Source of the DNA: Synechococcus sp. Tobar12-5m-g
GTDB taxonomy: Bacteria; Cyanobacteriota; Cyanobacteriia; PCC-6307; Cyanobiaceae
Direction of reading: 5' to 3'
NCBI RefSeq assembly: GCF_024345415.1
Contig: NZ_JAGQBB010000014.1
Location: 1-64,000, forward strand
Length of the DNA stretch: 64,000 nt
Shown here: piece by piece, positions 1 through 64,000 of the stretch
How the letters are laid out: the number at the start of each line of letters is the position of its first letter
Numbering within the stretch: the stretch's first letter is position 1
Position numbers and translations under genes: made by a program
The notes under the pieces: model-generated
Database searches by the model: none
The model's input: only the letters and a program-made list of their open reading frames with translations
Told to the model about the DNA's origin: nothing

Positions 1-81
1 GAGATGGGCAAGATTTCGTGTCGCCGGAAAGAGGTTGTCGTCAAAGGCAACCGCAGAGCAGCTCAGGGGGCCTCACCGGCC

Positions 82-517
82 AACTTGATTGACGCCAAAC
101 GGCCAAGGGGCTTGACGCGAGACACACAACATTCCCCTGGCCCTGCTGGTCAGCATCGAACCCCCCGAGGCGGATCTGGTGCTGGTGGGGGACTCCGACC
201 AGCACACCAGCAACGCCATTGAACGTCTGCACGCCCAGGGCTACCCGCGGCTGATTCGCCACCTGGCGGGTGGCCTGGAGGCTTGGCTGGCCCAGGGTTT
301 GCCGGTGGAAGGGGCCCTCAACGAACCCCTGCCGGCCCGGATGAAAAAGCTTCCCTGGATTTCTCTGCTGACTGTGGCTTGCATCCTGTTCCTGCTGCAG
401 CTGCTGTCACCGGGTCTGTTCCCGGCGGCGCTGGTGGTGGTGCTGAGCCCCACCCTGGTTCCTTTTCTGGTGGCAGGCGCTTCGCGCCGCATCAAGCGCC
501 AGCGGGTGCGGGCATGA
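82..517 (+). pseudogene. Decayed rhodanese-like domain plus membrane tail
   Basis: Positions 179-517 read through as the C-terminal half of a rhodanese fold (RLHAQGYPRLIRHLAGGLEAW) followed by two hydrophobic stretches, as in YgaP-type rhodanese-membrane proteins. The expected catalytic loop Cys (CxxGxRS) is replaced by GDSDQHTSNA, so sulfurtransferase activity is unlikely. An N-terminal-like stretch (ANLIDAKRPRGLTR) lies in another frame around 82-126, which suggests a frameshift near 127. A GTG at 179 could still start a short 112-residue protein. The gene overlaps metY by ATGA at 514-517, so it was probably once the first gene of the metYX operon. Frame decay is inference; the domain similarity is read directly. 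Confidence 0.5.
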
Positions 518-1806
518 GCCAAGGTTTCGAGACCCTGCAGATCCATGCCGGCGCTGTGCCGGATCCGGTCACCGGCGCCAGGGCGGTGCCGATCTATCAG
601 ACCACCAGCTACGTCTTCCGCGACACCGACCACGCCGCCAACCTGTTCGGCCTGCGGGAGCTGGGTAACATCTACACCCGGATCATGAATCCGACCCAGG
701 CGGTGTTCGAGGAACGCATCGCCTTCCTCGAAGGCGGCGTGGCGGCGCTGGCCACGTCCAGCGGCCAGTCGGCCGAAACCCTGGCCCTGCTCAACCTGGC
801 CGAAACCGGCAGCCACATCGTGGCCAGCAGCTCCCTTTATGGCGGCACCTACAACCTCTTCCACTACACCTTTGCCAAGTTCGGCATCGAGGTGAGCTTC
901 GTCGACAACCCCGACGACCCGGACGAATGGCGGCGGCTGATCAGGCCCAACACCAAGGCCTTCTTCGGCGAAAGCATCGGCAACCCCAAGGGCGACGTCT
1001 TTGACTTCGAAGGCGTCAGCGCCGTGGCCCACGGGGCGAGCATCCCCCTGGTGATCGACAACACCCTGGCCACTCCCTACCTGCTGCGGCCCCTGGAGCA
1101 TGGCGCCGACATCGTCGTGCACTCGGCCACCAAGTTCATCGGCGGCCACGGCACTTCGATCGGTGGGGTCATCGTCGATGGGGGACGCTTCGACTACGAA
1201 GCCAGTGGCCGCTTCCCGCAGTTCACCACCCCGGATCCCAGTTACAACGGCCTGGTGTTCAGCCAGCTGCCGCCCCCCCTGTTTCCGGCGCGCTACATCC
1301 TGCGGGCCCGGGTCACCCTGCTGCGGGATCTGGGCAATGCCGTGTCCCCCTTCAATGCCTTCCTCTTCCTGCAGGGCCTGGAAACCCTTTCCCTGCGGCT
1401 GGAGCGCCATTCCGAAAACGCCCTGGCGGTGGCCCGCTGGCTGGAGGCGCGCAGCGACGTGGTGCGGGTGGCCTACCCCGGCCTGGCCAGCAGCCCCTGG
1501 TACAACCGCGCCCGCCACTACCTGCCCCGGGGCCAGGGGGCGATCGTGGCCTTTGAACTGCCCGGCGGGATCGAGGCCGGCAAGCGGTTCGTGGAAGCCA
1601 CCGAGCTGTTCAGCCACCTGGCCAATGTGGGCGATGTGCGCAGCCTGATCATCCATCCGGCCAGCACCACCCACAGCCAGTTGAGCGGCGAGGAGCGGGT
1701 CCAGACCGGGGTGACCGATGGGCTGGTCCGTCTCTCGGTGGGCCTGGAAACCCTCGCCGATCTCCTGGCCGACCTGGAGCGGGGCTTCACCGCTGCGGCC
1801 GAATGA
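514..1806 (+). CDS. metY: O-acetylhomoserine sulfhydrylase (aminocarboxypropyltransferase)
   Basis: PLP enzyme that makes homocysteine from O-acetylhomoserine and sulfide in the cytoplasm, the direct sulfhydrylation route to methionine. The 430-residue product has the Cys/Met-metabolism PLP fold. An N-terminal FETLQIHAG motif and YTRIMNPTQ are followed by the PLP lysine in [11 protein letters not shown] at about residue 207, and the C-terminal domain carries the SLIIHPAST region. The ATG at 514 overlaps the upstream frame by 4 bp and the stop overlaps metX by 4 bp, so translation is coupled. Length and motifs fit MetY better than MetB or MetC. The product of MetX is its substrate, which supports the call. 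Confidence 0.95.
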
Positions 1807-2975
1807 TCGCTCCAGCCCGTGGGCCACAGACTTTGGCCCGGCAAGGAGCCTGGCAGCCCGGAGATCCCCCCGGCAATCGTCAGTTCATGGACCTGTTCCG
1901 CGCTTCCCCCCTGAGGCTGGAGAACGGAACATCCTTTGGCCCGATCACGCTGGCCTACGAATCCTGGGGGAAGCTCGATCCGCGCGGCGCCAACGGCGTG
2001 TTGCTGCTGCATGGCTTCAGTCGCGACAGCCACGCGGCCGGATCCGCTGCGCCTGGACACCCGAGCCCGGGCTGGTGGGACGGACTGATCGGTCCGGGCC
2101 GGGCGATCGACACCGACCGATTCTTCGTGGTGGCCCCCAATGCCTTCGGCGGCTGCCAGGGCAGCACCGGACCGGCGTCCGCCGCCGCCGATGGTCAGCC
2201 CTACGGCAGTCGCTTCCCCAACCTGACGATCCGCGATCTGGTGGCAGCGGAGCGGGCCCTGGCGGAGTCCCTTGGCATTGGCTGCTGGCATGCCGTGATC
2301 GGCGGCTCGATGGGAGCGATGCGGGCGCTGGAGTGGGCCATCGGCACACCCGATCTGGTGGAGCGGTTGGTTCTGATCGCCGGCAGCGGCTACGCCAGTG
2401 CCGAGGTGCTGGGGTTGCACAGCACCCAAACCGAGGCGATCCGGCTCGACCACGATTTCCATGGAGGCAATTACTATCAGATCGCTCCCGCCGGTCCCAG
2501 GCGGGGCCTTGCCCTGGCCAGGGCGATCGCCCAGCTGTCCTATGGGGGCGAGCAGGAGCTGACCCGACGATTCCATCGCCGGCCGCTCGGCGGTCAGGAA
2601 CCTCCGAACGGCGGGACCTACGCCGTGGAGGCCTATCTCCAGGACCAGAGCCGTGAGCTGGTGGAGCGTTTCGATGCCAACAGCTACCTGGTGCTGACCA
2701 GGGCCATGGACCACCACGACGTCGGCCGGGGCAGAGGAGGGCTGGCGTGTGCTTTGGCGCGGGTAACAGCCCGGACCCAGGTGGTTTCGGTGAGCTCCGA
2801 CAAGCTTTTTCCACCCCGATTGCAGCGGGAACTGGCCCTGGCCATTCCTGAAGCGACCTACGAGCTGTTGGATTCAGACCAGGGGCATGATGGTTTCCTG
2901 GTGGAACTGGACAAGCTGGCTCCGATGCTGCGCCGGGCTCTTGGCTCACAGCCTGCTGTGGAAGCATCCAGTTGA
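1803..2975 (+). CDS. metX: Homoserine O-acetyltransferase
   Basis: Alpha/beta-hydrolase acyltransferase that acetylates homoserine and feeds MetY. In the 390-residue product the nucleophile elbow is GGSMGAM with Ser at about residue 169. The Asp of the triad is in VSSDKLFP and the His in DQGHDGFL near the C terminus. The oxyanion region NAFGGCQGSTGP is typical of MetX, although acetyl versus succinyl specificity cannot be read with certainty. The ATG at 1803 overlaps the metY stop (ATGA). An alternative in-frame ATG lies at 1887. The first 25 or so residues are poorly conserved-looking, so the later start is possible. Confidence 0.93.
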   Translation: MIAPARGPQTLARQGAWQPGDPPGNRQFMDLFRASPLRLENGTSFGPITLAYESWGKLDPRGANGVLLLHGFSRDSHAAGSAAPGHPSPGWWDGLIGPGRAIDTDRFFVVAPNAFGGCQGSTGPASAAADGQPYGSRFPNLTIRDLVAAERALAESLGIGCWHAVIGGSMGAMRALEWAIGTPDLVERLVLIAGSGYASAEVLGLHSTQTEAIRLDHDFHGGNYYQIAPAGPRRGLALARAIAQLSYGGEQELTRRFHRRPLGGQEPPNGGTYAVEAYLQDQSRELVERFDANSYLVLTRAMDHHDVGRGRGGLACALARVTARTQVVSVSSDKLFPPRLQRELALAIPEATYELLDSDQGHDGFLVELDKLAPMLRRALGSQPAVEASS

Positions 2976-2992
2976 CCGTATTTCTTACGGTT
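2974..2992 (+). terminator. Short hairpin just after metX
   Basis: ACCGTA, loop TTTCT, TACGGT directly at the metX stop codon, a perfect 6-bp stem. There is no clear T tract after it, so it is only a possible terminator or mRNA end protector. Confidence 0.3.
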
Positions 2993-3096
2993 GTCATGGT
3001 GATGGCCCAAGCTTCTTTGCAAAGGGTGGTCTATGGGTCAAGCTCTTCTACCTTTGGTGGTGCAATTCATTGGCCAGAAGAGAGGGGATGATTGAC

Positions 3097-3354
3097 TTAG
3101 CGGGGTGACCAGGCCTGGAGCTGCTGCTGAATGGATGCCAATGTTGAAGCGAGCAATGGAAAGGCCGAGGCTCCATGGGAGGTTCGAAGAAGGGCTAAAC
3201 CAAGCAGCAACAGCGGTACGCCAAGGCCGATGGGGGCCCCGATTAAGCCCAGGCTAATTAACAACGTGGGACCCAAGTTGTTGGGTCCGTTCGGCATGGC
3301 TCCAAGGGATTCTGTTGGAGTTAGCTCTGGACTCTCGGGTTGTTGCAGGTTCAT
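3097..3354 (-). CDS. Small membrane protein, unknown function
   Basis: 85-residue product with a polar Pro/Glu-rich N terminus, then a long hydrophobic stretch from about residue 28 to 62 (GPTLLISLGLIGAPIGLG then GVPLLLLGLALL). This would make one or two membrane segments. The C terminus ends with a helical SIQQQLQAW segment. It stands alone between the metX end and a decayed permease, on the opposite strand to both sulfur operons. The family is not recognised. The coherent hydrophobic pattern and clean ATG at 3354 argue for a real gene, but confidence is moderate. Confidence 0.55.
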   Translation of the reverse strand: MNLQQPESPELTPTESLGAMPNGPNNLGPTLLISLGLIGAPIGLGVPLLLLGLALLRTSHGASAFPLLASTLASIQQQLQAWSPR

Positions 3355-3619
3355 GGTGGCGAGGATGCTGGAAAGGGGAATGGCGCAGAGTGGGGCTCAC
3401 CGTGGAAGGTGTTTAGCGGGGGGGGCACCATCGTGGTTTTTTGTTGATTGCCACTGGTGAGAATTGTGATGGCAACCTTGAGCCAGCACCGAGCTGATTT
3501 GGCTGATCAGGTGCTCAGCGCTACAGCCGCTGTCCTTACCGTCAAGCCCAGTGGGCCCATGGCGATCGGTGTGGAGCCAGCCCAGAACCGTCGCATGGAT
3601 GTGCATGCCCCTGCAGAGA

Positions 3620-3983
3620 TCAAGCGATCAGACCGATCACCAACAGCACCCCCTTTGGCTCCCCATAGGCCAAGCGGTCACGGCAATCGAGGATCAAGTA
3701 GCCCAGGCCCGAGCTGACCTCGAGCATTTCCGCGGGAACCAACGCCACCCAGATCAGACCGAAGGCCACCCGGATGGCCGGCAGGATGATGCGGGTGACG
3801 ATCTCGATCGGCTCGGGGGCGAAACTGCACACCACCTGAATGAACAGAGGGTCCACCTGTCACACGGCCGTGATCGTGCTCAGCAGGATCGGATAGCCCC
3901 GGCTGAGCAGCGCCGTCAGCAGGGACCGCAGCAGCAACCCCGCCAGCAGCCCCAGGGCCGCCATCAGATTGTTCTGGAGGGCA
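3620..3983 (-). pseudogene. Remnant of NitT/TauT/Ssu-type ABC permease
   Basis: In one reverse frame the stretch from about 3983 to 3863 encodes a hydrophobic segment (NLMAALGLLAGLLLRSLL). It is followed by an in-frame TGA at 3860-3862. The frame then continues with TRIILPAIRVAFGLIWVALV and PAEMLEVSSGLGYLI, a close match in pattern to the C-terminal part of nitrate, taurine or sulfonate ABC permeases. The central EAA cytoplasmic loop that contacts the ATPase appears deleted, so this cannot work. No intact partner gene is nearby. Its place between two sulfur operons makes a former sulfonate or taurine transporter plausible, but nitrate or cyanate cannot be excluded. Confidence 0.6.
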
Positions 3984-4204
3984 GGTGCCCTTGACAAGCA
4001 GCCGGCGGATCTGCGGCATCCTCGCTTCCCTGCATCGGTGCACGTTCCTGGAGCCGATGTGGGCGCAGGGGATGACCTGAGGCACATCGATGTCGCTGGA
4101 GATCGATCCGGGTCAGCGCGGTCACCCCTGCAGGCGATGGGGTGGCTGGTGCGCTGGCTCGTTCTCTCATCTTGATGTAGTCGCGAAGACACCGCTGAGC
4201 CAAG

Positions 4205-4219
4205 TTGATTGGCTATCAA
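4205..4219. promoter_or_regulatory. TTGAT-N5-ATCAA dyad upstream of cysK
   Basis: A perfect 5-bp inverted repeat with a 5-bp spacer, ending 21 bp before the cysK ATG. The half sites equal those of the FNR/CRP-family consensus (usual spacer 4), and the spacing also fits a LysR-type T-N11-A box. CysR, the sulfur regulator of S. elongatus, belongs to the CRP family as I recall. Its role here is inferred. Confidence 0.4.
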
Positions 4220-4240
4220 TGAAATTTTGCCGGCGATCCC

Positions 4241-5254
4241 ATGACCTTCACAGACGTTGCCCAGACAAGCAACCCGGTCATTCCCGCCGTCGATGACAAC
4301 AGCCTCTCGATCGGGCACACCCCTCTGGTTCGACTCAACCGCGTCGTCGGTGACGCGAAGGGGATCGTTTACGCCAAGATCGAGGGGCGCAATCCCGCCT
4401 ATTCAGTGAAATGCCGGATCGGCGCCGCCATGGTGTGGCAGGCGGAGAAGGATGGGCTGCTGGGGCCAGGCAAGGAAATCATCGAACCCACCAGTGGCAA
4501 CACCGGCATCGCCCTGGCCTTCGTGGCGGCGGCGCGGGGGATTCCGATCACCCTCGCCATGCCGGAAACGATGAGCCTGGAGCGCCGCAAGCTGCTCAGC
4601 GCCTATGGGGCCAAGCTAGTGCTCACGGAGGGGGCCAAGGGTATGCCCGGCGCGATTGCCAAGGCACAGGAGATCGCCGCCTCGGATGCCCAGCGCTACG
4701 TGCTGCTGCAACAATTCGCCAACGCCGCCAACCCCCGGATCCACCACGACACCACAGGCCCCGAGATCTGGAGCGGCCTCGGCGGGCGGGTCGACGCTCT
4801 GGTGTCTGGGGTCGGTACCGGGGGCACGATCACCGGCGTCAGTCAGTACATAAAGCGTACGCTCGGTAAGCCCTTGGTGACGGTGGCAGTGGAGCCGATG
4901 GAGAGTCCGGTGATCAGCCAGACTCTGGCCGGTCAGCCCGTCCAGCCGGGACCCCACAAGATCCAGGGAATCGGCGCCGGATTCGTGCCGGCCAATCTCC
5001 ATCTCGACCTGGTCGATCGGGTTGAGCAGATCAGCACTGCCGAGGCCGTGGCCTTCGCACGGCGCCTCACCCGCGAGGAGGGGATCCTCTCTGGAATCTC
5101 CAGCGGTGCCGCCGCTGCCGTGGCGGTGAAGCTGGCCCACGAAGAGGCTTTTGCCGGCCGCACGATCGTGGTGGTGCTGCCGGATTCCGGCGAGCGCTAC
5201 CTGAGCACGGTGTTGTTTGAAGGCCTCTTCAACGAGCAGGGGTTGCCGGTCTGA
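4241..5254 (+). CDS. cysK: Cysteine synthase (O-acetylserine sulfhydrylase), SrpG-like
   Basis: PLP enzyme joining O-acetylserine and sulfide to give cysteine. The 337-residue product has the family hallmarks in order: [13 protein letters not shown], the PLP lysine in YSVKCRIGA at about residue 57, the substrate loop [13 protein letters not shown], the phosphate-binding [10 protein letters not shown], and SGISSGAA near the C terminus. The N terminus is about 15 residues longer than usual, and no other in-frame start lies closer to the conserved core. It begins a tight operon: the rhodanese gene starts on the base after its stop (TGAATG). The cysK - rhodanese - cysE - srpI order suggests it is the sulfur-regulated copy rather than the housekeeping one. 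Confidence 0.95.
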
Positions 5255-5719
5255 ATGAGCCCGCAGGAACACATCGATGTGGTGGCGACCACGTCGGCCG
5301 GGGAAGGATCCGACGACGATGTTCACAGTATCCATCCCACCATGACCACGTCCCACGGTCAGGCATTCCTTCAGAGAGCAGAGGCCGCACGCCGCCAGGT
5401 CCGGGAAATCAACCCGAAGGAATTGAAAGTTCATCTGGCGGAGGGTGCAACCCTGATCGACGTCCGCGAGGAAGAGGAGTTCGATGCTGGTCACATTCCC
5501 GGTGCCAGGAACGTGAAGGGTTCAACCCTCTCCGAGCAGGCTCCAACGCTCCTTCCCGACCCGTCCCAGCCGATTGCTTTGGTCTGTGGTGGTGGCAACC
5601 GCAGTGCAATAGCGGCCCTTGAACTACAAACCCTGGGTTACAGCTCCGTGGTGTCGCTGCAAGGGGGCTTGCGGCAATGGCCTGAGGCACTGGTTCGTCC
5701 GGTTTCTTCAGGTCGCTGA
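5255..5719 (+). CDS. Single-domain rhodanese sulfurtransferase
   Basis: 154-residue product with one rhodanese domain at about residues 55-150. It has LIDVREEEEFDAGHIPGARN, the active-site loop CGGGNRS with catalytic Cys at about residue 111, and QGGLRQW at the end. Such domains accept persulfide sulfur, for example from a cysteine desulfurase. The first 30 or so residues look unconserved. A second ATG at 5342 would give a shorter protein starting MTTSHGQAF. Both neighbours abut with TGAATG junctions, so it is co-translated with cysK and cysE. The operon context suggests it takes or delivers sulfur in the same pathway as the encapsulated desulfurase; that partnership is inference. Confidence 0.9.
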   Translation: MSPQEHIDVVATTSAGEGSDDDVHSIHPTMTTSHGQAFLQRAEAARRQVREINPKELKVHLAEGATLIDVREEEEFDAGHIPGARNVKGSTLSEQAPTLLPDPSQPIALVCGGGNRSAIAALELQTLGYSSVVSLQGGLRQWPEALVRPVSSGR

Positions 5720-6724
5720 ATGCTGACCGATCCGCGCCCGCCCCAGGTTCAGCCATTCCTTGATGGGGCTAAGGGATTGAGCGATCCAGGCTGGAATCTT
5801 CGGGAAGTCGTTGAGTCTCTCCGTGGGATCCGCGAGCGATCACCACTCGGGTGGCAACATCCGAATCGCCTTGTGCCCCTACCCTCTCGTCGTGCCCTGA
5901 CCCAGGTCCTGGAGGGCCTCAGCGCTTCCCTTTATCCCCATCGGCTCGGTCTGCCGGAGCCCGATCGACTGGGAATGTCCACGACGGTGACTACCACGGA
6001 CTTCTTCGTGGGCCATACCCTCGACACCGCTCTGCGGGCCCTGCGTGACCAGATTCGCATCGAAATCGAAGCCTCCAAAATCTCACGCAACGGAGGTGGT
6101 CAGGATCTGGGACTGGATCGCCAGGCAACGGCAATTGTTTCCGCCTTTGCTGACCAGCTGCCCTTCATCCGATCTCAGCTGGACTCCGATCTCCAGGCCG
6201 CCTTCCGGGGAGACCCGGCCGCCGGGAGCCTCGATGAGGTGCTGGTCTGCTACCCGGGCGTGAAGGCAATCACGGATCACCGCTTTGCCCATGCGCTCTA
6301 CGAGCTTGGAGCGCCGGTGGTCGCGCGCATCATCGCCGAGCTTTCCCATTCAGCCACTGGAGTGGACATCCATCCCGGTGCAGTGATTGGCGAGAGTTTC
6401 TTCATCGATCATGGCTCGGGCGTGGTGATCGGCGGGACGTCGGTGATCGGAAACAACGTGCGCCTCTATCAGGCGGTGACCCTGGGTGCCAAGCACTTCC
6501 CAATCGACGAACAGGGCCATTTGGTGAAGGGCAAGCCGCGCCATCCGATCGTGGAGGATGACGTGGTGATTTATTCCGGAGCTACGATTCTGGGGCGGGT
6601 CACGATCGGAAAGGGTTCCACAATCGGCGGCAACGTCTGGTTGACCCGCAGCATTCCTCCAGGTACCACCATCACCCAGGCCAAAGCCCTCACTGAGACG
6701 TTTGGGGAAGGCGGCGGCATCTGA
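5720..6724 (+). CDS. cysE: Serine O-acetyltransferase (EpsC/CysE family), SrpH-like
   Basis: Makes O-acetylserine from serine and acetyl-CoA, the substrate for the CysK encoded two genes upstream. The 334-residue product has a helical N-terminal domain to about residue 195 and then a left-handed beta-helix of hexapeptide repeats, including ATGVDIHPGAVIGESFFIDH and GATILGRVTIGKGSTIGG. The catalytic His lies in FIDHGSG. The long N-terminal domain is that of the EpsC-like serine acetyltransferases rather than the short E. coli CysE. The ATG lies directly after the rhodanese stop. A C-terminal Ile, the usual residue for CysK docking, is present (GEGGGI). Confidence 0.93.
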   Translation: MLTDPRPPQVQPFLDGAKGLSDPGWNLREVVESLRGIRERSPLGWQHPNRLVPLPSRRALTQVLEGLSASLYPHRLGLPEPDRLGMSTTVTTTDFFVGHTLDTALRALRDQIRIEIEASKISRNGGGQDLGLDRQATAIVSAFADQLPFIRSQLDSDLQAAFRGDPAAGSLDEVLVCYPGVKAITDHRFAHALYELGAPVVARIIAELSHSATGVDIHPGAVIGESFFIDHGSGVVIGGTSVIGNNVRLYQAVTLGAKHFPIDEQGHLVKGKPRHPIVEDDVVIYSGATILGRVTIGKGSTIGGNVWLTRSIPPGTTITQAKALTETFGEGGGI

Positions 6725-6748
6725 AGAAATGCCATGACATCTCGCGTA

Positions 6749-6761
6749 ACGATGTAATCGT
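6749..6761. promoter_or_regulatory. ACGAT-GTA-ATCGT dyad before srpI
   Basis: A perfect 5-bp inverted repeat with a 3-bp spacer in the 113-bp cysE-srpI gap. It is followed by a pyrimidine-rich leader (about 6765-6830). It could be an operator for a separate srpI promoter or a small mRNA hairpin; sequence alone cannot say which. Confidence 0.3.
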
Positions 6762-6837
6762 ACCGAGAAGGCTTTCGTTTTGTTGCCTTTTCGATTCTCT
6801 TTGTTTCCGTTCCATTCCTCTTCCTGCGTGATTCACC

Positions 6838-7767
6838 ATGGCGAAATCCAATCCAACCCATTTGGCTCTGGGCGATGCGGCGGCCCGCCAGTTGGCGAAC
6901 GCCACCAAGACCGTGCCCCAGCTGCTCGGCATCTCGCCGCGCTGGCTGGTGCCGATGCTCTCCTGGGTGGGCGTTGAGGCGGGGATCTATCGCGTCAACA
7001 AGGTCAAGGACGAGTCACGGGTGCTGACGGCATGTTCGCAGCGTGATGAGATTGATCTTCCAGAAACATTCGTCGACTACGAGGAGAATCCACGCGAATA
7101 CTTTCTCAGCGCTGTCACCACGACCGTTGACATCCACACCCGGATTTCCGATCTCTACAGCAGCCCCCACGATCAGATCCAGCAGCAGCTCAGGCTGGCG
7201 ATTGAAACGATCAAGGAGCGTCAGGAAAGCGAGCTGATCAACAACAGCGAATACGGTCTGTTGAGCAACGTTGCTCCCAGTCAGCGAATCAAGCCGAGGA
7301 TCGGGGTCCCCACCCCTGATGACCTTGATGAACTGATCACAAAGGTTTGGAAACAACCGGCGTTCTTCCTGGCCCACCCCCGCACGATCGCCGCCTTTGG
7401 CCGTGAATGCACCCGCCGGGGTGTGCCCCCTGCCACGATCACGCTGTATGGCTCACCCTTCATCACCTGGCGCGGACTTCCACTGATTCCAAGCGACAAA
7501 CTGACCATTGAGGATTGCCGCAGCAGCATCCTTCTGTTGCGCACCGGCGAAGCTCGCCAAGGCGTGGTGGGGCTTTACCAGCCTGGTCTCCCCGGCGAAC
7601 AGGGCATGGGGTTGTCGGTGAAGTTCATGGGGATCAGCCGCAAGGCGATCGCCTCCTATCTGATTTCGCTCTATTGCTCCCTGGCCGTGCTCACCGAAGA
7701 CGCCATTGCAGTCCTCGAGAACGTTGAAGTGGACAAATTCCATGACTACAAGCATGAGTACCGCTGA
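6838..7767 (+). CDS. srpI: Family 2A encapsulin shell protein (SrpI)
   Basis: 309-residue shell protein of the HK97-fold SrpI family, which assembles into hollow icosahedral protein compartments. The start MAKSNPTHLALGDAAARQLA and the segments ISPRWLVPMLSWVGVEAG, TTTVDIHTRISDLYS and QPAFFLAHPRTIAAFGREC match the family closely. No cyclic-nucleotide-binding insertion is present, so this is type 2A rather than 2B. It is followed with overlap by a cysteine desulfurase carrying an extended N terminus, the known cargo of the S. elongatus SrpI shell. A 113-bp leader with a dyad separates it from cysE, so it may also have its own promoter. The S. elongatus homologue is induced by sulfur starvation; that regulation is inferred here. 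Confidence 0.93.
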   Translation: MAKSNPTHLALGDAAARQLANATKTVPQLLGISPRWLVPMLSWVGVEAGIYRVNKVKDESRVLTACSQRDEIDLPETFVDYEENPREYFLSAVTTTVDIHTRISDLYSSPHDQIQQQLRLAIETIKERQESELINNSEYGLLSNVAPSQRIKPRIGVPTPDDLDELITKVWKQPAFFLAHPRTIAAFGRECTRRGVPPATITLYGSPFITWRGLPLIPSDKLTIEDCRSSILLLRTGEARQGVVGLYQPGLPGEQGMGLSVKFMGISRKAIASYLISLYCSLAVLTEDAIAVLENVEVDKFHDYKHEYR

Positions 7768-9493
7768 TCGTCCCGGGGCCGGCATCGAGGCCGCAGCGCC
7801 ATCGGGATTTCCCGACGAATCCGAACTGAGTCGACTCGCCAACCAGATCTTCGCCGAACTCTCCGGCCATCTGGATCGATCCCAGCGAATCGAAGCTGAG
7901 GCCCAGCCCTTGGCTTCCAAGGAGGTTCTTTCGCCCGATGTTCCCCTCGACCAGGCCAGTTTTGGAGGATCGGAACTCAATGTCGACCGGCAACTCCGCG
8001 ATGACGTCTCCGCCACCCACCTCTCCCCCTCGGCTGAGCCGGCGCTGGTTGACCCCCGCACCCTGACGCCCGCAGCGATCACGGTTCCCCATGACCTCCC
8101 CTCGTTGGGGGGAGTGCTCAGCCAGTTCCCCGCCGCGTCGGATCTGCCTTACTTCATGGTCGGCGCCGTCAGTCCACCTCCCGGTGTTTCGCTGCCAACA
8201 GCCATCGACCCCGGAACCGGTTCGCTGGCCTCCCCAGCCCTCGCACCCCTGGAGCTGGCTCCAGATCCCTCCCGGGCAGCCCAGCCCCTTGATCCTGCCT
8301 TCATCCGACGCGACTTCCCAATCCTGCAGGAACGCATCAACGGGCGGCAACTGGTGTGGCTCGACAACGGCGCCACCACCCAGAAACCGCTGGCGTTGAT
8401 CGAGAGGCTGGAGCGTTTCTATCGCACCGAAAACTCCAACATCCACCGTGCCGCCCATGAACTGGCGGCTCGCGCCACCGATGCCTACGAGCAGGCCCGC
8501 GCAACCTCGGCCCGCTTTCTCCATGCGGCCAGCAGTGAGGAGATCATGTTCGTGCGCGGCACCACGGAGGGCATCAATCTGGTGGCCCAGTCGTGGGGTC
8601 GGCGCCACATTGAGGCGGGCGATGAGATCGTGCTCACCCACCTGGAGCACCACGCCAACATCGTGCCCTGGCAGCAGTTGGCCCATGAGAAGGGCGCCAG
8701 GCTGCGGATCGCTCCGGTGGATGACAGCGGCCAGGTGATCCTCGAAGCCTATGAGCGCCTGTTCACCTCACGCACGAAGTTGGTGGCCTTCACCCAGGTC
8801 TCCAATGCGTTGGGCACCATTCTTCCGGCAGAGGAGATGATCCACATCGCCCACCGGCACGGAGCACGTGTTCTGTTGGATGGCGCTCAAGGCATTGCCC
8901 ACACACCGGTGGATGTGCAGGCACTGGATGTGGATTTCTACGTGTTCTCGGGTCACAAGATCTATGGACCCACTGGCATTGGAGTGCTTTATGGTAAGCG
9001 GGATCTGCTGCACTCGATGCCCCCCTGGCAGGGGGGCGGCAACATGATCCGTGACGTGACCTTTGAGCACACGCTTTACCAGGATCCACCCCATCGCTTT
9101 GAGGCGGGCACCGGCAACATCGCAGACGCCGTGAGCCTCGCCACAGCCCTTGCCTATGTGGAACGGATCGGCATGCACGCGATCGAGCACGCAGAGCAGG
9201 AGTTGCTCGCTTATGCCACGCCTCTCCTGCAAGGGATTCCTGGCTTGCGGTTGTTTGGTTCTGCGGCCCACAAGGCGGGTGTGCTGTCCTTCTTGATCGA
9301 TGGGCTTGCGCCCGAGGCGGTGGGGTCCGCCCTCAATCAGGAGGGTATCGCTGTGCGTGCAGGTCACCATTGCGCCCAACCGATTTTGCGCCGCTTTGGC
9401 GTGGAAAGCACCGTACGGGCCACGTTGGGTGTGTACAACACCCATGCTGATGTTGACGCTCTTGTTGCCGCCCTGCGGCGGCTGCGTGCGTGA
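7754..9493 (+). CDS. Encapsulin cargo cysteine desulfurase with long N-terminal extension
   Basis: 579-residue product. Residues 1 to about 178 are low-complexity, Pro/Ala/Ser-rich and probably disordered. They hold two hydrophobic islands, SRLANQIF (about 26-33) and SDLPYFMV (about 129-136), which are candidate shell-binding motifs. Residues 179-579 form a SufS-type PLP cysteine desulfurase: FIRRDFPILQERINGR, PLP lysine in FSGHKIYGPTG (about 402), and catalytic Cys in VRAGHHCAQP (about 540). It removes sulfur from cysteine as a persulfide. The start overlaps the srpI end by 14 bp; an ATG at 7742 would give 26 bp of overlap. Family members lacking the extension are not cargo, so the extension and srpI together support encapsulation. 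Confidence 0.92.
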   Translation: MSTADRPGAGIEAAAPSGFPDESELSRLANQIFAELSGHLDRSQRIEAEAQPLASKEVLSPDVPLDQASFGGSELNVDRQLRDDVSATHLSPSAEPALVDPRTLTPAAITVPHDLPSLGGVLSQFPAASDLPYFMVGAVSPPPGVSLPTAIDPGTGSLASPALAPLELAPDPSRAAQPLDPAFIRRDFPILQERINGRQLVWLDNGATTQKPLALIERLERFYRTENSNIHRAAHELAARATDAYEQARATSARFLHAASSEEIMFVRGTTEGINLVAQSWGRRHIEAGDEIVLTHLEHHANIVPWQQLAHEKGARLRIAPVDDSGQVILEAYERLFTSRTKLVAFTQVSNALGTILPAEEMIHIAHRHGARVLLDGAQGIAHTPVDVQALDVDFYVFSGHKIYGPTGIGVLYGKRDLLHSMPPWQGGGNMIRDVTFEHTLYQDPPHRFEAGTGNIADAVSLATALAYVERIGMHAIEHAEQELLAYATPLLQGIPGLRLFGSAAHKAGVLSFLIDGLAPEAVGSALNQEGIAVRAGHHCAQPILRRFGVESTVRATLGVYNTHADVDALVAALRRLRA

Positions 9494-9544
9494 AATCACC
9501 TGTTGCACGTCCTCGAATGGATGGCCTTTCTTTGCTATGCGGCA

Positions 9545-9582
9545 TTGATGAAGACATCTCTATGATTTGCGCTTTTCATCAA
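9545..9582. repeat. TTGATGAA / TTCATCAA inverted repeat
   Basis: A perfect 8-bp inverted repeat with a 22-bp spacer in the 190-bp gap between the desulfurase gene and chrA. Its arms contain the same TTGAT and ATCAA half sites as the dyad in front of cysK. No convincing gene is seen in the gap. It may be regulatory or an RNA hairpin. Confidence 0.35.
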
Positions 9583-9683
9583 CAGGGGCTGATTGGCCGC
9601 CACGTGGATCTGCACCTGATCGCTGTTGACGCCGACCAAGCTTCGATCGAAGACCTAGCCTTCAGTGCCTCAATGGGCCAGTG

Positions 9684-11075
9684 ATGACCCTGGCGTCCCC
9701 CTCGCGGATTGAGCCGACTGCCGTTTCCTTCCGCGAAGCGTCCCGCTACTGGCTGGAGCTGGGAATGATCAGCTTCGGAGGACCCGCCGGCCAGGTGGCG
9801 CTGATGCACAGCGAGGTGGTGGAGCGGCGGCGGTGGCTCTCGGAGCGACGTTTCCTGCATGCGCTCAACTACGCCATGGTGCTGCCCGGGCCGGAGGCCC
9901 AGCAACTGGCCACCTACATCGGCTGGCTGATGCACGGCATCCCCGGTGGCCTGGTGGCCGGCGGCCTGTTCATCCTGCCCTCGCTGCTGCTCTTGCTCGC
10001 GCTCTCGAGTGTCTACGCGATCTGGGGTGAGCTGCCGCTGCTGGTCTCGGTGTTCTGGGCGCTCAAGGCGGCCGTGACGGCGATCGTGATCCAGGCGGCC
10101 TGGCGGCTGGGTCGCCGCACCCTGCACAACGGCACGTTGCTGGCGATTGCGGTGCTGGCCTTCGCCGGCCTCACCCTGTTCAAGCTGCCCTTTCCCCTGA
10201 TCATTGGCGCGGCGGCCCTGGCGGGGTGGCTGGGGGGGCGCTGGCGGCCCCACCTGTTCAGCCCTCCCAGCCGAGCAGGCCACGGCAGCCAGAGCGCCGA
10301 AGCTGGGGGAGACGGCGTCTCTGCCGAGAAGCCCCCTCTCCATGGCGACGCCACACCCACCCCCGATCACGCCCGCTTCGAAGGGCGCCGGCTGGCGCTG
10401 ATCCTGCTGGCCGGCCTGGTGGGGGTGGCCGTGCCGCTGGCGGTGGTGAGCGGGTTCGGGGGCTGGGATGGGCTGCTGGCCACCATGGCCCGCTTCTTCA
10501 GTCGCGTCGCCCTGCTCAGTTTCGGAGGCGCCTATGCGGTGCTGCCCTACGTGGCCCAGGGAGCGGTGGAGCACTACCAATGGCTCAGCGCCGCTCAGAT
10601 GATCGATGGCCTGGCCCTGGGGGAGACAACGCCGGGGCCCTTGATCATGGTGGTGACCTTCGCGGGCTTCATGGGCGGCTGGAACGCGGCCACCGCCAGC
10701 CCTGGTTCGGTCGCATCGGCATGGCCCCTGGCGGTCGCGGCGGCGCTCACGGTCACCTGGTTCACCTTCCTGCCCTCGTTCCTGTTCATCCTGGCCGGCG
10801 GACCCCTGGTGGAGGCCAGCCGCGAGGACATCCGCCTCAGCGGTCCGCTCACGGCGATCACCGCCGCCGTGGTGGGGGTGATCGCCAACCTGGCCGTGTT
10901 CTTCGCCGGCCACGTGCTCTGGCCGGAGGCAGCCGGAGGGCCATTCGACTGGGCCGCCCTGGCCTTGATCGCGGCGGCCACCCTGGCCCTTCTGGGCGGG
11001 CGCTGGTCGGTGCTGCGGGTGATCGGGGTGGCCGCCCTGATCGGTCTCGGGCGGCAGCTGCTGGCTGGGGCCTGA
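9684..11075 (+). CDS. chrA: Chromate transporter family protein (ChrA), SrpC-like
   Basis: 463-residue, two-domain CHR membrane protein. The N-terminal half has SFREASRYWLELGMISFGGP and NYAMVLPGPEAQQLATYIGW; the second half repeats the pattern with FFSRVALLSFGGAYAVLPYV and LALGETTPGPLI. A hydrophilic linker lies at about residues 190-235. Family members export chromate, an analogue of sulfate. I recall that the S. elongatus plasmid homologue SrpC is sulfur-regulated, which fits the adjacent sulfur genes. The ATG at 9684 is preferred over an overlapping GTG at 9681. It sits 190 bp after the desulfurase gene on the same strand. Confidence 0.92.
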   Translation: MTLASPSRIEPTAVSFREASRYWLELGMISFGGPAGQVALMHSEVVERRRWLSERRFLHALNYAMVLPGPEAQQLATYIGWLMHGIPGGLVAGGLFILPSLLLLLALSSVYAIWGELPLLVSVFWALKAAVTAIVIQAAWRLGRRTLHNGTLLAIAVLAFAGLTLFKLPFPLIIGAAALAGWLGGRWRPHLFSPPSRAGHGSQSAEAGGDGVSAEKPPLHGDATPTPDHARFEGRRLALILLAGLVGVAVPLAVVSGFGGWDGLLATMARFFSRVALLSFGGAYAVLPYVAQGAVEHYQWLSAAQMIDGLALGETTPGPLIMVVTFAGFMGGWNAATASPGSVASAWPLAVAAALTVTWFTFLPSFLFILAGGPLVEASREDIRLSGPLTAITAAVVGVIANLAVFFAGHVLWPEAAGGPFDWAALALIAAATLALLGGRWSVLRVIGVAALIGLGRQLLAGA

Positions 11076-11105
11076 CTGGCCGGCTCGAGAATCCAGGCTG
11101 CCCGG

Positions 11106-11849
11106 CTAAAGGATCTGGGCCAGGAACTGGCGGCTGCGCTCGTGCTGGGGGTTGGTGAAGAAGATCTCCGGCGGCGCCTCCTCCACGATCCGTCCCTCCG
11201 ACATCAGCACCACCCGGTGGGCCACCTCCCGGGCAAAGCCCATCTCATGGGTCACCACCACCATGGTCATGCCGTCGGCGGCAAGGGCCTTCATCACCTC
11301 CAGCACCTCCCCCACCATCTCGGGGTCGAGGGCGCTGGTGGGCTCATCGAACAGCAGGATGCGAGGCTCCATGCACAGCGAACGGGCGATCGCCACCCGC
11401 TGCTGCTGGCCACCGGAGAGCTGGCCGGGATACTTGCCGGCCTGCTCGGCGATGCCAACCCGCTCGAGCAGGCCCATCGCCTGCCCCTCAACCTCGGCGC
11501 GGCGGCGCTTGCGCACCAGCACCGGCGCCAGACAGAGGTTCTGCAGCACGGTGAGATGGGGGAAGAGGTTGAACTGCTGGAACACCATGCCGGTCTCGCA
11601 GCGGATCGCGTCGATGTTGCGCAGGTCGTTGGAGAGGGCGATCCCGTCAACGCTGATCGAGCCCGCCTGGAATTCCTCGAGGGCGTTGAAGGTGCGGATG
11701 AAGGTGCTCTTGCCCGATCCCGACGGCCCCATGATCACCACCACCTCCCCTTTGCTCACGCTCAGGTCCACGCCCCGCAGGGCATGGAAGCCGTTGGGGT
11801 ACCACTTCTCGACGCCGCGGGCTTCGATCATCGGCTGGCTGGCGGGCAT
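11106..11849 (-). CDS. aapP: Polar amino-acid ABC transporter, ATP-binding subunit
   Basis: 247-residue GlnQ/AapP-type ATPase that powers import of polar or acidic amino acids. Walker A is GPSGSGKS, the Q loop is [13 protein letters not shown], the signature is LSGGQQQR and Walker B is [11 protein letters not shown], followed by the switch His in VVTHEMG. It is the last gene of a four-gene operon running aapJ, two permeases, then this gene, all on the minus strand. It is separated from the preceding permease by only 3 bp. The nearest named cyanobacterial system is the Anabaena N-II NatFGH-BgtA importer. Confidence 0.93.
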
Positions 11850-11852
11850 GGC

Positions 11853-13064
11853 TCAGGCGGGGGAGTGGGAAGGATCGAGGCGCCGCTCCAGGGCCCGGCT
11901 GCCGAGCCCCAGGGCGGCGCAGCAGCACCAGAACAGCACGGCCAGGGTGAGGTACACCTCGGCGTTCTTGCCGAGGAAGTCGGGGTTGGCCATCACGGTA
12001 CGGGCCGTCCCGAGCAGTTCGAGCAGCCCGATCAGGGAGAGCAGGGTGGTGTCCTGCAGCAGGGAGATGAACTGCCCCACGGTGGCTGGCAGGGCTATGC
12101 GCAGGGCCTGGGGAAGCACCACGTGCTGCAGCGACTGGGGAACGCTGAGGCCGAGGGAACGGGCCGCCTCCTGCTGACCGCCCGGCACGGAGGCCAGCCC
12201 GGCCCGCACCGCCTCGGCCACGTAGGCGCCACAGAAGAACGTGAGCACCCAGGCAGCCCTCCAGACCCGATCCGGCGCCAGTCCACCGGGCAAAAGGAAG
12301 CCGAGGATGTTCTGGCCCAGGAACAGCAGGGTGATCAGCGGGGCGCCGCGGATGAATTCGATGTAAAGAACCGAGCCCCAGCGCAGCAGGGGCAGCTCGC
12401 TGCGCCGCCCCAGGGCCATCAGCACGCCGAGGGGGAAGCTGGCCAGGATGGCGAAACTGGCCATCAGCACCGTGAGCAGCAGACCGCCCCACTCCGAGGG
12501 AGGCACCCGGATCAGGCCAAGGCCGCCACTGATCAGCACCATGCCCAGCAGGTAGAGCAGGGGCCAGATCAGAGGCACCCAGCGCAGGAGTTGGGGTGGG
12601 TGCCGCCGGCCCCAGCGCCCGGCCGCCCAGCGCAGGGCGAGCAGCAGGGCAGTGATTCCCCACCAGCGCAACTGCAGCGGAAGAGCAAGCCGCAGGGCTG
12701 CTGGAGCCCAGGCCGTCAGGAAGGCCAGCACGGCCACAGCGATCCGGTCGTTGGCGGGCCAGAGCACGCCGCTGCGATCCCCTCGGGGATTGGCGCGCAG
12801 CAGTCCCCAGCTGAGGCCGGTGGCCAGGGCCAGCAGGGCCACCAGCAGCCAGAGGCGCCACTGTTGATCCAGGGGATAGCGGCCCACGGCGAACAGGGTG
12901 GTGTTGGCCTGGATCACCACCCACTGGGCCTGGCCGAAGGCCCAGCGCAGCAAACCGATCGCCGCCGCGGCGATCAGGGCCAGCAAGCCGGCGCTGAGCA
13001 GGGCGTCGCCGCGGCTGGCGAACAGCTCGCGACGCAGGGAAGCCAGCAAGGAGTTGGCCGCCAT
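11853..13064 (-). CDS. aapM: Polar amino-acid ABC transporter permease (AapM type)
   Basis: 403-residue inner-membrane permease. The long N-terminal region of several membrane helices is typical of AapM/BztC-like subunits. The C-terminal HisM-like domain carries the EAA motif as GGQQEAARSLGLSVPQSLQHV, where the ATPase docks. It shares a base with the upstream permease stop (13064), so the two are translationally coupled. With AapQ it forms the heterodimeric pore. Substrate specificity within polar amino acids cannot be read from sequence. Confidence 0.92.
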   Translation of the reverse strand: MAANSLLASLRRELFASRGDALLSAGLLALIAAAAIGLLRWAFGQAQWVVIQANTTLFAVGRYPLDQQWRLWLLVALLALATGLSWGLLRANPRGDRSGVLWPANDRIAVAVLAFLTAWAPAALRLALPLQLRWWGITALLLALRWAAGRWGRRHPPQLLRWVPLIWPLLYLLGMVLISGGLGLIRVPPSEWGGLLLTVLMASFAILASFPLGVLMALGRRSELPLLRWGSVLYIEFIRGAPLITLLFLGQNILGFLLPGGLAPDRVWRAAWVLTFFCGAYVAEAVRAGLASVPGGQQEAARSLGLSVPQSLQHVVLPQALRIALPATVGQFISLLQDTTLLSLIGLLELLGTARTVMANPDFLGKNAEVYLTLAVLFWCCCAALGLGSRALERRLDPSHSPA

Positions 13065-14053
13065 CAGCGTTCGCGGATCTGCACGAGCTGGTTGAGACCA
13101 TTCATCACCAGCGAGATGAGCAGGTCGATCACCAGGTAGGCCCCGAGCAGCAGCAGGAACACCTCGAGGGCGCGGCCGGTCTGGTTCAGGGTGGTTTCAG
13201 CCACTGAGTAGAGGTCGGCATAGCCCACCGCCACCGCCAGGGCGGAGTTCTTGGCCAGGGAGATGTACTGGCTGTTGAGGCCGGGGATGATCACCGGCAG
13301 GGCCTGGGGCAGCACCACCGTCCGCATGCTGGCCCCCCAGTGCAGCCCCAGGGAGGTTGCCGCTTCCCACTGGCCGCGGGGCACCGCCGCGATGCCGCCG
13401 CGCACCACCTCGGCCACGAAGGCGCCGGTGTAGGTGATCAGGCCGGTGAGCAGGGCGGCGAATTCCACCGAAAATCGCCAGGGGGCCTGCCACACCCCAT
13501 TCACCAACGCGGGCCCTTGCCAGCGCCAGCCTTCTGCGAACCAGGCCAGATACAGCCCCGACTTGGCCAGCACGATCCCCGGCAGCTGCAACGCCTCGGT
13601 GCCGTTGCGGAAGGACAGAAACACCACGAAGTACCAGAACAACAGCTGCAGCAGCAGGGGGATGTTGCGGATCACCTCCACATACACCCGCCCCAGCCGC
13701 CGCACCAGCCCGTTGCCGCTGTAGGCGGCCATGCCCACGGCGGTGCCCAGCAGGGTGGCCCCGACCAGGCCGATCAGGATCGCCCGCAGGCTGTTGACCA
13801 GCCCAACCAGCAGGGCCCGCCAGTAGGGCATGGCGGCATCGAAAGGGATGAGGCTTTCGGCCACATCGAAGCTGGCCGGCTGGCCCAGCCAGCGCCAGCT
13901 GAGCAGTAGGCCGGCGGCGGTGAGATTGCGCACCAGGTTGCCGAGCAGCAGGGCGATCACCACCAGCACCACCAGCGCGACGCCGCCCTGCACCAGCCAG
14001 GGGACGACGCGTCGATCGCGCCACCAGGGAATCGTTCGGGGTTCAGGCATCAA
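13064..14053 (-). CDS. aapQ: Polar amino-acid ABC transporter permease (AapQ type)
   Basis: 329-residue permease with an N-terminal membrane segment, a periplasmic stretch at about residues 50-85 and a C-terminal transmembrane domain. The EAA loop is GQWEAATSLGLHWGASMRTV. The motif VEVIRNIPLLLQLLFWYFV is typical of the HisMQ family. It partners the adjacent AapM-type permease and shares a base with it at 13064. A 51-bp gap separates it from the upstream solute-binding protein gene. Confidence 0.92.
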   Translation of the reverse strand: MMPEPRTIPWWRDRRVVPWLVQGGVALVVLVVIALLLGNLVRNLTAAGLLLSWRWLGQPASFDVAESLIPFDAAMPYWRALLVGLVNSLRAILIGLVGATLLGTAVGMAAYSGNGLVRRLGRVYVEVIRNIPLLLQLLFWYFVVFLSFRNGTEALQLPGIVLAKSGLYLAWFAEGWRWQGPALVNGVWQAPWRFSVEFAALLTGLITYTGAFVAEVVRGGIAAVPRGQWEAATSLGLHWGASMRTVVLPQALPVIIPGLNSQYISLAKNSALAVAVGYADLYSVAETTLNQTGRALEVFLLLLGAYLVIDLLISLVMNGLNQLVQIRER

Positions 14054-14104
14054 GGCGGGGTTCAGGCAGCAAGGCCGGCCGGATCAGGCGAAGATCAGCT
14101 GCGC

Positions 14105-15172
14105 TCAGCGGAAGGGGGGGGAATAGATCAGGCCTCCCTTGTTCCACTGGCGGTTCTCGGCGCGTTCCAGCTTGAGGGGCGAGCCCGTGCCCACATTGCG
14201 CTCGAAGATCTCGCCGTAGTTGCCCACGGCACCAACGACCTTCACGACGAAATCAGCCGGCAGCCCCAGTTGCTTGCCGAAATCGCCTTCGACGCCAAGG
14301 AAGCGGCGCAGGTCGGCCTGGTTGGTGTTGGCCTTGGCCTCGGCCAGCTTGGCGGCCACATTGGCCTTGGTGATGCCCAGTTCCTCGGCCTGGAAGAGGG
14401 CGAAGACGGTCCAGCGGATCGCATCGGACCAGGCGGGATCACCGTTGACGCTGGCCGGGGTGAGCGGTTCCTTGCTCATCACGTCCGGCAGCAGCAAATG
14501 GGCAGCGGGATCGGGGAAGCTGCTGCGCTTGGCGGCGAGCTGGGAGCGGTCGCTGGTGACGGCGACGCAACGGCCGCCCAGGTAGGCGGCATAGGTCTGG
14601 TCACCGGTCTGGAACTTGAGCGGGGTGTAGGGAATGGCCTGCTCCCTCATCCGATCGGCCAGGTTGAGTTCTGTGGTGGTGCCGCTCTCCACGCAGATCG
14701 GCTTGCCGGCCAGATCCTTGAGGCTCTTGATGCCGCTCGCCACCGGCGCCATGACCCCCTGGCCGTCATAGAAGGTGGTGGGCCCGAAGGAGAGGCCATT
14801 GCCGCCGGCCGAATCCCGGCTCAGGGTCATGGTGGTGTTGCGGGCGAGCATGTCCACCTCGCCGCTGGCCAGGGCCGCGAAGCGCTCGCTGGAGTTGAGG
14901 TCGCGGTACTCCACCTTGGAAGGATCGCCGAACAGGGCCGCCGCCACGGCCCGGCAGGTGTCGGCGTCAAGGCCGCTGTAGCTGCCATCCGGGCCGAGGA
15001 AGCTGAAGCCGGGCAGCTTGCCGTCGACACCGCAGACCAGCTTGCCGCGGCTGCGGATCGTTTCCATCTTTTCGCTCTGGACGCCGCCACCGCCGCCCTC
15101 GTCGGCGCATCCACCGATGGCCAGGGCCAGAAGCAGGGGGCTGGCGAACAGCAGGCGACGCAGTCGAGGCAT
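14105..15172 (-). CDS. aapJ: Polar amino-acid ABC transporter substrate-binding lipoprotein
   Basis: 355-residue periplasmic binding protein. The ATG at 15172 gives an N terminus of positive residues, a hydrophobic core and a lipobox (LALAIGGC), so it is probably membrane-anchored by lipid. The mature part begins [20 protein letters not shown] and has the AapJ/BztA pattern [20 protein letters not shown]. Longer upstream reading frame exists but lacks a signal sequence. It is the first gene of the aap operon and diverges from pyrC across a 122-bp shared promoter region. Confidence 0.92.
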
Positions 15173-15294
15173 CGGCGGTGGCAACGGGTGGCCGCAGTTT
15201 GCCAGTTGGGGCCTCTCGGCGCCCGTCACAACGCCGACAGCAACACAAGCCGGATAATGGCAAAACGCGACGATGGCCGATCGGCACCCCTGGC

Positions 15295-16404
15295 ATGTCC
15301 ACGGATTCAGTCCAGACGGGCGTACGTGCAGAGATCGCATCCACTCTGGTTCTGCGTCGTCCCGACGACTGGCATGTGCATCTTCGAGACGGTGCCCTGC
15401 TCCGCAGTGTGGTCGGCGCGACAGCGCGCCCGTTCGCCCGGGCGATTGTGATGCCGAACCTGGCGCGGCCGATCACCACGGTGGCGGCGGCCGAGGCCTA
15501 TCGCGGCAGGATCCTGGCGGCCCTGGCGGCAACGCGGCCGCCGGCCGGTGATCCAGCAGCGGCACCCTTCACGCCACTGATGACGGCCTACCTGACCGAC
15601 ACGATCGATCCCCGGGAGCTGGAGCGGGGTTTCGCGGCCGGGGTGTTCACCGCCGCCAAGCTCTATCCGGCCCACGCCACCACCAATTCAGCGGCGGGGG
15701 TGAGCGATCTGGGCCGGATCGCGCCGGTGCTCGCCACCATGGAGCGGATCGGCATGCCGCTGCTGATTCATGGAGAGGTGAGTGATCCGGAGGTGGACAT
15801 CTTCGATCGCGAAGCCGTGTTTCTCGATCGCCATCTCGAGGGCCTGCTGAAGAGCTACCCGGGCCTGAAGATGGTGCTGGAGCACATCACCACCGCCGAT
15901 GCGGTGGCCTTCGTGCAGAGCGCCGGTCCCCGGCTGGCGGCCACGATCACGCCCCACCACCTGCAGATCAACCGCAACGCGATGTTCCAGGGGGGTCTGC
16001 GGCCCCATGCCTATTGCCTGCCCGTGGCCAAGCGGGAGTTGCACCGGCTGGCGTTGCGCTGGGCGGCCACCTCCGGCAACCCGAAGTTCTTCCTCGGCAC
16101 CGATTCCGCCCCCCACCGGCGCGGTGCGAAGGAGGCGGCCTGCGGCTGCGCCGGCATCTACAACGCCCCCCATGCCCTGGAGAGCTACGCCCAGGTGTTC
16201 GAGCAGGAGGGGGCCCTGGGGCGGCTGGAGGCCTTCGCCTCTGAGTTCGGCCCCCGCTTCTATGGCCTTCCGCTCAACACCGCAACGGTGGAGCTGCGGA
16301 GAGAGAGCATGCAGGTGCCCAGGTCGATCGGCGAGGGCCCCGACCAGCTCGTGCCCTTTCAAGCCGGTGAAAGCCTGCCCTGGCGGTTACACAGCCCGCA
16401 CTGA
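15295..16404 (+). CDS. pyrC: Dihydroorotase
   Basis: Zinc amidohydrolase that cyclises carbamoyl-aspartate to dihydroorotate in pyrimidine synthesis. The 369-residue product has the metal motif HVHLRDG, the carboxylated lysine in [14 protein letters not shown], metal ligands in LLIHGEV and [16 protein letters not shown], and the catalytic Asp in LGTDSAPH. This is the E. coli-type (class II) enzyme. The ATG at 15295 is chosen because the upstream frame lacks conserved sequence. Its 3' end overlaps the tail of the oppositely oriented UMP synthase gene by 18 bp, so two pyrimidine genes meet tail to tail. Confidence 0.95.
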
Positions 16405-17880
16405 GCGTTGGCCTGCCTCCAGCAAGGACGCCTGGCTATCGCTGAGCCGGCCGGCGGCGTGGAGCACGGCAATGATCCGGCCGATGCTCAGCACCGGATG
16501 GCAGCGGTACCCCCCCTTTGCCAAACGATCGATGGCGCCGCCGCCGTGGTCGATCAGCACCACCACGTCGCGCACCACCAGGCCGGAGGATTCGAGCTTG
16601 GCGATCCCGTCGAGCACGCTGCCGCCTGTGATCAGGATGTCGTCGACCACCACCGCCACATCCCCCTCGTTGAAATCACCCTCGATCAGGCGGCGGGCGC
16701 CGTGGGCCTTCACCTCCTTGCGGGGATAGATCAGCGGCGTGTGCAGCTGCAGCGACAGGCCGGTGGCGGTGGGAAGGGAGCCGTAGGGAATGCCGGCGAT
16801 GCGATCGAAATGCAGCGGCTCCAGCAACCCGGCGTAGGCATGGAGCACCCGGTGGAAAACATTGGGGGCGGAGATGATCTGGCGCAGGTCGATGTAGTAA
16901 TTGAAGACGGCACCGGAGGCCTGCACGTAGTCGCCGAAGAGCAGGCAGCCGAGATCGAACAGCGCCAGGATCAGCTCGGCGAGGGGGTCCGGATCCGGAT
17001 CGGGATCAGCAGAAGGCAAGGGGTCGGCGGGAGCCGGCAACCAGAGCGAACAACGATCCTCGGCTCCCGCATCGAGGCGGTGCCGCATCGCCTCGATCTG
17101 GCGACGCAGGTCGGCGGTGCCCTGCTCCATGCCCTCCTCCACCAGCAGGTGCTGGGGCAGGGGCAGCAGCAACCCATCGGCCGAGGCGGTGAGCCCGGCC
17201 TCCAGCAGGGCCTCCAGCCGTTCCTCCTCTTCCCAGAGGCTGCGCAGGATCACGAAGCGTTCCGGCGCCGCCTGGCGCACCCGGGCCAGCACGGCCGGAT
17301 CGCTGGTGCCCACTTCAAGCAGCAGCTGCTCGGCCGTGCCCCAGAGCTGGCACTCCGTCACAAACTTGAGATAAAGGGGATCGTGCTCGCCGGGATGGTG
17401 CTGGAACACCTTGGAAGCGGCGTTGGAGCTGTGGCACGACACCACCACACCCCGCTCGGGGTAGAGCAGGAAGGGGGCCACGATGTCCTGGCCGGGCAGG
17501 GGCGACAGGGTGATGGCATCGACACCGAGCTCGGCGAACACGTAGTGGGCCAGGGCCGAGGAGGTGTTCAGGTCGCTGTGCTTGGCATCGAGGATCAGCG
17601 GCACATCCCTCGGTACCAGCTCCCGCACCTCATGGAGCAGCTCGATACCGATCGGTCCGAGGGCCTGATAGAAGCCGAGGCTGGGTTTGTAGGCGCAGAC
17701 GTTCTCGACGGTGGCTTCGATCACCGCCTTGATCCAGCGCCGGGCCTGGGCGAGGAAGGAGCCGCTGCCGGGATGGTGCCGGCTCCAGGTCTGCAGCATC
17801 TCCGGGTTGGGATCCAGCCCGGTGATCAGCAGCGACTGGCGGCTGGCCATCACCTCGGTGAGTTTGACAAAGAAGCTCAT
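16387..17880 (-). CDS. Bifunctional orotidine-5'-phosphate decarboxylase / orotate phosphoribosyltransferase
   Basis: 497-residue fusion in the order PyrF then PyrE, doing the last two steps of UMP synthesis. The decarboxylase domain (about residues 1-265) has [14 protein letters not shown] and the catalytic [10 protein letters not shown]. An acidic DPDPDPDP linker follows at about 295-310. The phosphoribosyltransferase domain carries the PRPP-binding [15 protein letters not shown]. Eukaryotic UMP synthase has the opposite domain order. The ATG at 17880 fits the family start MSFF; in-frame starts at 17895 and 17937 would add residues. It overlaps pyrC by 18 bp at the stop. Confidence 0.93.
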
Positions 17881-17984
17881 GATGTCCGTCAGCATGCCAG
17901 CGCCCGGAGCGGGCCCGCCCGAAGGACCTTCGAACAACTCGCTTGGCAGCCGTCGGGCTCAGGCTGGTGGTGGGATCAAGCAGA

Positions 17985-18069
17985 CGGAGGGGGCGGGATT
18001 CGAACCCGCGGAGGCTTGCACCTCGCTGGTTTTCAAGACCAGAGCCATCAACCACTCGACCACCCCTCC
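17985..18069 (-). tRNA. tRNA-Ser (anticodon UGA)
   Basis: 85 nt on the minus strand. The 7-bp acceptor stem GGAGGGG/CCCCTCC, the anticodon arm CTGGT-CTTGAAA-ACCAG giving anticodon TGA, a class II variable arm and the T arm GGGTTCGAATCCC are all visible. The CCA end is not encoded. Confidence 0.96.
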
Positions 18070-18154
18070 AGGGGCACATCACGACCATTGGCCGGGATGT
18101 ACACGGATTTTCCCATGCCACCGGCTCCTGGCGCTCTGGTGAAGGGGGATCGAT

Positions 18155-18895
18155 TCAGGCCGCCACCGGCACCTGATATTGGGCGATGCGGGCGAAGCCG
18201 ATCGGATCGAGCGAGGCGCCGCCCACCAGAACACCGTCGATGTCGCTCTGGGCCATCAGCTGATCGATGTTCTCGGGCTTGACCGAGCCGCCGTACTGCA
18301 CCACCACTTCAGGGTGCCCCACCCAGCGACGGATCAGGCCGCAGATCCGGTTGGCCTCCTCGGCGCCGCAGGTCTTGCCGGTGCCGATCGCCCAGATCGG
18401 CTCATAGGCCACCACCAACCGGTTGGGGTCGAGATCTTCGAGGCTCTGCTCCACCTGGCGGCGGATCACCCGCTCGGTTTCGCCCGCCTCGTGCTGGGCG
18501 TCGGTTTCGCCCACGCAAACGATCGGGATCAGGCCGGCCGCCTGGGCACTGCGGGCCCTCAGGTTGATCTGCTCGTCGCTTTCGCAGTGAAACTTGCGCG
18601 GTTCGCTGTGGCCCACGATCGCGTAGGTGACGCCGTGCTCCAGCAGCATCTCGGAGGAGATCTCGCCGGTGTAGGCACCGCCGCCATCCCAGTGCACGTT
18701 CTGGCTGGAGAGCTTCACCTGGCTGCCGGCCACCGCCTGGCCAAGGGCCTCGATCGACGTGAACGGGGGGGCCAGCACCACGACCCGGTCCTCCGGGAGG
18801 TTCGCGATCAACGGCAGGAACGCTTCGGCATAGGCCCGCGCTTCGGCGCAGGTCATGTGCATCTTCCAATTGCCGGCGATCACCGCTTTGTGCAC
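18155..18895 (-). CDS. tpiA: Triosephosphate isomerase
   Basis: TIM-barrel enzyme interconverting dihydroxyacetone phosphate and glyceraldehyde-3-phosphate in glycolysis and the Calvin cycle. Motifs are AGNWKMH (catalytic Lys), IVGHSEPR (catalytic His), [12 protein letters not shown] (catalytic Glu) and [13 protein letters not shown] at 18895 gives 246 residues and places the start as in other cyanobacterial TpiA proteins. A TTG at 18925 would add 10 residues and nearly abut the upstream S4-domain gene. Confidence 0.95.
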
Positions 18896-18926
18896 AGGAA
18901 TCCCTACCGATGGAGCGAAAGCCAAC

Positions 18927-19112
18927 TTAAGGCGAGGCGGGAACCTCCAGGCTGTGGCGCCCCAGCACCACCCGATCGCCCGGGCAGAGCTGGCGGCCCC
19001 GCCGGCGCTCCACCTCGCCGTTCACCCGCACCTCACCTTGCTGTACCCGGAATTTCGCCTCGCCGCCGGTGGCCACCACGCCCTGCCACTTGAGAAATTG
19101 ATCCAGGCGCAT
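18927..19112 (-). CDS. S4-domain RNA-binding protein (YbcJ/RlbA-like)
   Basis: 61-residue protein consisting of one S4 RNA-binding domain: [20 protein letters not shown], then [20 protein letters not shown] and DRVVLG. Such stand-alone S4 proteins bind structured RNA, probably rRNA or tRNA. It lies just upstream of tpiA on the same strand. The ATG at 19112 is chosen because the frame further upstream shows no homology and runs into the divergent ABC gene. Confidence 0.85.
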
Positions 19113-19161
19113 GAATCGAGCCGGGCAAGGGGCGCCGGAACAGCGCTGATAAGGTCTGCCG

Positions 19162-20901
19162 ATGCTCGCACCCTCCCCGGCCGGCTTCCGTGGCCTGTTG
19201 CCGCTGCTGCAGCCCCACCGGCGCCGGTTGTGGGCCGGAGGAGCCTGCATGCTGGTGTTCGTGGCCTGCTGGCCGTTGCTGGCCTGGTTGGCCGGGAAGC
19301 TGATTCCGGCGATCGGTGCCGGCGATTTCCCCACCGTGCTGCGGGTGATCGGCCTGGCCCTGGGTGTGTTCCTGCTCCAGAAACTGGCCCAGTTCGGCCA
19401 GGACACGCTCCTGGCCGCCCCGGCCCTGCAGGTGAGCCAGGCCCTGCGCAGCCAGCTGTTCGCCCGCCTGCAGCGGCTGGAGTTCGGCGCCCTCGAAAAA
19501 CTCTCGGCCGGCGATCTCACCTACCGCCTCACCGAAGACGCCGACCGCGTCGGCGAGGTGATCTACAAGACGATTCAGGACAGCACCCCCAGCCTGCTGC
19601 AGCTGGTGGCCGTGTTCGGCTTCATGGTCTTCCTTGACTGGAAGCTGTCGATGGCGACCCTGCTGCTGGCACCTCTGGTGGCCGTGCTGGTTAGCAGCTT
19701 CGGTGCCCGGGTGATGGGGGCGGCGGAGCGCAGCCAGAAACAGGTGAGTGAGCTGGCCGGCCTGCTGGGGGAGGCGATCAGCGGCTTGCCCCTGGTGCGG
19801 GCCTACGCCGCTGAACCCTGGCTGCAGAAGCGCTTCGAGCAGGAGATCGACCTGCACCGCCGCGCCCGCTACCGCACCTTGAAGCTGCTCGCCCTGCAGC
19901 ATCCAGTGGTGGGCTTCATCGAGGCGGCCGGCATCCTCTCGGTGCTGCTGATCGGCGCCGCCCGCATCCAGGCCGGGGGCCTCGACAGCCAGGGGTTCAG
20001 CAGTTACGTGGCCGCCCTGTTGATGCTGATCGATCCGATCTCCCACCTCACCACCAACTACAACGAATTCCAGCAGGGCCAGGCCTCGCTGCGGCGGCTG
20101 AAGGAGATCGAATCGGGCGCCATGGAAATCCCCGACCATCCCGATGCCAGGCCCCTGGGGGCGGTGCAGGGGGAGTTGCGGCTCAACGGTGTCTGGTTTG
20201 GCTACGACCCGGAGCAGCCGGTGCTGCGTGACCTCGAACTCACGGCCAAACCTGGCCAGCTGGTGGCGCTGGTGGGTCCTTCGGGCGCCGGCAAAAGCAC
20301 CCTGTTTTCGCTGTTGCTGCGCTTCAACACCGCTCAGCGGGGCCAGGTATTGCTCGACGGCCAGGATCTGGCCGGCCTGCGGGCCCGCGACCTGCGCCGC
20401 GCGGTGGCCCTGGTGCCCCAGCAGAGCAGCGTGTTCTCCGGCACGGTGGAGGAAGCGATCCGCTTCGGGCGCCCAGCCACGCTGGAGCAGGTGCGCCAAG
20501 CGGCCCAACTGGCCAATGCCGACGCCTTCATCGAAGCGTTGCCCGGCGGCTACTCCGCCCGGATCGAGGAGCGGGGCAGCAACTTCTCCGGCGGCCAGCT
20601 CCAACGGCTGGCCATTGCCCGCGCCGTGCTGGGCAACCCGGCAGTGATGCTGCTCGATGAGGCCACCAGCGCCCTGGATGCTGAATCCGAGGAGGCGGTG
20701 CAACGGGGCCTCAGCCAGGCGATGGCTGGCCGCACCGTGCTGGTGATCGCCCACCGCCTCGTCACGGTGCAGGGGGCGGACCAGATCCTGGTGCTCGAGG
20801 CCGGCCGCATCATCGAGCGGGGAAGCCACGATCAGTTGATGGCCCGGGCGGGTCGCTACCGCGAACTCTGCGACCGCCAGTTGATCCGAGTCGCGGTCTG
20901 A
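19162..20901 (+). CDS. ABC exporter, fused permease-ATPase (MsbA-like)
   Basis: 579-residue half-transporter that should work as a homodimer in the inner membrane. The type IV exporter membrane domain (six helices) covers about residues 1-320, with RLQRLEFGALEKLSAGDLTY typical of lipid exporters. The ATPase domain has Walker A GPSGAGKST, signature NFSGGQLQR, Walker B MLLDEATSALD and the H-loop IAHRL. Cyanobacterial relatives are often labelled lipid A or heterocyst glycolipid exporters, but the substrate is not readable here. It diverges from the S4-domain gene with only 49 bp between them. Confidence 0.9.
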   Translation: MLAPSPAGFRGLLPLLQPHRRRLWAGGACMLVFVACWPLLAWLAGKLIPAIGAGDFPTVLRVIGLALGVFLLQKLAQFGQDTLLAAPALQVSQALRSQLFARLQRLEFGALEKLSAGDLTYRLTEDADRVGEVIYKTIQDSTPSLLQLVAVFGFMVFLDWKLSMATLLLAPLVAVLVSSFGARVMGAAERSQKQVSELAGLLGEAISGLPLVRAYAAEPWLQKRFEQEIDLHRRARYRTLKLLALQHPVVGFIEAAGILSVLLIGAARIQAGGLDSQGFSSYVAALLMLIDPISHLTTNYNEFQQGQASLRRLKEIESGAMEIPDHPDARPLGAVQGELRLNGVWFGYDPEQPVLRDLELTAKPGQLVALVGPSGAGKSTLFSLLLRFNTAQRGQVLLDGQDLAGLRARDLRRAVALVPQQSSVFSGTVEEAIRFGRPATLEQVRQAAQLANADAFIEALPGGYSARIEERGSNFSGGQLQRLAIARAVLGNPAVMLLDEATSALDAESEEAVQRGLSQAMAGRTVLVIAHRLVTVQGADQILVLEAGRIIERGSHDQLMARAGRYRELCDRQLIRVAV

Positions 20902-20978
20902 ACGGCCCCCTTCAGTGCCTGCCTTGAGGGCTGCCAAACGTTGCGCCGTAACGTTCTTTCGTCCTGTGGTCTGACGCC

Positions 20979-21209
20979 TTGACCGACGCCTCTTCCCTGC
21001 CACCCGTGCTCACCTTCGAGGGCAGGCGCTACGACCTCAATGCCCTCCCCGACGACGTCAAGGAGTTGGTGCGGGGCATGCAGGTGGCCGATGCCCAGCT
21101 GCGCTTCCAGGAAGACACCCTCAAGGTGCTCGCCGTCGGTCGCCAGTCGATGGCCTTCCAGCTCAATGAGCGGCTGAAGGCGATCGAAGCGCTCCCCGAG
21201 GGCGGCTGA
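20979..21209 (+). CDS. DUF6447 family protein
   Basis: 76-residue cyanobacterial protein with an FEGRRYDLNALPDDVKELV start pattern and a helical remainder (VADAQLRFQEDTLKVLAVGR). I recognise this as the DUF6447 pattern. Function is unknown; the fold is probably a short beta hairpin plus a helix. Translation appears to start at TTG 20979, as no in-frame ATG precedes the conserved part. It follows the ABC exporter by 77 bp on the same strand. Confidence 0.75.
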   Translation: MTDASSLPPVLTFEGRRYDLNALPDDVKELVRGMQVADAQLRFQEDTLKVLAVGRQSMAFQLNERLKAIEALPEGG

Positions 21210-21249
21210 ACGGGAGTGACAACCCCCCGGGGAGCCTGGCCCCGGCGCT

Positions 21250-21972
21250 TCAAAGGGCGGCGAGATCCTCGAAGCGGAAAGTCTGCTGGCTTGCTGCCTG
21301 GGTCTCACCGCCAGGGCCTGGGCCGGCTTCCGTCTCGATCACCCGCTCGCTGAGCACCCAGGGCCCCTGGCCGCCAAGCGGCACGAAGGTGTCGGTGAAG
21401 GTGCTGGTGCCCCCTTTGATGGCGCCGCTGGCCGGGTCGCTGTAGGAGCTGGTGTAGCAGCGGCTCAGGTAGCCGGCACCGGTGTCGGTGGTGGCCTTGG
21501 TGAAGATCGTCACCACGGTGCCGTGGATGTGCCGATGCACCATCGTCACCACGTTGTTGTTGATGCGATAACGATCACCGCTGTTCTTGCCCCCCACGAT
21601 CACTTCCACACCCACCGCGTCGGTGTCGCCGGCGGTGAAGCTGTTCTCGCCGTGGGTCTGCTCGAAGCTGCGCCGCACCCGGTGGATGCAGACCTCCCAG
21701 AGCTGGGAGCCGATCGCCTTGTTCACCGCCTCGTCCTCGACGCCCTCCACCCTGGCCTTGAGGTCGGCGCCCACGGTGAACTGGCCCTGCACCCGGCGCT
21801 CCCCCTGCTCCCAGACGCAGCGACCCTGGTAGCCGCCGAAGCCGGGATCCCAGGTGTAGCGGTTCTCGTAGGCGGCCCGGAACAGGTCGCGCAGGTCGGT
21901 GCCGGGGGGGACTGGTGCATTGCCGGGGGAGACCGGGGCGCTGCTGGCCGGGGCGGGGGCGGTGCTGGTCAA
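21250..21972 (-). CDS. DUF3386 family protein
   Basis: 240-residue protein with the cyanobacterial DUF3386 pattern: LFRAAYENRYTWDPGFGGYQ near residue 28, ending with TFRFEDLAAL. Between them it looks like a beta-rich lipid- or pigment-binding-like fold. Function is unknown. The first 25 residues are Pro/Ala-rich and begin at a TTG (21972), so the exact start is uncertain. It follows carB on the same strand with a 26-bp gap and could be co-transcribed with it. Confidence 0.82.
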   Translation of the reverse strand: MTSTAPAPASSAPVSPGNAPVPPGTDLRDLFRAAYENRYTWDPGFGGYQGRCVWEQGERRVQGQFTVGADLKARVEGVEDEAVNKAIGSQLWEVCIHRVRRSFEQTHGENSFTAGDTDAVGVEVIVGGKNSGDRYRINNNVVTMVHRHIHGTVVTIFTKATTDTGAGYLSRCYTSSYSDPASGAIKGGTSTFTDTFVPLGGQGPWVLSERVIETEAGPGPGGETQAASQQTFRFEDLAAL

Positions 21973-21998
21973 GGCGATCCTGCGGCGGTTCCCGCAGC

Positions 21999-25304
<3,306 letters not shown>

Positions 25305-25344
25305 GGGGTGGTTCGAAGGCCAAACGGGCTTAGCCTCTCACGCT

Positions 25345-25369
25345 CTCAGCTGCTCCCTGGCCAGCTGAG
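25345..25369. repeat. CTCAGCTG / CAGCTGAG inverted repeat upstream of carB
   Basis: A perfect 8-bp inverted repeat with a 9-bp spacer in the 114-bp region between the divergent carB and DUF3318 genes. It could be an operator or a hairpin in the carB leader. No T tract follows. Confidence 0.35.
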
Positions 25370-25418
25370 GTGGTAGGCGTCGCTAACATGGAAGATCGTC
25401 ACGACGTCCGACGGTTTC

Positions 25419-26054
25419 ATGAGCGAACTCCAGCGCCTGAAGGGGCTCCTCCCTCCGGAGATGCAGAGCTGGGTGTTCGTGGAAGCCGCCGCCTCCGCCG
25501 ATCCTGCCCTGATCACGATCGAGGAAATCGGCCGGGATGAAGTGGAAATCCAGCTGGATCTGGAGAAGTGGGACCAGCTCGCCCTTGATCACCGCAATCT
25601 GCTGTTCTGGCATGAGGTGGGCCGGGTCCAGAACGACGCCGTCCCCCGCGATGGCTGGGAAATGGCGGCCTTGGCGATCGGCCTGGGCGGTGCCATCGGC
25701 GAGCTGTGGGTGCAGGACGGCCTGCTGCTGGTGATGGCCATGGGCCTCTCGGGCTTCGCCGGCTACCGGCTCTACCTCAAGAACAACTCCGAGAAGCGCC
25801 TCCAGGACGCCATCGCGGCGGATGAGCGGGCCATTTCCCTGGCCACCCGCTTCGGCTACAGCCTGCCCAATGCCTACAAGAGCCTGGGCGGAGCCCTCAA
25901 GGAGCTGGTGGAGCAGACCCGCAAGAAACGCAAGCGCTCCTTCTACGAAGACCGGCTCGAAGCCCTGCGCAAGAGTGCGGAGAAGGCAAGGGCCGAAATG
26001 GCCCAGCAGCAGGGAAGCCGCCAGTCCGTCACCAGCGAGAACGTCTATGGATAG
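25419..26054 (+). CDS. DUF3318 family protein
   Basis: 211-residue cyanobacterial protein. The N-terminal part (ELQRLKGLLPPEMQSWVFVE) and the LLFWHEVGRVQNDAVPRDGW motif are typical of DUF3318. Two membrane-like segments follow at about residues 85-120, then a charged helical C terminus rich in Lys and Arg. The function is unknown. It overlaps rsfS by 8 bp and heads the rsfS - CGLD27 - asparaginase gene string. Confidence 0.85.
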   Translation: MSELQRLKGLLPPEMQSWVFVEAAASADPALITIEEIGRDEVEIQLDLEKWDQLALDHRNLLFWHEVGRVQNDAVPRDGWEMAALAIGLGGAIGELWVQDGLLLVMAMGLSGFAGYRLYLKNNSEKRLQDAIAADERAISLATRFGYSLPNAYKSLGGALKELVEQTRKKRKRSFYEDRLEALRKSAEKARAEMAQQQGSRQSVTSENVYG

Positions 26055-26493
26055 TGATCAGCTTGCCCGCCTTGCCGCCGAGGCCTGCGACGACCGGAAG
26101 GCGGTGGACATCCGGATGATCCGGGTCGATGCGGTGTCGTCGCTGGCCGACTGGTTCGTGATCTGCTCCGGGCTCTCCGATGTGCAGGTGAGGGCAATCG
26201 CCCGCTCGGTGGAGGACCGGTTGGAAACGGAGGCCGCCCGGTTGCCGCGAGGCAAGGAGGGCCAGCGGGAGGGCCACTGGGTGCTGCTCGACTACGGCGA
26301 GCTGATCGTCCATGTGCTGAGTGCCAGGGATCGCCAGTACTACGACCTCGAAGCCTTCTGGGGGCACGGTGAACAGGTGCCGTTCTTAAGCTCAGTGACT
26401 GCCCAGCCCGCCGACAGTCTCCCCGCGCGCGCCCATGGATCAGGTCTGCCCGTCATCGCCCTGTCCGGTGCCGACGAACCAGCGGCCCCTTGA
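26047..26493 (+). CDS. rsfS: Ribosome silencing factor RsfS
   Basis: 148-residue member of the RsfS/Iojap family, which binds uL14 and blocks joining of ribosomal subunits when nutrients are short. Motifs are SSLADWFVICSGLSDVQVRA, GHWVLLDYGELIVHV and YYDLEAFWG. The ATG at 26047 lies inside the end of the DUF3318 gene. The C-terminal 30 residues after FWGHGEQVP look unconserved, and they overlap the start of the CGLD27 gene by 59 bp, an unusually long overlap. Confidence 0.93.
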   Translation: MDSDQLARLAAEACDDRKAVDIRMIRVDAVSSLADWFVICSGLSDVQVRAIARSVEDRLETEAARLPRGKEGQREGHWVLLDYGELIVHVLSARDRQYYDLEAFWGHGEQVPFLSSVTAQPADSLPARAHGSGLPVIALSGADEPAAP

Positions 26494-26938
26494 GGAGTAT
26501 CGCCAGCTCTGCGGGTCCTGGTTCTTCACCTGGCCCGCCACCACGCTCCAAGGGCTGATCCGCCCCCTGGCTTTTTGCTGGCTGCTGAGCCTTCCCCTCT
26601 GCCTGCTGATCGCCAGCGGAAGCTGGCCCCTGCGCCACGACATCCCCCGCCTCCTGCTCGCCGCGGCGGTGTCATCCGTTCTGCCGGCGGCATTCCTGTT
26701 GATGCGCCAGTGGCTCGGCTGGAACTACGTGCACCGGCGGCTGCGCTCGGAGCGGGTGGAGTACGAGGAATCGGGCTGGTACGACGGCCAGGTGTGGGAG
26801 AAGCCGCTGGCCTGGCGTCAGCAGGATCTGCTCGTGGCCCGCCATGAGGTGCGGCCGGTGCTGGCGCGGCTGGAGCTCGGCCTGGCGGTGGCTGCCGGCC
26901 TGATCCTGCTCGGGACTGGGCTCTGCCAGGCTCTTTGA
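26435..26938 (+). CDS. CGLD27 (Ycf36/DUF1230) family membrane protein
   Basis: 167-residue protein of the family conserved in the green lineage and cyanobacteria. The N terminus CPVPTNQRPLEEYRQLCGSW and the C-terminal part RSERVEYEESGWYDGQVWEK are strong signatures. Two hydrophobic helices lie at about residues 40-70 and 75-95, and another near the C terminus. A role in photosynthesis or iron response has been suggested for relatives but is not settled. It starts within rsfS, so expression is probably coupled. Confidence 0.9.
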   Translation: MDQVCPSSPCPVPTNQRPLEEYRQLCGSWFFTWPATTLQGLIRPLAFCWLLSLPLCLLIASGSWPLRHDIPRLLLAAAVSSVLPAAFLLMRQWLGWNYVHRRLRSERVEYEESGWYDGQVWEKPLAWRQQDLLVARHEVRPVLARLELGLAVAAGLILLGTGLCQAL

Positions 26939-26951
26939 AAACTCCCCGTTG

Positions 26952-27923
26952 ATGACCCTGTCTTCGAGTTTCAGCGCCCCCCAGCGCCCGGGGGTACCGC
27001 CGCTCCAGGTGCTGCTGCTGCGCAACGGCATCACCGAGTCGGTGCACCGGGTGCACGCGGTGGTCTGCGACCAGCGGGGGCGGGTGCTGATGCGGGCCGG
27101 CGACCCCCAGCGGCTGTGCTTCGTGCGCTCCGCGCTCAAGCCCTTCCAGGCCCAGATGTTCGTGAGCAGCGGCGCCGCCGACCAGACCGGCAGCGGCGAG
27201 CGGGGCCTGGCGATCGCCTGCTCCTCCCATGCCGGCACGCCGGCCCATGCCCGCGAAGCCTTCAAGATTCTCTGGAGCGCCGATCTCGAAGCCGATCGTC
27301 TGCAGTGTCCGCCCCCCCGGCAGGGGGCCAGCCCCCTGGAGCACAACTGCTCCGGCAAGCACGCCGCCTTCCTCGCCACCTGCCGGCGGATGAACTGGGC
27401 GCTGGACACCTACCTCCAGATCGACCATCCCCTCCAGCAGCAACTGCTCAAACGGGTGGGGGAACTGCTCGGCCTGCCGGGTGCCGAGCTGGTCACCGCC
27501 CGCGACGACTGCGGCGCCCCCACCCTGCAGATGCAGCTCGCCCAGATGGCCCTGCTGTTTGCCCACCTCGGAGCCTCCGAGCAACCCGAGCTGGAACGGC
27601 TGAGCCGGGCGATGCTGGCCCACCCCGATCTGGTGGCCGGTGACGGCCGCTTCGACACCGAGTTGATGCGCCGCAGCCATGGGCTGGTGGTGAGCAAAGG
27701 CGGAGCCGAAGGCATCCAGTGCCTGGCCCGGATGGGCGAGGGCCTGGGCCTGGCGATCAAGGTGGAGGACGGTGCCAGCCGCGCCAAGCAGGCCGTGGTG
27801 CTGCACCTGCTCCGGCAGCTCGACTGGCTCACCCCCCTCACCCTCGAAGAGCTGGGCCAGCAGTTCCTGGTGCCGGGCCTGGGCCTGGAACTTGTGGTGA
27901 AGGGGGAACTGCGCTTCGACTGA
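26952..27923 (+). CDS. Asparaginase (AnsA/ReAV-like class)
   Basis: 323-residue protein of the Rhizobium-type asparaginase family, which hydrolyses asparagine to aspartate and ammonia. It has the SxxK pair in RSALKPFQ, plus HNCSGKHAAFLATC and ARDDCGAPTL, whose residues form the active and metal sites in structures of this class. It is unrelated to the E. coli-type enzymes. The ATG at 26952 is preferred to the overlapping TTG at 26949. It ends 2 bp from the convergent TerC-like gene. Confidence 0.88.
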   Translation: MTLSSSFSAPQRPGVPPLQVLLLRNGITESVHRVHAVVCDQRGRVLMRAGDPQRLCFVRSALKPFQAQMFVSSGAADQTGSGERGLAIACSSHAGTPAHAREAFKILWSADLEADRLQCPPPRQGASPLEHNCSGKHAAFLATCRRMNWALDTYLQIDHPLQQQLLKRVGELLGLPGAELVTARDDCGAPTLQMQLAQMALLFAHLGASEQPELERLSRAMLAHPDLVAGDGRFDTELMRRSHGLVVSKGGAEGIQCLARMGEGLGLAIKVEDGASRAKQAVVLHLLRQLDWLTPLTLEELGQQFLVPGLGLELVVKGELRFD

Positions 27924-27925
27924 TC

Positions 27926-28945
27926 TCACCGGCGGCTGTGGCGGAGGGAATCCCAAAGCGAGAAGGCCAGAAGCACCACCCCGATCAGGCCGCTGAGCCA
28001 TTCGGGCACATGCAGCCCCCAGCGGGTCAGCACCACGCCGAGCAGCATCAGCAGACCCAGGGCGCCGATGGCGTAATGGGCTCCATGCTCCAGGTAGATC
28101 AGCTGGTCGAGGGCCCTCTCGCGGCTCAGCATCACCGTGAGACCGCGCACGAACAGGGCGCCGAGGCCCAGGCCCGCCAGGATCAGGGGCAGCTGATTGG
28201 TGATCGCGAAGGCCCCGATCGTGCCATCGAGGCTGAAGGAGGCATCGAGCAGCTCCAGGTACACCAGACTGGCCAGGCCGCCCGAGGCGGCGATCCGCCC
28301 CATCGCCTCCTCTTCGCCGCCGAAGGCCTGGGCCAGGGAGGTGCTGATGATCTGCAGCACCAGGCCGATCAGACCACTGATCAGCACATCGGCGCGCTGG
28401 GAAGCCGGCAGCACCAGCGCCACCGCCAGCAGCACCAGCACCGCCAGGGCCGCCTCCAGGGATTCGATCCGCCCCGCCGAGCTGAGCCTCGACTCGATCC
28501 GCTGCCACCAGTGCAGGGTCTTGGCCTCATTGAAGAAGTAACGCAGGAAGACCATCAGCAGGAACATGCCGCCGAAGGCCAGGATGCGCGGCTCCGCGAG
28601 CTCGAGGAGCTCCTTGTAATGCTCGGGTTGGTGCAGGGCGGCATCCCAGGCCTCGGCTAGGCCCACCCCCCCGGCCAGGGCCACCAGCGCCAGGGGGCCG
28701 AGGAAGCGCACACCGAACACCGGGATCACCAGACCCCAGGTCAGGAAGAAGCGCTGCTGGCCGGGTGTGAGCCGCTCCAGCACCCGGGCGTTCACCACGG
28801 CGTTGTCGAAGGAGAGGCTGATCTCCAGCACCAGCAGCACCAGGGTGATCCAGGCCGCCTGCCAGCCCCGGCTGATCAGGATGGCGCTCAGACCGACCAG
28901 GCAGCAGAGCAGGGGCCACCGGATGTAGGGGAGGTAACGGCCCAT
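27926..28945 (-). CDS. TerC/DUF475-family integral membrane protein
   Basis: 339-residue protein with about eight membrane helices. The conserved acidic motifs are LEISLSFDNAVVNA and LELLDASFSLDGTIGAFAIT, as in TerC-like proteins linked to metal (manganese or calcium) export. It faces the asparaginase gene tail to tail with 2 bp between. Its ATG at 28945 lies about 110 bp from the initiator tRNA gene on the other strand. The transported ion is inferred from the family, not visible in the sequence. Confidence 0.88.
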   Translation of the reverse strand: MGRYLPYIRWPLLCCLVGLSAILISRGWQAAWITLVLLVLEISLSFDNAVVNARVLERLTPGQQRFFLTWGLVIPVFGVRFLGPLALVALAGGVGLAEAWDAALHQPEHYKELLELAEPRILAFGGMFLLMVFLRYFFNEAKTLHWWQRIESRLSSAGRIESLEAALAVLVLLAVALVLPASQRADVLISGLIGLVLQIISTSLAQAFGGEEEAMGRIAASGGLASLVYLELLDASFSLDGTIGAFAITNQLPLILAGLGLGALFVRGLTVMLSRERALDQLIYLEHGAHYAIGALGLLMLLGVVLTRWGLHVPEWLSGLIGVVLLAFSLWDSLRHSRR

Positions 28946-29054
28946 GGGCGGAGGCGGACCATTGCCGGAAGGTACCCCTGGCTTATAGGATCACCGAGGT
29001 GAAGCCAAGCGGTGACATCCCAGTCCCCAGGTTCTCCAGCCTGGTGATTTGCAA

Positions 29055-29131
<77 letters not shown>

Positions 29132-29139
29132 AACGACAG

Positions 29140-29173
29140 AAAGCCCGGTGACCGCATGGTTTCCGGGCTTTTT
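29140..29173 (+). terminator. Rho-independent terminator after initiator tRNA
   Basis: AAAGCCCGG pairs with CCGGGCTTT, a perfect 9-bp stem with a 14-nt loop and a short T run. It ends the tRNA transcript. Confidence 0.85.
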
Positions 29174-29271
29174 GCTTGGATGGGCTGCTCGGTTCATCGT
29201 GCCCGGACTGGTTGCTTGGATGGGTGGATCTGGATAGGTGGATCGGATTGGCGGACCTGGATCGTCTGGAG

Positions 29272-30948
29272 ATGACGGCCAGCCAGCGGGATGATCTCTC
29301 CGGCTTCGACGCGGTCGTGGTCGGATCCGGCGCCACCGGGGGGGTGGCCGCCATGGTGCTCTCCGAAGCGGGGCTGAAGGTGCTGGTGCTCGAAGCCGGC
29401 CCAGATCTGGACGCGGCCAGGGCCTTCGGCAGCGAACCACTCAACAGCCTGCGGCGGATCAGCAAGCTGAGCAGCGGCGTGCAACGGCTGCAGGCCCAGC
29501 ACCCCGGTTACTGGAAGGCGAATCCCAACCTGTTCGTCGACGAGGGCCAGAACCCCTACACGACCCCCGAGGGTCGGCCTTTCCTCTGGAGCCGGGGCCG
29601 GCAGGTGGGGGGGAAAAGCCTCACCTGGGGCGGCATCACCCTGCGCCTCTCCGACTACGAGTTCAAGGCGGCCGAGCGCGACGGCCACGGCCCCGGTTGG
29701 CCGATCGGCAGCGCCGACCTTTCCCCCTTCTACGGCCGGCTGGAGCGGCTGCTCGGGGTGCATGGCCAGCGCGACGGCCTGGCCCAGCTGCCGGATGGGG
29801 ACTTCCTGGCGCCCTTGCCGTTCACCCCGGCGGAGCAGCATCTGCGCGGGGCGATCGGCAGGGAGCTGGGTCTGCCGCTGATCCATTCCCGCGGTTTCGC
29901 CCTTGGCCGCCGCAGCGACGGCCAACCGTGGCCCCCCTCCAGTGCCCAGGCCGGCGCCCTCGGCCGGGCCCTGGCGACAGGCCGGGTGACCCTCCGCAGC
30001 AACGCCGTGGTCAGCCATGTCGAACTCGCGTGCAGCGCTGGAAGCGGCCAGGCCAGGGCCAGCGGCGTGGTGTTCGTCGAGCGGATCGGCGGCCAGCGGC
30101 GGCGGGCGACGGCGGGCCTGGTGGTGCTCTGCGCCTCCACCCTGGAATCGGTGCGGATCCTGCTGCACTCCAGCTGCGAGCATCGGGCCGGCGGCCTGGA
30201 GGATCCCTCAGGTTGCCTGGGTCGCTACCTGATGGATCACATCTCCAGCTGCCGCTTCTTCGCGATCCCCGACCAGCCGGCTCCCAGGGAGCCCACCGAA
30301 CTCTCTGCCGCCGGCAGCGCCTTCATCCCCAACACCGTGAACCTGGGGGACGGGGACCCCCTGCCGTTCCTGCGGGGCTATGGGATCTGGGCGGGGCTGC
30401 AGCGCTTCGATCCCCCCGGCCTGCTCAAGCGCCGCCACAGCGAGGCGGTCGGCTTCCTGATCGGCCATGGCGAGGTGCTGCCCCAGGCCCACAACCGGCT
30501 CACCCTCAACGCTGGCGCCGTCGATGCCTGGGGCCTGCCCACCCCCCACATCGACTGCCGCTGGGGCGAGAACGAAACCCGCCTGGTGGAACACATGCAA
30601 GCCCGCATGGCGGCGGTGGTGGCAGCGGCCGGCGGCCGGATCCAGGCCCTGGAGGACCTGTTCCTGATTCCCCTGGCTGAGCCGTTGCTGCGCCGGGGGC
30701 TGGCCCTGGCCGATGGGGCGCCCCCCCCCGGCTACTACATCCATGAGCTGGGCGGCGCCCGCATGGCGATCGCGCCGGAGCAGGGGGTGGTCGACCGCTG
30801 GAACCGCTGCTGGCAGGCCCCCAACCTGCTGGTCACCGATGGGGCCTGCTGGCCCAGCTCCGGCTGGCAGAGCCCCACGCTCACGGAGATGGCGATCACC
30901 TGGAGGGCCTGCGAGCGGGCGGCAGCGGACCTTGTGCGCGGCTCCTGA
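29272..30948 (+). CDS. GMC-family FAD-dependent oxidoreductase
   Basis: 558-residue flavoprotein. The FAD-binding Rossmann motif is DAVVVGSGATGGVAAMVL near the N terminus, followed by LVLEAGP, RGRQVGGKSLTWGGITLRLS (the GMC PS-type region) and a C-terminal IHELGGARM with NLLVTDGACWPSSGWQSPTL holding the active-site region. It oxidises alcohols, sugars or similar compounds; the substrate is unknown. The ATG at 29272 fits the domain start. An upstream ATG at 29176 would add 32 residues encoded by a repetitive stretch. No twin-arginine signal is seen. Confidence 0.88.
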   Translation: MTASQRDDLSGFDAVVVGSGATGGVAAMVLSEAGLKVLVLEAGPDLDAARAFGSEPLNSLRRISKLSSGVQRLQAQHPGYWKANPNLFVDEGQNPYTTPEGRPFLWSRGRQVGGKSLTWGGITLRLSDYEFKAAERDGHGPGWPIGSADLSPFYGRLERLLGVHGQRDGLAQLPDGDFLAPLPFTPAEQHLRGAIGRELGLPLIHSRGFALGRRSDGQPWPPSSAQAGALGRALATGRVTLRSNAVVSHVELACSAGSGQARASGVVFVERIGGQRRRATAGLVVLCASTLESVRILLHSSCEHRAGGLEDPSGCLGRYLMDHISSCRFFAIPDQPAPREPTELSAAGSAFIPNTVNLGDGDPLPFLRGYGIWAGLQRFDPPGLLKRRHSEAVGFLIGHGEVLPQAHNRLTLNAGAVDAWGLPTPHIDCRWGENETRLVEHMQARMAAVVAAAGGRIQALEDLFLIPLAEPLLRRGLALADGAPPPGYYIHELGGARMAIAPEQGVVDRWNRCWQAPNLLVTDGACWPSSGWQSPTLTEMAITWRACERAAADLVRGS

Positions 30949-31046
30949 CCTGGCCTGGATTCTGGTGTCAACGACCACAACCTCCGAGACGGCCCCACCG
31001 CACAATCACGGGGCGACCTTTCACAGGGTCGGGCAAGGGAGAAACC

Positions 31047-31076
31047 AAAGCGGGGGCGTTGCGTCCCCGCTTTTTT
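31047..31076 (+). terminator. Rho-independent terminator downstream of GMC gene
   Basis: AAAGCGGGG pairs with CCCCGCTTT across a 9-nt loop, followed by a T6 run. It lies between the convergent GMC and DUF2811 genes and may act for both. Confidence 0.85.
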
Positions 31077-31083
31077 ATGGGCG

Positions 31084-31353
31084 TCAGCCGGGATCCTTCC
31101 GCAGGAACAGGCCGTTCAGGTAGTGCTGGGTGACGTTGCGATCGGTGCAGCCGTTCTGAAACAGGAAGCTGGCCAATGCCGAGCTGACCAGCCGGTACTG
31201 GTCCCAATGGGGGTGGCAGCGGATGAACTCACGCATCCCGTTGAAGAGCACCTCGGGAATCTCCGCCTCCAGGCTCACCAGCTCAGCCAGCTCGGCCCCA
31301 CCATCCCGTCCCGGGCCTTGATCCAAACCGTTGCTCAAGACCCAGTCCCGCAT
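31084..31353 (-). CDS. DUF2811 family protein
   Basis: 89-residue product. Its core SLEAEIPEVLFNGMREFI followed by WDQYRLVSSALASFLFQNGC is the DUF2811 signature, a small cyanobacterial family of unknown function with a predicted helical fold. The ATG at 31353 gives about 20 extra N-terminal residues relative to the conserved core; an internal GTG just before SLEAEIPE is an alternative. The upstream 300 bp carry DnaA-box-like repeats. Confidence 0.85.
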   Translation of the reverse strand: MRDWVLSNGLDQGPGRDGGAELAELVSLEAEIPEVLFNGMREFIRCHPHWDQYRLVSSALASFLFQNGCTDRNVTQHYLNGLFLRKDPG

Positions 31354-31654
31354 TCGTGAGCCCCAAGCAAGCCACAGACCAGGGCCCGGCGTCAAAACGG
31401 GCCATCCCAGCGATGCCCACGCAGAACCGCAGTGAGACAGCCTGCCGCCAGCACTGTTTTCAGTGGTCCCCCCGGAGGTGAGCGGACCGGAAAAGTCCTG
31501 GCTCGCGGCTGTCAAGTTCTGGCGTCTGAATCGGTCAAAATCCCCAGGGGCTTTGCTTTCAAGCCGCTTCCAGGCGACCGGTCTGTGGAAAAAGCCACCT
31601 TTCGCTGTGGAAAAGCCCGGTCCTCTGGGGAAATCGCCCCTCGATCAGAACAAC
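31354..31654. other. Non-coding gap of about 300 bp with DnaA-box cluster
   Basis: No convincing gene is present between the DUF2811 start and the end of the chelatase gene. It holds two exact copies of TGTGGAAAA (31584-31592 and 31606-31614), the reverse complement of the cyanobacterial DnaA box TTTTCCACA, 22 bp apart. A degenerate third (TGGGGAAAT, 31626-31634) follows 20 bp later, and then a modestly AT-rich segment (31645-31672) runs into the end of the chelatase gene. Confidence 0.5.
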
Positions 31655-32791
31655 TTATCTGTCATTTGTCTCTTGGGACTCGGCGGCGACCGAGACGGCT
31701 GCGCCGCCCGCCGCCAGGGTGCGGGGACCCAGGGGATGGTCGGCCTGGGGGTAGGGCGCGTGGGTGTGGCCCGGCCCATGGCCGTGGCTGTGATCGTGAG
31801 ATTGCTGATGGCCCAGGGGGATCGGAACCCCGTCGGGCTGGCAAGCCCCGGTGCACTCCCGCTCGCAGAGGGTGCACCCCTCGATCAGCCCCTCGACATG
31901 GTGGTGGTGGCTCTGCTGGGGGGCTCCAACTTCGGTCTCGAAGCCCAGCACCTGGGCGCGGTACTTGCAAAGCGCGCAGTTCATCTGGGTGTCACCCCGC
32001 ACCACTTCCGCCACCCGTTCCCGGAAGGTGTCGATCACCAGGGGATGGTCGCCCAGGTAGGAGGCCTGGAGAAACTCCAGCTCGGGGTGATCGGCCGACA
32101 CCCGCTCGGCATGGTGCCTGATGCGGCTCACCAGCACGCCGGAGAAGAGGAAATAGGGGAACACCACCACCCGCGGGAAGCCGAGCTTCACCACATGGCG
32201 CAGACCCGGCTCCACCAGGGGGAAGGTGACACCGGAGTAGAGCGTTTCACCCCAGCCGAAGCCCATCCCCTCCACCAGCATCCGCGTCACCTTCGAGACG
32301 TTGGAGTTGGCATCGGGATCGGAGGAGCCCCGGCCCACCACCACCAGAACGGTTTCATGCAGGGAAGCCTGGCTGGAGCCCGCCTGGAGTGCCTCGCGGA
32401 TGCGGGCGGCGGCGGCCTGGATCATCTTCAGGTCGATGCCCAGTTCACGGCCGTAGTCGATGGGCAGGCCGGTTTCGGCGGCGTAGGTGTTGAGCACCGA
32501 GGGGATGTCGTTCTTGGCGTGTCCGGCTGCGAACAGCATCCCCGGCACCGCCAGCACCCGGGTCACCCCCTGCTGCCGCAGGCGCTCGAGGCCATCGCGC
32601 AGGATCGGGCGGGCGAATTCCAGATACCCGTACTCCACCGGCACCGCAGGCATCCGCTGGCGCAACCCGGCGGCGAGCTGGGCGAATTCCGCAACCGCCT
32701 GGCGGTTGCGACTTCCGTGGCCGCAGAGCAGCACACCAAGCTTGTGATCGGGGCCTGACTCTGGGGGGGAGAGGGGCGGGGAAGAAACCAT
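31655..32791 (-). CDS. CbiX/SirB-type sirohydrochlorin chelatase, long form
   Basis: 378-residue protein with two CbiX-like halves (GVLLCGHGSRNRQAVAEFAQ; VLVVVGRGSSDPDANSNVSK). It inserts iron (siroheme) or cobalt (cobalamin) into sirohydrochlorin. Metal-binding His lies in LLCGHGSR. The C terminus carries MNCALCKYR, as in long CbiX proteins that bind an Fe-S cluster, then CTLCERECTGAC and a His-rich tail (HDHSHGHGPGHTHA). Siroheme serves sulfite and nitrite reductases. Iron versus cobalt cannot be settled by sequence. The ATG at 32791 matches the domain start. Confidence 0.9.
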   Translation of the reverse strand: MVSSPPLSPPESGPDHKLGVLLCGHGSRNRQAVAEFAQLAAGLRQRMPAVPVEYGYLEFARPILRDGLERLRQQGVTRVLAVPGMLFAAGHAKNDIPSVLNTYAAETGLPIDYGRELGIDLKMIQAAAARIREALQAGSSQASLHETVLVVVGRGSSDPDANSNVSKVTRMLVEGMGFGWGETLYSGVTFPLVEPGLRHVVKLGFPRVVVFPYFLFSGVLVSRIRHHAERVSADHPELEFLQASYLGDHPLVIDTFRERVAEVVRGDTQMNCALCKYRAQVLGFETEVGAPQQSHHHHVEGLIEGCTLCERECTGACQPDGVPIPLGHQQSHDHSHGHGPGHTHAPYPQADHPLGPRTLAAGGAAVSVAAESQETNDR

Positions 32792-32846
32792 GGGCTGACC
32801 TGCCTGGGTGGACCCTATCGCTCCCCCCGGGCTGGGCCTGGGGCGA

Positions 32847-34931
32847 TCAGGCGCTGTAGGCCTTGCGGGCCGGGATCGGATAGGGAATCCGACGATGCCG
32901 CATTCGCTTCCAGACCCGCACAAAGGCGCGGATCACCAGCTCGAGTTCGCCGCGGCTGAGGCCGCTGTCCTTGAGCTGGCCATCCAGCCGCCGGGCGTCG
33001 ATCAGGCGTCGCACCATCTGGCTGGCCTCCTCCTCTGAGGTGCCTGGAGGCAGGGAGCGCAGGGCGGCCTCGCAGCCATCGGCCAGCATCAGGATCGCCG
33101 TTTCGCGGCGCTGGGGCCTGGGGCCCCGATACCGGAAGTTCTCCTCCGGCACCCTGGGATTTCGCTCTCGCGCCTGGTGGAAGAAGTAGCCCATCCGCAG
33201 GGTGCCCTGATGTTCGGGGATGAAATCAGCCAGGGGACGGGGCAACCGGTGCCTGCGGGCCAGCTTCAGCCCCTCATCCACGTGGGCCTGAAGCACGGAG
33301 GCGCTGCCGCCGGGATCATCCAGGAGATCGTGGGGGTTTGGTCCCTCCGACTGGTTCTCGATGAACCATTCCGGCGCATGCAACTTGCCGACGTCGTGAT
33401 ATAGCGAACCGGTGCGGATCAGGTCCACATCGCCATGGATCGCCCGGGCCCCCTCCTCGGCCAGTCCGCAGATCATCAGGGTGTGCTCGAAGGTGCCCGG
33501 TGCTTCCAGGGAAAGCCGTCGCAGCAAAGGGCGTTGCAGATCGGCCAGCTCGAGCAATCGGGCGCGGGTGAGCAGGCCGAAGAAGCTCTCCACCAGGGGG
33601 CCCAGCAGCAGACCGGCCATCAACAGCCCCCCCATCAGCAACGCTTCAGCGCCCAGCTCCGTGCCGGTGGGAGGCAAGCGCGTGCGGCCATGCCAGAGGG
33701 CCACCACCTGGACGGTGATCCACTGCAGAACCAGGGCTCCACTGGGCAGCAGGATCGCCAGCTGCACCAGCTGGGCCCTGCTGCGTTGCCGTCCGGCGAG
33801 CACCGCCGCCACCACAGCCACCGCCGTGGCCACCATCAGCCGCACTTCGCTGTAATCATCGAGCGGCTCCGGCCAGAGCAAGCTGGCCGCCGCCAGCCAG
33901 GCCAGGCCGGCGATCGTGCCCAGTCCCTGGGCCAGCAACAGGGTGGCGGGCACCAGCAGGGCCAGGGGGCTGGCGGTGTTGCCCAGCCACAGCTTGAAGG
34001 CCTGAACCACCAGCAACATGCCGAGCACCAGCAAGGCATGGCGGGGTTCGAGATTGGTCCGCCAGCGACGGATGATCAGCACCACCACCAGGCAGGCGGC
34101 CAGGGCCTCGAGGAAATGGGCCAGCCAGGCCCTCAGCAGGGGCCGGCGGTCCACCATGCCGAAGTAATCGAGCACGTCATAGGCCTGGGGGCTGATCGGC
34201 TCCCCCTGGCGGGTGATCAGGTCCCCCTGCTTCACCTGGATGCGGGGAATGCCCTGCTGGTTGAGCAGCTCTTCGATCAACCGCTGGCTGAGGCCGGCGT
34301 CGTTGCGCAGGTTGGTGTGCCCCTGCAGGTTCAGCGCCAGCAGGCGGCTGCCCAGGCTCTGGGCGGGTTCTGGCAGCTCGCCGAGCTGGAGCCGGGCGGC
34401 CAGCTCCAGCTGGTGTTTGGCCACGCTCCCCACCACCCCCTGGCTGAGCATCCGCTGCTGGGCCAGCCGGATGTTCTGGTTCCAAGCGGCCCGCTGGGCG
34501 GGACCCTGGGCGCTCAGCCAGGCCTGTTCTGCCGGCTTGAGATTCAGCGGTGCGACCCGTTCCTGGGGACTGGCGGCCACCTGCTCCAGTTCCTGGATCT
34601 GACGCTCAAGCCGTTGCCTCAGCTCCAGATTGGCCTGGGGGTCCACCACCTGGACGTTGGTCCGGGTGCCCAGCTGGGAGCGGCGCTGCTCCAGGGCATC
34701 GCTGTCGACGACGGTGGCGGCCCTGGGGGCCCTGGCGCTGAAGGGAGCCGGAATGCCGGGTCGCAGGATCGGCTCCACCAGCCACGGCCAACTGGAGAGC
34801 AGGGCCACCAGGGTGCAGGACAGCAGCACGGCCAGCCAGTCGCGCTGGCGCCAGGCATAGAGGGCCTGGCGCGGCGATTCCCGGCGCAACCATTGCCGCC
34901 AAAGCTGTTGGGCGCGAGCGAGGGGCAGCAC
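32847..34931 (-). CDS. 7TM-HD family phosphohydrolase (PgpH-like)
   Basis: About 694 residues. After one membrane helix comes a periplasmic 7TMR-HDED domain (to about residue 290), then a seven-helix membrane part, then a cytosolic HD domain with [37 protein letters not shown] and FIPEHQGT. PgpH relatives hydrolyse cyclic di-AMP. No ATG precedes the conserved part; GTG at 34931 is the best start, and longer frames run into the divergent folD gene. The chelatase gene follows after 55 bp. Confidence 0.9.
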
Positions 34932-35019
34932 CGTTTCCGCCTGGGATCCGGAAAACGCTAGCGACGACCCTGTCGGGGGCTGGGGGTTGCATGCTGGAGC
35001 TGCCCGATCTGCCGCTGTG

Positions 35020-35916
35020 ATGGCCCTGCTCCTCGATGGCCGCCGCCTGGCGGCGGAACTGGAACAGCGCCTCACGGCGGTGATCGCCGCGCGGCTGAAG
35101 CAGGCAGGGAGGCCGCCCGGGCTGGCGGTGCTGCGGGTGGGGGATGACCCGGCCAGCGGCGTCTACGTGGCCAACAAGGAAAAGGCCTGCCGGCGGGTGG
35201 GAATCGGCAACCACGGCGGCCATCTGGCGGCGGATGCCACGCCCCAGCAGGTGCTGGCAGCGATCCAACGCCTCAACGCCGACCCCGAGGTGGATGGGAT
35301 CCTGTTGCAGTTGCCCCTGCCGCCCGGTCTGCCCGAGGGGCTGCTGCTGGCGGCGATCGACCCGGACAAGGACGCCGATGGCCTCCACGGCCTCAACCTC
35401 GGGCGGCTGCTGAAGGGGGAGCCCGGCCCGCGCAGCTGCACCCCGGCCGGGGTGATGGCCCTGCTGCGCCGGGCCGAGATCGAGCTGGAAGGCCGCCGCG
35501 CCGTGGTGGTGGGCCGCAGCATCCTGGTGGGCCAGCCGATGGCCCTGATGCTCCTGGCCGCCAACGCCACCGTCTGCGTCGCCCACTCCCGAACCCGCGA
35601 CCTGGCGGAGCTCACCCGCCGTGCCGAGGTGCTGGTGGTGGCGGCGGGACGGCCAGGCCTGATCGGCGCCGAGCACGTGGGCGCCGGTGTCGTGGTGGTG
35701 GACGTGGGCATCCACCGCCGCCCGGAAGGGGGGCTCTGCGGTGACGTGATCTTCCACGAGGTGGAGCCGATCGCCCGGGCGATCACGCCGGTGCCCGGTG
35801 GGGTGGGCCCGATGACGGTGGCCATGCTGCTGGTGAACACCGTGGTGGCCTGGTGTGCCCACACCACCCCCGCCGGCGCCCCAGTTGACAATCCATTGGC
35901 GGATCTGCTGCCCTGA
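35020..35916 (+). CDS. folD: Methylenetetrahydrofolate dehydrogenase / cyclohydrolase
   Basis: 298-residue bifunctional enzyme of one-carbon metabolism. Motifs in order are [14 protein letters not shown] (catalytic Lys region), [11 protein letters not shown], the NADP-binding [16 protein letters not shown] and [14 protein letters not shown]. The ATG at 35020 starts directly at [12 protein letters not shown]. It opens a co-directional set folD, crtE, PAP2-like, helicase, and diverges from the 7TM-HD gene with an 88-bp gap. Confidence 0.96.
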
Positions 35917-35968
35917 GCACAGCGCGGCCCATCGGCCTGAGAGAATCCCGCCCAGCGAGCTGGTTTCC

Positions 35969-36865
35969 ATGGCCGTGACAGTGAGCACGACCTTCAATTT
36001 CGCCGCCTATCTGGAGGCGTCCCGGCAGCGGGTGGAAGCGGCCCTGGAGAGCTCGCTCGCTCCGGAACGGCCGGAATCCCTGCGGGAGGCAATGCGTTAC
36101 TCCCTGCTGGCCGGCGGCAAGCGGCTGCGCCCCATTCTCTGCCTGGCCGCCTGCGAGCTGGCCGGGGGGGACGGCAGCTTGGCGATGCCCACGGCGGTGG
36201 CCCTGGAGATGGTCCACACCATGTCGCTGATCCATGACGATCTGCCGGCCATGGACAACGACGACCTGCGCCGCGGCCGCCCCACCAACCACAAGGTGTA
36301 CGGCGAGGCCAAGGCGATCCTTGCCGGCGACGCCCTGCTCACCCGCGCCTTCGAGATGGTGGCCCTGCGCAGCCCGGGCGTGCCCCCCGAGCGGCTGCTG
36401 GCGGTGGTGGGGGAGCTTTCCCTGGCCGCCGGCGCCCCCGGCCTGGTCGGCGGCCAGGTGGTGGATCTGGAGTGCGAGGCCAAGCAGGTGGACCTCGACA
36501 CCCTCGAGTACATCCATCTCCACAAGACCGGCGCCCTGCTGCGCGCCTGCGTGGTGAGCGGCGCCCTGATCGCCGGGGCCTCCGAGCCGCTGCTGGGCGC
36601 CCTGCGCACCTACGCTCGCGGCATCGGCCTGGCCTTCCAGATCATCGACGACATCCTGGATCTGACTGCCAGCAGCGAAGTGCTCGGCAAGACCGCCGGC
36701 AAGGATCTGGCCGCCGACAAGACCACCTATCCCAAGTTGCTGGGTCTGGAGGAGTCCCGCCGTCGCGCTGAAGACCTGGTGCAGGAAGCCAAGGCGGTGC
36801 TGCAGCCCTGGGAGGCCCAGCCCCTGCTCGCCCTGGCCGACTACATCACGAGCCGCGATCGATGA
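35969..36865 (+). CDS. crtE: Geranylgeranyl diphosphate synthase
   Basis: 298-residue trans-prenyltransferase supplying C20 units for carotenoids, chlorophyll phytyl chains and quinones. The first Asp-rich motif is [17 protein letters not shown] and the second is [18 protein letters not shown] binds diphosphate. Two small residues lie before the first motif ([10 protein letters not shown]), as in farnesyl/geranylgeranyl synthases; the chain length is assigned by the cyanobacterial context. The ATG at 35969 is 52 bp after folD. The stop overlaps the next gene by 4 bp. Confidence 0.93.
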
Positions 36866-37410
36866 GCGCCCTCCCGAGTGGCGCCGATGGCCTCCATCAG
36901 CTGCTCGACAACGGCGTGCTGGCCTGGGCCCTGGCGGCCTGTGGGCTGGCCCAGCTCGGCAAGTTGCTGGTGGAGCTGGTCGAGCATGGCCGCTGGCGGC
37001 CGGCGGTGCTGCTTGAAACCGGTGGCATGCCGTCGAGCCATTCCGCCCTGGTCACAGGAGCGGCGGCCGGGATCGGCTGGGAGCTGGGCTTCGATGATCC
37101 GTTGTTTGCCTTTGCCTGCACGATCGCCTTCGTGGTGATGTATGACGCCAGCGGGGTGCGCCGGGCAGCCGGCCTGCAGGCGCGGCGGCTCAACAGCCTG
37201 CCTAAGCAGCTCTGGCAGGCCGGCGCGACGGCCCCTGCCGACACTCCGCCCCAACCTCCGCCCCAACCGCTGAAGGAGAGCCTGGGGCACACCCGCCTGG
37301 AGGTGTTGGCGGGCAGCCTGATCGGCCCGGCCGTTGCCCTCTGCGGCCTCGCCTTGGCCGGCTCCCCGCTGCAGATCGCCCAGGGCTGGGGCTGGTTGCC
37401 GGCCGCTTGA
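36862..37410 (+). CDS. Divergent PAP2 family protein (DUF212)
   Basis: 182-residue membrane protein. [20 protein letters not shown] and [19 protein letters not shown] are the phosphatase-like motifs of the DUF212 family related to PAP2 and vanadium haloperoxidases. It has four or so hydrophobic stretches. A Pro-rich insert (TPPQPPPQP) lies at about residue 130. The ATG overlaps the crtE stop (ATGA), and this neighbourhood is common in cyanobacteria, hinting at a prenyl-diphosphate or lipid phosphatase role. That role is inference. Confidence 0.88.
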
Positions 37411-37430
37411 GCGTGCCGGGCTTCGGCGCC

Positions 37431-38855
37431 ATGGCCTGCTTCACCGCCGGTCAGCGGAACGCGGTGGACGCCTTCACGGCCTGGCTGACGGCACCGGCCC
37501 AGGGGGTTCCCTTCGTGTTGAGCGGCTACGCGGGCACCGGAAAAACCTTCCTATCGATGGCCTTCCTGGCGGCGGTGGAGGCCCGTGGCCTCTGCTGGAC
37601 GGTTGTAGCCCCCACCCACAAAGCCGTCGGCGTGTTGCGGCAGCACCTGGCGCTGGCCGGGCTGCGGCCCACCTGGCACCCCTCCACCCTGCACCGGCTG
37701 CTGCGCCTGAAGCTGCGCCGCGAAGGGGGACGGGAGGTCTGCGAAGAAACCGGGCAGACGGCGGTGGCCCTGGAGCATTTGGGCCTGGTGCTGATCGATG
37801 AAGCCTCGATGGTGGACGGCAGCCTGTTGCAGATTGCCCTGCAGGGTGCCCATCCCTACGGCACCCGCCTGGTGTTCGTGGGGGATCCGGCCCAGCTGCC
37901 GCCGGTGGGGGCCGCCTCCAGCCCGGTGTTCGATCTGCAGCGGGCCTGCCGCTGCGCCCTCACCGAGGTGGTGCGCCACCAGGGACCGGTGCTGCGCCTG
38001 GCCACGGGTCTGCGGGAGGAGCGCCTGCCCTGCCGCCTGCCCCCCCTGCTTCCCCCGGTTCGCCAACCGGAGGGTCAGGTGGCGCTGCTGAGTCGGCCGG
38101 CCTGGTTGCAGGCTGCCCAGGCCGCCCTGCGCCAGGCCGCCGAATGCGACAACCCCGACCAGGCCCGCATCCTCTGCTACACAAACCGCTCCCTGGAGCA
38201 GCTGGTGCCCCTGGCCCGGCGCGCCATCCACGGCGCGATGGCCGACCAGCTGCCGGTGCTGCCCGGAGAGGTGCTGCTCACCCGCATGGCGGTGATGGCA
38301 CCGGCCTGCCCCCAGGGGGAGGAGGGGGGCGAGGAGCCCGACATGGTGCTGGCCTCCAACCGGGAGCTGGTGGTGCGGGATGTGACCCCGGAGCGCTGCG
38401 ACCTGGCCGCCTTCGGGATCGGCGATGGCGCCGTGATCGAGACCCAGGTCGTGGCGGTGGACAGCGGTGATGCCCAGCTGTCCCTGCGGCTTCTCCCCCC
38501 GCCGGGATCGCCGGGGCGCCGGCAGCTGGAGGGGGTGCTGGCCCGGCTGCGCAGCGAGGCCCTCGGCGCCGGCAAGCGGGATGGCCGTGCCCTCTGGCGC
38601 CGCTACTTCCTGGTGCGCGACGCCTTCGCCTCCCTCGGCCCGGCCGCGGTGCTCACCGTGCACCGCAGCCAGGGGAGCAGCTTCGGCGAGGTGTTCATCG
38701 ACGCCGACGTGTTTCGGCCCTCCGATCTGGTCCTGCGTCGCCAGCTGGTGTATGTGGCTGTCAGCCGGGCCCGGACGGGGGTGTGGATGGTGGCAGGCGG
38801 CGGCAGCGAAGCCGAGCGCCGCTGCTGGCAGACGGAACTGGAGCGGGCTGTGTAG
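37431..38855 (+). CDS. RecD-like ATP-dependent DNA helicase (SF1)
   Basis: About 474 residues. Helicase motifs are visible in order: Walker A SGYAGTGKTFL, motif II LVLIDEASMVDG, motif III VGDPAQLPPVG, motif V LTVHRSQGSSFGEVF and motif VI LVYVAVSRART. It resembles the exonuclease V alpha/Dda-type helicases but stands alone, without RecB or RecC. The ATG at 37431 is chosen; TTG 37407 and GTG 37413 are alternatives that overlap the upstream stop. Likely roles are DNA repair or restart. Confidence 0.88.
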   Translation: MACFTAGQRNAVDAFTAWLTAPAQGVPFVLSGYAGTGKTFLSMAFLAAVEARGLCWTVVAPTHKAVGVLRQHLALAGLRPTWHPSTLHRLLRLKLRREGGREVCEETGQTAVALEHLGLVLIDEASMVDGSLLQIALQGAHPYGTRLVFVGDPAQLPPVGAASSPVFDLQRACRCALTEVVRHQGPVLRLATGLREERLPCRLPPLLPPVRQPEGQVALLSRPAWLQAAQAALRQAAECDNPDQARILCYTNRSLEQLVPLARRAIHGAMADQLPVLPGEVLLTRMAVMAPACPQGEEGGEEPDMVLASNRELVVRDVTPERCDLAAFGIGDGAVIETQVVAVDSGDAQLSLRLLPPPGSPGRRQLEGVLARLRSEALGAGKRDGRALWRRYFLVRDAFASLGPAAVLTVHRSQGSSFGEVFIDADVFRPSDLVLRRQLVYVAVSRARTGVWMVAGGGSEAERRCWQTELERAV

Positions 38856-38868
38856 CTGCGGTCCTGGC

Positions 38869-39816
38869 CTAGAGGCGGCTGAGCAGCTCGGACTTCTTGG
38901 CGGCGAATTCCTCCTCGGTGAGGATGCCCTTCTTCATGAGTTCCCCGAGGCGCTCGAGGGTGGCGAACACGTCGGTGCCACCAGCCGGGGGGGCGGGTTC
39001 GGGCCTGGCCGCAACGGCTGGGGGCTCTGCAACAGCCGCTTGCCCGGCGACGGCCTGGTTCGCCTGGGGGGCCGGTGGTGGTGCCGGTGCTGCCGACGGG
39101 GCGGCCGCCGCCGGGGTGCCCAGCGCCGTGAGGTGGGCGAGGCTGATGCTGCCGTCGGCCGTGCTGAACACCAGCCCGCCAGCGGAGGACTGCTGCTGGG
39201 AGGAGATGCCGGCGATCTGGTGGCCGCTGGTGTCGTAGATGCTGATGTGGCCGTTGACCTCCACCGCCAGCCGCCCGGCAGCCGGAAAGTAGGCGTAGCG
39301 CACGTCGTTCTGGGCGCCGCTGGAGCTGGGTGCTCCCAGTTCGGCGGGCCACCAGGTGTCGCGTGGGTCGGGGGTGAACAGCGCGCCGGAGCCAAAGCTC
39401 ATCGGCCTCAGCGGCGCCATGCCGCCGCTCACCTGCATCTGCTGGCCACCGCCGCTGGATTGCTGCTGCAGGCCGGCCCCACCCACCAGCATCTGCTGAG
39501 CGCCGCCGCTCTGGCTCTGGGACTGGAAGCTTCCGCGCGGGAAGAGATCGGGCTGGCTGGAGATCGCCGTGGAGAGGTCCTGGCAGAGCCCATCAACGCG
39601 GGCCTTGAGCCCGTGGTTGAACATGTCCCCCAGCATCATCATGCCGCCGTTCATCCATTGGCCGGAGCCGGCGAATTCCGGGTGGTTGAACTGGGCCATG
39701 CCACCACGCCCCTTGAGCAGGGCGAAGGCCATGTGCAGCACGGCGTCCTGGCTGAAGCCATAACGCTGGGCCAGGTCGTTGACGACCTCAAGCCCTGCGG
39801 CCGTGAGTTTTTCCAT
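38869..39816 (-). CDS. SHOCT-domain protein
   Basis: 315-residue product. Residues 1-100 are helical and hydrophobic in patches (FSQDAVLHMAFALLKG), then a Gln/Ser/Gly-rich linker follows. The central part (about 150-230) looks beta-rich (VEVNGHISIYDTSGHQIAGI), and an Ala/Pro-rich linker leads to a C-terminal SHOCT domain (LGELMKKGILTEEEFAAKKS). SHOCT domains mediate oligomerisation, and the function is unknown. It ends 13 bp from the convergent helicase gene. Confidence 0.82.
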   Translation of the reverse strand: MEKLTAAGLEVVNDLAQRYGFSQDAVLHMAFALLKGRGGMAQFNHPEFAGSGQWMNGGMMMLGDMFNHGLKARVDGLCQDLSTAISSQPDLFPRGSFQSQSQSGGAQQMLVGGAGLQQQSSGGGQQMQVSGGMAPLRPMSFGSGALFTPDPRDTWWPAELGAPSSSGAQNDVRYAYFPAAGRLAVEVNGHISIYDTSGHQIAGISSQQQSSAGGLVFSTADGSISLAHLTALGTPAAAAPSAAPAPPPAPQANQAVAGQAAVAEPPAVAARPEPAPPAGGTDVFATLERLGELMKKGILTEEEFAAKKSELLSRL

Positions 39817-39910
39817 TGCGATCTCTTTTGCGGAGCGATGTCCTTGGCGGGGAGGGAGCCAGGTCCTGGTGGAACTGTCTCCAGGCGTCTTTTTCCCAGG
39901 AGCAGCACTG

Positions 39911-39929
39911 GTCCGGTGTGAAGCCGGAC
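39911..39929. repeat. GTCCGG/CCGGAC hairpin
   Basis: A 6-bp perfect stem with a 7-nt loop in the 270-bp gap between the SHOCT gene and the Nif11-like gene. No T tract follows. Nothing else is recognised in the gap. Confidence 0.25.
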
Positions 39930-40086
39930 AGAGATTCCTGGGCGATCAAAGAACTTAACACCTGAGCAGCTTGTCCCAGCTCTCATGGATTGGCATGGCC
40001 GGCCGCCGTTCCATCTTGTTCGCGCCTGTCGTTGGACGGGGGAGCGCTCTGCCCCAGGTGAGACTGGTGCGGATGCCGGCTGCGCG

Positions 40087-40302
40087 ATGGCCCTGGACCA
40101 ACTCAAAGCCTTCCTGGTGCGGATGCAGGACGATCCGACCCTGCGCCAGCAGGTGCTGGCGGCCTCCACCGCCGACGACGTCGCCCAGATCGCCGCCGGG
40201 CTGGGCTATGAGTTCTCCGGTGATGAATTGCTGCGCCTCTCCGGCCAGAAGGTCGGTCGCGTCACGGTCAAGAAGCAGGATCTGCCCGGCGAATACAACT
40301 GA
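40087..40302 (+). CDS. Nif11-like domain protein
   Basis: 71-residue protein with the Nif11 pattern: LDQLKAFLVRMQDDPTLRQQ, then DDVAQIAAGLGYEFSGDELL. In many cyanobacteria Nif11 domains are leaders of ribosomally made peptides with a double-Gly site before a Cys-rich core. Here the sequence ends after a short basic tail (VKKQDLPGEYN), with no Gly-Gly site and no Cys, so it is probably not such a precursor. It lies 13 bp before the DCC protein gene on the same strand. Confidence 0.85.
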   Translation: MALDQLKAFLVRMQDDPTLRQQVLAASTADDVAQIAAGLGYEFSGDELLRLSGQKVGRVTVKKQDLPGEYN

Positions 40303-40315
40303 ATTGGTCGCAGCC

Positions 40316-40723
40316 ATGGCTGATGAACCCGCCCTCACCCTCCTCTACGACGGGGGCTGTCCCCTCTGCCTGCGGGAGGTGGACACGCTGCGGGCCCGGG
40401 ATCGAGGCCGCGGCCGGATCCGTTTCGTCGATATCGATGCGCCGGACTATGACCCGTCGGCCCATGGCGGCATCAGCTACCGGGAGGCCATGGGCCGCAT
40501 GCGTGGGCTCTGCGCCGACGGCCGCGTGATCAAGGATGTGGCCGTTTTCAGGGAGGCCTACCGGCTGGTGGGACTGGGTTGGCTGTATGCCCCCACCACC
40601 TGGCCCCTGATCGGTCCGGTGGTGAACGCGCTCTATGGCCTCTGGGCCCGGTGGCGGCTGCGGCTCACCGGCAGGGACGACCTGGAGACCCTCTGTGATC
40701 GGCGGAAGGCTTCCGGCGAGTGA
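40316..40723 (+). CDS. DCC family (DUF393) thiol-disulfide-like protein
   Basis: 135-residue protein with the DCC signature LLYDGGCPLCLREVDTL at the N terminus, which includes a CxxC pair. The typical LCADGRVIKDVAVFREAY follows. Family members are predicted thiol-disulfide oxidoreductases, though the reaction is unproven. The ATG at 40316 follows the Nif11-like stop by 13 bp, so the two are likely one transcript. Confidence 0.88.
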   Translation: MADEPALTLLYDGGCPLCLREVDTLRARDRGRGRIRFVDIDAPDYDPSAHGGISYREAMGRMRGLCADGRVIKDVAVFREAYRLVGLGWLYAPTTWPLIGPVVNALYGLWARWRLRLTGRDDLETLCDRRKASGE

Positions 40724-40756
40724 TGCCCCTGCTGTTTGGCTGGCGGCCGGGCAGCC

Positions 40757-41309
40757 TCAGTAGAGGTAGCCCGCCACGAACAGGCTCGCGTCGTTGGATG
40801 GTTGCGAACCGGCGCGGTAGGCCCCCAAGCTGGCCTCTGAGTTGGCCCGAGCCCTGGCCAGCAGGGCCCCCTGGCCAGCGGCCACGTCGTGACCGGCCCA
40901 CTGCTGCAGGCAGGAGTGCTGCAGGGCCCAGCCAAAGGAGAAGCCCAGGTTCCAGGGGGCGCGGCGGCCGGCCCGCTTGACCGCGCGGTTGCACGCCCTG
41001 ATCCACCTTGATGCCGGGGATGATCCCCTGAGCGCGGAAGAGCTCCAGGATGGGTGTCCCATCGCTGGCGTCCTGGAAGAGGGTTTCCTCGTAGAGGATC
41101 ACGCCGCTGATGGATTGGCCAAGGCCGCTGGTGCTGCCCAACAGGGAGCGGTAGGCGCGGCGATGGTCCTCGGTGTTCTCCAGGCCGATCGCCTCGAAGC
41201 GCTTGCCGATCGTGCCGGTGGATTCATCGGCTGCCAGCAACCCCTTGCCCGGGGACGCAATGGCGGTGGCGGTGGCGATGAGCTCCTCGCGGAAGGCCTG
41301 AAGCGACAT
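40757..41309 (-). pseudogene. Class I fructose-bisphosphate aldolase, internally deleted
   Basis: The N-terminal third is intact from ATG 41309 (GKGLLAADESTGTIGKRFEA, then ILYEETLFQD) to IKVDQGV. The frame then shifts, and the next recognisable part is the C-terminal tail (RRAPWNLGFSFGWALQHSC, ending LFVAGYLY). The Schiff-base lysine region and about half of the usual length of roughly 350 residues are missing, so it cannot be active. The sequence otherwise looks well preserved, suggesting a recent deletion. The Calvin-cycle class II enzyme is presumably elsewhere in the genome. Confidence 0.85.
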
Positions 41310-41533
41310 GGCGTCCTGCTGCACGGACCAGCCCTCTGACGCTTGCCACCGGCATGGCCGCCTTCCAGGAACGACTTCCCGGCGATCCTGGCCCGCCTGG
41401 GACCGGATCGAGGCAAGAACGGGCTCGCTGCCATGCCAGCCATCGGGAACGCTCCAGGACCCCCACGACGGGCTGAGTAGCGTGCCCATGGGATTGCCTC
41501 ACAGAGGCAGCGTTTCCAGCGGTCGAGGGGACG

Positions 41534-42508
41534 ATGAAGTTCAAGGACTACTACGGCGTGCTGGAGGTCGAGCGCGACGCCGATGGCGAGGAGATCAAGA
41601 AGGCCTACCGGCGGCTGGCCCGCCGTTACCACCCCGACGTGGCCAAGGAGTCGGGAGCCGAGGAGAGGTTCAAGGAGATCGGCGAGGCCTACCAGACCCT
41701 CTCCGATCCCGAGAAACGCCAGGCCTATGACGACCTGGGCCGCCACCCGAGCGGCGAGGAGTTCACCCCTCCGCAGGAGTGGGAATCCCGCTTCTGGCGT
41801 GGCGCTGACCCCCGGGGTGGCCCCCAGGGCGGGCAGCAGGAGGTGGATCTGGCCGATCTGTTCGAGCGGATGGGGTTTGGCTCATCCGGGCGATCCGGCC
41901 GTTCAGCGGCCGGCTTCCAGGCCCGTGGCCAGGATCTGGAGGTGGCCACGGAGCTGACCCTGGAGCAGGCGTACCGGGGCGCCGAGGTGTCGTTCAGCCT
42001 CACCGTTCCCAGCCGCAACGCCGATGGCAGCGTCGAGAAACTGCCCCGTTCGGGCACGATCCGGGTGCCCCGAGGCGTGGCTGACGGCGAGCGACTGCGG
42101 GTTCCGGGGCGGGGCAGTCCTGGAATGGGTGGGGCCCCCGCCGGCGATCTCTACCTGGAGATCCGTCTCAAGCCCCATCCCCGCTTCCGGCCCGTGGGCC
42201 ACGACCTCTACCTGGAGCTGCCGATCGCCCCCTGGGAGGCGGCCCTCGGCGCCGAGATCGAGATGCCCACCCTTGATGGCACCGCCAAGGTGAGCGTGCG
42301 GGCTGGCATGCGCAATGGCCAGAAGCTGCGGCTGGCCGGCAAGGGCCTGCCGCGCCGCAAGGAAGGGGCGGGGGATCTCTACGGTGTGATCCAGATCGTG
42401 ATGCCACCGGAGATCGGTGAGCCCGAGCTGCAGCTGTACCGCGACCTTGCTGAGGCCTCCTCGTTCAACCCACGCCAATCCCTCGAAGGAGCCACCACCC
42501 ATGGCTGA
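41534..42508 (+). CDS. cbpA: CbpA-type DnaJ co-chaperone
   Basis: 324-residue Hsp40 protein. The J domain covers residues 1-70 (FKDYYGVLEVERDADGEEIK, with HPD in RYHPDV). A Gly/Phe-poor linker follows, then two C-terminal peptide-binding domains (EVATELTLEQAYRGAEVSF; DLYLELPIAPWEAALGAEIE). No zinc-finger CxxC repeats are present, which separates it from DnaJ proper. It stimulates DnaK ATPase. It overlaps the next gene, the CbpM modulator, by 8 bp. Confidence 0.93.
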   Translation: MKFKDYYGVLEVERDADGEEIKKAYRRLARRYHPDVAKESGAEERFKEIGEAYQTLSDPEKRQAYDDLGRHPSGEEFTPPQEWESRFWRGADPRGGPQGGQQEVDLADLFERMGFGSSGRSGRSAAGFQARGQDLEVATELTLEQAYRGAEVSFSLTVPSRNADGSVEKLPRSGTIRVPRGVADGERLRVPGRGSPGMGGAPAGDLYLEIRLKPHPRFRPVGHDLYLELPIAPWEAALGAEIEMPTLDGTAKVSVRAGMRNGQKLRLAGKGLPRRKEGAGDLYGVIQIVMPPEIGEPELQLYRDLAEASSFNPRQSLEGATTHG

Positions 42509-42821
42509 CGATCTGCTGATTCCCGACGACGACGAGAACCCGGTGGCGCTCGAGGAGTTGTTGGCGGCTTCAGGGCTGGCCCGGGAGGAAGTGAGCGAAC
42601 TGGTGGCGTTCGGGGTGTTCCAGCTCGCCGGCGGCGGTGGAGCGGTCTGGTCGTTCCACGCCCGCACGGTCAGCCTGGCCCGCCGCGCCGCCCGGCTGCG
42701 GGACGACTTCGGCCTCAATGGGCCCGGCATGGCCCTGGCCCTCACCTACCTGGAGCGCATCGAGGCCCTGGAGGTGCGGCTGAAGGAGCTGGAATGTCAG
42801 TTGCCCCTCCAGCGGGCTTAG
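42501..42821 (+). CDS. cbpM: CbpM-like chaperone modulator
   Basis: 106-residue protein with the MerR-like HTH fold of CbpM: LEELLAASGLAREEVSELVA, GVFQLAGG and ARRAARLRDDFGLNGPGMAL, ending in a coiled region LERIEALEVRLKEL. CbpM binds the J domain of CbpA and inhibits it. The 8-bp overlap with cbpA keeps the pair in step. The start ATG at 42501 fits the family. Confidence 0.87.
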   Translation: MADDLLIPDDDENPVALEELLAASGLAREEVSELVAFGVFQLAGGGGAVWSFHARTVSLARRAARLRDDFGLNGPGMALALTYLERIEALEVRLKELECQLPLQRA

Positions 42822-42862
42822 GCGAAGGAGGCCATGATCAACGGGCAGGCGCCTGAGTGTCC

Positions 42863-43609
42863 ATGGGGCGAAACCAAGCTCAGGGGCAAAGCCAAGCTCG
42901 ATCGATGCTCTCCCGCTTGGTTCTGGGCGGGCTCCTGGCCATGCTGCCCCTGGGCCATGCCGCCCTGGCCCAGCCAGGGAGCACCATTCCCCTGCCGGAG
43001 CCCCAGGGCCAGACCCTGTTGCTGCAGAGCGTCGATCGCGCTGACTACGGACCGCTGGCCGAGCAGTTCCTCACCCAGGCCAACCTCGCCTATTGCGGTG
43101 TGGCCAGCATGGTGATGGTGCTCAACAGCCTGGCGGTGCCCGCCCCGGTGGTGGCGGGTTATGGCAGCTACCGCTTCTGGACCCAGGAGAACGTGTTCAT
43201 GCCCGAGAGCACCCGGGCGGTGCTCAGCCCCGAGCTGGTGGCCCGCCAGGGCATGACCCTGCAGGAGCTGCGGGCCCTGCTGGCTAGCCATGGGCTGCAG
43301 GCCAGGGCCATCCACGGCGATCGCCTCAGCCAGGCCCAGTTCCGGCTGCTGCTGCGCAGCAACCTCAGGGAGCCCGGTGATCGCCTGCTGGTGAATTACG
43401 ACCGCAAGGCCCTTGGCCAGGCGGGCGGCGGTCACATCTCCCCGGTGGCCGCTTACCACGCCCCCACGGATCGGGTGCTGATCCTTGATGTGGCCCGCTA
43501 CCGCTACCCGTCGGTGTGGGTGCCCCTGGCCGATCTCTGGGAGGCGATCCGCACCACCGACAGCACCTCCGGCCGCAGCCGCGGCGTGGTTGTGGTGCGC
43601 CGGCTCTGA
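42863..43609 (+). CDS. Phytochelatin-synthase-like protease, exported
   Basis: 248-residue papain-like protein of the prokaryotic phytochelatin-synthase family (Nostoc alr0975 type). These enzymes cleave glutathione to gamma-Glu-Cys. The triad is visible: Cys in ANLAYCGVASMVMVLNSL (about 78), His in GGGHISPVAAY (about 191) and Asp in LILDVARYRY (about 209). The eukaryotic C-terminal sensing domain is absent. A signal peptide (SRLVLGGLLAMLPLGHAALA) suggests periplasmic location. The start could also be ATG 42905. It follows cbpM by 41 bp. Confidence 0.9.
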   Translation: MGRNQAQGQSQARSMLSRLVLGGLLAMLPLGHAALAQPGSTIPLPEPQGQTLLLQSVDRADYGPLAEQFLTQANLAYCGVASMVMVLNSLAVPAPVVAGYGSYRFWTQENVFMPESTRAVLSPELVARQGMTLQELRALLASHGLQARAIHGDRLSQAQFRLLLRSNLREPGDRLLVNYDRKALGQAGGGHISPVAAYHAPTDRVLILDVARYRYPSVWVPLADLWEAIRTTDSTSGRSRGVVVVRRL

Positions 43610-44430
43610 GGCCACCGGTGGTCATCGTTACCCTGAGCTCCCCGATCTTTCGGTCTGCTGAGGCGTCCTTGCAGCCGGTACAGCAGGATTCCGGCGCTCT
43701 CGCGCACGGTGAGGTAGTTACGCTCCCTTGCAGAGAAGGGGTCAACGGGAGTGGCCAGGGGCCTCACCTCCACACCCAGGTGCCTGAACACCAGGGAAGC
43801 GCGGGGCAGCTGCCACGGGTCGGTGATCAAGGTGATGGCTGGGAGCGGAGCGCCTGGATTCAGCTGGCGTAACCAGGCCGTGGTGCGGGTGCCGTTCTCC
43901 CAGGTGGTGCGGGCACAGTCGTCGCCGGCCACCCGGTCAGGGGGCACGCCCAGGGCAACGAGCCGCTCGGCGGTGGCCCGCTGATCCCCCGACACGTAGA
44001 TCGTGTCGACCAACCCCCGGCTCTCGAGACCTGCTGCCACGGTGGTGCTGCCGATGGCAATCTTCGAACCGCGCCCTACAAGCACGGCTACGGAAGGTTG
44101 AGCGGAGGTTGGCGGGGGCAGCTGCTGGAGCAGCCAGGAGCTGAGCAGGCCTGTGCTGAGAGGTGTGTAAAAGAGCGAGGCGCCCACCAGGGCAGCAGCG
44201 ATGAGCCAGGCCCGCAGGGAGCGGGCGATCGGCAAGGCGCCTGTCATGATCCAGAGCAACCCCGCCAACAGGGGCAGGAACAGCCCGGGGGTGGAAAAAA
44301 GTTGCAACAGCGCCTCGCGAAAGCTGATCCAGACCAACGGCGGCTGGGGGCAACTGGTCCAACGGAACGGGGCGGCGGACAAAGCCAGAGACGACTGGAG
44401 CATGGGATCGGGAACACCAGACATCTCCAT
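43504..44430 (-). CDS. YdcF-like (DUF218) membrane protein
   Basis: About 308 residues. Two membrane helices near the N terminus (GLFLPLLAGLLWIMTGALPI; LRAWLIAAALVGASLF) precede a DUF218 domain with AVLVGRGSKIAIG, DDCARTTWENGTRTT and LITDPWQLPRASLVF. The homologous part ends near VRESAGILLYRLQGRL. The last 45 or so residues are encoded antisense to the end of the phytochelatin-synthase-like gene (106-bp overlap) and look unrelated to the family, so a lost stop is likely. The start at ATG 44430 is uncertain; ATG 44424 or 44403 are alternatives. Confidence 0.75.
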   Translation of the reverse strand: MEMSGVPDPMLQSSLALSAAPFRWTSCPQPPLVWISFREALLQLFSTPGLFLPLLAGLLWIMTGALPIARSLRAWLIAAALVGASLFYTPLSTGLLSSWLLQQLPPPTSAQPSVAVLVGRGSKIAIGSTTVAAGLESRGLVDTIYVSGDQRATAERLVALGVPPDRVAGDDCARTTWENGTRTTAWLRQLNPGAPLPAITLITDPWQLPRASLVFRHLGVEVRPLATPVDPFSARERNYLTVRESAGILLYRLQGRLSRPKDRGAQGNDDHRWPQSRRTTTTPRLRPEVLSVVRIASQRSARGTHTDG

Positions 44431-44624
44431 CGGTCGGACAGAACCGTGATCGATTCGGATGGCTCCATCGTCCTTCACGATCCGCAACCCTGTGTGGCTT
44501 CCCGCTTCTGCTGGCCAAGGGGCTGCAGCAAGCCCATGGTTGCCAGCAAGGCCATGCCTCCGGGTCGATCATGGGTTGTGTTCTGCTCGGCATGGTTGCC
44601 GGTCAGATCTGCCGGCTGCTCCGC

Positions 44625-46220
44625 TCAGAAGCTGAAACTGGTTTTGATCAGGCCACCCAGCTGGTTGAAACTGTCCCCCGACGGGGTGTCCTGGCCGAGG
44701 GGCCGGCTCAGGTAGAACAACGCCGGTGTGACGGAGATGGCGTCGGTGACCTGGACCTTGTACCACCACTCCCACACGTAGTTGCCGTCGTTGGGGCGCT
44801 CACCCCCGGTTAGGGCCGTGGCGAAGATCGGCTGGCCGACCGCCATGCCCAAGACGTTGCCCTTGTCGAACACATCGGTCCACTGCAGCCCCACCATCCA
44901 GGACTGGCTGGAGCTGACGCTGCCATCGGGCTGGCTGTCGTCGTTGCTTGTGCTGTTGATCCCCCAACCGGCACTGATCGAGGGAAGCCAGCCTGATCCC
45001 TTCGGTTGCCAGTAGCCGCTCAGGCCGAAGGCGTTGGTGGGGCCGGCGGGATCGACGAAGGCGCTGCCGGTGAGCGGCGTGGTGCCGGGAACCTCGACGC
45101 CCGATTGCAGGTAGGAATAGATCGCAGCCAGGGCCCACTGCTCCTTGCCGTAGCCGATCTGGACCGTGCCGGTGGCCGCTGAACAGGCGTTGCCGATGCC
45201 GCCGCAGACGTTCAAGTTGGCATCCGGTGCTCCGATGTTGCCGTTGGCGGCCACATAGCTGGCGCTGATCGAAAAGCCGTTGGTCTGCCACCAGAGGCCG
45301 GCCCCGGGTCCCTGGTTCTTGTTGTAGGCGGCGGGGGCACCGTTGAGGGTCAACACGTTCAGGATCGTGTCAGCTGGATAGACGCTGGGCCAGAGGGCCA
45401 GCATGTCGTCCTGGCCGACGCGGGGGCCCACCGTGGCCGTGAAGCCGCTGCCGAACGGAAATTGATAGAAGAGTTTGTCGATACCTATCCCATCAGGGCC
45501 TGATTCATCCTCGAAAGCGACCTCCAGGATGGAGAGGTTGCCGGTGGGACCGGCGCCGCCAAAGGCGGAGCTGCCGAAGTTGCCGGCCCTGAGGATCGTG
45601 CGCAGCAGGTCTTTGCTGGTGAAGCTGGTGTCCAGAGTCAGCTGCACGTCGTAGGTGAAGGTGGCGGCGCCCAGCTCGGCACGGGTCTGGTCGAGGAGGG
45701 CATCGGCGCTGCCGCCGAAGGCGTTGGCCCCCACCACAAAGGTGGCCAGGCCACTGAGCTTGGTGGTGGTGGAGAACTGGTTGGCCTCCAGCTCGCCCAC
45801 CTTGGCTTCCAGGCCGTCAACCCGGCCCTTGAGCACGGCGAGCTCGGCTTCGAACTCCTTCATCAGGCGGCGGAGCTCGTCAGTTACTTCGGTGATCCGA
45901 TCCAGGCAGGCGTTGAGCAGGGCGGCGGCTTCCCAGCGGCTCAGCGGCTTCTTGCCGCGGAAGGTGCCATCGGGGTAGCCGGCCACGCAGCCGTAGCGCT
46001 CCACCAGGCTGGCGAGGGCCTGGTAGGCCCACTCGGTGGGCTGAACGTCGGAGAATTGGGTGATGCTGGTGACCTGCTCGCTGCTGCGCCACGGCGTGGA
46101 GATGGCGTAGCGCTGGACCCCCTCCAAGTTCAGCTCGGTGGCTGCGGCGCCGAGCGGGGCCAGGGGCACGAGCAGCCCTAGGGCGGCGGGGGCGATCAGG
46201 CGGGACAGGGGCGCAGGCAT
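44625..46220 (-). CDS. Iron-uptake-type outer membrane porin (SLH plus OprB)
   Basis: 531-residue porin with a signal peptide. An SLH domain covers about residues 50-115 (FSDVQPTEWAYQALASLVER; GYPDGTFRGKKPLSRWEAAA) and anchors to peptidoglycan. A coiled coil (EAELAVLKGRVDGLEAKVGE) precedes a beta-barrel OprB-like domain that ends in Phe, the outer membrane insertion signal. Cyanobacterial relatives pass iron and small solutes. The repeated TGAGAA array about 80 bp upstream suggests Fur or Zur control. Confidence 0.92.
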   Translation of the reverse strand: MPAPLSRLIAPAALGLLVPLAPLGAAATELNLEGVQRYAISTPWRSSEQVTSITQFSDVQPTEWAYQALASLVERYGCVAGYPDGTFRGKKPLSRWEAAALLNACLDRITEVTDELRRLMKEFEAELAVLKGRVDGLEAKVGELEANQFSTTTKLSGLATFVVGANAFGGSADALLDQTRAELGAATFTYDVQLTLDTSFTSKDLLRTILRAGNFGSSAFGGAGPTGNLSILEVAFEDESGPDGIGIDKLFYQFPFGSGFTATVGPRVGQDDMLALWPSVYPADTILNVLTLNGAPAAYNKNQGPGAGLWWQTNGFSISASYVAANGNIGAPDANLNVCGGIGNACSAATGTVQIGYGKEQWALAAIYSYLQSGVEVPGTTPLTGSAFVDPAGPTNAFGLSGYWQPKGSGWLPSISAGWGINSTSNDDSQPDGSVSSSQSWMVGLQWTDVFDKGNVLGMAVGQPIFATALTGGERPNDGNYVWEWWYKVQVTDAISVTPALFYLSRPLGQDTPSGDSFNQLGGLIKTSFSF

Positions 46221-46296
46221 GGGCGGGGAACCCGAAGGCGGCGGAACAGGGCGTGGTCAAACGAATCCAGAACAGCTTGGAAATCTTCTAAGCCCA

Positions 46297-46327
46297 TGAG
46301 AATGAGAATGAGAATGAGAATGATTCC
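46297..46327. promoter_or_regulatory. Fur/Zur-box-like array (TGAGAA)x4 + TGATTC
   Basis: Four perfect tandem hexamers TGAGAA (46297-46320) followed by TGATTC, with GAAT/ATTC dyad symmetry at the end. Overlapping hexamers of this kind are classic Fur-family sites. The array lies 77 bp upstream of the porin start. Fur versus Zur control cannot be told apart. Confidence 0.65.
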
Positions 46328-46385
46328 AGCCATTGACGTTTTCGCTTCGGTGCGCTTGTCCTGCTGGCCCAAGGGGCTGGGGGAT

Positions 46386-46613
46386 TCAGCCCTCGCCCCC
46401 TTCTCCGCCCTCTCCACCTTCGCCCGCTTTCTCCTTCTCCTTTTTCTGCTCCTTGTCGACGTGGCCGTCCTTCATGCCACTGGCGGAGCCGGGTTCGCTC
46501 TGCCCGGCCGCTGGAGTTTGCGGTGCGTTGGTTTCGGGGGCTTTGCCGCAACCCGCCATCCCGGCGATCAGTCCGGTGGCGGCGAGAAAGAGGGCGATGC
46601 TGGGGCGCGGCAT
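46386..46613 (-). CDS. Small lipoprotein with GEG repeat tail
   Basis: 75-residue product. The N terminus (PRPSIALFLAATGLIAGMAG followed by C) is a lipoprotein signal with lipobox AGMAGC. The mature part is Lys/Glu-rich (KDGHVDKEQKKEKEKAG) and ends in four GEG triplets. No family is recognised. It lies between the porin box and the PiuC-type gene. Coding is supported by the intact signal and clean ATG at 46613, but its short low-complexity body keeps confidence moderate. Confidence 0.6.
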   Translation of the reverse strand: MPRPSIALFLAATGLIAGMAGCGKAPETNAPQTPAAGQSEPGSASGMKDGHVDKEQKKEKEKAGEGGEGGEGGEG

Positions 46614-46820
46614 GGTCGATCCGGGTTGAACGTTGCCGATTGTGACCGGGTTTGCTCTGAATGGGCCTGCACCGGTCACAGGCGACCGTGCCATAGGTGA
46701 CAGATGTCGGTCCTGGCTCCTCCGCTTCCGCCGCTTGGCAGGGATCGGGCAGGGAAGGTGTCCTGGAGAAAGGGGCATGGACCCGTCATCGTTCGTGGGA
46801 ACCGCGCTCATGCCGGGTCG

Positions 46821-47486
46821 ATGCGTTTTCAGATCGAATCACTGCTGCCGACCGAGCAGATCTCTTCCTGGCGAGGCAGGCTGCTGGCGCCGGAGGTGCA
46901 GTGGCGGCCCGGTCAGGAAACCGCCGGCTGGCATGCCCGCTCCGTCAAGCACAACCGCCAGCTGGAGCGCGCTTCGGCCCTGCACCAGGAGCTGGCGCAG
47001 CAGGTTCACCAAGCCTTGCTGGCCCATCCTCTGCTGGCCTCGGCGGCGTTGCCGGCACGGATCCACGGCCTGCTGTTCAGTCGCTCGGGCGCTGGCGAGG
47101 GGTACGGCCGCCACGTGGACAACGCCTTCATGGCCGAAGGACGCTCCGATCTCTCTTTCACGTTGTTTCTCTCGGAACCAGGCACCTACGCGGGCGGTGC
47201 CCTGGTGCTGGAGTCCCCCCATGGCGAGGAGGCCATCCGCCTCGGCGCCGGCGATGTGATCGTCTATCCCAGCACCCTCCTGCACCGGGTGGAGTCCGTG
47301 ACGGCGGGGGACCGGCTCGTGTGCGTCGGCTGGATCCAGAGCCGCCTTCGCAGCGCCGAGCAGCGGGAGCTGCTGTTCGAGCTCGACACGGCCCGGCGGA
47401 CGGTGTTCAGCCAGGAGGGCAAGGGCGAGGTCTTCGATCTGCTCAGCCGCAGTTACACCAACCTGCTGCGGATGTGGGGCGATTGA
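46821..47486 (+). CDS. piuC: PKHD-type Fe(II)/2-oxoglutarate dioxygenase (PiuC/YbiX)
   Basis: 221-residue non-heme iron dioxygenase. The iron ligands HxD are in YGRHVDNAFM and the distal His in TLLHRVESV; the 2-oxoglutarate Arg is in GDRLVCVGWIQ. The start MRFQIESLLPTEQISSWR fits the family. PiuC-type proteins are linked to iron-siderophore uptake. It lies 207 bp from the divergent lipoprotein gene and next to zur, in a metal-response region. The substrate is unknown. Confidence 0.9.
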   Translation: MRFQIESLLPTEQISSWRGRLLAPEVQWRPGQETAGWHARSVKHNRQLERASALHQELAQQVHQALLAHPLLASAALPARIHGLLFSRSGAGEGYGRHVDNAFMAEGRSDLSFTLFLSEPGTYAGGALVLESPHGEEAIRLGAGDVIVYPSTLLHRVESVTAGDRLVCVGWIQSRLRSAEQRELLFELDTARRTVFSQEGKGEVFDLLSRSYTNLLRMWGD

Positions 47487-47492
47487 ACCTGA

Positions 47493-47918
47493 TCAGGCCG
47501 ACCCTTGGCGCTCCTGGCAGCCCGGGCACAGCCCGAAGAACTCCAGGGTGTGGAACAGCAGCTGGTAACCACCGAGTTGCTGGGGGTTCAGGTGGGTCTC
47601 GTGCATGGGGCAGCTCCGCAGCACCACGGTGCTGCCGCAATCCACGCAGGTGAGGTGGTGCTCGTCCCGCTCCGTGGGGGCAAACAGGGCCTCGCCGCTT
47701 GGCAGGTGGCGGCAGCGCACCAGGCCCCGCTGCTGCAGGTGGCGCAGGTGCCGGTAGACCGTGGCTAAACCCATGCCATGGGGGGTGCCGCGCAGCCGGG
47801 CATGGAGGTCCTGGCCGGTGAGTTCCTCGCTGGCCTCCTGCAGCTGATCGAGCAGGTGCTGCTGTTTCGCATTGAGCAGGCCGTGGGGTGCCGCCGGATC
47901 TGCGACCTGGGGGGCCAT
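47493..47918 (-). CDS. zur: Fur-family metalloregulator, probably Zur
   Basis: 141-residue Fur-family repressor. The winged helix has GMGLATVYRHLRHLQQRGLV, the metal-binding region has ERDEHHLTCVDCGS, and two CxxC pairs (CVDC, CPGC) form the structural zinc site. The divergent znuABC operon across a palindromic operator makes Zur the likely member of the family. It represses zinc uptake when zinc is ample. The ATG at 47918 fits the family, with 15 non-conserved residues first. Confidence 0.9.
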   Translation of the reverse strand: MAPQVADPAAPHGLLNAKQQHLLDQLQEASEELTGQDLHARLRGTPHGMGLATVYRHLRHLQQRGLVRCRHLPSGEALFAPTERDEHHLTCVDCGSTVVLRSCPMHETHLNPQQLGGYQLLFHTLEFFGLCPGCQERQGSA

Positions 47919-47998
47919 GGCGCTCTGCGCTGGGAACAGACGCTGATCCTATGGAGGGCCGGCTGGGGCCGCCCCGCGGCCGAGGCTGCCATCCACGA

Positions 47999-48015
47999 AT
48001 GAGTATCGTTCTCAT
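47999..48015. promoter_or_regulatory. Zur operator between zur and znuA
   Basis: ATGAG-N7-CTCAT, a perfect 5-bp dyad with a TATCGTT centre, within the 150-bp divergent region. The position and symmetry fit a Zur site controlling znuA and probably zur itself. Confidence 0.75.
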
Positions 48016-48068
48016 AGGCATGCGTCGGTTCAGGCGCGCTCCGCGCCGTTCTCTCCCAACCCACCGCC

Positions 48069-49001
48069 ATGCAATCCATCCTGCGCCGCTCGGCCGTGCT
48101 CGCCGTGGCCGCCCTGCTGGCCTCCTGCGGGGGTGGCGGCCAGGGGCCGGCTGCCACCACGGCGCAGAGCCTGAGCGTGGTCACCACCTTCCTGCCGATC
48201 ACCGCGTTCACCCGGGCGGTGGCGGGCGACTGCGCCACGGTGCAGGCCCTGATCCCCACCAACGTCGGCCCCCACGACTTCCAGGCCACCCCCACCGATC
48301 TGGCCCGCCTCCAGAAGGCCGATGTGCTGGTCAAGAACGGCCTGGGCCTCGAGGAGTTCCTGGGCAAGCTGATCGCCAGCGCCGGCAACGCCAAGCTCCG
48401 GGTGATCGACTCCAGCGCCGGCATCGCCACCCTGGCGAACCCGGAGGAGAAGGGCCATGACCACGGCCACGACCACGGCGCGATCAATCCCCACATCTGG
48501 CTCGATCCGCTCCGGGCCGTGCAGCAGGTGGAAACGATCCGCGATGGCCTGATCGTCGCCAAGCCCACCTGCAAGCAGCAGTTCACCGCCAACGCCGCCG
48601 CCTTCACCTCCGAACTGCGCGCCCTCGACGCCGAGCTGGCCGCCCAGCTCCAACCCTTTGCCGGCAAGACCTTCGTGGCCTTCCACGATTTCGCCCCCTA
48701 TTTTGCGGAGCGCTACGGGCTCAAGGTCGATTTCCTCGTCGATGTGCCGGAGGACAACCCCACCCCCGCTGACCTCCAACGGGTGGCCAAGGAGGTGAAA
48801 GCCACCGACCTCAAAGCCCTGCTCAGCGAACCCCAGGAAGGCAGCCGCTCCTTCAATGCTCTGGCCCAGGATCTGGGGGTGAAGGTCAGCGTCTTCGATC
48901 CCCTCGAGACCGGTTCGGAAGAGGCCGCCAAGCAACCGGGCACGTACGCCGACACCCTGCGCCGCAATGTCAAGGATCTGGTCGACGCGTTCGGGGGATG
49001 A
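48069..49001 (+). CDS. znuA: Zinc ABC transporter substrate-binding lipoprotein
   Basis: 310-residue metal-binding protein. The signal ends in a lipobox (AVAALLASC). Metal ligands are in NVGPHDFQATPTDL (His), the Asp/His-rich loop KGHDHGHDHGAINPHIW typical of zinc carriers, VAFHDFAPYF and the C-terminal SEPQEGSRSF. The His-rich loop separates it from manganese-binding relatives. Zur box lies about 55 bp upstream. znuC follows after a 53-bp gap. Confidence 0.95.
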   Translation: MQSILRRSAVLAVAALLASCGGGGQGPAATTAQSLSVVTTFLPITAFTRAVAGDCATVQALIPTNVGPHDFQATPTDLARLQKADVLVKNGLGLEEFLGKLIASAGNAKLRVIDSSAGIATLANPEEKGHDHGHDHGAINPHIWLDPLRAVQQVETIRDGLIVAKPTCKQQFTANAAAFTSELRALDAELAAQLQPFAGKTFVAFHDFAPYFAERYGLKVDFLVDVPEDNPTPADLQRVAKEVKATDLKALLSEPQEGSRSFNALAQDLGVKVSVFDPLETGSEEAAKQPGTYADTLRRNVKDLVDAFGG

Positions 49002-49054
49002 GCTGACCAAAGCCCATCGGTTGAGCCCTCCCATGCCCTCGGTAGGCTGAAGCC

Positions 49055-49837
49055 ATGGCGGAAATGGTTCTCGAAGTCAGCGACCTCACCGTGCGGCGCG
49101 AGGGCGGCACCGCCGTGGAGGGCGTCAGCTTTGCCCTGGCGGCGGAATCCGACACGGCCCTGGTGGGGCCCAACGGCGCCGGAAAGAGCACCCTGGTGCA
49201 GGCCATCCTCGGCATCCTTCCCCACCAGGGCGGCGGCGTACGGCTGCTGGGGCGGCCCCTGGGTCCCCGCGGCCAGTTGCCACCCTCGGTGCGGGCCCAG
49301 CTGGCCTACCTGCCCCAGACCTTCGCGGTGCGCAACCGCTGCCCCCTGAGTGTTGCCGAGTTCGTGGGCCTGGGCTGGGATCCACCGGGGCTGCAGCTGC
49401 CCTGGCGTGGTAGCGAGCGGCGGCGGCGGGCGGTGGAGAAGGCCCTGGCCAAAACCGGCTGCACCGATCTTGCTGACCGCCTGGTCAGTGAGCTCTCCGG
49501 CGGCCAGACGAAGCGGGTGCTGCTGGCGTTCTGTGTGGTGCGGCCGCGGCGGCTGCTGGTGCTCGATGAGGCCCAGGCCGGCCTCGACAGCCAGGCGGCA
49601 GAGCAGTTCTACGGCCTGCTCTTCGACCTGCGCCGCAGTGAAGGCTGGACGATCCTCCAGGTCTCGCACGACCTGGAGATGGTGCGCCGCACCTGCGATG
49701 GCGTGCTGTGCCTCAACCGCAGCCTGCGCTGCTGGGGCCCCCCCGACCATGCCCTCAGCTCCGCCCAGCTGGAGCGGGTCTACGGCCGCGGCTACGTGCC
49801 TTACCACCACCACCACGGCGGCCACCCCAGCCGATGA
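49055..49837 (+). CDS. znuC: Zinc ABC transporter ATP-binding protein
   Basis: 260-residue ATPase of the metal ABC family. Walker A is GPNGAGKST, the Q loop AYLPQTF, signature LSGGQTKR and Walker B LLVLDEAQAGLD, where the usual DEP is DEA. The C terminus is His-rich (YVPYHHHHGGHPSR), as in many ZnuC proteins. The stop overlaps the znuB start by 4 bp. Confidence 0.93.
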   Translation: MAEMVLEVSDLTVRREGGTAVEGVSFALAAESDTALVGPNGAGKSTLVQAILGILPHQGGGVRLLGRPLGPRGQLPPSVRAQLAYLPQTFAVRNRCPLSVAEFVGLGWDPPGLQLPWRGSERRRRAVEKALAKTGCTDLADRLVSELSGGQTKRVLLAFCVVRPRRLLVLDEAQAGLDSQAAEQFYGLLFDLRRSEGWTILQVSHDLEMVRRTCDGVLCLNRSLRCWGPPDHALSSAQLERVYGRGYVPYHHHHGGHPSR

Positions 49838-50673
49838 CCGACGGCCCTTCGCTTGGCGACCTGCTGGCCCTGCCGTTCATGCAGCGGGCCCTGCTCGGCG
49901 GCCTGCTCACCGGCGCCCTGGGCGGCCTGCTGGGCAGCTTCGCAGTGTTGCGGCAGCTCTCCTTCTTCAGTGATGCCCTCGGCCATTCGGCCCTGCTCGG
50001 CATCACCCTCGGCATCCTGCTGGGGCTCAACCCCACCCTGGTGCTGATCCCCTTCGCGGTGCTCTTCGCCCTGGTGGTGAGCCGCCTGGTGGAGCACAGC
50101 CGCCTGCCCACCGACGCCCTGCTCAACATCATCTACTCCTCGTCGCTGGCGATTGCCGTGGTGGCGCTCAGCTTCGTTCGCATCTACAAGGGCGGCATCC
50201 ACCAGCTGCTGTTCGGCGACATCCTCGGCATCTCCTGGCTGGATCTGGTCCTGATCGTGGGCCTGCTGCTCACCGCCCTGGCCTATCTGGGCCTCACCCG
50301 CCGCGACCAGATCCTGCTCACCCTCGATGAGCCGCTGGCCCTCTCCCGCGGGGTGTCGGTGCCGCTGCACCGGTTGCTGTTCATCGTGCTGCTGGCGGTG
50401 GTGGTGGCGATCTCGATCAAGGCGGTGGGGGTGCTGCTGATCAGCGCCTTCGTGGTGATTCCTGCCTGCGCCTCGCGGTTGGTGAGTCGCCACTTCAACG
50501 GCTACGTGGCCCTGGCCTCGGGCCTCGGGGGGATCTGCGCCGTGCTGGGCCTGCTGGTCTCGGGGGCGTTTGATCTGCCCTCGGGGCCCTGCGTGGTGAT
50601 CGTGCAGCTGATCGGTTTCCTGGCCGCCCTGGCCCTGGCCGCCCAGCCCAGCACCGGAAACGAAGCCAGCTAG
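49834..50673 (+). CDS. znuB: Zinc ABC transporter permease
   Basis: 279-residue membrane permease with about eight helices and the ABC-3 pattern GSFAVLRQLSFFSDALGHSA, HQLLFGDILGISWLDL and KAVGVLLISAFVVIPACASR. With znuC and znuA it completes the importer. The TAG stop overlaps the stop of the convergent Ktr gene, sharing the CTAG palindrome. Confidence 0.94.
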   Translation: MTDGPSLGDLLALPFMQRALLGGLLTGALGGLLGSFAVLRQLSFFSDALGHSALLGITLGILLGLNPTLVLIPFAVLFALVVSRLVEHSRLPTDALLNIIYSSSLAIAVVALSFVRIYKGGIHQLLFGDILGISWLDLVLIVGLLLTALAYLGLTRRDQILLTLDEPLALSRGVSVPLHRLLFIVLLAVVVAISIKAVGVLLISAFVVIPACASRLVSRHFNGYVALASGLGGICAVLGLLVSGAFDLPSGPCVVIVQLIGFLAALALAAQPSTGNEAS

Positions 50674-52076
50674 AGAAAGACTTCTCCGCGGGGGTAGCCC
50701 ACCCGGGACGGTGCTCGGCTGCCGTACACGGCCGCCAGCAGGAGCATGATCCCCAGCCGTCCCACGAACATGCCCACCATCAGCACCAGCTGGCCCCAGC
50801 GGTTCAGGTTGGCCGTCACCCCCACGTCAAGTCCCACGGTGCAGAAGGCCGACATGCAGGTGAACAGCTTCTCGAGGAAGTTGAACGACTGGGCGGTTTC
50901 GTCTCCTCCGGCCGTTGGACCGAGGCCGAGCACCAAGGTCATCAGGATCACGAAAAGGCCGGAGGCCAAGGCCACGCCCACCGCCTTGAGAACAATGGTG
51001 CCAGGGATTTCATGGCGGCGGATGATCACCTCCTGCCGATCTTCCAGGGTGGAGCGGGTGGCCCCCATCAGCACCGCGAAGGTGGTGGTTTTGATGCCAC
51101 CGCCGGTGCCGCCAGGGCTGGCACCGATGAACATCAGCACGATCATCAGCAACAACCCCGCGTCCGAGAGGGTTTCGATCGAGAGCGGCACCGTGTTGAA
51201 GCCGGCAGTGCGGGTGGTGATCGATTGAAAGATGGTGACCTGGAGCTTCTCCCAGAGGTTGAGCGTGTTGATCACCCCGTCCGGGGCGAACCGTTCGGTG
51301 AACAGCAGTCCGATCGCGCCAAGGACGATCAGCAACAGGGTGCTGCGCAGCACCAGCCGCGTGTGCAGGCTGAGGCACCGCTTCCGCCGGAGCCGAGAGC
51401 GATTCTCCCAGAGGTCGTTGGTGACCCGCCAGCCAATCCCGCCGGTGACGATCAGGGCACCGATCACACCGTTGACGATCGGATGGCCCTTGTAGCCCAC
51501 CAGATTGTCGCTCCAGAGCCCGAAGCCAGCATTGTTGTAGGCACTGATGCAGTGAAACATCGCCGCCCAGAGTCGCTCGCCGGGGTTGCTGATGTCGGTG
51601 AATCCAAAGGCGTAGAGCACCGCCGAGCCCAGCCCCATCACGCAGCCGGCGGTGATCAGGATCCGATGGAAGGTGGGTCCGATGCCGCCGACGCCGAACT
51701 CATCAAGCGCCCGGCCCTTGTCGAGGCGCTGGCGCAAGCCTGAGCGACCTTGCACGAAGCCCTGCAGAAAGGTGGTGATCGCCATCAGGCCGAGCCCACC
51801 GGTGATGATCAGCCCCGCGAGGGTCACCTGCCCGAAGAAGGTGAGGTCCTTGCCCACGTCGATGATCGACAGACCCGTCACCGTGATCGCCGAAGTGACC
51901 GTGAACAGGGCCTGCCATAGTCCAACGTCGTCGCTGGAGCAGAGCGGGGAGGCCAGCAGGAGGGTGCCCGCCGCGATCACCAGAGCGCCGGTCACCACCG
52001 TGAACTGGGGCACCGACAGTCGATGGCGCCACAACAGCAACCGTCCCCAGATTTGATCCAGAGACCGGGCTGTCAT
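50670..52076 (-). CDS. Ktr/Trk potassium transporter membrane subunit
   Basis: About 468 residues. The four selectivity-filter loops with their conserved Gly are visible: TSAITVTGLSII, AYNNAGFGLWS, TTRTAGFNTVP and FCTVGLDVG. This makes a Na+-dependent K+ uptake subunit of the KtrB/NtpJ type. A partner KtrA is not in the window. ATG 52076 is chosen because the extra 10 residues before it are not conserved. Convergent overlap with znuB. Confidence 0.92.
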   Translation of the reverse strand: MTARSLDQIWGRLLLWRHRLSVPQFTVVTGALVIAAGTLLLASPLCSSDDVGLWQALFTVTSAITVTGLSIIDVGKDLTFFGQVTLAGLIITGGLGLMAITTFLQGFVQGRSGLRQRLDKGRALDEFGVGGIGPTFHRILITAGCVMGLGSAVLYAFGFTDISNPGERLWAAMFHCISAYNNAGFGLWSDNLVGYKGHPIVNGVIGALIVTGGIGWRVTNDLWENRSRLRRKRCLSLHTRLVLRSTLLLIVLGAIGLLFTERFAPDGVINTLNLWEKLQVTIFQSITTRTAGFNTVPLSIETLSDAGLLLMIVLMFIGASPGGTGGGIKTTTFAVLMGATRSTLEDRQEVIIRRHEIPGTIVLKAVGVALASGLFVILMTLVLGLGPTAGGDETAQSFNFLEKLFTCMSAFCTVGLDVGVTANLNRWGQLVLMVGMFVGRLGIMLLLAAVYGSRAPSRVGYPRGEVFL

Positions 52077-52143
52077 CGGGACGGGGATCGTGATTGGTCG
52101 GGGCACAACGTACCGGAGCGGCCGGCCCCCGGTTGCTCAATGC

Positions 52144-53304
52144 CTAGGGCTTGATCAGCATGGCTCGCGAACGCTCAGCCAGCCGCCGCTCCAGCAGCAG
52201 CAGGCCGAGCACCGTGGTCGCGGTCACCATGATCACCAGGGCGGAGAACTGGGTCGGGTTGATCACCCCGGCGCCCAGCGCCGTGGTGGCGAACACCAGG
52301 CCAGGCAAGCCCCGGGGGACCAACCCGAACACCACCAGCCAGCGGTCGACACCGGCGGCGCGATCGGCCGCCGTGATCCCGAGGCCGCAGAGCAGCTTGC
52401 TGAACACCGCCATCACCACCAGGGCCGCCGCCAGGCTCCAGGCGGCCGGCTCCAGCAGCGTGCCCACCGAGATCCGCATCCCCACGCTGATGAAGAACAG
52501 GGGCAGGAAGACATCCGAGAGCACCGAGAGGGTGCGGGAGACGTCCGCTTCGGGCGGACTCAGGCGACCCAGCAGGATTCCACCCCAGAGGGCGCCCAAC
52601 AGGGAAGTGAGGCCACTGGCCTCCCCCAGCCACGAGGAGGCGATCAATACGATCAGGATCGCCAGGGGGGTGGTGGGCCGCTCTGGCCGGTGACGCGCCC
52701 ACAGCCCGACGGCCAGGGAGATCAGGGCCGCCAGGGCGAGACCCAGCAGCGGTCCGGGTCCTGCCAGGCCCGCTCCTCCCATCGGCTGCCCTGCGCTGGC
52801 CATCGCCACCGACAGGAGCGCGATCGCCGGCAGGTCGTCGAGCACCGAGACTCCCACCAGGAGGCGGCCCGAGGGGGTCTGGAGAGCATTCCCCAGGGCC
52901 AGCACCCGCAGGGTCACCCCCGTTCCGGTGGCGCTGAGGACTGCCAGGCAGAGCAGGGTTTCAGGCGCGGCCATCCCAAACCCCTGGCGCAGGGGCCAGT
53001 AGGCCAGCAGGGGAGCCAGGAAGCTGATCGCCACCGTGCGCAGGATGGCGTTGCGCCGCGAGGCCAGCAGATCGCCCCGCACCTCCAGCCCCACCTGAAA
53101 GAAGAGGGTCAGCACCCCCAGCTCGGTGAGCCCGCTGAGCGGCTTGATGGCGGCAAACGGCAACACCGTGTTGCCGAGGATGAACCCCACCAGCAGCTCA
53201 AGCACGATCGCTGGCACGGCCCACGCCACCAGCCGACCGGCTGACACGCGGGCGATCAACACCCCCGTGAGCAGGATCAGCAGGGTGGTGAGCAGCGTCG
53301 GCAT
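52144..53304 (-). CDS. CPA2-type monovalent cation:proton antiporter
   Basis: 386-residue Na+/H+ exchanger-like membrane protein (KefB/NhaS3-like) with roughly twelve hydrophobic segments. Motifs are ELGVLTLFFQVGLEVR, SVLDDLPAIALLSV (the conserved acidic pair) and LRGLPG-like VPRGLPGLVFATTALG. No C-terminal TrkA-N domain is present. ATG 53304 gives a clean hydrophobic start (PTLLTTLLILLTGVLIA). It diverges from the cation ATPase and neighbours the Ktr gene, so the three may act on ion balance. Confidence 0.9.
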   Translation of the reverse strand: MPTLLTTLLILLTGVLIARVSAGRLVAWAVPAIVLELLVGFILGNTVLPFAAIKPLSGLTELGVLTLFFQVGLEVRGDLLASRRNAILRTVAISFLAPLLAYWPLRQGFGMAAPETLLCLAVLSATGTGVTLRVLALGNALQTPSGRLLVGVSVLDDLPAIALLSVAMASAGQPMGGAGLAGPGPLLGLALAALISLAVGLWARHRPERPTTPLAILIVLIASSWLGEASGLTSLLGALWGGILLGRLSPPEADVSRTLSVLSDVFLPLFFISVGMRISVGTLLEPAAWSLAAALVVMAVFSKLLCGLGITAADRAAGVDRWLVVFGLVPRGLPGLVFATTALGAGVINPTQFSALVIMVTATTVLGLLLLERRLAERSRAMLIKP

Positions 53305-53333
53305 TTTTTGGCAGACATTAAGGTTTTCGGGAT

Positions 53334-56111
53334 TTGAGCGATCAGCCGTTGAGCCGCCCTGTTTCACCCGCCTGGCACAGCCACACGCCCCAGGACTGCC
53401 TCCGAGAGCTTGAGGCCAGCGCCGACGGCCTTAGCACCGCCCAGACCGCCGAGCGGCTCGCCCGGTTGGGGCCGAACAAGCTGGAGCTGGCGCCAGGCCG
53501 CAGCAACCTGCGCATCCTCTGGGACCAGCTCAGCAACGTGATGCTGATCATGCTGCTGGCCGTGGCCGCCGTTTCGGCCGCCATCGCCTTCCAGGCCCAG
53601 CGCTTCCCGAAGGACGCGATCGCCATCGTGCTGATCGTGGGGTTGAACGCCCTGCTGGGCTACATCCAGGAAAGCCGTGCCCAGACCGCCCTGCTGGCCC
53701 TGCGCGAAATGGCCCAGCCCCTGGTCACCGTGCGTCGTGACGGCCATTGGGATCGGATCTCGAGCGAGGAGCTGGTGCCCGGCGATCTGATCCGCCTGGA
53801 GGCGGGGGATCGGGTGCCCGCCGACGCCCGGTTGCTGGAGGTGGCCGAGCTGGGCCTGCGTGAGGCGGCCCTCACCGGCGAGGCCGAGGCCGTGTTCAAG
53901 AAGGCGGATCTGGTGCTGGAGGCCTCCATGCCTGTGCTGGAGAGGCAGAACTGTGTTTTCCAGGGCACCGAGGTGGTGCGGGGGCGGGGCACGGCGGTGG
54001 TGACCGCCACCGGCATGGGCACGGAGCTGGGCCAGATCGCCGAGCTGATCAACAACGCCGGGGGTGAAACCACCCCGCTGCAGGAACGGCTCGATGGCCT
54101 GGCCAATGTTCTTGTGGTTTCAGCGCTGGTGCTGGTGGCCCTGGTGGTGCTGGGCGGCTGGCTGCTGGGCCAGCCACTGCTGGGCCTGCTGGAGGTGGCG
54201 CTCAGCATGGCGGTGGCAATCGTGCCGGAGGGCCTGCCGGCCGTGATCACCGTGACCCTGGCGATCGGCACCCAGCGCATGGTGCAGCGGGCCGCCCTGA
54301 TCCGCCGGCTGCCGGCGGTGGAGGCCCTCGGCTCGGTGACGGTGATCTGCACCGACAAGACCGGCACCCTCACCTTGAACCGCCAGGTGGTGGAGGAGCT
54401 GCGCTGCGGCAGCCAGTCGATCGCCGTCAGCGGCCAGGGCTACGACCCCCATGGCTCCTTCACCGCCGCAGAGCTCGCTCCCCCCGAGGGAGCGGCGGCG
54501 GGAATCACCACGGGAGCCAGGGACCTGCTGCTCTCGGCCGGCTTGCTCTGCAGCGACGCCGAGCTCAAGAAAGCGGAGGACGGCAGCTGGGATGTGCTGG
54601 GTGATCCCACCGAAGGTGCCCTGGTGGTGGCCGCCGGCAAGGCCCAGCTGGATGGCTTCGCCCTGCGCAGCCAGTACAAGCGAACGGCCGAAATTCCCTT
54701 CAGCTCGGAGCGCCAGCTGATGGCGGTGTGGGTGCAAGACAGCGAAGGCACCCTCCAACTCCCCCTCGGGGACGTGGCGACTGGTTCCCACACCCTGCTG
54801 ATCACCAAGGGGGCCCCGGAGGTGATCCTCGGCAGCTGCGACCGCTGGGTCGGGGGCGCCGGTGTTGAGGGGCTCAGCGATTCCCAGCGGCAGTGGTGGG
54901 TGGAGCAGGGGCGGAGCCTCGCCGCCTCCGGCCTGCGGGTGCTCGCCTTCGCCTGCGCCCCCCACCACACCAGCCCGGAACAGTTGCTGGATCACCAGGT
55001 GCTGCTGGGGCTGATGGCCCAGCTCGATCCGGCCCGGCCGGAGGTGGCCGTGGCCGTGGCCCGCTGCCGTGAGGCCGGCATCCGGCCGGTGATGATCACC
55101 GGCGACCATCCCCTCACCGCCCGGGCCATCGGCCAGAACATCGGCCTGGTGGACGCTGACGCGGAGGTGTTGCTGGGCCGGGAGCTGGAGCAGTGCGACG
55201 ACAGCCGTCTTCAGCAAGTGGTCAGCCGCTGCAGCGTCTATGCCCGGGTGCCGCCCGAGCAGAAGCTGAGGATCGTCAAGGCGCTGCAGGCCAACGGCCA
55301 GGTGGTGGCGATGACCGGCGACGGCGTCAACGACGCCCCTGCCCTCAAGCAGGCCCACATCGGCGTGGCGATGGGCATCACCGGCACGGAGGTGAGCAAG
55401 GAAGCCTCCGACATGGTTCTGCTCGACGACAACTTCGCCACGATCGTCAACGCGGTTGAGGAAGGTCGGCTGGTGTACGCAAACATCCGCCGCTTCGTGA
55501 AGTACATCCTCGGGAGCAATGTCGGCGAGCTGATCACGATCGCCTCGGCGCCGCTGCTCGGCCTGGTGGGCTCCCCCCTCTCCCCGCTCCAGATCCTCTG
55601 GATGAACCTGGTGACCGACGGTGTGCCCGCCCTGGCCCTGGCCCTGGAGCCCGGCGAGGAGGGTCTGATGCAACGGCCACCGGCCGAACCCGGGGAGTCG
55701 ATCTTCGCGCGGGGAATCGGCAGTTACATCCTGCGCATCGGTGTGGTGTTCGCGGTGATCACGATCGTGTTGATGGTCTATGCCTTCCGGGCCGGGGCTC
55801 CGTGGCAGACGATGGTGTTCACCACGCTCTGCCTGGCCCAGATGGGCCATGCCCTGGCCGCCCGCAGTGATCTGCCCCTGGTGCAGGTGAATCCGTTCTC
55901 CAACCCCTGGCTGATCGGGGCTGTGGTGCTCACCTCCGCCCTGCAGATGGCCCTGCTCTACGTGCCCGTGTTGTCGAACTTCTTCGAGACCACGCCGCTG
56001 AGCCTGCAAGAGCTGGCCATCTGTATTGGGTTCAGCCTGCTGTTCTTCGTTTACCTGGAGCTGGAGAAGGTGTGGCGGCTGTGGCGCCGCCGGGCCCATG
56101 CCGATGCCTGA
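53334..56111 (+). CDS. P-type cation ATPase (Ca2+-type, PMA1-like)
   Basis: 925-residue P2-type ATPase. The A domain has [15 protein letters not shown], the membrane motif is [16 protein letters not shown], the phosphorylated Asp is in [12 protein letters not shown], and the hinge is [20 protein letters not shown]. Ten membrane helices are expected. The VPEGLP motif places it near calcium pumps (PMR1/SERCA-like), but Na+ cannot be excluded. TTG 53334 is the first start in frame; TTG 53349 is an alternative. It lies 29 bp from the divergent antiporter gene. Confidence 0.92.
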
Positions 56112-56796
56112 ACTGCTGGTCGGCTCCCTTTCCCCCACAGTTGGGTTCGAGCACTGGGCCGAATCATTGCTCAACCTGATCAGCGACGCGGTGGAGAGCA
56201 ATCCCCTGCAGGGTTATGTGCTGATCGGCCTGGCCCTGCTCCTTGAGAACATGGTGCCGCCGATTCCGTCAGAGCTGGTGATGCCCCTGAGTGGCTTTCT
56301 GGTGCAGCAGGGCAAGCTTCAGTTCGTTCCCGTTGTGGTCGCCGCCCTGATCGGCACCGTGCTCGGGGCCTGGTTCTGGTACGGGATCGGTCGGCTGGTC
56401 AATGAGGAACGGCTCGAAGATCTGGTGGGTCGCCATGGCCGCTGGCTTGGCCTCAAGCCCGCTGATCTGGCGGTCAGCCGCCGCTGGTTTGCGCGCCATG
56501 GCGCGGCGGTGGTGTTCTGGGGCCGGCTGGTCCCCGGCATCCGGCCGTTCGTGTCGATCCCGGCCGGCATTGAGCTGATGCCGCAACGGTCGTTTCTGCT
56601 CTGGACCAGTGCCGGAAGCCTGCTCTGGATCCTGGCGCTCGTGACGGCGGGCCTCCTGCTGGGCTCCAACTACCGGCAGATTCTCGTTTGGCTGCAGCCC
56701 TTGGGCACGATCCTGCGCAACCTTCTGCTCCTGCTCATCGCCACCGCCGCGATCTGGATCGGGGCCCGTGCCATCGGGCGACGGCGCCTGCCCTGA
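56098..56796 (+). CDS. DedA family membrane protein
   Basis: About 232 residues. LALLLENMVPPIPSELVMPL is the DedA signature, and FWGRLVPGIRPFVSIPAGI is the second conserved loop with Arg. Family members are thought to flip phospholipids or undecaprenyl phosphate. The start at ATG 56098 overlaps the ATPase stop by 14 bp; ATG 56104 is the alternative. Confidence 0.9.
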   Translation: MPMPELLVGSLSPTVGFEHWAESLLNLISDAVESNPLQGYVLIGLALLLENMVPPIPSELVMPLSGFLVQQGKLQFVPVVVAALIGTVLGAWFWYGIGRLVNEERLEDLVGRHGRWLGLKPADLAVSRRWFARHGAAVVFWGRLVPGIRPFVSIPAGIELMPQRSFLLWTSAGSLLWILALVTAGLLLGSNYRQILVWLQPLGTILRNLLLLLIATAAIWIGARAIGRRRLP

Positions 56797-56832
56797 CCAT
56801 CCCCGAGGCTGAGCTCGCCAGCAGCGTATGGA

Positions 56833-57084
56833 TCACTCCGTTTCGGTGGTTTCCGTCAGGGGACGATCACTGCCATGCTCGCTGAAGGCAGTGAGGCCTC
56901 CCATGGCTTGAAGCCCGGCGAGCATCAACAGGCCCAGCACCACGGCGATTCTGGTCAGCCAGCCGCCCTGTCCTTGGTTGTTCCGGTCATCGACGACAGG
57001 ATGGCCGCAATCCACGCAGATCATGCCGGCGATGCCCAGCTTCGCCTTGCTGATCATTCGGCAGCCGCAGCGTTGGCAGGTCAT
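56833..57084 (-). CDS. Small zinc-ribbon membrane protein, unknown
   Basis: 83-residue product with an N-terminal zinc ribbon of two CxxC pairs (TCQRCGCRMISKAKLGIAG, then CVDCGHPV). One transmembrane helix follows (ITRIA-like VVLGLLMLAGLQAMGG) and a short acidic tail. No family is recognised. The spaced cysteines and ATG at 57084 argue that it is a real gene. It follows the CNNM-type gene start region by 61 bp, on the same strand and downstream of it. Confidence 0.65.
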   Translation of the reverse strand: MTCQRCGCRMISKAKLGIAGMICVDCGHPVVDDRNNQGQGGWLTRIAVVLGLLMLAGLQAMGGLTAFSEHGSDRPLTETTETE

Positions 57085-57145
57085 GGAACGCCCAGCACAA
57101 CATTTAACTCTGGCGGCTGAATCGCCTCAGCTGCAGCAGCAACAG

Positions 57146-58441
57146 CTACCGCAGGGAGGGAGGCGTCACCAGGATTTTGTCGACACGGTTGCTGTCCATG
57201 TCCATCACCTCGAAGCGATATCCCTGCCAGTCGAAGTGGTCGGAAGCCTTGGGGATGCGCTCGAGGGCATGAATCATGAAGCCCGCCAGGTTGTGGTACG
57301 CCCTCTGCTCGCCTGTGCCGAGCAATCTGGTGCCGATCCGATCATCGAAGTCGTTGATGTCGAGGCTGCCATCCACCAGCCAGGTGCCGTCCTCGCGGAT
57401 CACAAAGGAGGGCTCCTCGTCGTCCTCCAGGGCAGGAAGATCCCCGACGATCCCTTCCATCAGGTCGTTGAGCGTCACCAGGCCCTCCACCCCTCCAAAC
57501 TCATCGGTGACGAGGGCAATGTGGATGCCGGTGCGCTTGAATTGCTCCAGCACGGAGAGCGAACGGGTGGACTCCGCCACATAGAGCGGAGGCTGGCAGA
57601 GCGCTTCGAGATCAAGGGGTTCGCTGCCAAGCTGGGCGGTGAGCAGGCTGCGCACCCGCACGATGCCGATGCAGTCGTCGAGGCTGCCGCGACCGACCGG
57701 AAAACGGGAGTGGTTGGATTCCTTCACCTCGGCGAGGTTCTCCTCTTCTGAGACCTCCAGATCCAGCCAGCGGATCTCGGTGCGGGGGGTCATCATCGTT
57801 TTGATCGATCGATCCCCCAGGCGCAGCACCCGCTGCACCATGTCGTGCTCGCTTTCCTCAAACACACCGGAATCGGCGCCCTGGCGGATCAGGGCCTTGA
57901 TCTCCTCCTCGGTGATCTCGGGTTCGTCGCTGGCAGCCACGTTCAGGAGCCTCAGCAGGGTGTCGGTGGAGGCGCCCAGCAGGCGCACGGCGGGGGTGCA
58001 CAGCCTGGAGAGGGCGCGCATGGCGGGGGCAATGCGGCAGGCGATCTGCTCCGGGTTGGCCAGGGCGATGCGCTTGGGCACCAGCTCGCCGATCACCAGG
58101 GAGAGGTAGGTGATCAGGGCCACCACCAGGGTGACGCTCAACCCTTCGCTGATGGGCTGAAGCGCCGGGATGCCATCGAAGACCGGTTGGAGTTGCCGAG
58201 CCACCGTGGCCCCGGCAACGGCGCCGCTCAGCACACCGATCAGGGTGATGCCGATCTGCACCGTGGAGAGGAAATCGTTCGGCGACTCCGCCAGGCGAAG
58301 GGCGAGGCGAGCGGGCCGGCTGCCCTTCTCCGCCAACTGCTGCAGCCGCACCTTGCGGGCGGAGACGACGGCGATCTCAGAGCCAGAGAAGATCCCGTTG
58401 GCGACGATCAGCAGCAGGATGAAGAGGATCTCCAGCGCCAA
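57146..58441 (-). CDS. CNNM/CorC (hemolysin-like) transporter
   Basis: 431-residue protein. The N-terminal CNNM (DUF21) membrane domain covers about residues 1-190 (GIFSGSEIAVVSARKVRLQQ). A tandem CBS domain follows (MMTPRTEIRWLDLEVSEEEN; ALVTDEFGGVEGLVTLNDLM), then the C-terminal CorC_HlyC domain (WLVDGSLDINDFDDRIG). Relatives export magnesium or cobalt. The older name hemolysin is not supported by function. Confidence 0.93.
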   Translation of the reverse strand: MALEILFILLLIVANGIFSGSEIAVVSARKVRLQQLAEKGSRPARLALRLAESPNDFLSTVQIGITLIGVLSGAVAGATVARQLQPVFDGIPALQPISEGLSVTLVVALITYLSLVIGELVPKRIALANPEQIACRIAPAMRALSRLCTPAVRLLGASTDTLLRLLNVAASDEPEITEEEIKALIRQGADSGVFEESEHDMVQRVLRLGDRSIKTMMTPRTEIRWLDLEVSEEENLAEVKESNHSRFPVGRGSLDDCIGIVRVRSLLTAQLGSEPLDLEALCQPPLYVAESTRSLSVLEQFKRTGIHIALVTDEFGGVEGLVTLNDLMEGIVGDLPALEDDEEPSFVIREDGTWLVDGSLDINDFDDRIGTRLLGTGEQRAYHNLAGFMIHALERIPKASDHFDWQGYRFEVMDMDSNRVDKILVTPPSLR

Positions 58442-58493
58442 GCAGGGGAGGCAGGTTGAATCAGAGTGGTCAATCTACTGGCTGGATCAGATC

Positions 58494-59837
58494 TCAGCCC
58501 GCCACCAGCCAGCTCACCTGCCGCACCGGCTGCTCCAGCAGGGTGAGCCGGAGGCTGGTGGCATCGATCAGGGCGGCTCTGGCCTCCTGGCGCTGCGGCC
58601 GGGCTGCGCCGGTTGTGGTTACAGCCAGTGGGCGCAGGGCCAGCAGCAATCGGTCGCCGGTGGGGTCGTAGTGCAGGCCGGTGCCCGGCTCCAGCTCCCA
58701 GCCTGCCAGCTCGCGCCGTTGCAGCAACTTGCCGCGCCGATCCAGGCTGAGCAGCACCAGCCGGGGTTGGTTGATCCCCTCGATCAGCAGCGCCCAGACC
58801 CGCTCACCGCCCCGGGAGCAGGCGCTGGCGACCAGGCCGGCGCTGCCCAGCCAGAGCGTTCTTGGCGCCTGGCCGGGTTCCACCAGCTCCAGGGAACGGC
58901 GGAAATCGGGCCAGTGGCGCACCAGCAGGGCCCGCCCCGCCACCGGGCAGAAGCTGCTCAGATCGCGGCTGCCCGGCAGCACCTGCCGCCGCGCCGGCTG
59001 GGGCGGCAGGGTGCGCAGCGACAGCCCCTCGATCTCCGGCACGATCACCGCTCCCCCCTGGGGCAGCAGGGAGATCCGGCCGCTGGCCTCCAGGGCCAGG
59101 GTCTGACGCCCACCGCCGCGGCGCCACAGCACCGTGCTGGCCCGGCCGGGCGGGCGGGGGGATGACTGAACCAGCAGGTCGCCGGACCGGTTGCTGCTCA
59201 ACTGGGCGAACAAGAGCGGCTCGGCGCTGAGCTTCTCCAGCCTCTGGCGCTCCACCATGCCGAGTCCGGCCGCCGTGCGGCTGAGGTTGCGGGTGCGCAG
59301 CCCCAGCCGCCACACCTGGTGATCGCCCTGGCCGTTGCGGCTCACCAGCCCCACGCCGGCGCCATCCCCCAGGGGCTGGACCATCGGAATCGACGTCCAC
59401 TCCGGGGTCAGCGCCTTCCAGTGGCCGTCGTGCTGACGCACCTGAAGCTGCTCACCGCCCGCCACCGGCACCACTGCCAGCAGGTGGGGGCGGGGGTCCC
59501 AATGGCGCTCGCCGGCGGTCAGGGCCAGGCCGCGGCGGTCCTGGCCGCCCAGCCGCAGCAGCAGGGGCGCCACGATCCGCTCGCCTGCCTTGGGCAGCAG
59601 CAGCAGCGGGTTGCCGCTGCCCTGCACCTCGAAGGGCAGCGCCGGCTCGAGGGTCGTGGCGGCCGCCACGCTGGCCGGCTCTAGGGGCCGGCTGAAGCGC
59701 AGGCTGAGGGCGGCCGGTCCTGAGCTGGCCGCCGCCTGCCGCAACTCCAGCAGCCTGGGCGGCCTGTGAAGCAACAGCTGCTGCTGGAGCACGGCCAGGC
59801 CCAGCCCCGCCAGCAGCGTCACCCCCAGGCCGTTCAT
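58494..59837 (-). CDS. Cyanobacterial protein of unknown function, probably beta-rich
   Basis: 447-residue product with an N-terminal hydrophobic helix (GLGVTLLAGLGLAVLQQQLL) that anchors it. The rest is made of short beta-like repeats (LEASGRISLLPQGGAVIVPE; SRDLSSFCPVAGRALLVRHW), reminiscent of a beta-propeller, but no family is recognised. Its ATG overlaps the stop of the TIGR03943 gene (ATGA), so it belongs to the permease operon. Confidence 0.7.
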   Translation of the reverse strand: MNGLGVTLLAGLGLAVLQQQLLLHRPPRLLELRQAAASSGPAALSLRFSRPLEPASVAAATTLEPALPFEVQGSGNPLLLLPKAGERIVAPLLLRLGGQDRRGLALTAGERHWDPRPHLLAVVPVAGGEQLQVRQHDGHWKALTPEWTSIPMVQPLGDGAGVGLVSRNGQGDHQVWRLGLRTRNLSRTAAGLGMVERQRLEKLSAEPLLFAQLSSNRSGDLLVQSSPRPPGRASTVLWRRGGGRQTLALEASGRISLLPQGGAVIVPEIEGLSLRTLPPQPARRQVLPGSRDLSSFCPVAGRALLVRHWPDFRRSLELVEPGQAPRTLWLGSAGLVASACSRGGERVWALLIEGINQPRLVLLSLDRRGKLLQRRELAGWELEPGTGLHYDPTGDRLLLALRPLAVTTTGAARPQRQEARAALIDATSLRLTLLEQPVRQVSWLVAG

Positions 59838-60538
59838 GGTTCCAGCGGGCGCTCGGGCCGCGGGATGGGCCGCATGAGGGTGGGCTTCACCACACTGCGC
59901 AGGCCGTCCTCGAACCGTTCGCTGGCCATCACGCCCCTCAGCTCCAGCCACTGATCCGCCTTGGGTACCGGCTGGCCGGCGGGCCAGAGCACCGGCAACC
60001 CCACCGGCGTGGCATCCACCAGGCAGCAGCGCACCAGCAGCCGGGCGAGCTGGGGGCGATCGCCGGGCACCGGCAGCACGAAGCCGCTGATCCGCACCGG
60101 GTCGCCGTTGTGCAGTTTGGGATCGGGTTCGCTGCGCAGCAACCGCACCCACTCGGTGAGGCTGCGCTGGCCGGGCGGCAGCACAAAGTTGAGGGCCGGC
60201 TCCTCCAGCAGCTCCCGGCTCCGGTTGGCGGACAGATCGGCGAACGAAGGACGGGGCGGCAGCAGCAGGACCGCCACGGCGGCGGCGCAGCCCAGCAGCA
60301 GGCCGGCCCTCTGGCGCGGCGCGAGGCGACCGTTGGCACGGGCACTCCAGCGCAGCTCCAGCGCGGCCAGGGCCAGCAGCACCAACCCCCCTCCCCACAC
60401 CAGCGGATGAAAGACGGCGCGCAACAGCAGGTCGAGCCGACCGCTCACGGCGCTCTGCAGAAGCACCACCCCCCAGAGGCCCAGCCCCAGGGCCCGCAGA
60501 GCCCCATCCCGTTTCACAGCAGCACCAGGTTCACCCAT
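59834..60538 (-). CDS. TIGR03943 family protein, permease partner
   Basis: 234-residue protein with three or four membrane helices and a soluble C-terminal part (NGDPVRISGFVLPVPGDRPQ; LLVRCCLVDATPVGLPV). This is the TIGR03943 pattern, nearly always found beside a COG0701 permease. The start overlaps the permease end by 25 bp and the stop overlaps the next gene by 4 bp. The substrate of the pair is unknown. Confidence 0.87.
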   Translation of the reverse strand: MGEPGAAVKRDGALRALGLGLWGVVLLQSAVSGRLDLLLRAVFHPLVWGGGLVLLALAALELRWSARANGRLAPRQRAGLLLGCAAAVAVLLLPPRPSFADLSANRSRELLEEPALNFVLPPGQRSLTEWVRLLRSEPDPKLHNGDPVRISGFVLPVPGDRPQLARLLVRCCLVDATPVGLPVLWPAGQPVPKADQWLELRGVMASERFEDGLRSVVKPTLMRPIPRPERPLEP

Positions 60539-61479
60539 TGGCCGATCAACAGCACCACCAGGCCGGCGGCCACCGCCGTGAGCAGGATGGCGCGGGGCTG
60601 GAAGAGAACGCCGAACAGACCCACCAGCTTGAGGTCCATCACCGGGCCCAGCAGCAGGAAGGCCAGCAGGGCGCCGGGGGTGACCTGGGCGGCGAAACCC
60701 AGGGCCAGAAACGCATCCACGCTCGAGCACACCGACACCACCAGGCTCAGCAGCATCAGGCTGAAGATCGAGAGGGTGGGGGCGCCCCCCACCGCCAGCA
60801 GCCAGGCCCGCGGCACCGCGGTCTGCACCAGGGCGGCAATGGCGCAGCCCAGCACCAGCAGCAGGGCCAGATCGAGGAACTCCGTGCTGCCATGGCCCAG
60901 CACCTCCGCCAGGGGCGGCCGCCGGGGGGGCAGGGCGGGTGGTTCGGGAGCCGAGCCGCCGCCGATCAGGCCGCTGCGTCGCTCCAGCAACGACACCCGG
61001 CTGAGTGGCTGGCTGAGCCGCCGCTCCTCCAGCAGGGCCGGGGTCAGCAGTCGGGCCTCCGGCAGCCGGCCCAGCAGGGTGGCCAGCGCCAGGGCGATCA
61101 CCAGGGCCCCGAGCGGCCGGGCCGCCAGCAGCCAGGGCTGGTCGGGGAAGGCGGCCCAGGTGCTGGCCAGCACGATCGGATTGAGCACCGGCGCCGCGAA
61201 CAGAAAGCCCAGCGCCGTGGCCAGGGGAGCCCCGCTGGCCAGCAGCCGCCGCGCCACCGGCACGTTGCCGCACTCACAGGCCGGCAGGGCGAAGCCGAGG
61301 GCGGCGCCGGTGAGCGGCCCCAACAGCGGATTGGCCGGCAGCTTGCGCACCCACGCCCCGCCGGGGCTGAGCCAGCGGGCCAGGCTGGAGATGGCTACTC
61401 CGATCAGCAGGAACGGCATCGCCTCCACCAGCAAGGCCTGGAACAGGGCCCAGGTGGTGGCGAGGCGCTCCAGGTTCAC
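60514..61479 (-). CDS. COG0701-family permease (UPF0718)
   Basis: 321-residue membrane protein. FALPACECGNVPVARRLLASG and FLFAAPVLNPIVLASTW are the family signature in the first half; SVCSSVDAFLALGFAAQVTP repeats it in the second. A hydrophilic linker lies at about residues 150-210. Homologues occur in metal or arsenic resistance contexts. GTG 61479 overlaps the upstream stop as GTGA. Confidence 0.9.
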   Translation of the reverse strand: MNLERLATTWALFQALLVEAMPFLLIGVAISSLARWLSPGGAWVRKLPANPLLGPLTGAALGFALPACECGNVPVARRLLASGAPLATALGFLFAAPVLNPIVLASTWAAFPDQPWLLAARPLGALVIALALATLLGRLPEARLLTPALLEERRLSQPLSRVSLLERRSGLIGGGSAPEPPALPPRRPPLAEVLGHGSTEFLDLALLLVLGCAIAALVQTAVPRAWLLAVGGAPTLSIFSLMLLSLVVSVCSSVDAFLALGFAAQVTPGALLAFLLLGPVMDLKLVGLFGVLFQPRAILLTAVAAGLVVLLIGQWVNLVLL

Positions 61480-61979
61480 GATGCTGGCCGGCTGGTTGTG
61501 CCACCGCCAGCCTCGAACCAGGCCGGGATCGCCTCGAAGCAGGCGGCGTTCTTCTCGTTCTCGCGCGCCTCCACCTTCCAGCAACAGCTGCGGCCGCCCT
61601 CCCGGCTCTGCAACAGGGCATTGGCCCGCTCCCACACCCAGGCGGCGCTGCCCTCCATGCCCACGTTGGCCATCACCCGCAGATCAAGGGCCTCCCGTTC
61701 GTGCAGGGCCTGCCAGTCGCCCAGCAGGGGGTCGTCAGCGTTGACCAGCACGGTGTGATCGAACTGCTCCGCCAGCTGGGCCTCCAGGGGCCGCAGGCCG
61801 GAGAAATCCACCACGAAGCCGTTGGCATCGAGCCGCTGGGCCAGGAACCAGCAGGTGAATTGGCGGCTGTAGCCGTGAAGGAAGCGGCAGTGGCCGCTGT
61901 GGCGCCATTGCCGGTGGCAGCAGGGGTAGCCGCCGAAGGATTTGGAGCAGGTGTAGGCCGCCGCTGGAGCTGCCGTCAT
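61476..61979 (-). CDS. 6-pyruvoyl-tetrahydropterin synthase/QueD-like protein
   Basis: 167-residue member of the PTPS superfamily. The core HSGHCRFLHGYSRQF contains the catalytic-type Cys and a metal His, but the second His of the usual HGH motif is Tyr (HGY). FVVDFSGLRPLEAQLAEQFD and HTVLVNADDPLL continue the fold. A cysteine-rich CCHRQWRH precedes it. Substrate and metal may thus differ from QueD, which makes carboxytetrahydropterin for queuosine. It starts 27 bp from the divergent hisIE gene and is the first gene of the permease operon. Confidence 0.85.
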   Translation of the reverse strand: MTAAPAAAYTCSKSFGGYPCCHRQWRHSGHCRFLHGYSRQFTCWFLAQRLDANGFVVDFSGLRPLEAQLAEQFDHTVLVNADDPLLGDWQALHEREALDLRVMANVGMEGSAAWVWERANALLQSREGGRSCCWKVEARENEKNAACFEAIPAWFEAGGGTTSRPAS

Positions 61980-62006
61980 GGGATGGGGGAGGATCGCAGC
62001 AGCCGC

Positions 62007-62738
62007 ATGACGCAGGCCTTGGAGGCATCATTTCAGCTCCCCAGCACCGCCGCCGGGGATCTGCCGCCAGCGGAGCTGATCGCGACCCTGCGGTTCGATG
62101 CCGCCGGTCTGATCCCCGCCATCGCCCAGGACTGGCTGGACGGGGCCGTGTTGATGGTGGCCTGGATGAACCGGGAAGCGATCGAGCACAGCCTCGCCTC
62201 CGGCGAGGTCCATTACTGGAGCCGCTCCCGCCAGGAGCTCTGGCACAAGGGGGCCACCAGCGGCCACTTCCAGCGCCTCAGGGGCCTCCGCTACGACTGC
62301 GACGCCGACGTGCTGTTGCTCAGCGTCGAGCAGATCGGCGACGTGGCCTGCCACACCGGCGCCCGCAGCTGCTTCTACGAGGCTGGCCCCCGCGCCAGTG
62401 AGGGCGGCGGCGCCGCCCTGTCGCCGCCGGCCGATGCCTGCAGCGAACTGGCCCGGCTGATCGCCGGCCGCCGCGATCGGCCCGAGCCCGGCAGCTACAC
62501 CAACAAACTGCTGGCCGGGGGCGACAACGCCATCCTCAAGAAGATCGGCGAGGAGAGCGTGGAGTTCGTGATGGCTTGCAAAGACGAGGATCCCACCGCC
62601 ATCGCCGGCGAGGCGGCCGATCTGATCTTTCACCTGCAGGTGGCCCTGGCCCACCACGGCGTGGCCTGGCGCCAGGTGCTGGAGGTGCTGGCGGCGCGGC
62701 GCGGGGCTCCGCGGCGGAATCCGGCGGAATCCGCTTAA
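62007..62738 (+). CDS. hisIE: Phosphoribosyl-AMP cyclohydrolase / phosphoribosyl-ATP diphosphatase
   Basis: 243-residue fusion doing two successive steps of histidine synthesis. The HisI part has SRQELWHKGATSGHFQRL and the zinc Cys in CDADVLLL and VACHTGARSCFY. The HisE part has NKLLAGGDNAILKKIGEESV and GEAADLIFHLQVAL. The order HisI-HisE is standard. The ATG is 27 bp from the divergent QueD-like gene. Confidence 0.95.
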   Translation: MTQALEASFQLPSTAAGDLPPAELIATLRFDAAGLIPAIAQDWLDGAVLMVAWMNREAIEHSLASGEVHYWSRSRQELWHKGATSGHFQRLRGLRYDCDADVLLLSVEQIGDVACHTGARSCFYEAGPRASEGGGAALSPPADACSELARLIAGRRDRPEPGSYTNKLLAGGDNAILKKIGEESVEFVMACKDEDPTAIAGEAADLIFHLQVALAHHGVAWRQVLEVLAARRGAPRRNPAESA

Positions 62739-62753
62739 CTCCAGCCTGTCCAT

Positions 62754-63491
62754 TCAGGGCGGAGGCGAGCCGAACGGGCTGGGTTTGCTGTAGAGCCAGC
62801 GGAGGGTGGCCAGGTCGCGGGGGCTCAGCCGCAGCACCGGTTCGGCCCCCGGCACCGCCGCCATCACATCGGCCGGGTCGGGGCTGTGGCCCCAGAGCCC
62901 GAAGGCGTGGCCGAGTTCGTGCAGGGCCGTGGCCTCGATCGCGGCGCGGCGTTGTTCCGGGCTGATCAACACCTCCACCCGCGGCTCCAGCCGCCAAACC
63001 CCCAGGCGCTCGGTGTCCTGCAGGCTGAGGCTGGCTCGGCCGTGGCTCGCCCGGGCCTGGCCTGCGGCCTGCTGAAGCCGGGGCGGCCGTTGGCGACGCA
63101 CCAGCACCTGGGCCCGCTGGGGATCCTCCACCCGCTTCAGGGGGAGATGGTCCTGCCACTGCCCCAGGGCAGCCTCCACCGCCTGGAGCCACAGCAGCTG
63201 GAAGCGGGCGGCGGGGCCCTCCAGGCTCACTGGCTCCACCCAGACGCACCACTGGGGGAGCACCGGCCAGCCAGCGGCGCTGGGTTCGAGGACCTGGCGG
63301 TAGTCGCCAGATGGAGCCTCGGCCGGCAGCGTCTCCCGGGGGGGTGCAGAGCCCCTGCCTGAGCCCACCCAGGGCCGGCTTGTCTGGGCGAGGGGGCAGA
63401 CCTCGACGGCTCGGCCAGGGTCAGCCAGCAGGGGAAGGGCCACGGCCAGCAGGGGAAGGGCCAGCAGCCGGGCGGCCAACCGGGCACCCAT
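62754..63491 (-). CDS. Matrixin-like zinc metalloprotease, exported
   Basis: 245-residue product. A signal peptide (ARLAARLLALPLLAVALPLL) is followed by a catalytic zinc motif ATALHELGHAFGLWGHSPDP, HExxHxxGxxGH, and a Met-turn (DVMAAV), the metzincin pattern. Targets are unknown. ATG 63491 is chosen because it begins the signal peptide. It is next to the DUF2214 gene and probably co-transcribed with it. Confidence 0.85.
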   Translation of the reverse strand: MGARLAARLLALPLLAVALPLLADPGRAVEVCPLAQTSRPWVGSGRGSAPPRETLPAEAPSGDYRQVLEPSAAGWPVLPQWCVWVEPVSLEGPAARFQLLWLQAVEAALGQWQDHLPLKRVEDPQRAQVLVRRQRPPRLQQAAGQARASHGRASLSLQDTERLGVWRLEPRVEVLISPEQRRAAIEATALHELGHAFGLWGHSPDPADVMAAVPGAEPVLRLSPRDLATLRWLYSKPSPFGSPPP

Positions 63492-63492
63492 C

Positions 63493-63966
63493 TCAGGCCG
63501 GCAGGCCCACACCCCGCGCCATCAGGGTGGCCAGCAGGGGGATGGTGGCGAAGCCGGCCAGCTCGATGTTCAGTACCCAGCGCAGCCGGCCCGCCAGGGC
63601 CTCACTCACCTCGGGCAGCTCCCCCTTGCGCAGGGGAATCGCCCAGAGGATGTAGGTGACCGTGGGGTAAAGCGAAAGCGCTCCCACCGCCAGGTACACC
63701 CCCACTTTCCACCAGAACAGGGGGTTTTCGGTGTAGAAGCCACTGCCCTGGCCGTAGTGGAGCACCCGCAGGATGCCGCTGAGCAGCACGGCGAGGGCGG
63801 CGATCCCGTACACCACATCGGTGATCACCATCAAGGTGGCCTCCCCCTTGGCCGGGTTGGCCTTGATCAGGCGCCGCTCCAGCACCAGGGCGCCGAAGCA
63901 GACCATGAAGCTGAGGTAGTGCACGTAGGCCACCACCGCGCTGGGCAGCACGCCGGTGGGGAACAC
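63493..63966 (-). CDS. DUF2214 family membrane protein, possibly running off the window
   Basis: 157-residue integral membrane protein with four or so helices; AYVHYLSFMVCFGALVLERR and WWKVGVYLAVGALSLYPTVT are the family pattern. Function is unknown. The listed start is a GTG at 63966, but the same frame stays open to position 64000, so the true start may lie beyond the window. Confidence 0.8.
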   Translation of the reverse strand: MFPTGVLPSAVVAYVHYLSFMVCFGALVLERRLIKANPAKGEATLMVITDVVYGIAALAVLLSGILRVLHYGQGSGFYTENPLFWWKVGVYLAVGALSLYPTVTYILWAIPLRKGELPEVSEALAGRLRWVLNIELAGFATIPLLATLMARGVGLPA

Positions 63967-64000
63967 GAATCCCGGGGAAGCCAGGGCCGTAAGAGCGGTG

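Follow-up and report, generated by a model that had tools for sequence, protein, structure and literature searches.

A rhodanese gene lies within a cysK-cysE operon beside the genes for an encapsulin shell and its cysteine desulfurase in Synechococcus sp. Tobar12-5m-g, which raises the question of whether the rhodanese works with the encapsulated enzyme and, if so, in what form it would receive sulfur. We analyzed a stretch of 64,000 nucleotides carrying this locus (the window; contig NZ_JAGQBB010000014.1), which derives from a freshwater cyanobacterium of the Cyanobium/Synechococcus type. Family 2A encapsulins are widespread and include those of pathogens, and the route by which sulfur leaves the shell is the reason why such an operon matters. 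The system is induced by sulfur starvation, the N-terminal region of the desulfurase CyD loads it into the SrpI shell, the five-fold pore of the shell measures 3.7 Å, and knock-outs of srpI or cyd have no growth phenotype (Nichols et al. 2021, PMC8049743). As possible destinations of the sulfur, the same authors named SufE or NifU, or else storage in the form of polysulfide. The literature describes Family 2A shells as storing sulfur, and PMC10960027 cites a paper on elemental-sulfur storage (Sci. Adv. 2024). According to Giessen and Andreas (2021, PMC8346489), the accessory genes most strongly enriched in Family 2A operons include rhodaneses, which were proposed as sulfur acceptors. The earlier note on this DNA had called the acceptor unsettled, which holds for the acceptor in vivo, but the idea of a rhodanese in this role was already in print. 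The pairing and the notion that the proteins work together are thus published, and the operon studied here is a well-supported example of it, for which an identical function has been proposed. The parts of that paper available do not mention the gene order found here, and we see no difference in principle. New here are the corrected start of the rhodanese gene and the finding that the pairing of rhodanese and encapsulin has arisen more than once.

The operon occupies positions 4241-9493 of the plus strand in the order cysK-rhodanese-cysE-srpI-CyD. The first gene (4241-5254) encodes an SrpG-type O-acetylserine sulfhydrylase (TIGR01139, 430.6 bits, cut-off 351). The cysE/epsC gene (5720-6724) encodes an SrpH-type serine O-acetyltransferase with a long N-terminus, which in profile searches scored under the cut-off of TIGR01172 (165 bits, cut-off 211) and just passed the EpsC model NF041874 (156 bits, cut-off 150). 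The product of srpI (6838-7767) matches the Family 2A shell protein (NF041162, 524 bits, cut-off 380; PF19307), and its nearest solved chain is SrpI itself (6x8m). The CyD gene (7742-9493) overlaps srpI by 26 nt and encodes a cargo cysteine desulfurase with an N-terminal extension of ∼180 aa, the SufS domain beginning around residue 185 of 583 (TIGR01979, 555 bits); it scores marginally under the cut-off for Family 2A cargo desulfurases (NF041166, 797.6 bits versus 800). Both the shell protein match and the adjacent extended desulfurase place the locus in Family 2A. The open reading frame at 5255-5719, its PF00581 match, and its neighbors cysK, cysE, srpI, and CyD were all confirmed, so the presence of a rhodanese gene in this operon stands as first noted. 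Further records and genomes of the Cyanobium type, possibly including duplicates of one strain, keep this gene order, and its conservation argues that the order is not due to chance. Upstream of cysK, the minus strand at 3620-4318 carries broken open reading frames that by eye resemble pieces of an ABC-transporter permease; they had no match in Pfam and are probably the remains of a decayed gene.

The rhodanese reading frame opens directly after the cysK stop codon and in the same frame, which produces a TGAATG at its 5′ end; TGAATG is also present at its 3′ end, and the earlier note had taken the two as zero-base junctions on both sides. We compared this region with four relatives of identical gene order (L008, L009, L015, and G090). 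In these, the counterpart of 5255-5341 is 89 nt long, differing in length by 2 nt, and contains an in-frame stop. Homology at the protein level, compared among the window, L008, L009, L015, and the pANL srp locus of Synechococcus elongatus PCC 7942, begins at Met30 (ATG 5342), and the pANL rhodanese as annotated begins at the same point (MADHTEEFLQ). Translation thus starts at ATG 5342, 87 nt past cysK, and the stretch 5255-5341 (plus strand) is a non-coding gap mis-read as the N-terminus of the rhodanese. A start at 5255 was rejected on the grounds of the stop and the length change in the relatives, and the 5′ junction is an artefact, while the 3′ junction is real. The rhodanese-cysE junction is tight here (TGA-ATG) and in the relatives (TGA-C-GTG), which argues that the rhodanese is coupled to cysE and not to cysK, from which it is separated by 87 nt here and by 89 nt in the relatives. 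The corrected start matters for cloning, as the annotated 154-aa protein would include 29 spurious residues. Within the gap lies a conserved inverted repeat (5275-5296, CGATGTGGNNGNNACNACGTNG, with no strand assigned); among 187 loci searched, it is present in all those fetched from the window's rhodanese clade and absent from the rest. The repeat is a candidate operator or RNA hairpin. When the gap of 87-89 nt was folded as RNA, the z-scores ranged from −0.04 to −2.55, which does not establish a structure, and folding alone does not decide between the two.

The corrected gene (5342-5719, plus strand) encodes a single-domain rhodanese of 125 aa (PF00581, 74.8 bits, curated cut-off 22.2). Its active site is complete, as had been claimed: the catalytic Cys82 (corrected numbering; codon 5585-5587) and the six residues after it form the loop CGGGNRS at 5585-5605 (plus strand), and the cysteine and GNR are invariant across six aligned srpI-linked members. 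In profile searches the protein did not reach the NCBIfam equivalog cut-offs for GlpE (46 bits versus 102) and PspE (33 bits versus 102), nor that of the MoeB family. A structure model (pLDDT 82) shows the rhodanese fold; its N-terminus is helical, and it lacks a disordered extension. Among the nearest solved folds are a persulfide dioxygenase-rhodanese, an NADH-dependent persulfide reductase, and the polysulfide-sulfur transferase of Wolinella. Such neighbors, found by sequence as well as by fold, handle persulfide and polysulfide; they would be compatible with a substrate among small sulfur carriers but are not diagnostic of it. We also considered the rhodanese as a second encapsulin cargo and rejected this, since the protein lacks a long N-terminal loading domain once its start is corrected.

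We then asked how often a rhodanese lies in srpI operons, a survey that the earlier note had proposed. Starting from 79 loci around srpI-like genes, we excluded the most divergent and scored 68, which fall into 37 genus-level groups. CyD was nearly always present, cysE was found within 4 kb of srpI in 38 of the 68 loci, and a same-strand rhodanese within this distance in 10. The density of rhodanese genes within 4 kb of srpI was 5.4 times that in the zone 4-10 kb from it (16 versus 4 genes; binomial p 7e-4, ignoring the kinship of the loci). Ralstonia, Variovorax, Burkholderia, and Aliarcobacter also have a rhodanese with srpI, in other positions: annotated plasmids carry the orders rhodanese-epsC-HTH-srpI-CyD (Variovorax), rhodanese-cysE-srpI-CyD (Burkholderia), and rhodanese-srpI-CyD-cysE-cysK (Aliarcobacter). 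No rhodanese was found in the Family 2A neighborhoods on annotated plasmids of Azospirillum and Methylosinus, inside the operon of Synechococcus 1G10, or in the complete Family 2A operons of Microcystis, Spirulina, most Streptomyces, and Rhodopseudomonas. Because many complete operons do without it, the rhodanese is not needed for the system. Within the window's family (201 genomes), srpI is present in 5 genomes, and a close rhodanese (E < 1e-30) occurs in 4 of these 5 versus 1 of the 196 genomes without srpI. In one genus (g6) of 42 genomes, the 5 that have srpI are precisely the 5 that have a close rhodanese (E < 1e-50; Fisher 1.2e-6, ignoring relatedness; some of the genomes may come from the strains that also supplied loci L008-L015). 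SrpH-type cysE is present in exactly the 8 genomes with a Family 2A-type srpI in a sample of 386 genomes from the phylum, and also in 5 genomes without srpI in the family sample of 201. The survey thus points to an association with srpI that is enriched and recurrent but optional. Four loci from filamentous cyanobacteria (L076, L077, L079, and L082) have two srpI-like shell genes, probably of Family 2B, flanking one desulfurase gene.

To learn whether the operon rhodaneses share one origin, we built a tree of 54 rhodanese domains. The window rhodanese falls in a clade (support 96/93) with those of the other Cyanobium-type loci, a copy near srpI in G044, and a catalytically dead copy in G188. 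A single group of all operon rhodaneses was rejected (p-AU 2e-9), as was a clade uniting Cyanobium-type and Burkholderiales-type rhodaneses (p 6e-4); these values reject one orthologous rhodanese family specific to srpI. The operons of Ralstonia, Variovorax, and Burkholderia resemble the window in having the rhodanese upstream of cysE, srpI, and CyD, but theirs belongs to another subfamily, with the loop CRSG(K/N)RS, and has no cysK in front. The locus on plasmid pANL, which is the type operon of the system, has the same five kinds of genes as the window operon in the order cysK/srpG-epsC/srpH-srpI-cyd-rhodanese (WP_011055152); there the rhodanese follows cyd at the end of the row, whereas in the window it separates cysK from cysE. 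The two rhodaneses are 46% identical over 111 aa, and that of pANL branches elsewhere in the tree, although a single clade with the Cyanobium type was not rejected (p 0.19). Since the alignment is short, the groups received their names partly with the first tree already in view, and the Aliarcobacter branch is long, we limit the claim to at least two origins of the operon rhodaneses. These results bear on the possibility that the rhodanese is a passenger with no specific role, one of the housekeeping sulfurtransferases that would drift into clusters of sulfur genes. Its patchy presence and several stand-alone relatives would fit, but the enrichment near srpI, the repeated independent recruitment, the conserved place in Cyanobium-type loci, and the conserved active site in srpI-bearing genomes make this improbable.

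Rhodaneses near cysK and cysE in genomes without srpI offer a further comparison, and the earlier note had held that finding them there equally often would speak against a link to the encapsulin. G188 encodes neither srpI nor a desulfurase of CyD length and has an SrpG-type cysK followed by a window-type rhodanese (L116:7916-8293), in the loop of which (SASGATS) the catalytic cysteine and the arginine are both replaced; this loss is seen in one genome only. G562, also without srpI, has an intact rhodanese of a neighboring type ∼1 kb from SrpG/SrpH-type cysK-cysE, with one gene, read by eye as a carbonic anhydrase, in between. In G022, which is 62% complete and lacks srpI, a two-domain sulfurtransferase adjoins an SrpH-type cysE. 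Related stand-alone rhodaneses lie away from sulfur genes in other cyanobacteria. The association is therefore strongest with srpI yet not exclusive to it, and the objection raised in the earlier note applies in part only: nearby rhodaneses exist in G562 and G022, and the copy in G188 is dead. An alternative is that the rhodanese belongs to the cysteine-synthesis module of SrpG and SrpH, where it would supply CysK with sulfide made from thiosulfate or persulfide, and is linked to srpI only indirectly. The tight coupling to cysE, the cysK-rhodanese pair kept in G188, and the genes near cysK-cysE in G562 and beside cysE in G022 agree with such a role. The value of each of these genomes is lessened by the dead active site, the intervening gene, and the incomplete assembly, respectively; moreover, the rhodanese of pANL and L010 lies on the CyD side, away from cysK-cysE, and in genus g6 it tracks srpI exactly. 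We therefore consider a purely cysteine-synthetic role unlikely. A bolder proposal is that this cyanobacterial lineage keeps rhodanese catalysis only where the SrpI-CyD compartment is present, making the protein the compartment's dedicated enzyme of sulfur retrieval, and that other, unrelated bacteria filled this role with rhodaneses of different descent; we regard this as doubtful.

How, then, might sulfur reach the rhodanese? The earlier note had suggested pick-up of persulfide from the encapsulated desulfurase, in line with the proposal of Giessen and Andreas (PMC8346489). The rhodanese would dock on CyD, either before encapsulation or at the shell surface, and take the persulfide from the active-site cysteine. 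There is precedent in Arabidopsis, where ABA3 delivers persulfide to the rhodanese STR18, and in natural bacterial desulfurase-rhodanese fusions (PMC8931425). In these the relay from desulfurase to rhodanese was demonstrated biochemically, but they are plant or fused proteins without a compartment, unlike the products of the window operon. The recurrent association in operons also speaks for docking. On the other hand, the rhodanese is optional, independently recruited subfamilies would each need the same docking surface, and a pore of 3.7 Å (PMC8049743) makes direct transfer from the enclosed enzyme unlikely, the rhodanese having no extension like that of CyD. We accordingly rate direct docking as a rather unlikely route. 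The same pore, too narrow for a protein of 13 kDa, together with the lack of an extension, argues for small carriers.

Our tentative preference, held with slightly less than even confidence, is that the rhodanese is an optional accessory member of the Family 2A sulfur operon and acts as a cytosolic sulfurtransferase on small carriers of sulfane sulfur, feeding CysK. The 13-kDa protein would not be co-encapsulated, as its 125 aa include no loading extension like that of CyD. Sulfane sulfur would exit the shell in the form of small persulfides, polysulfide, or sulfide; Cys82 would take sulfur from the small carriers and pass it to thiols, releasing sulfide, which CysK, with O-acetylserine from CysE, could re-fix as cysteine. 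That the gene is co-translated with cysE agrees with a place on the side of cysteine synthesis. This cytosolic, carrier-based reading is supported by the conserved gene order, the rhodanese-cysE coupling, the enrichment near srpI, the multiple origins, and the loss of the cysteine in G188, while the optional presence, the intact rhodanese of G562, the stand-alone relatives, and the non-specific fold matches count against it. A functional link to the module of SrpI, CyD, CysK, and CysE, as first put forward, is supported by the recurrent, independent association, and it is the direct pick-up of persulfide that is doubtful. The idea that the host has no other sulfur acceptors was rejected, because it encodes its own SufE and a second desulfurase of SufS size for Fe-S work. 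The repeated independent recruitment marks the rhodanese as the accessory protein to examine first, and its co-translation with cysE beside srpI and cyd provides a compact test system.

A second rhodanese-like sequence is present in the window at 116-517, just upstream of metY-metX. This fragment has a loop without the catalytic cysteine (LVGDSDQHTS) and a hydrophobic tail. Similar genes lacking the cysteine occur at L124:2423-2917, L118:5296-5778, L126:11491-12141, and L011:5262-5759, of which those in L124 and L126, at least, adjoin metY-metX; this suggests a conserved, non-catalytic, membrane-linked family.
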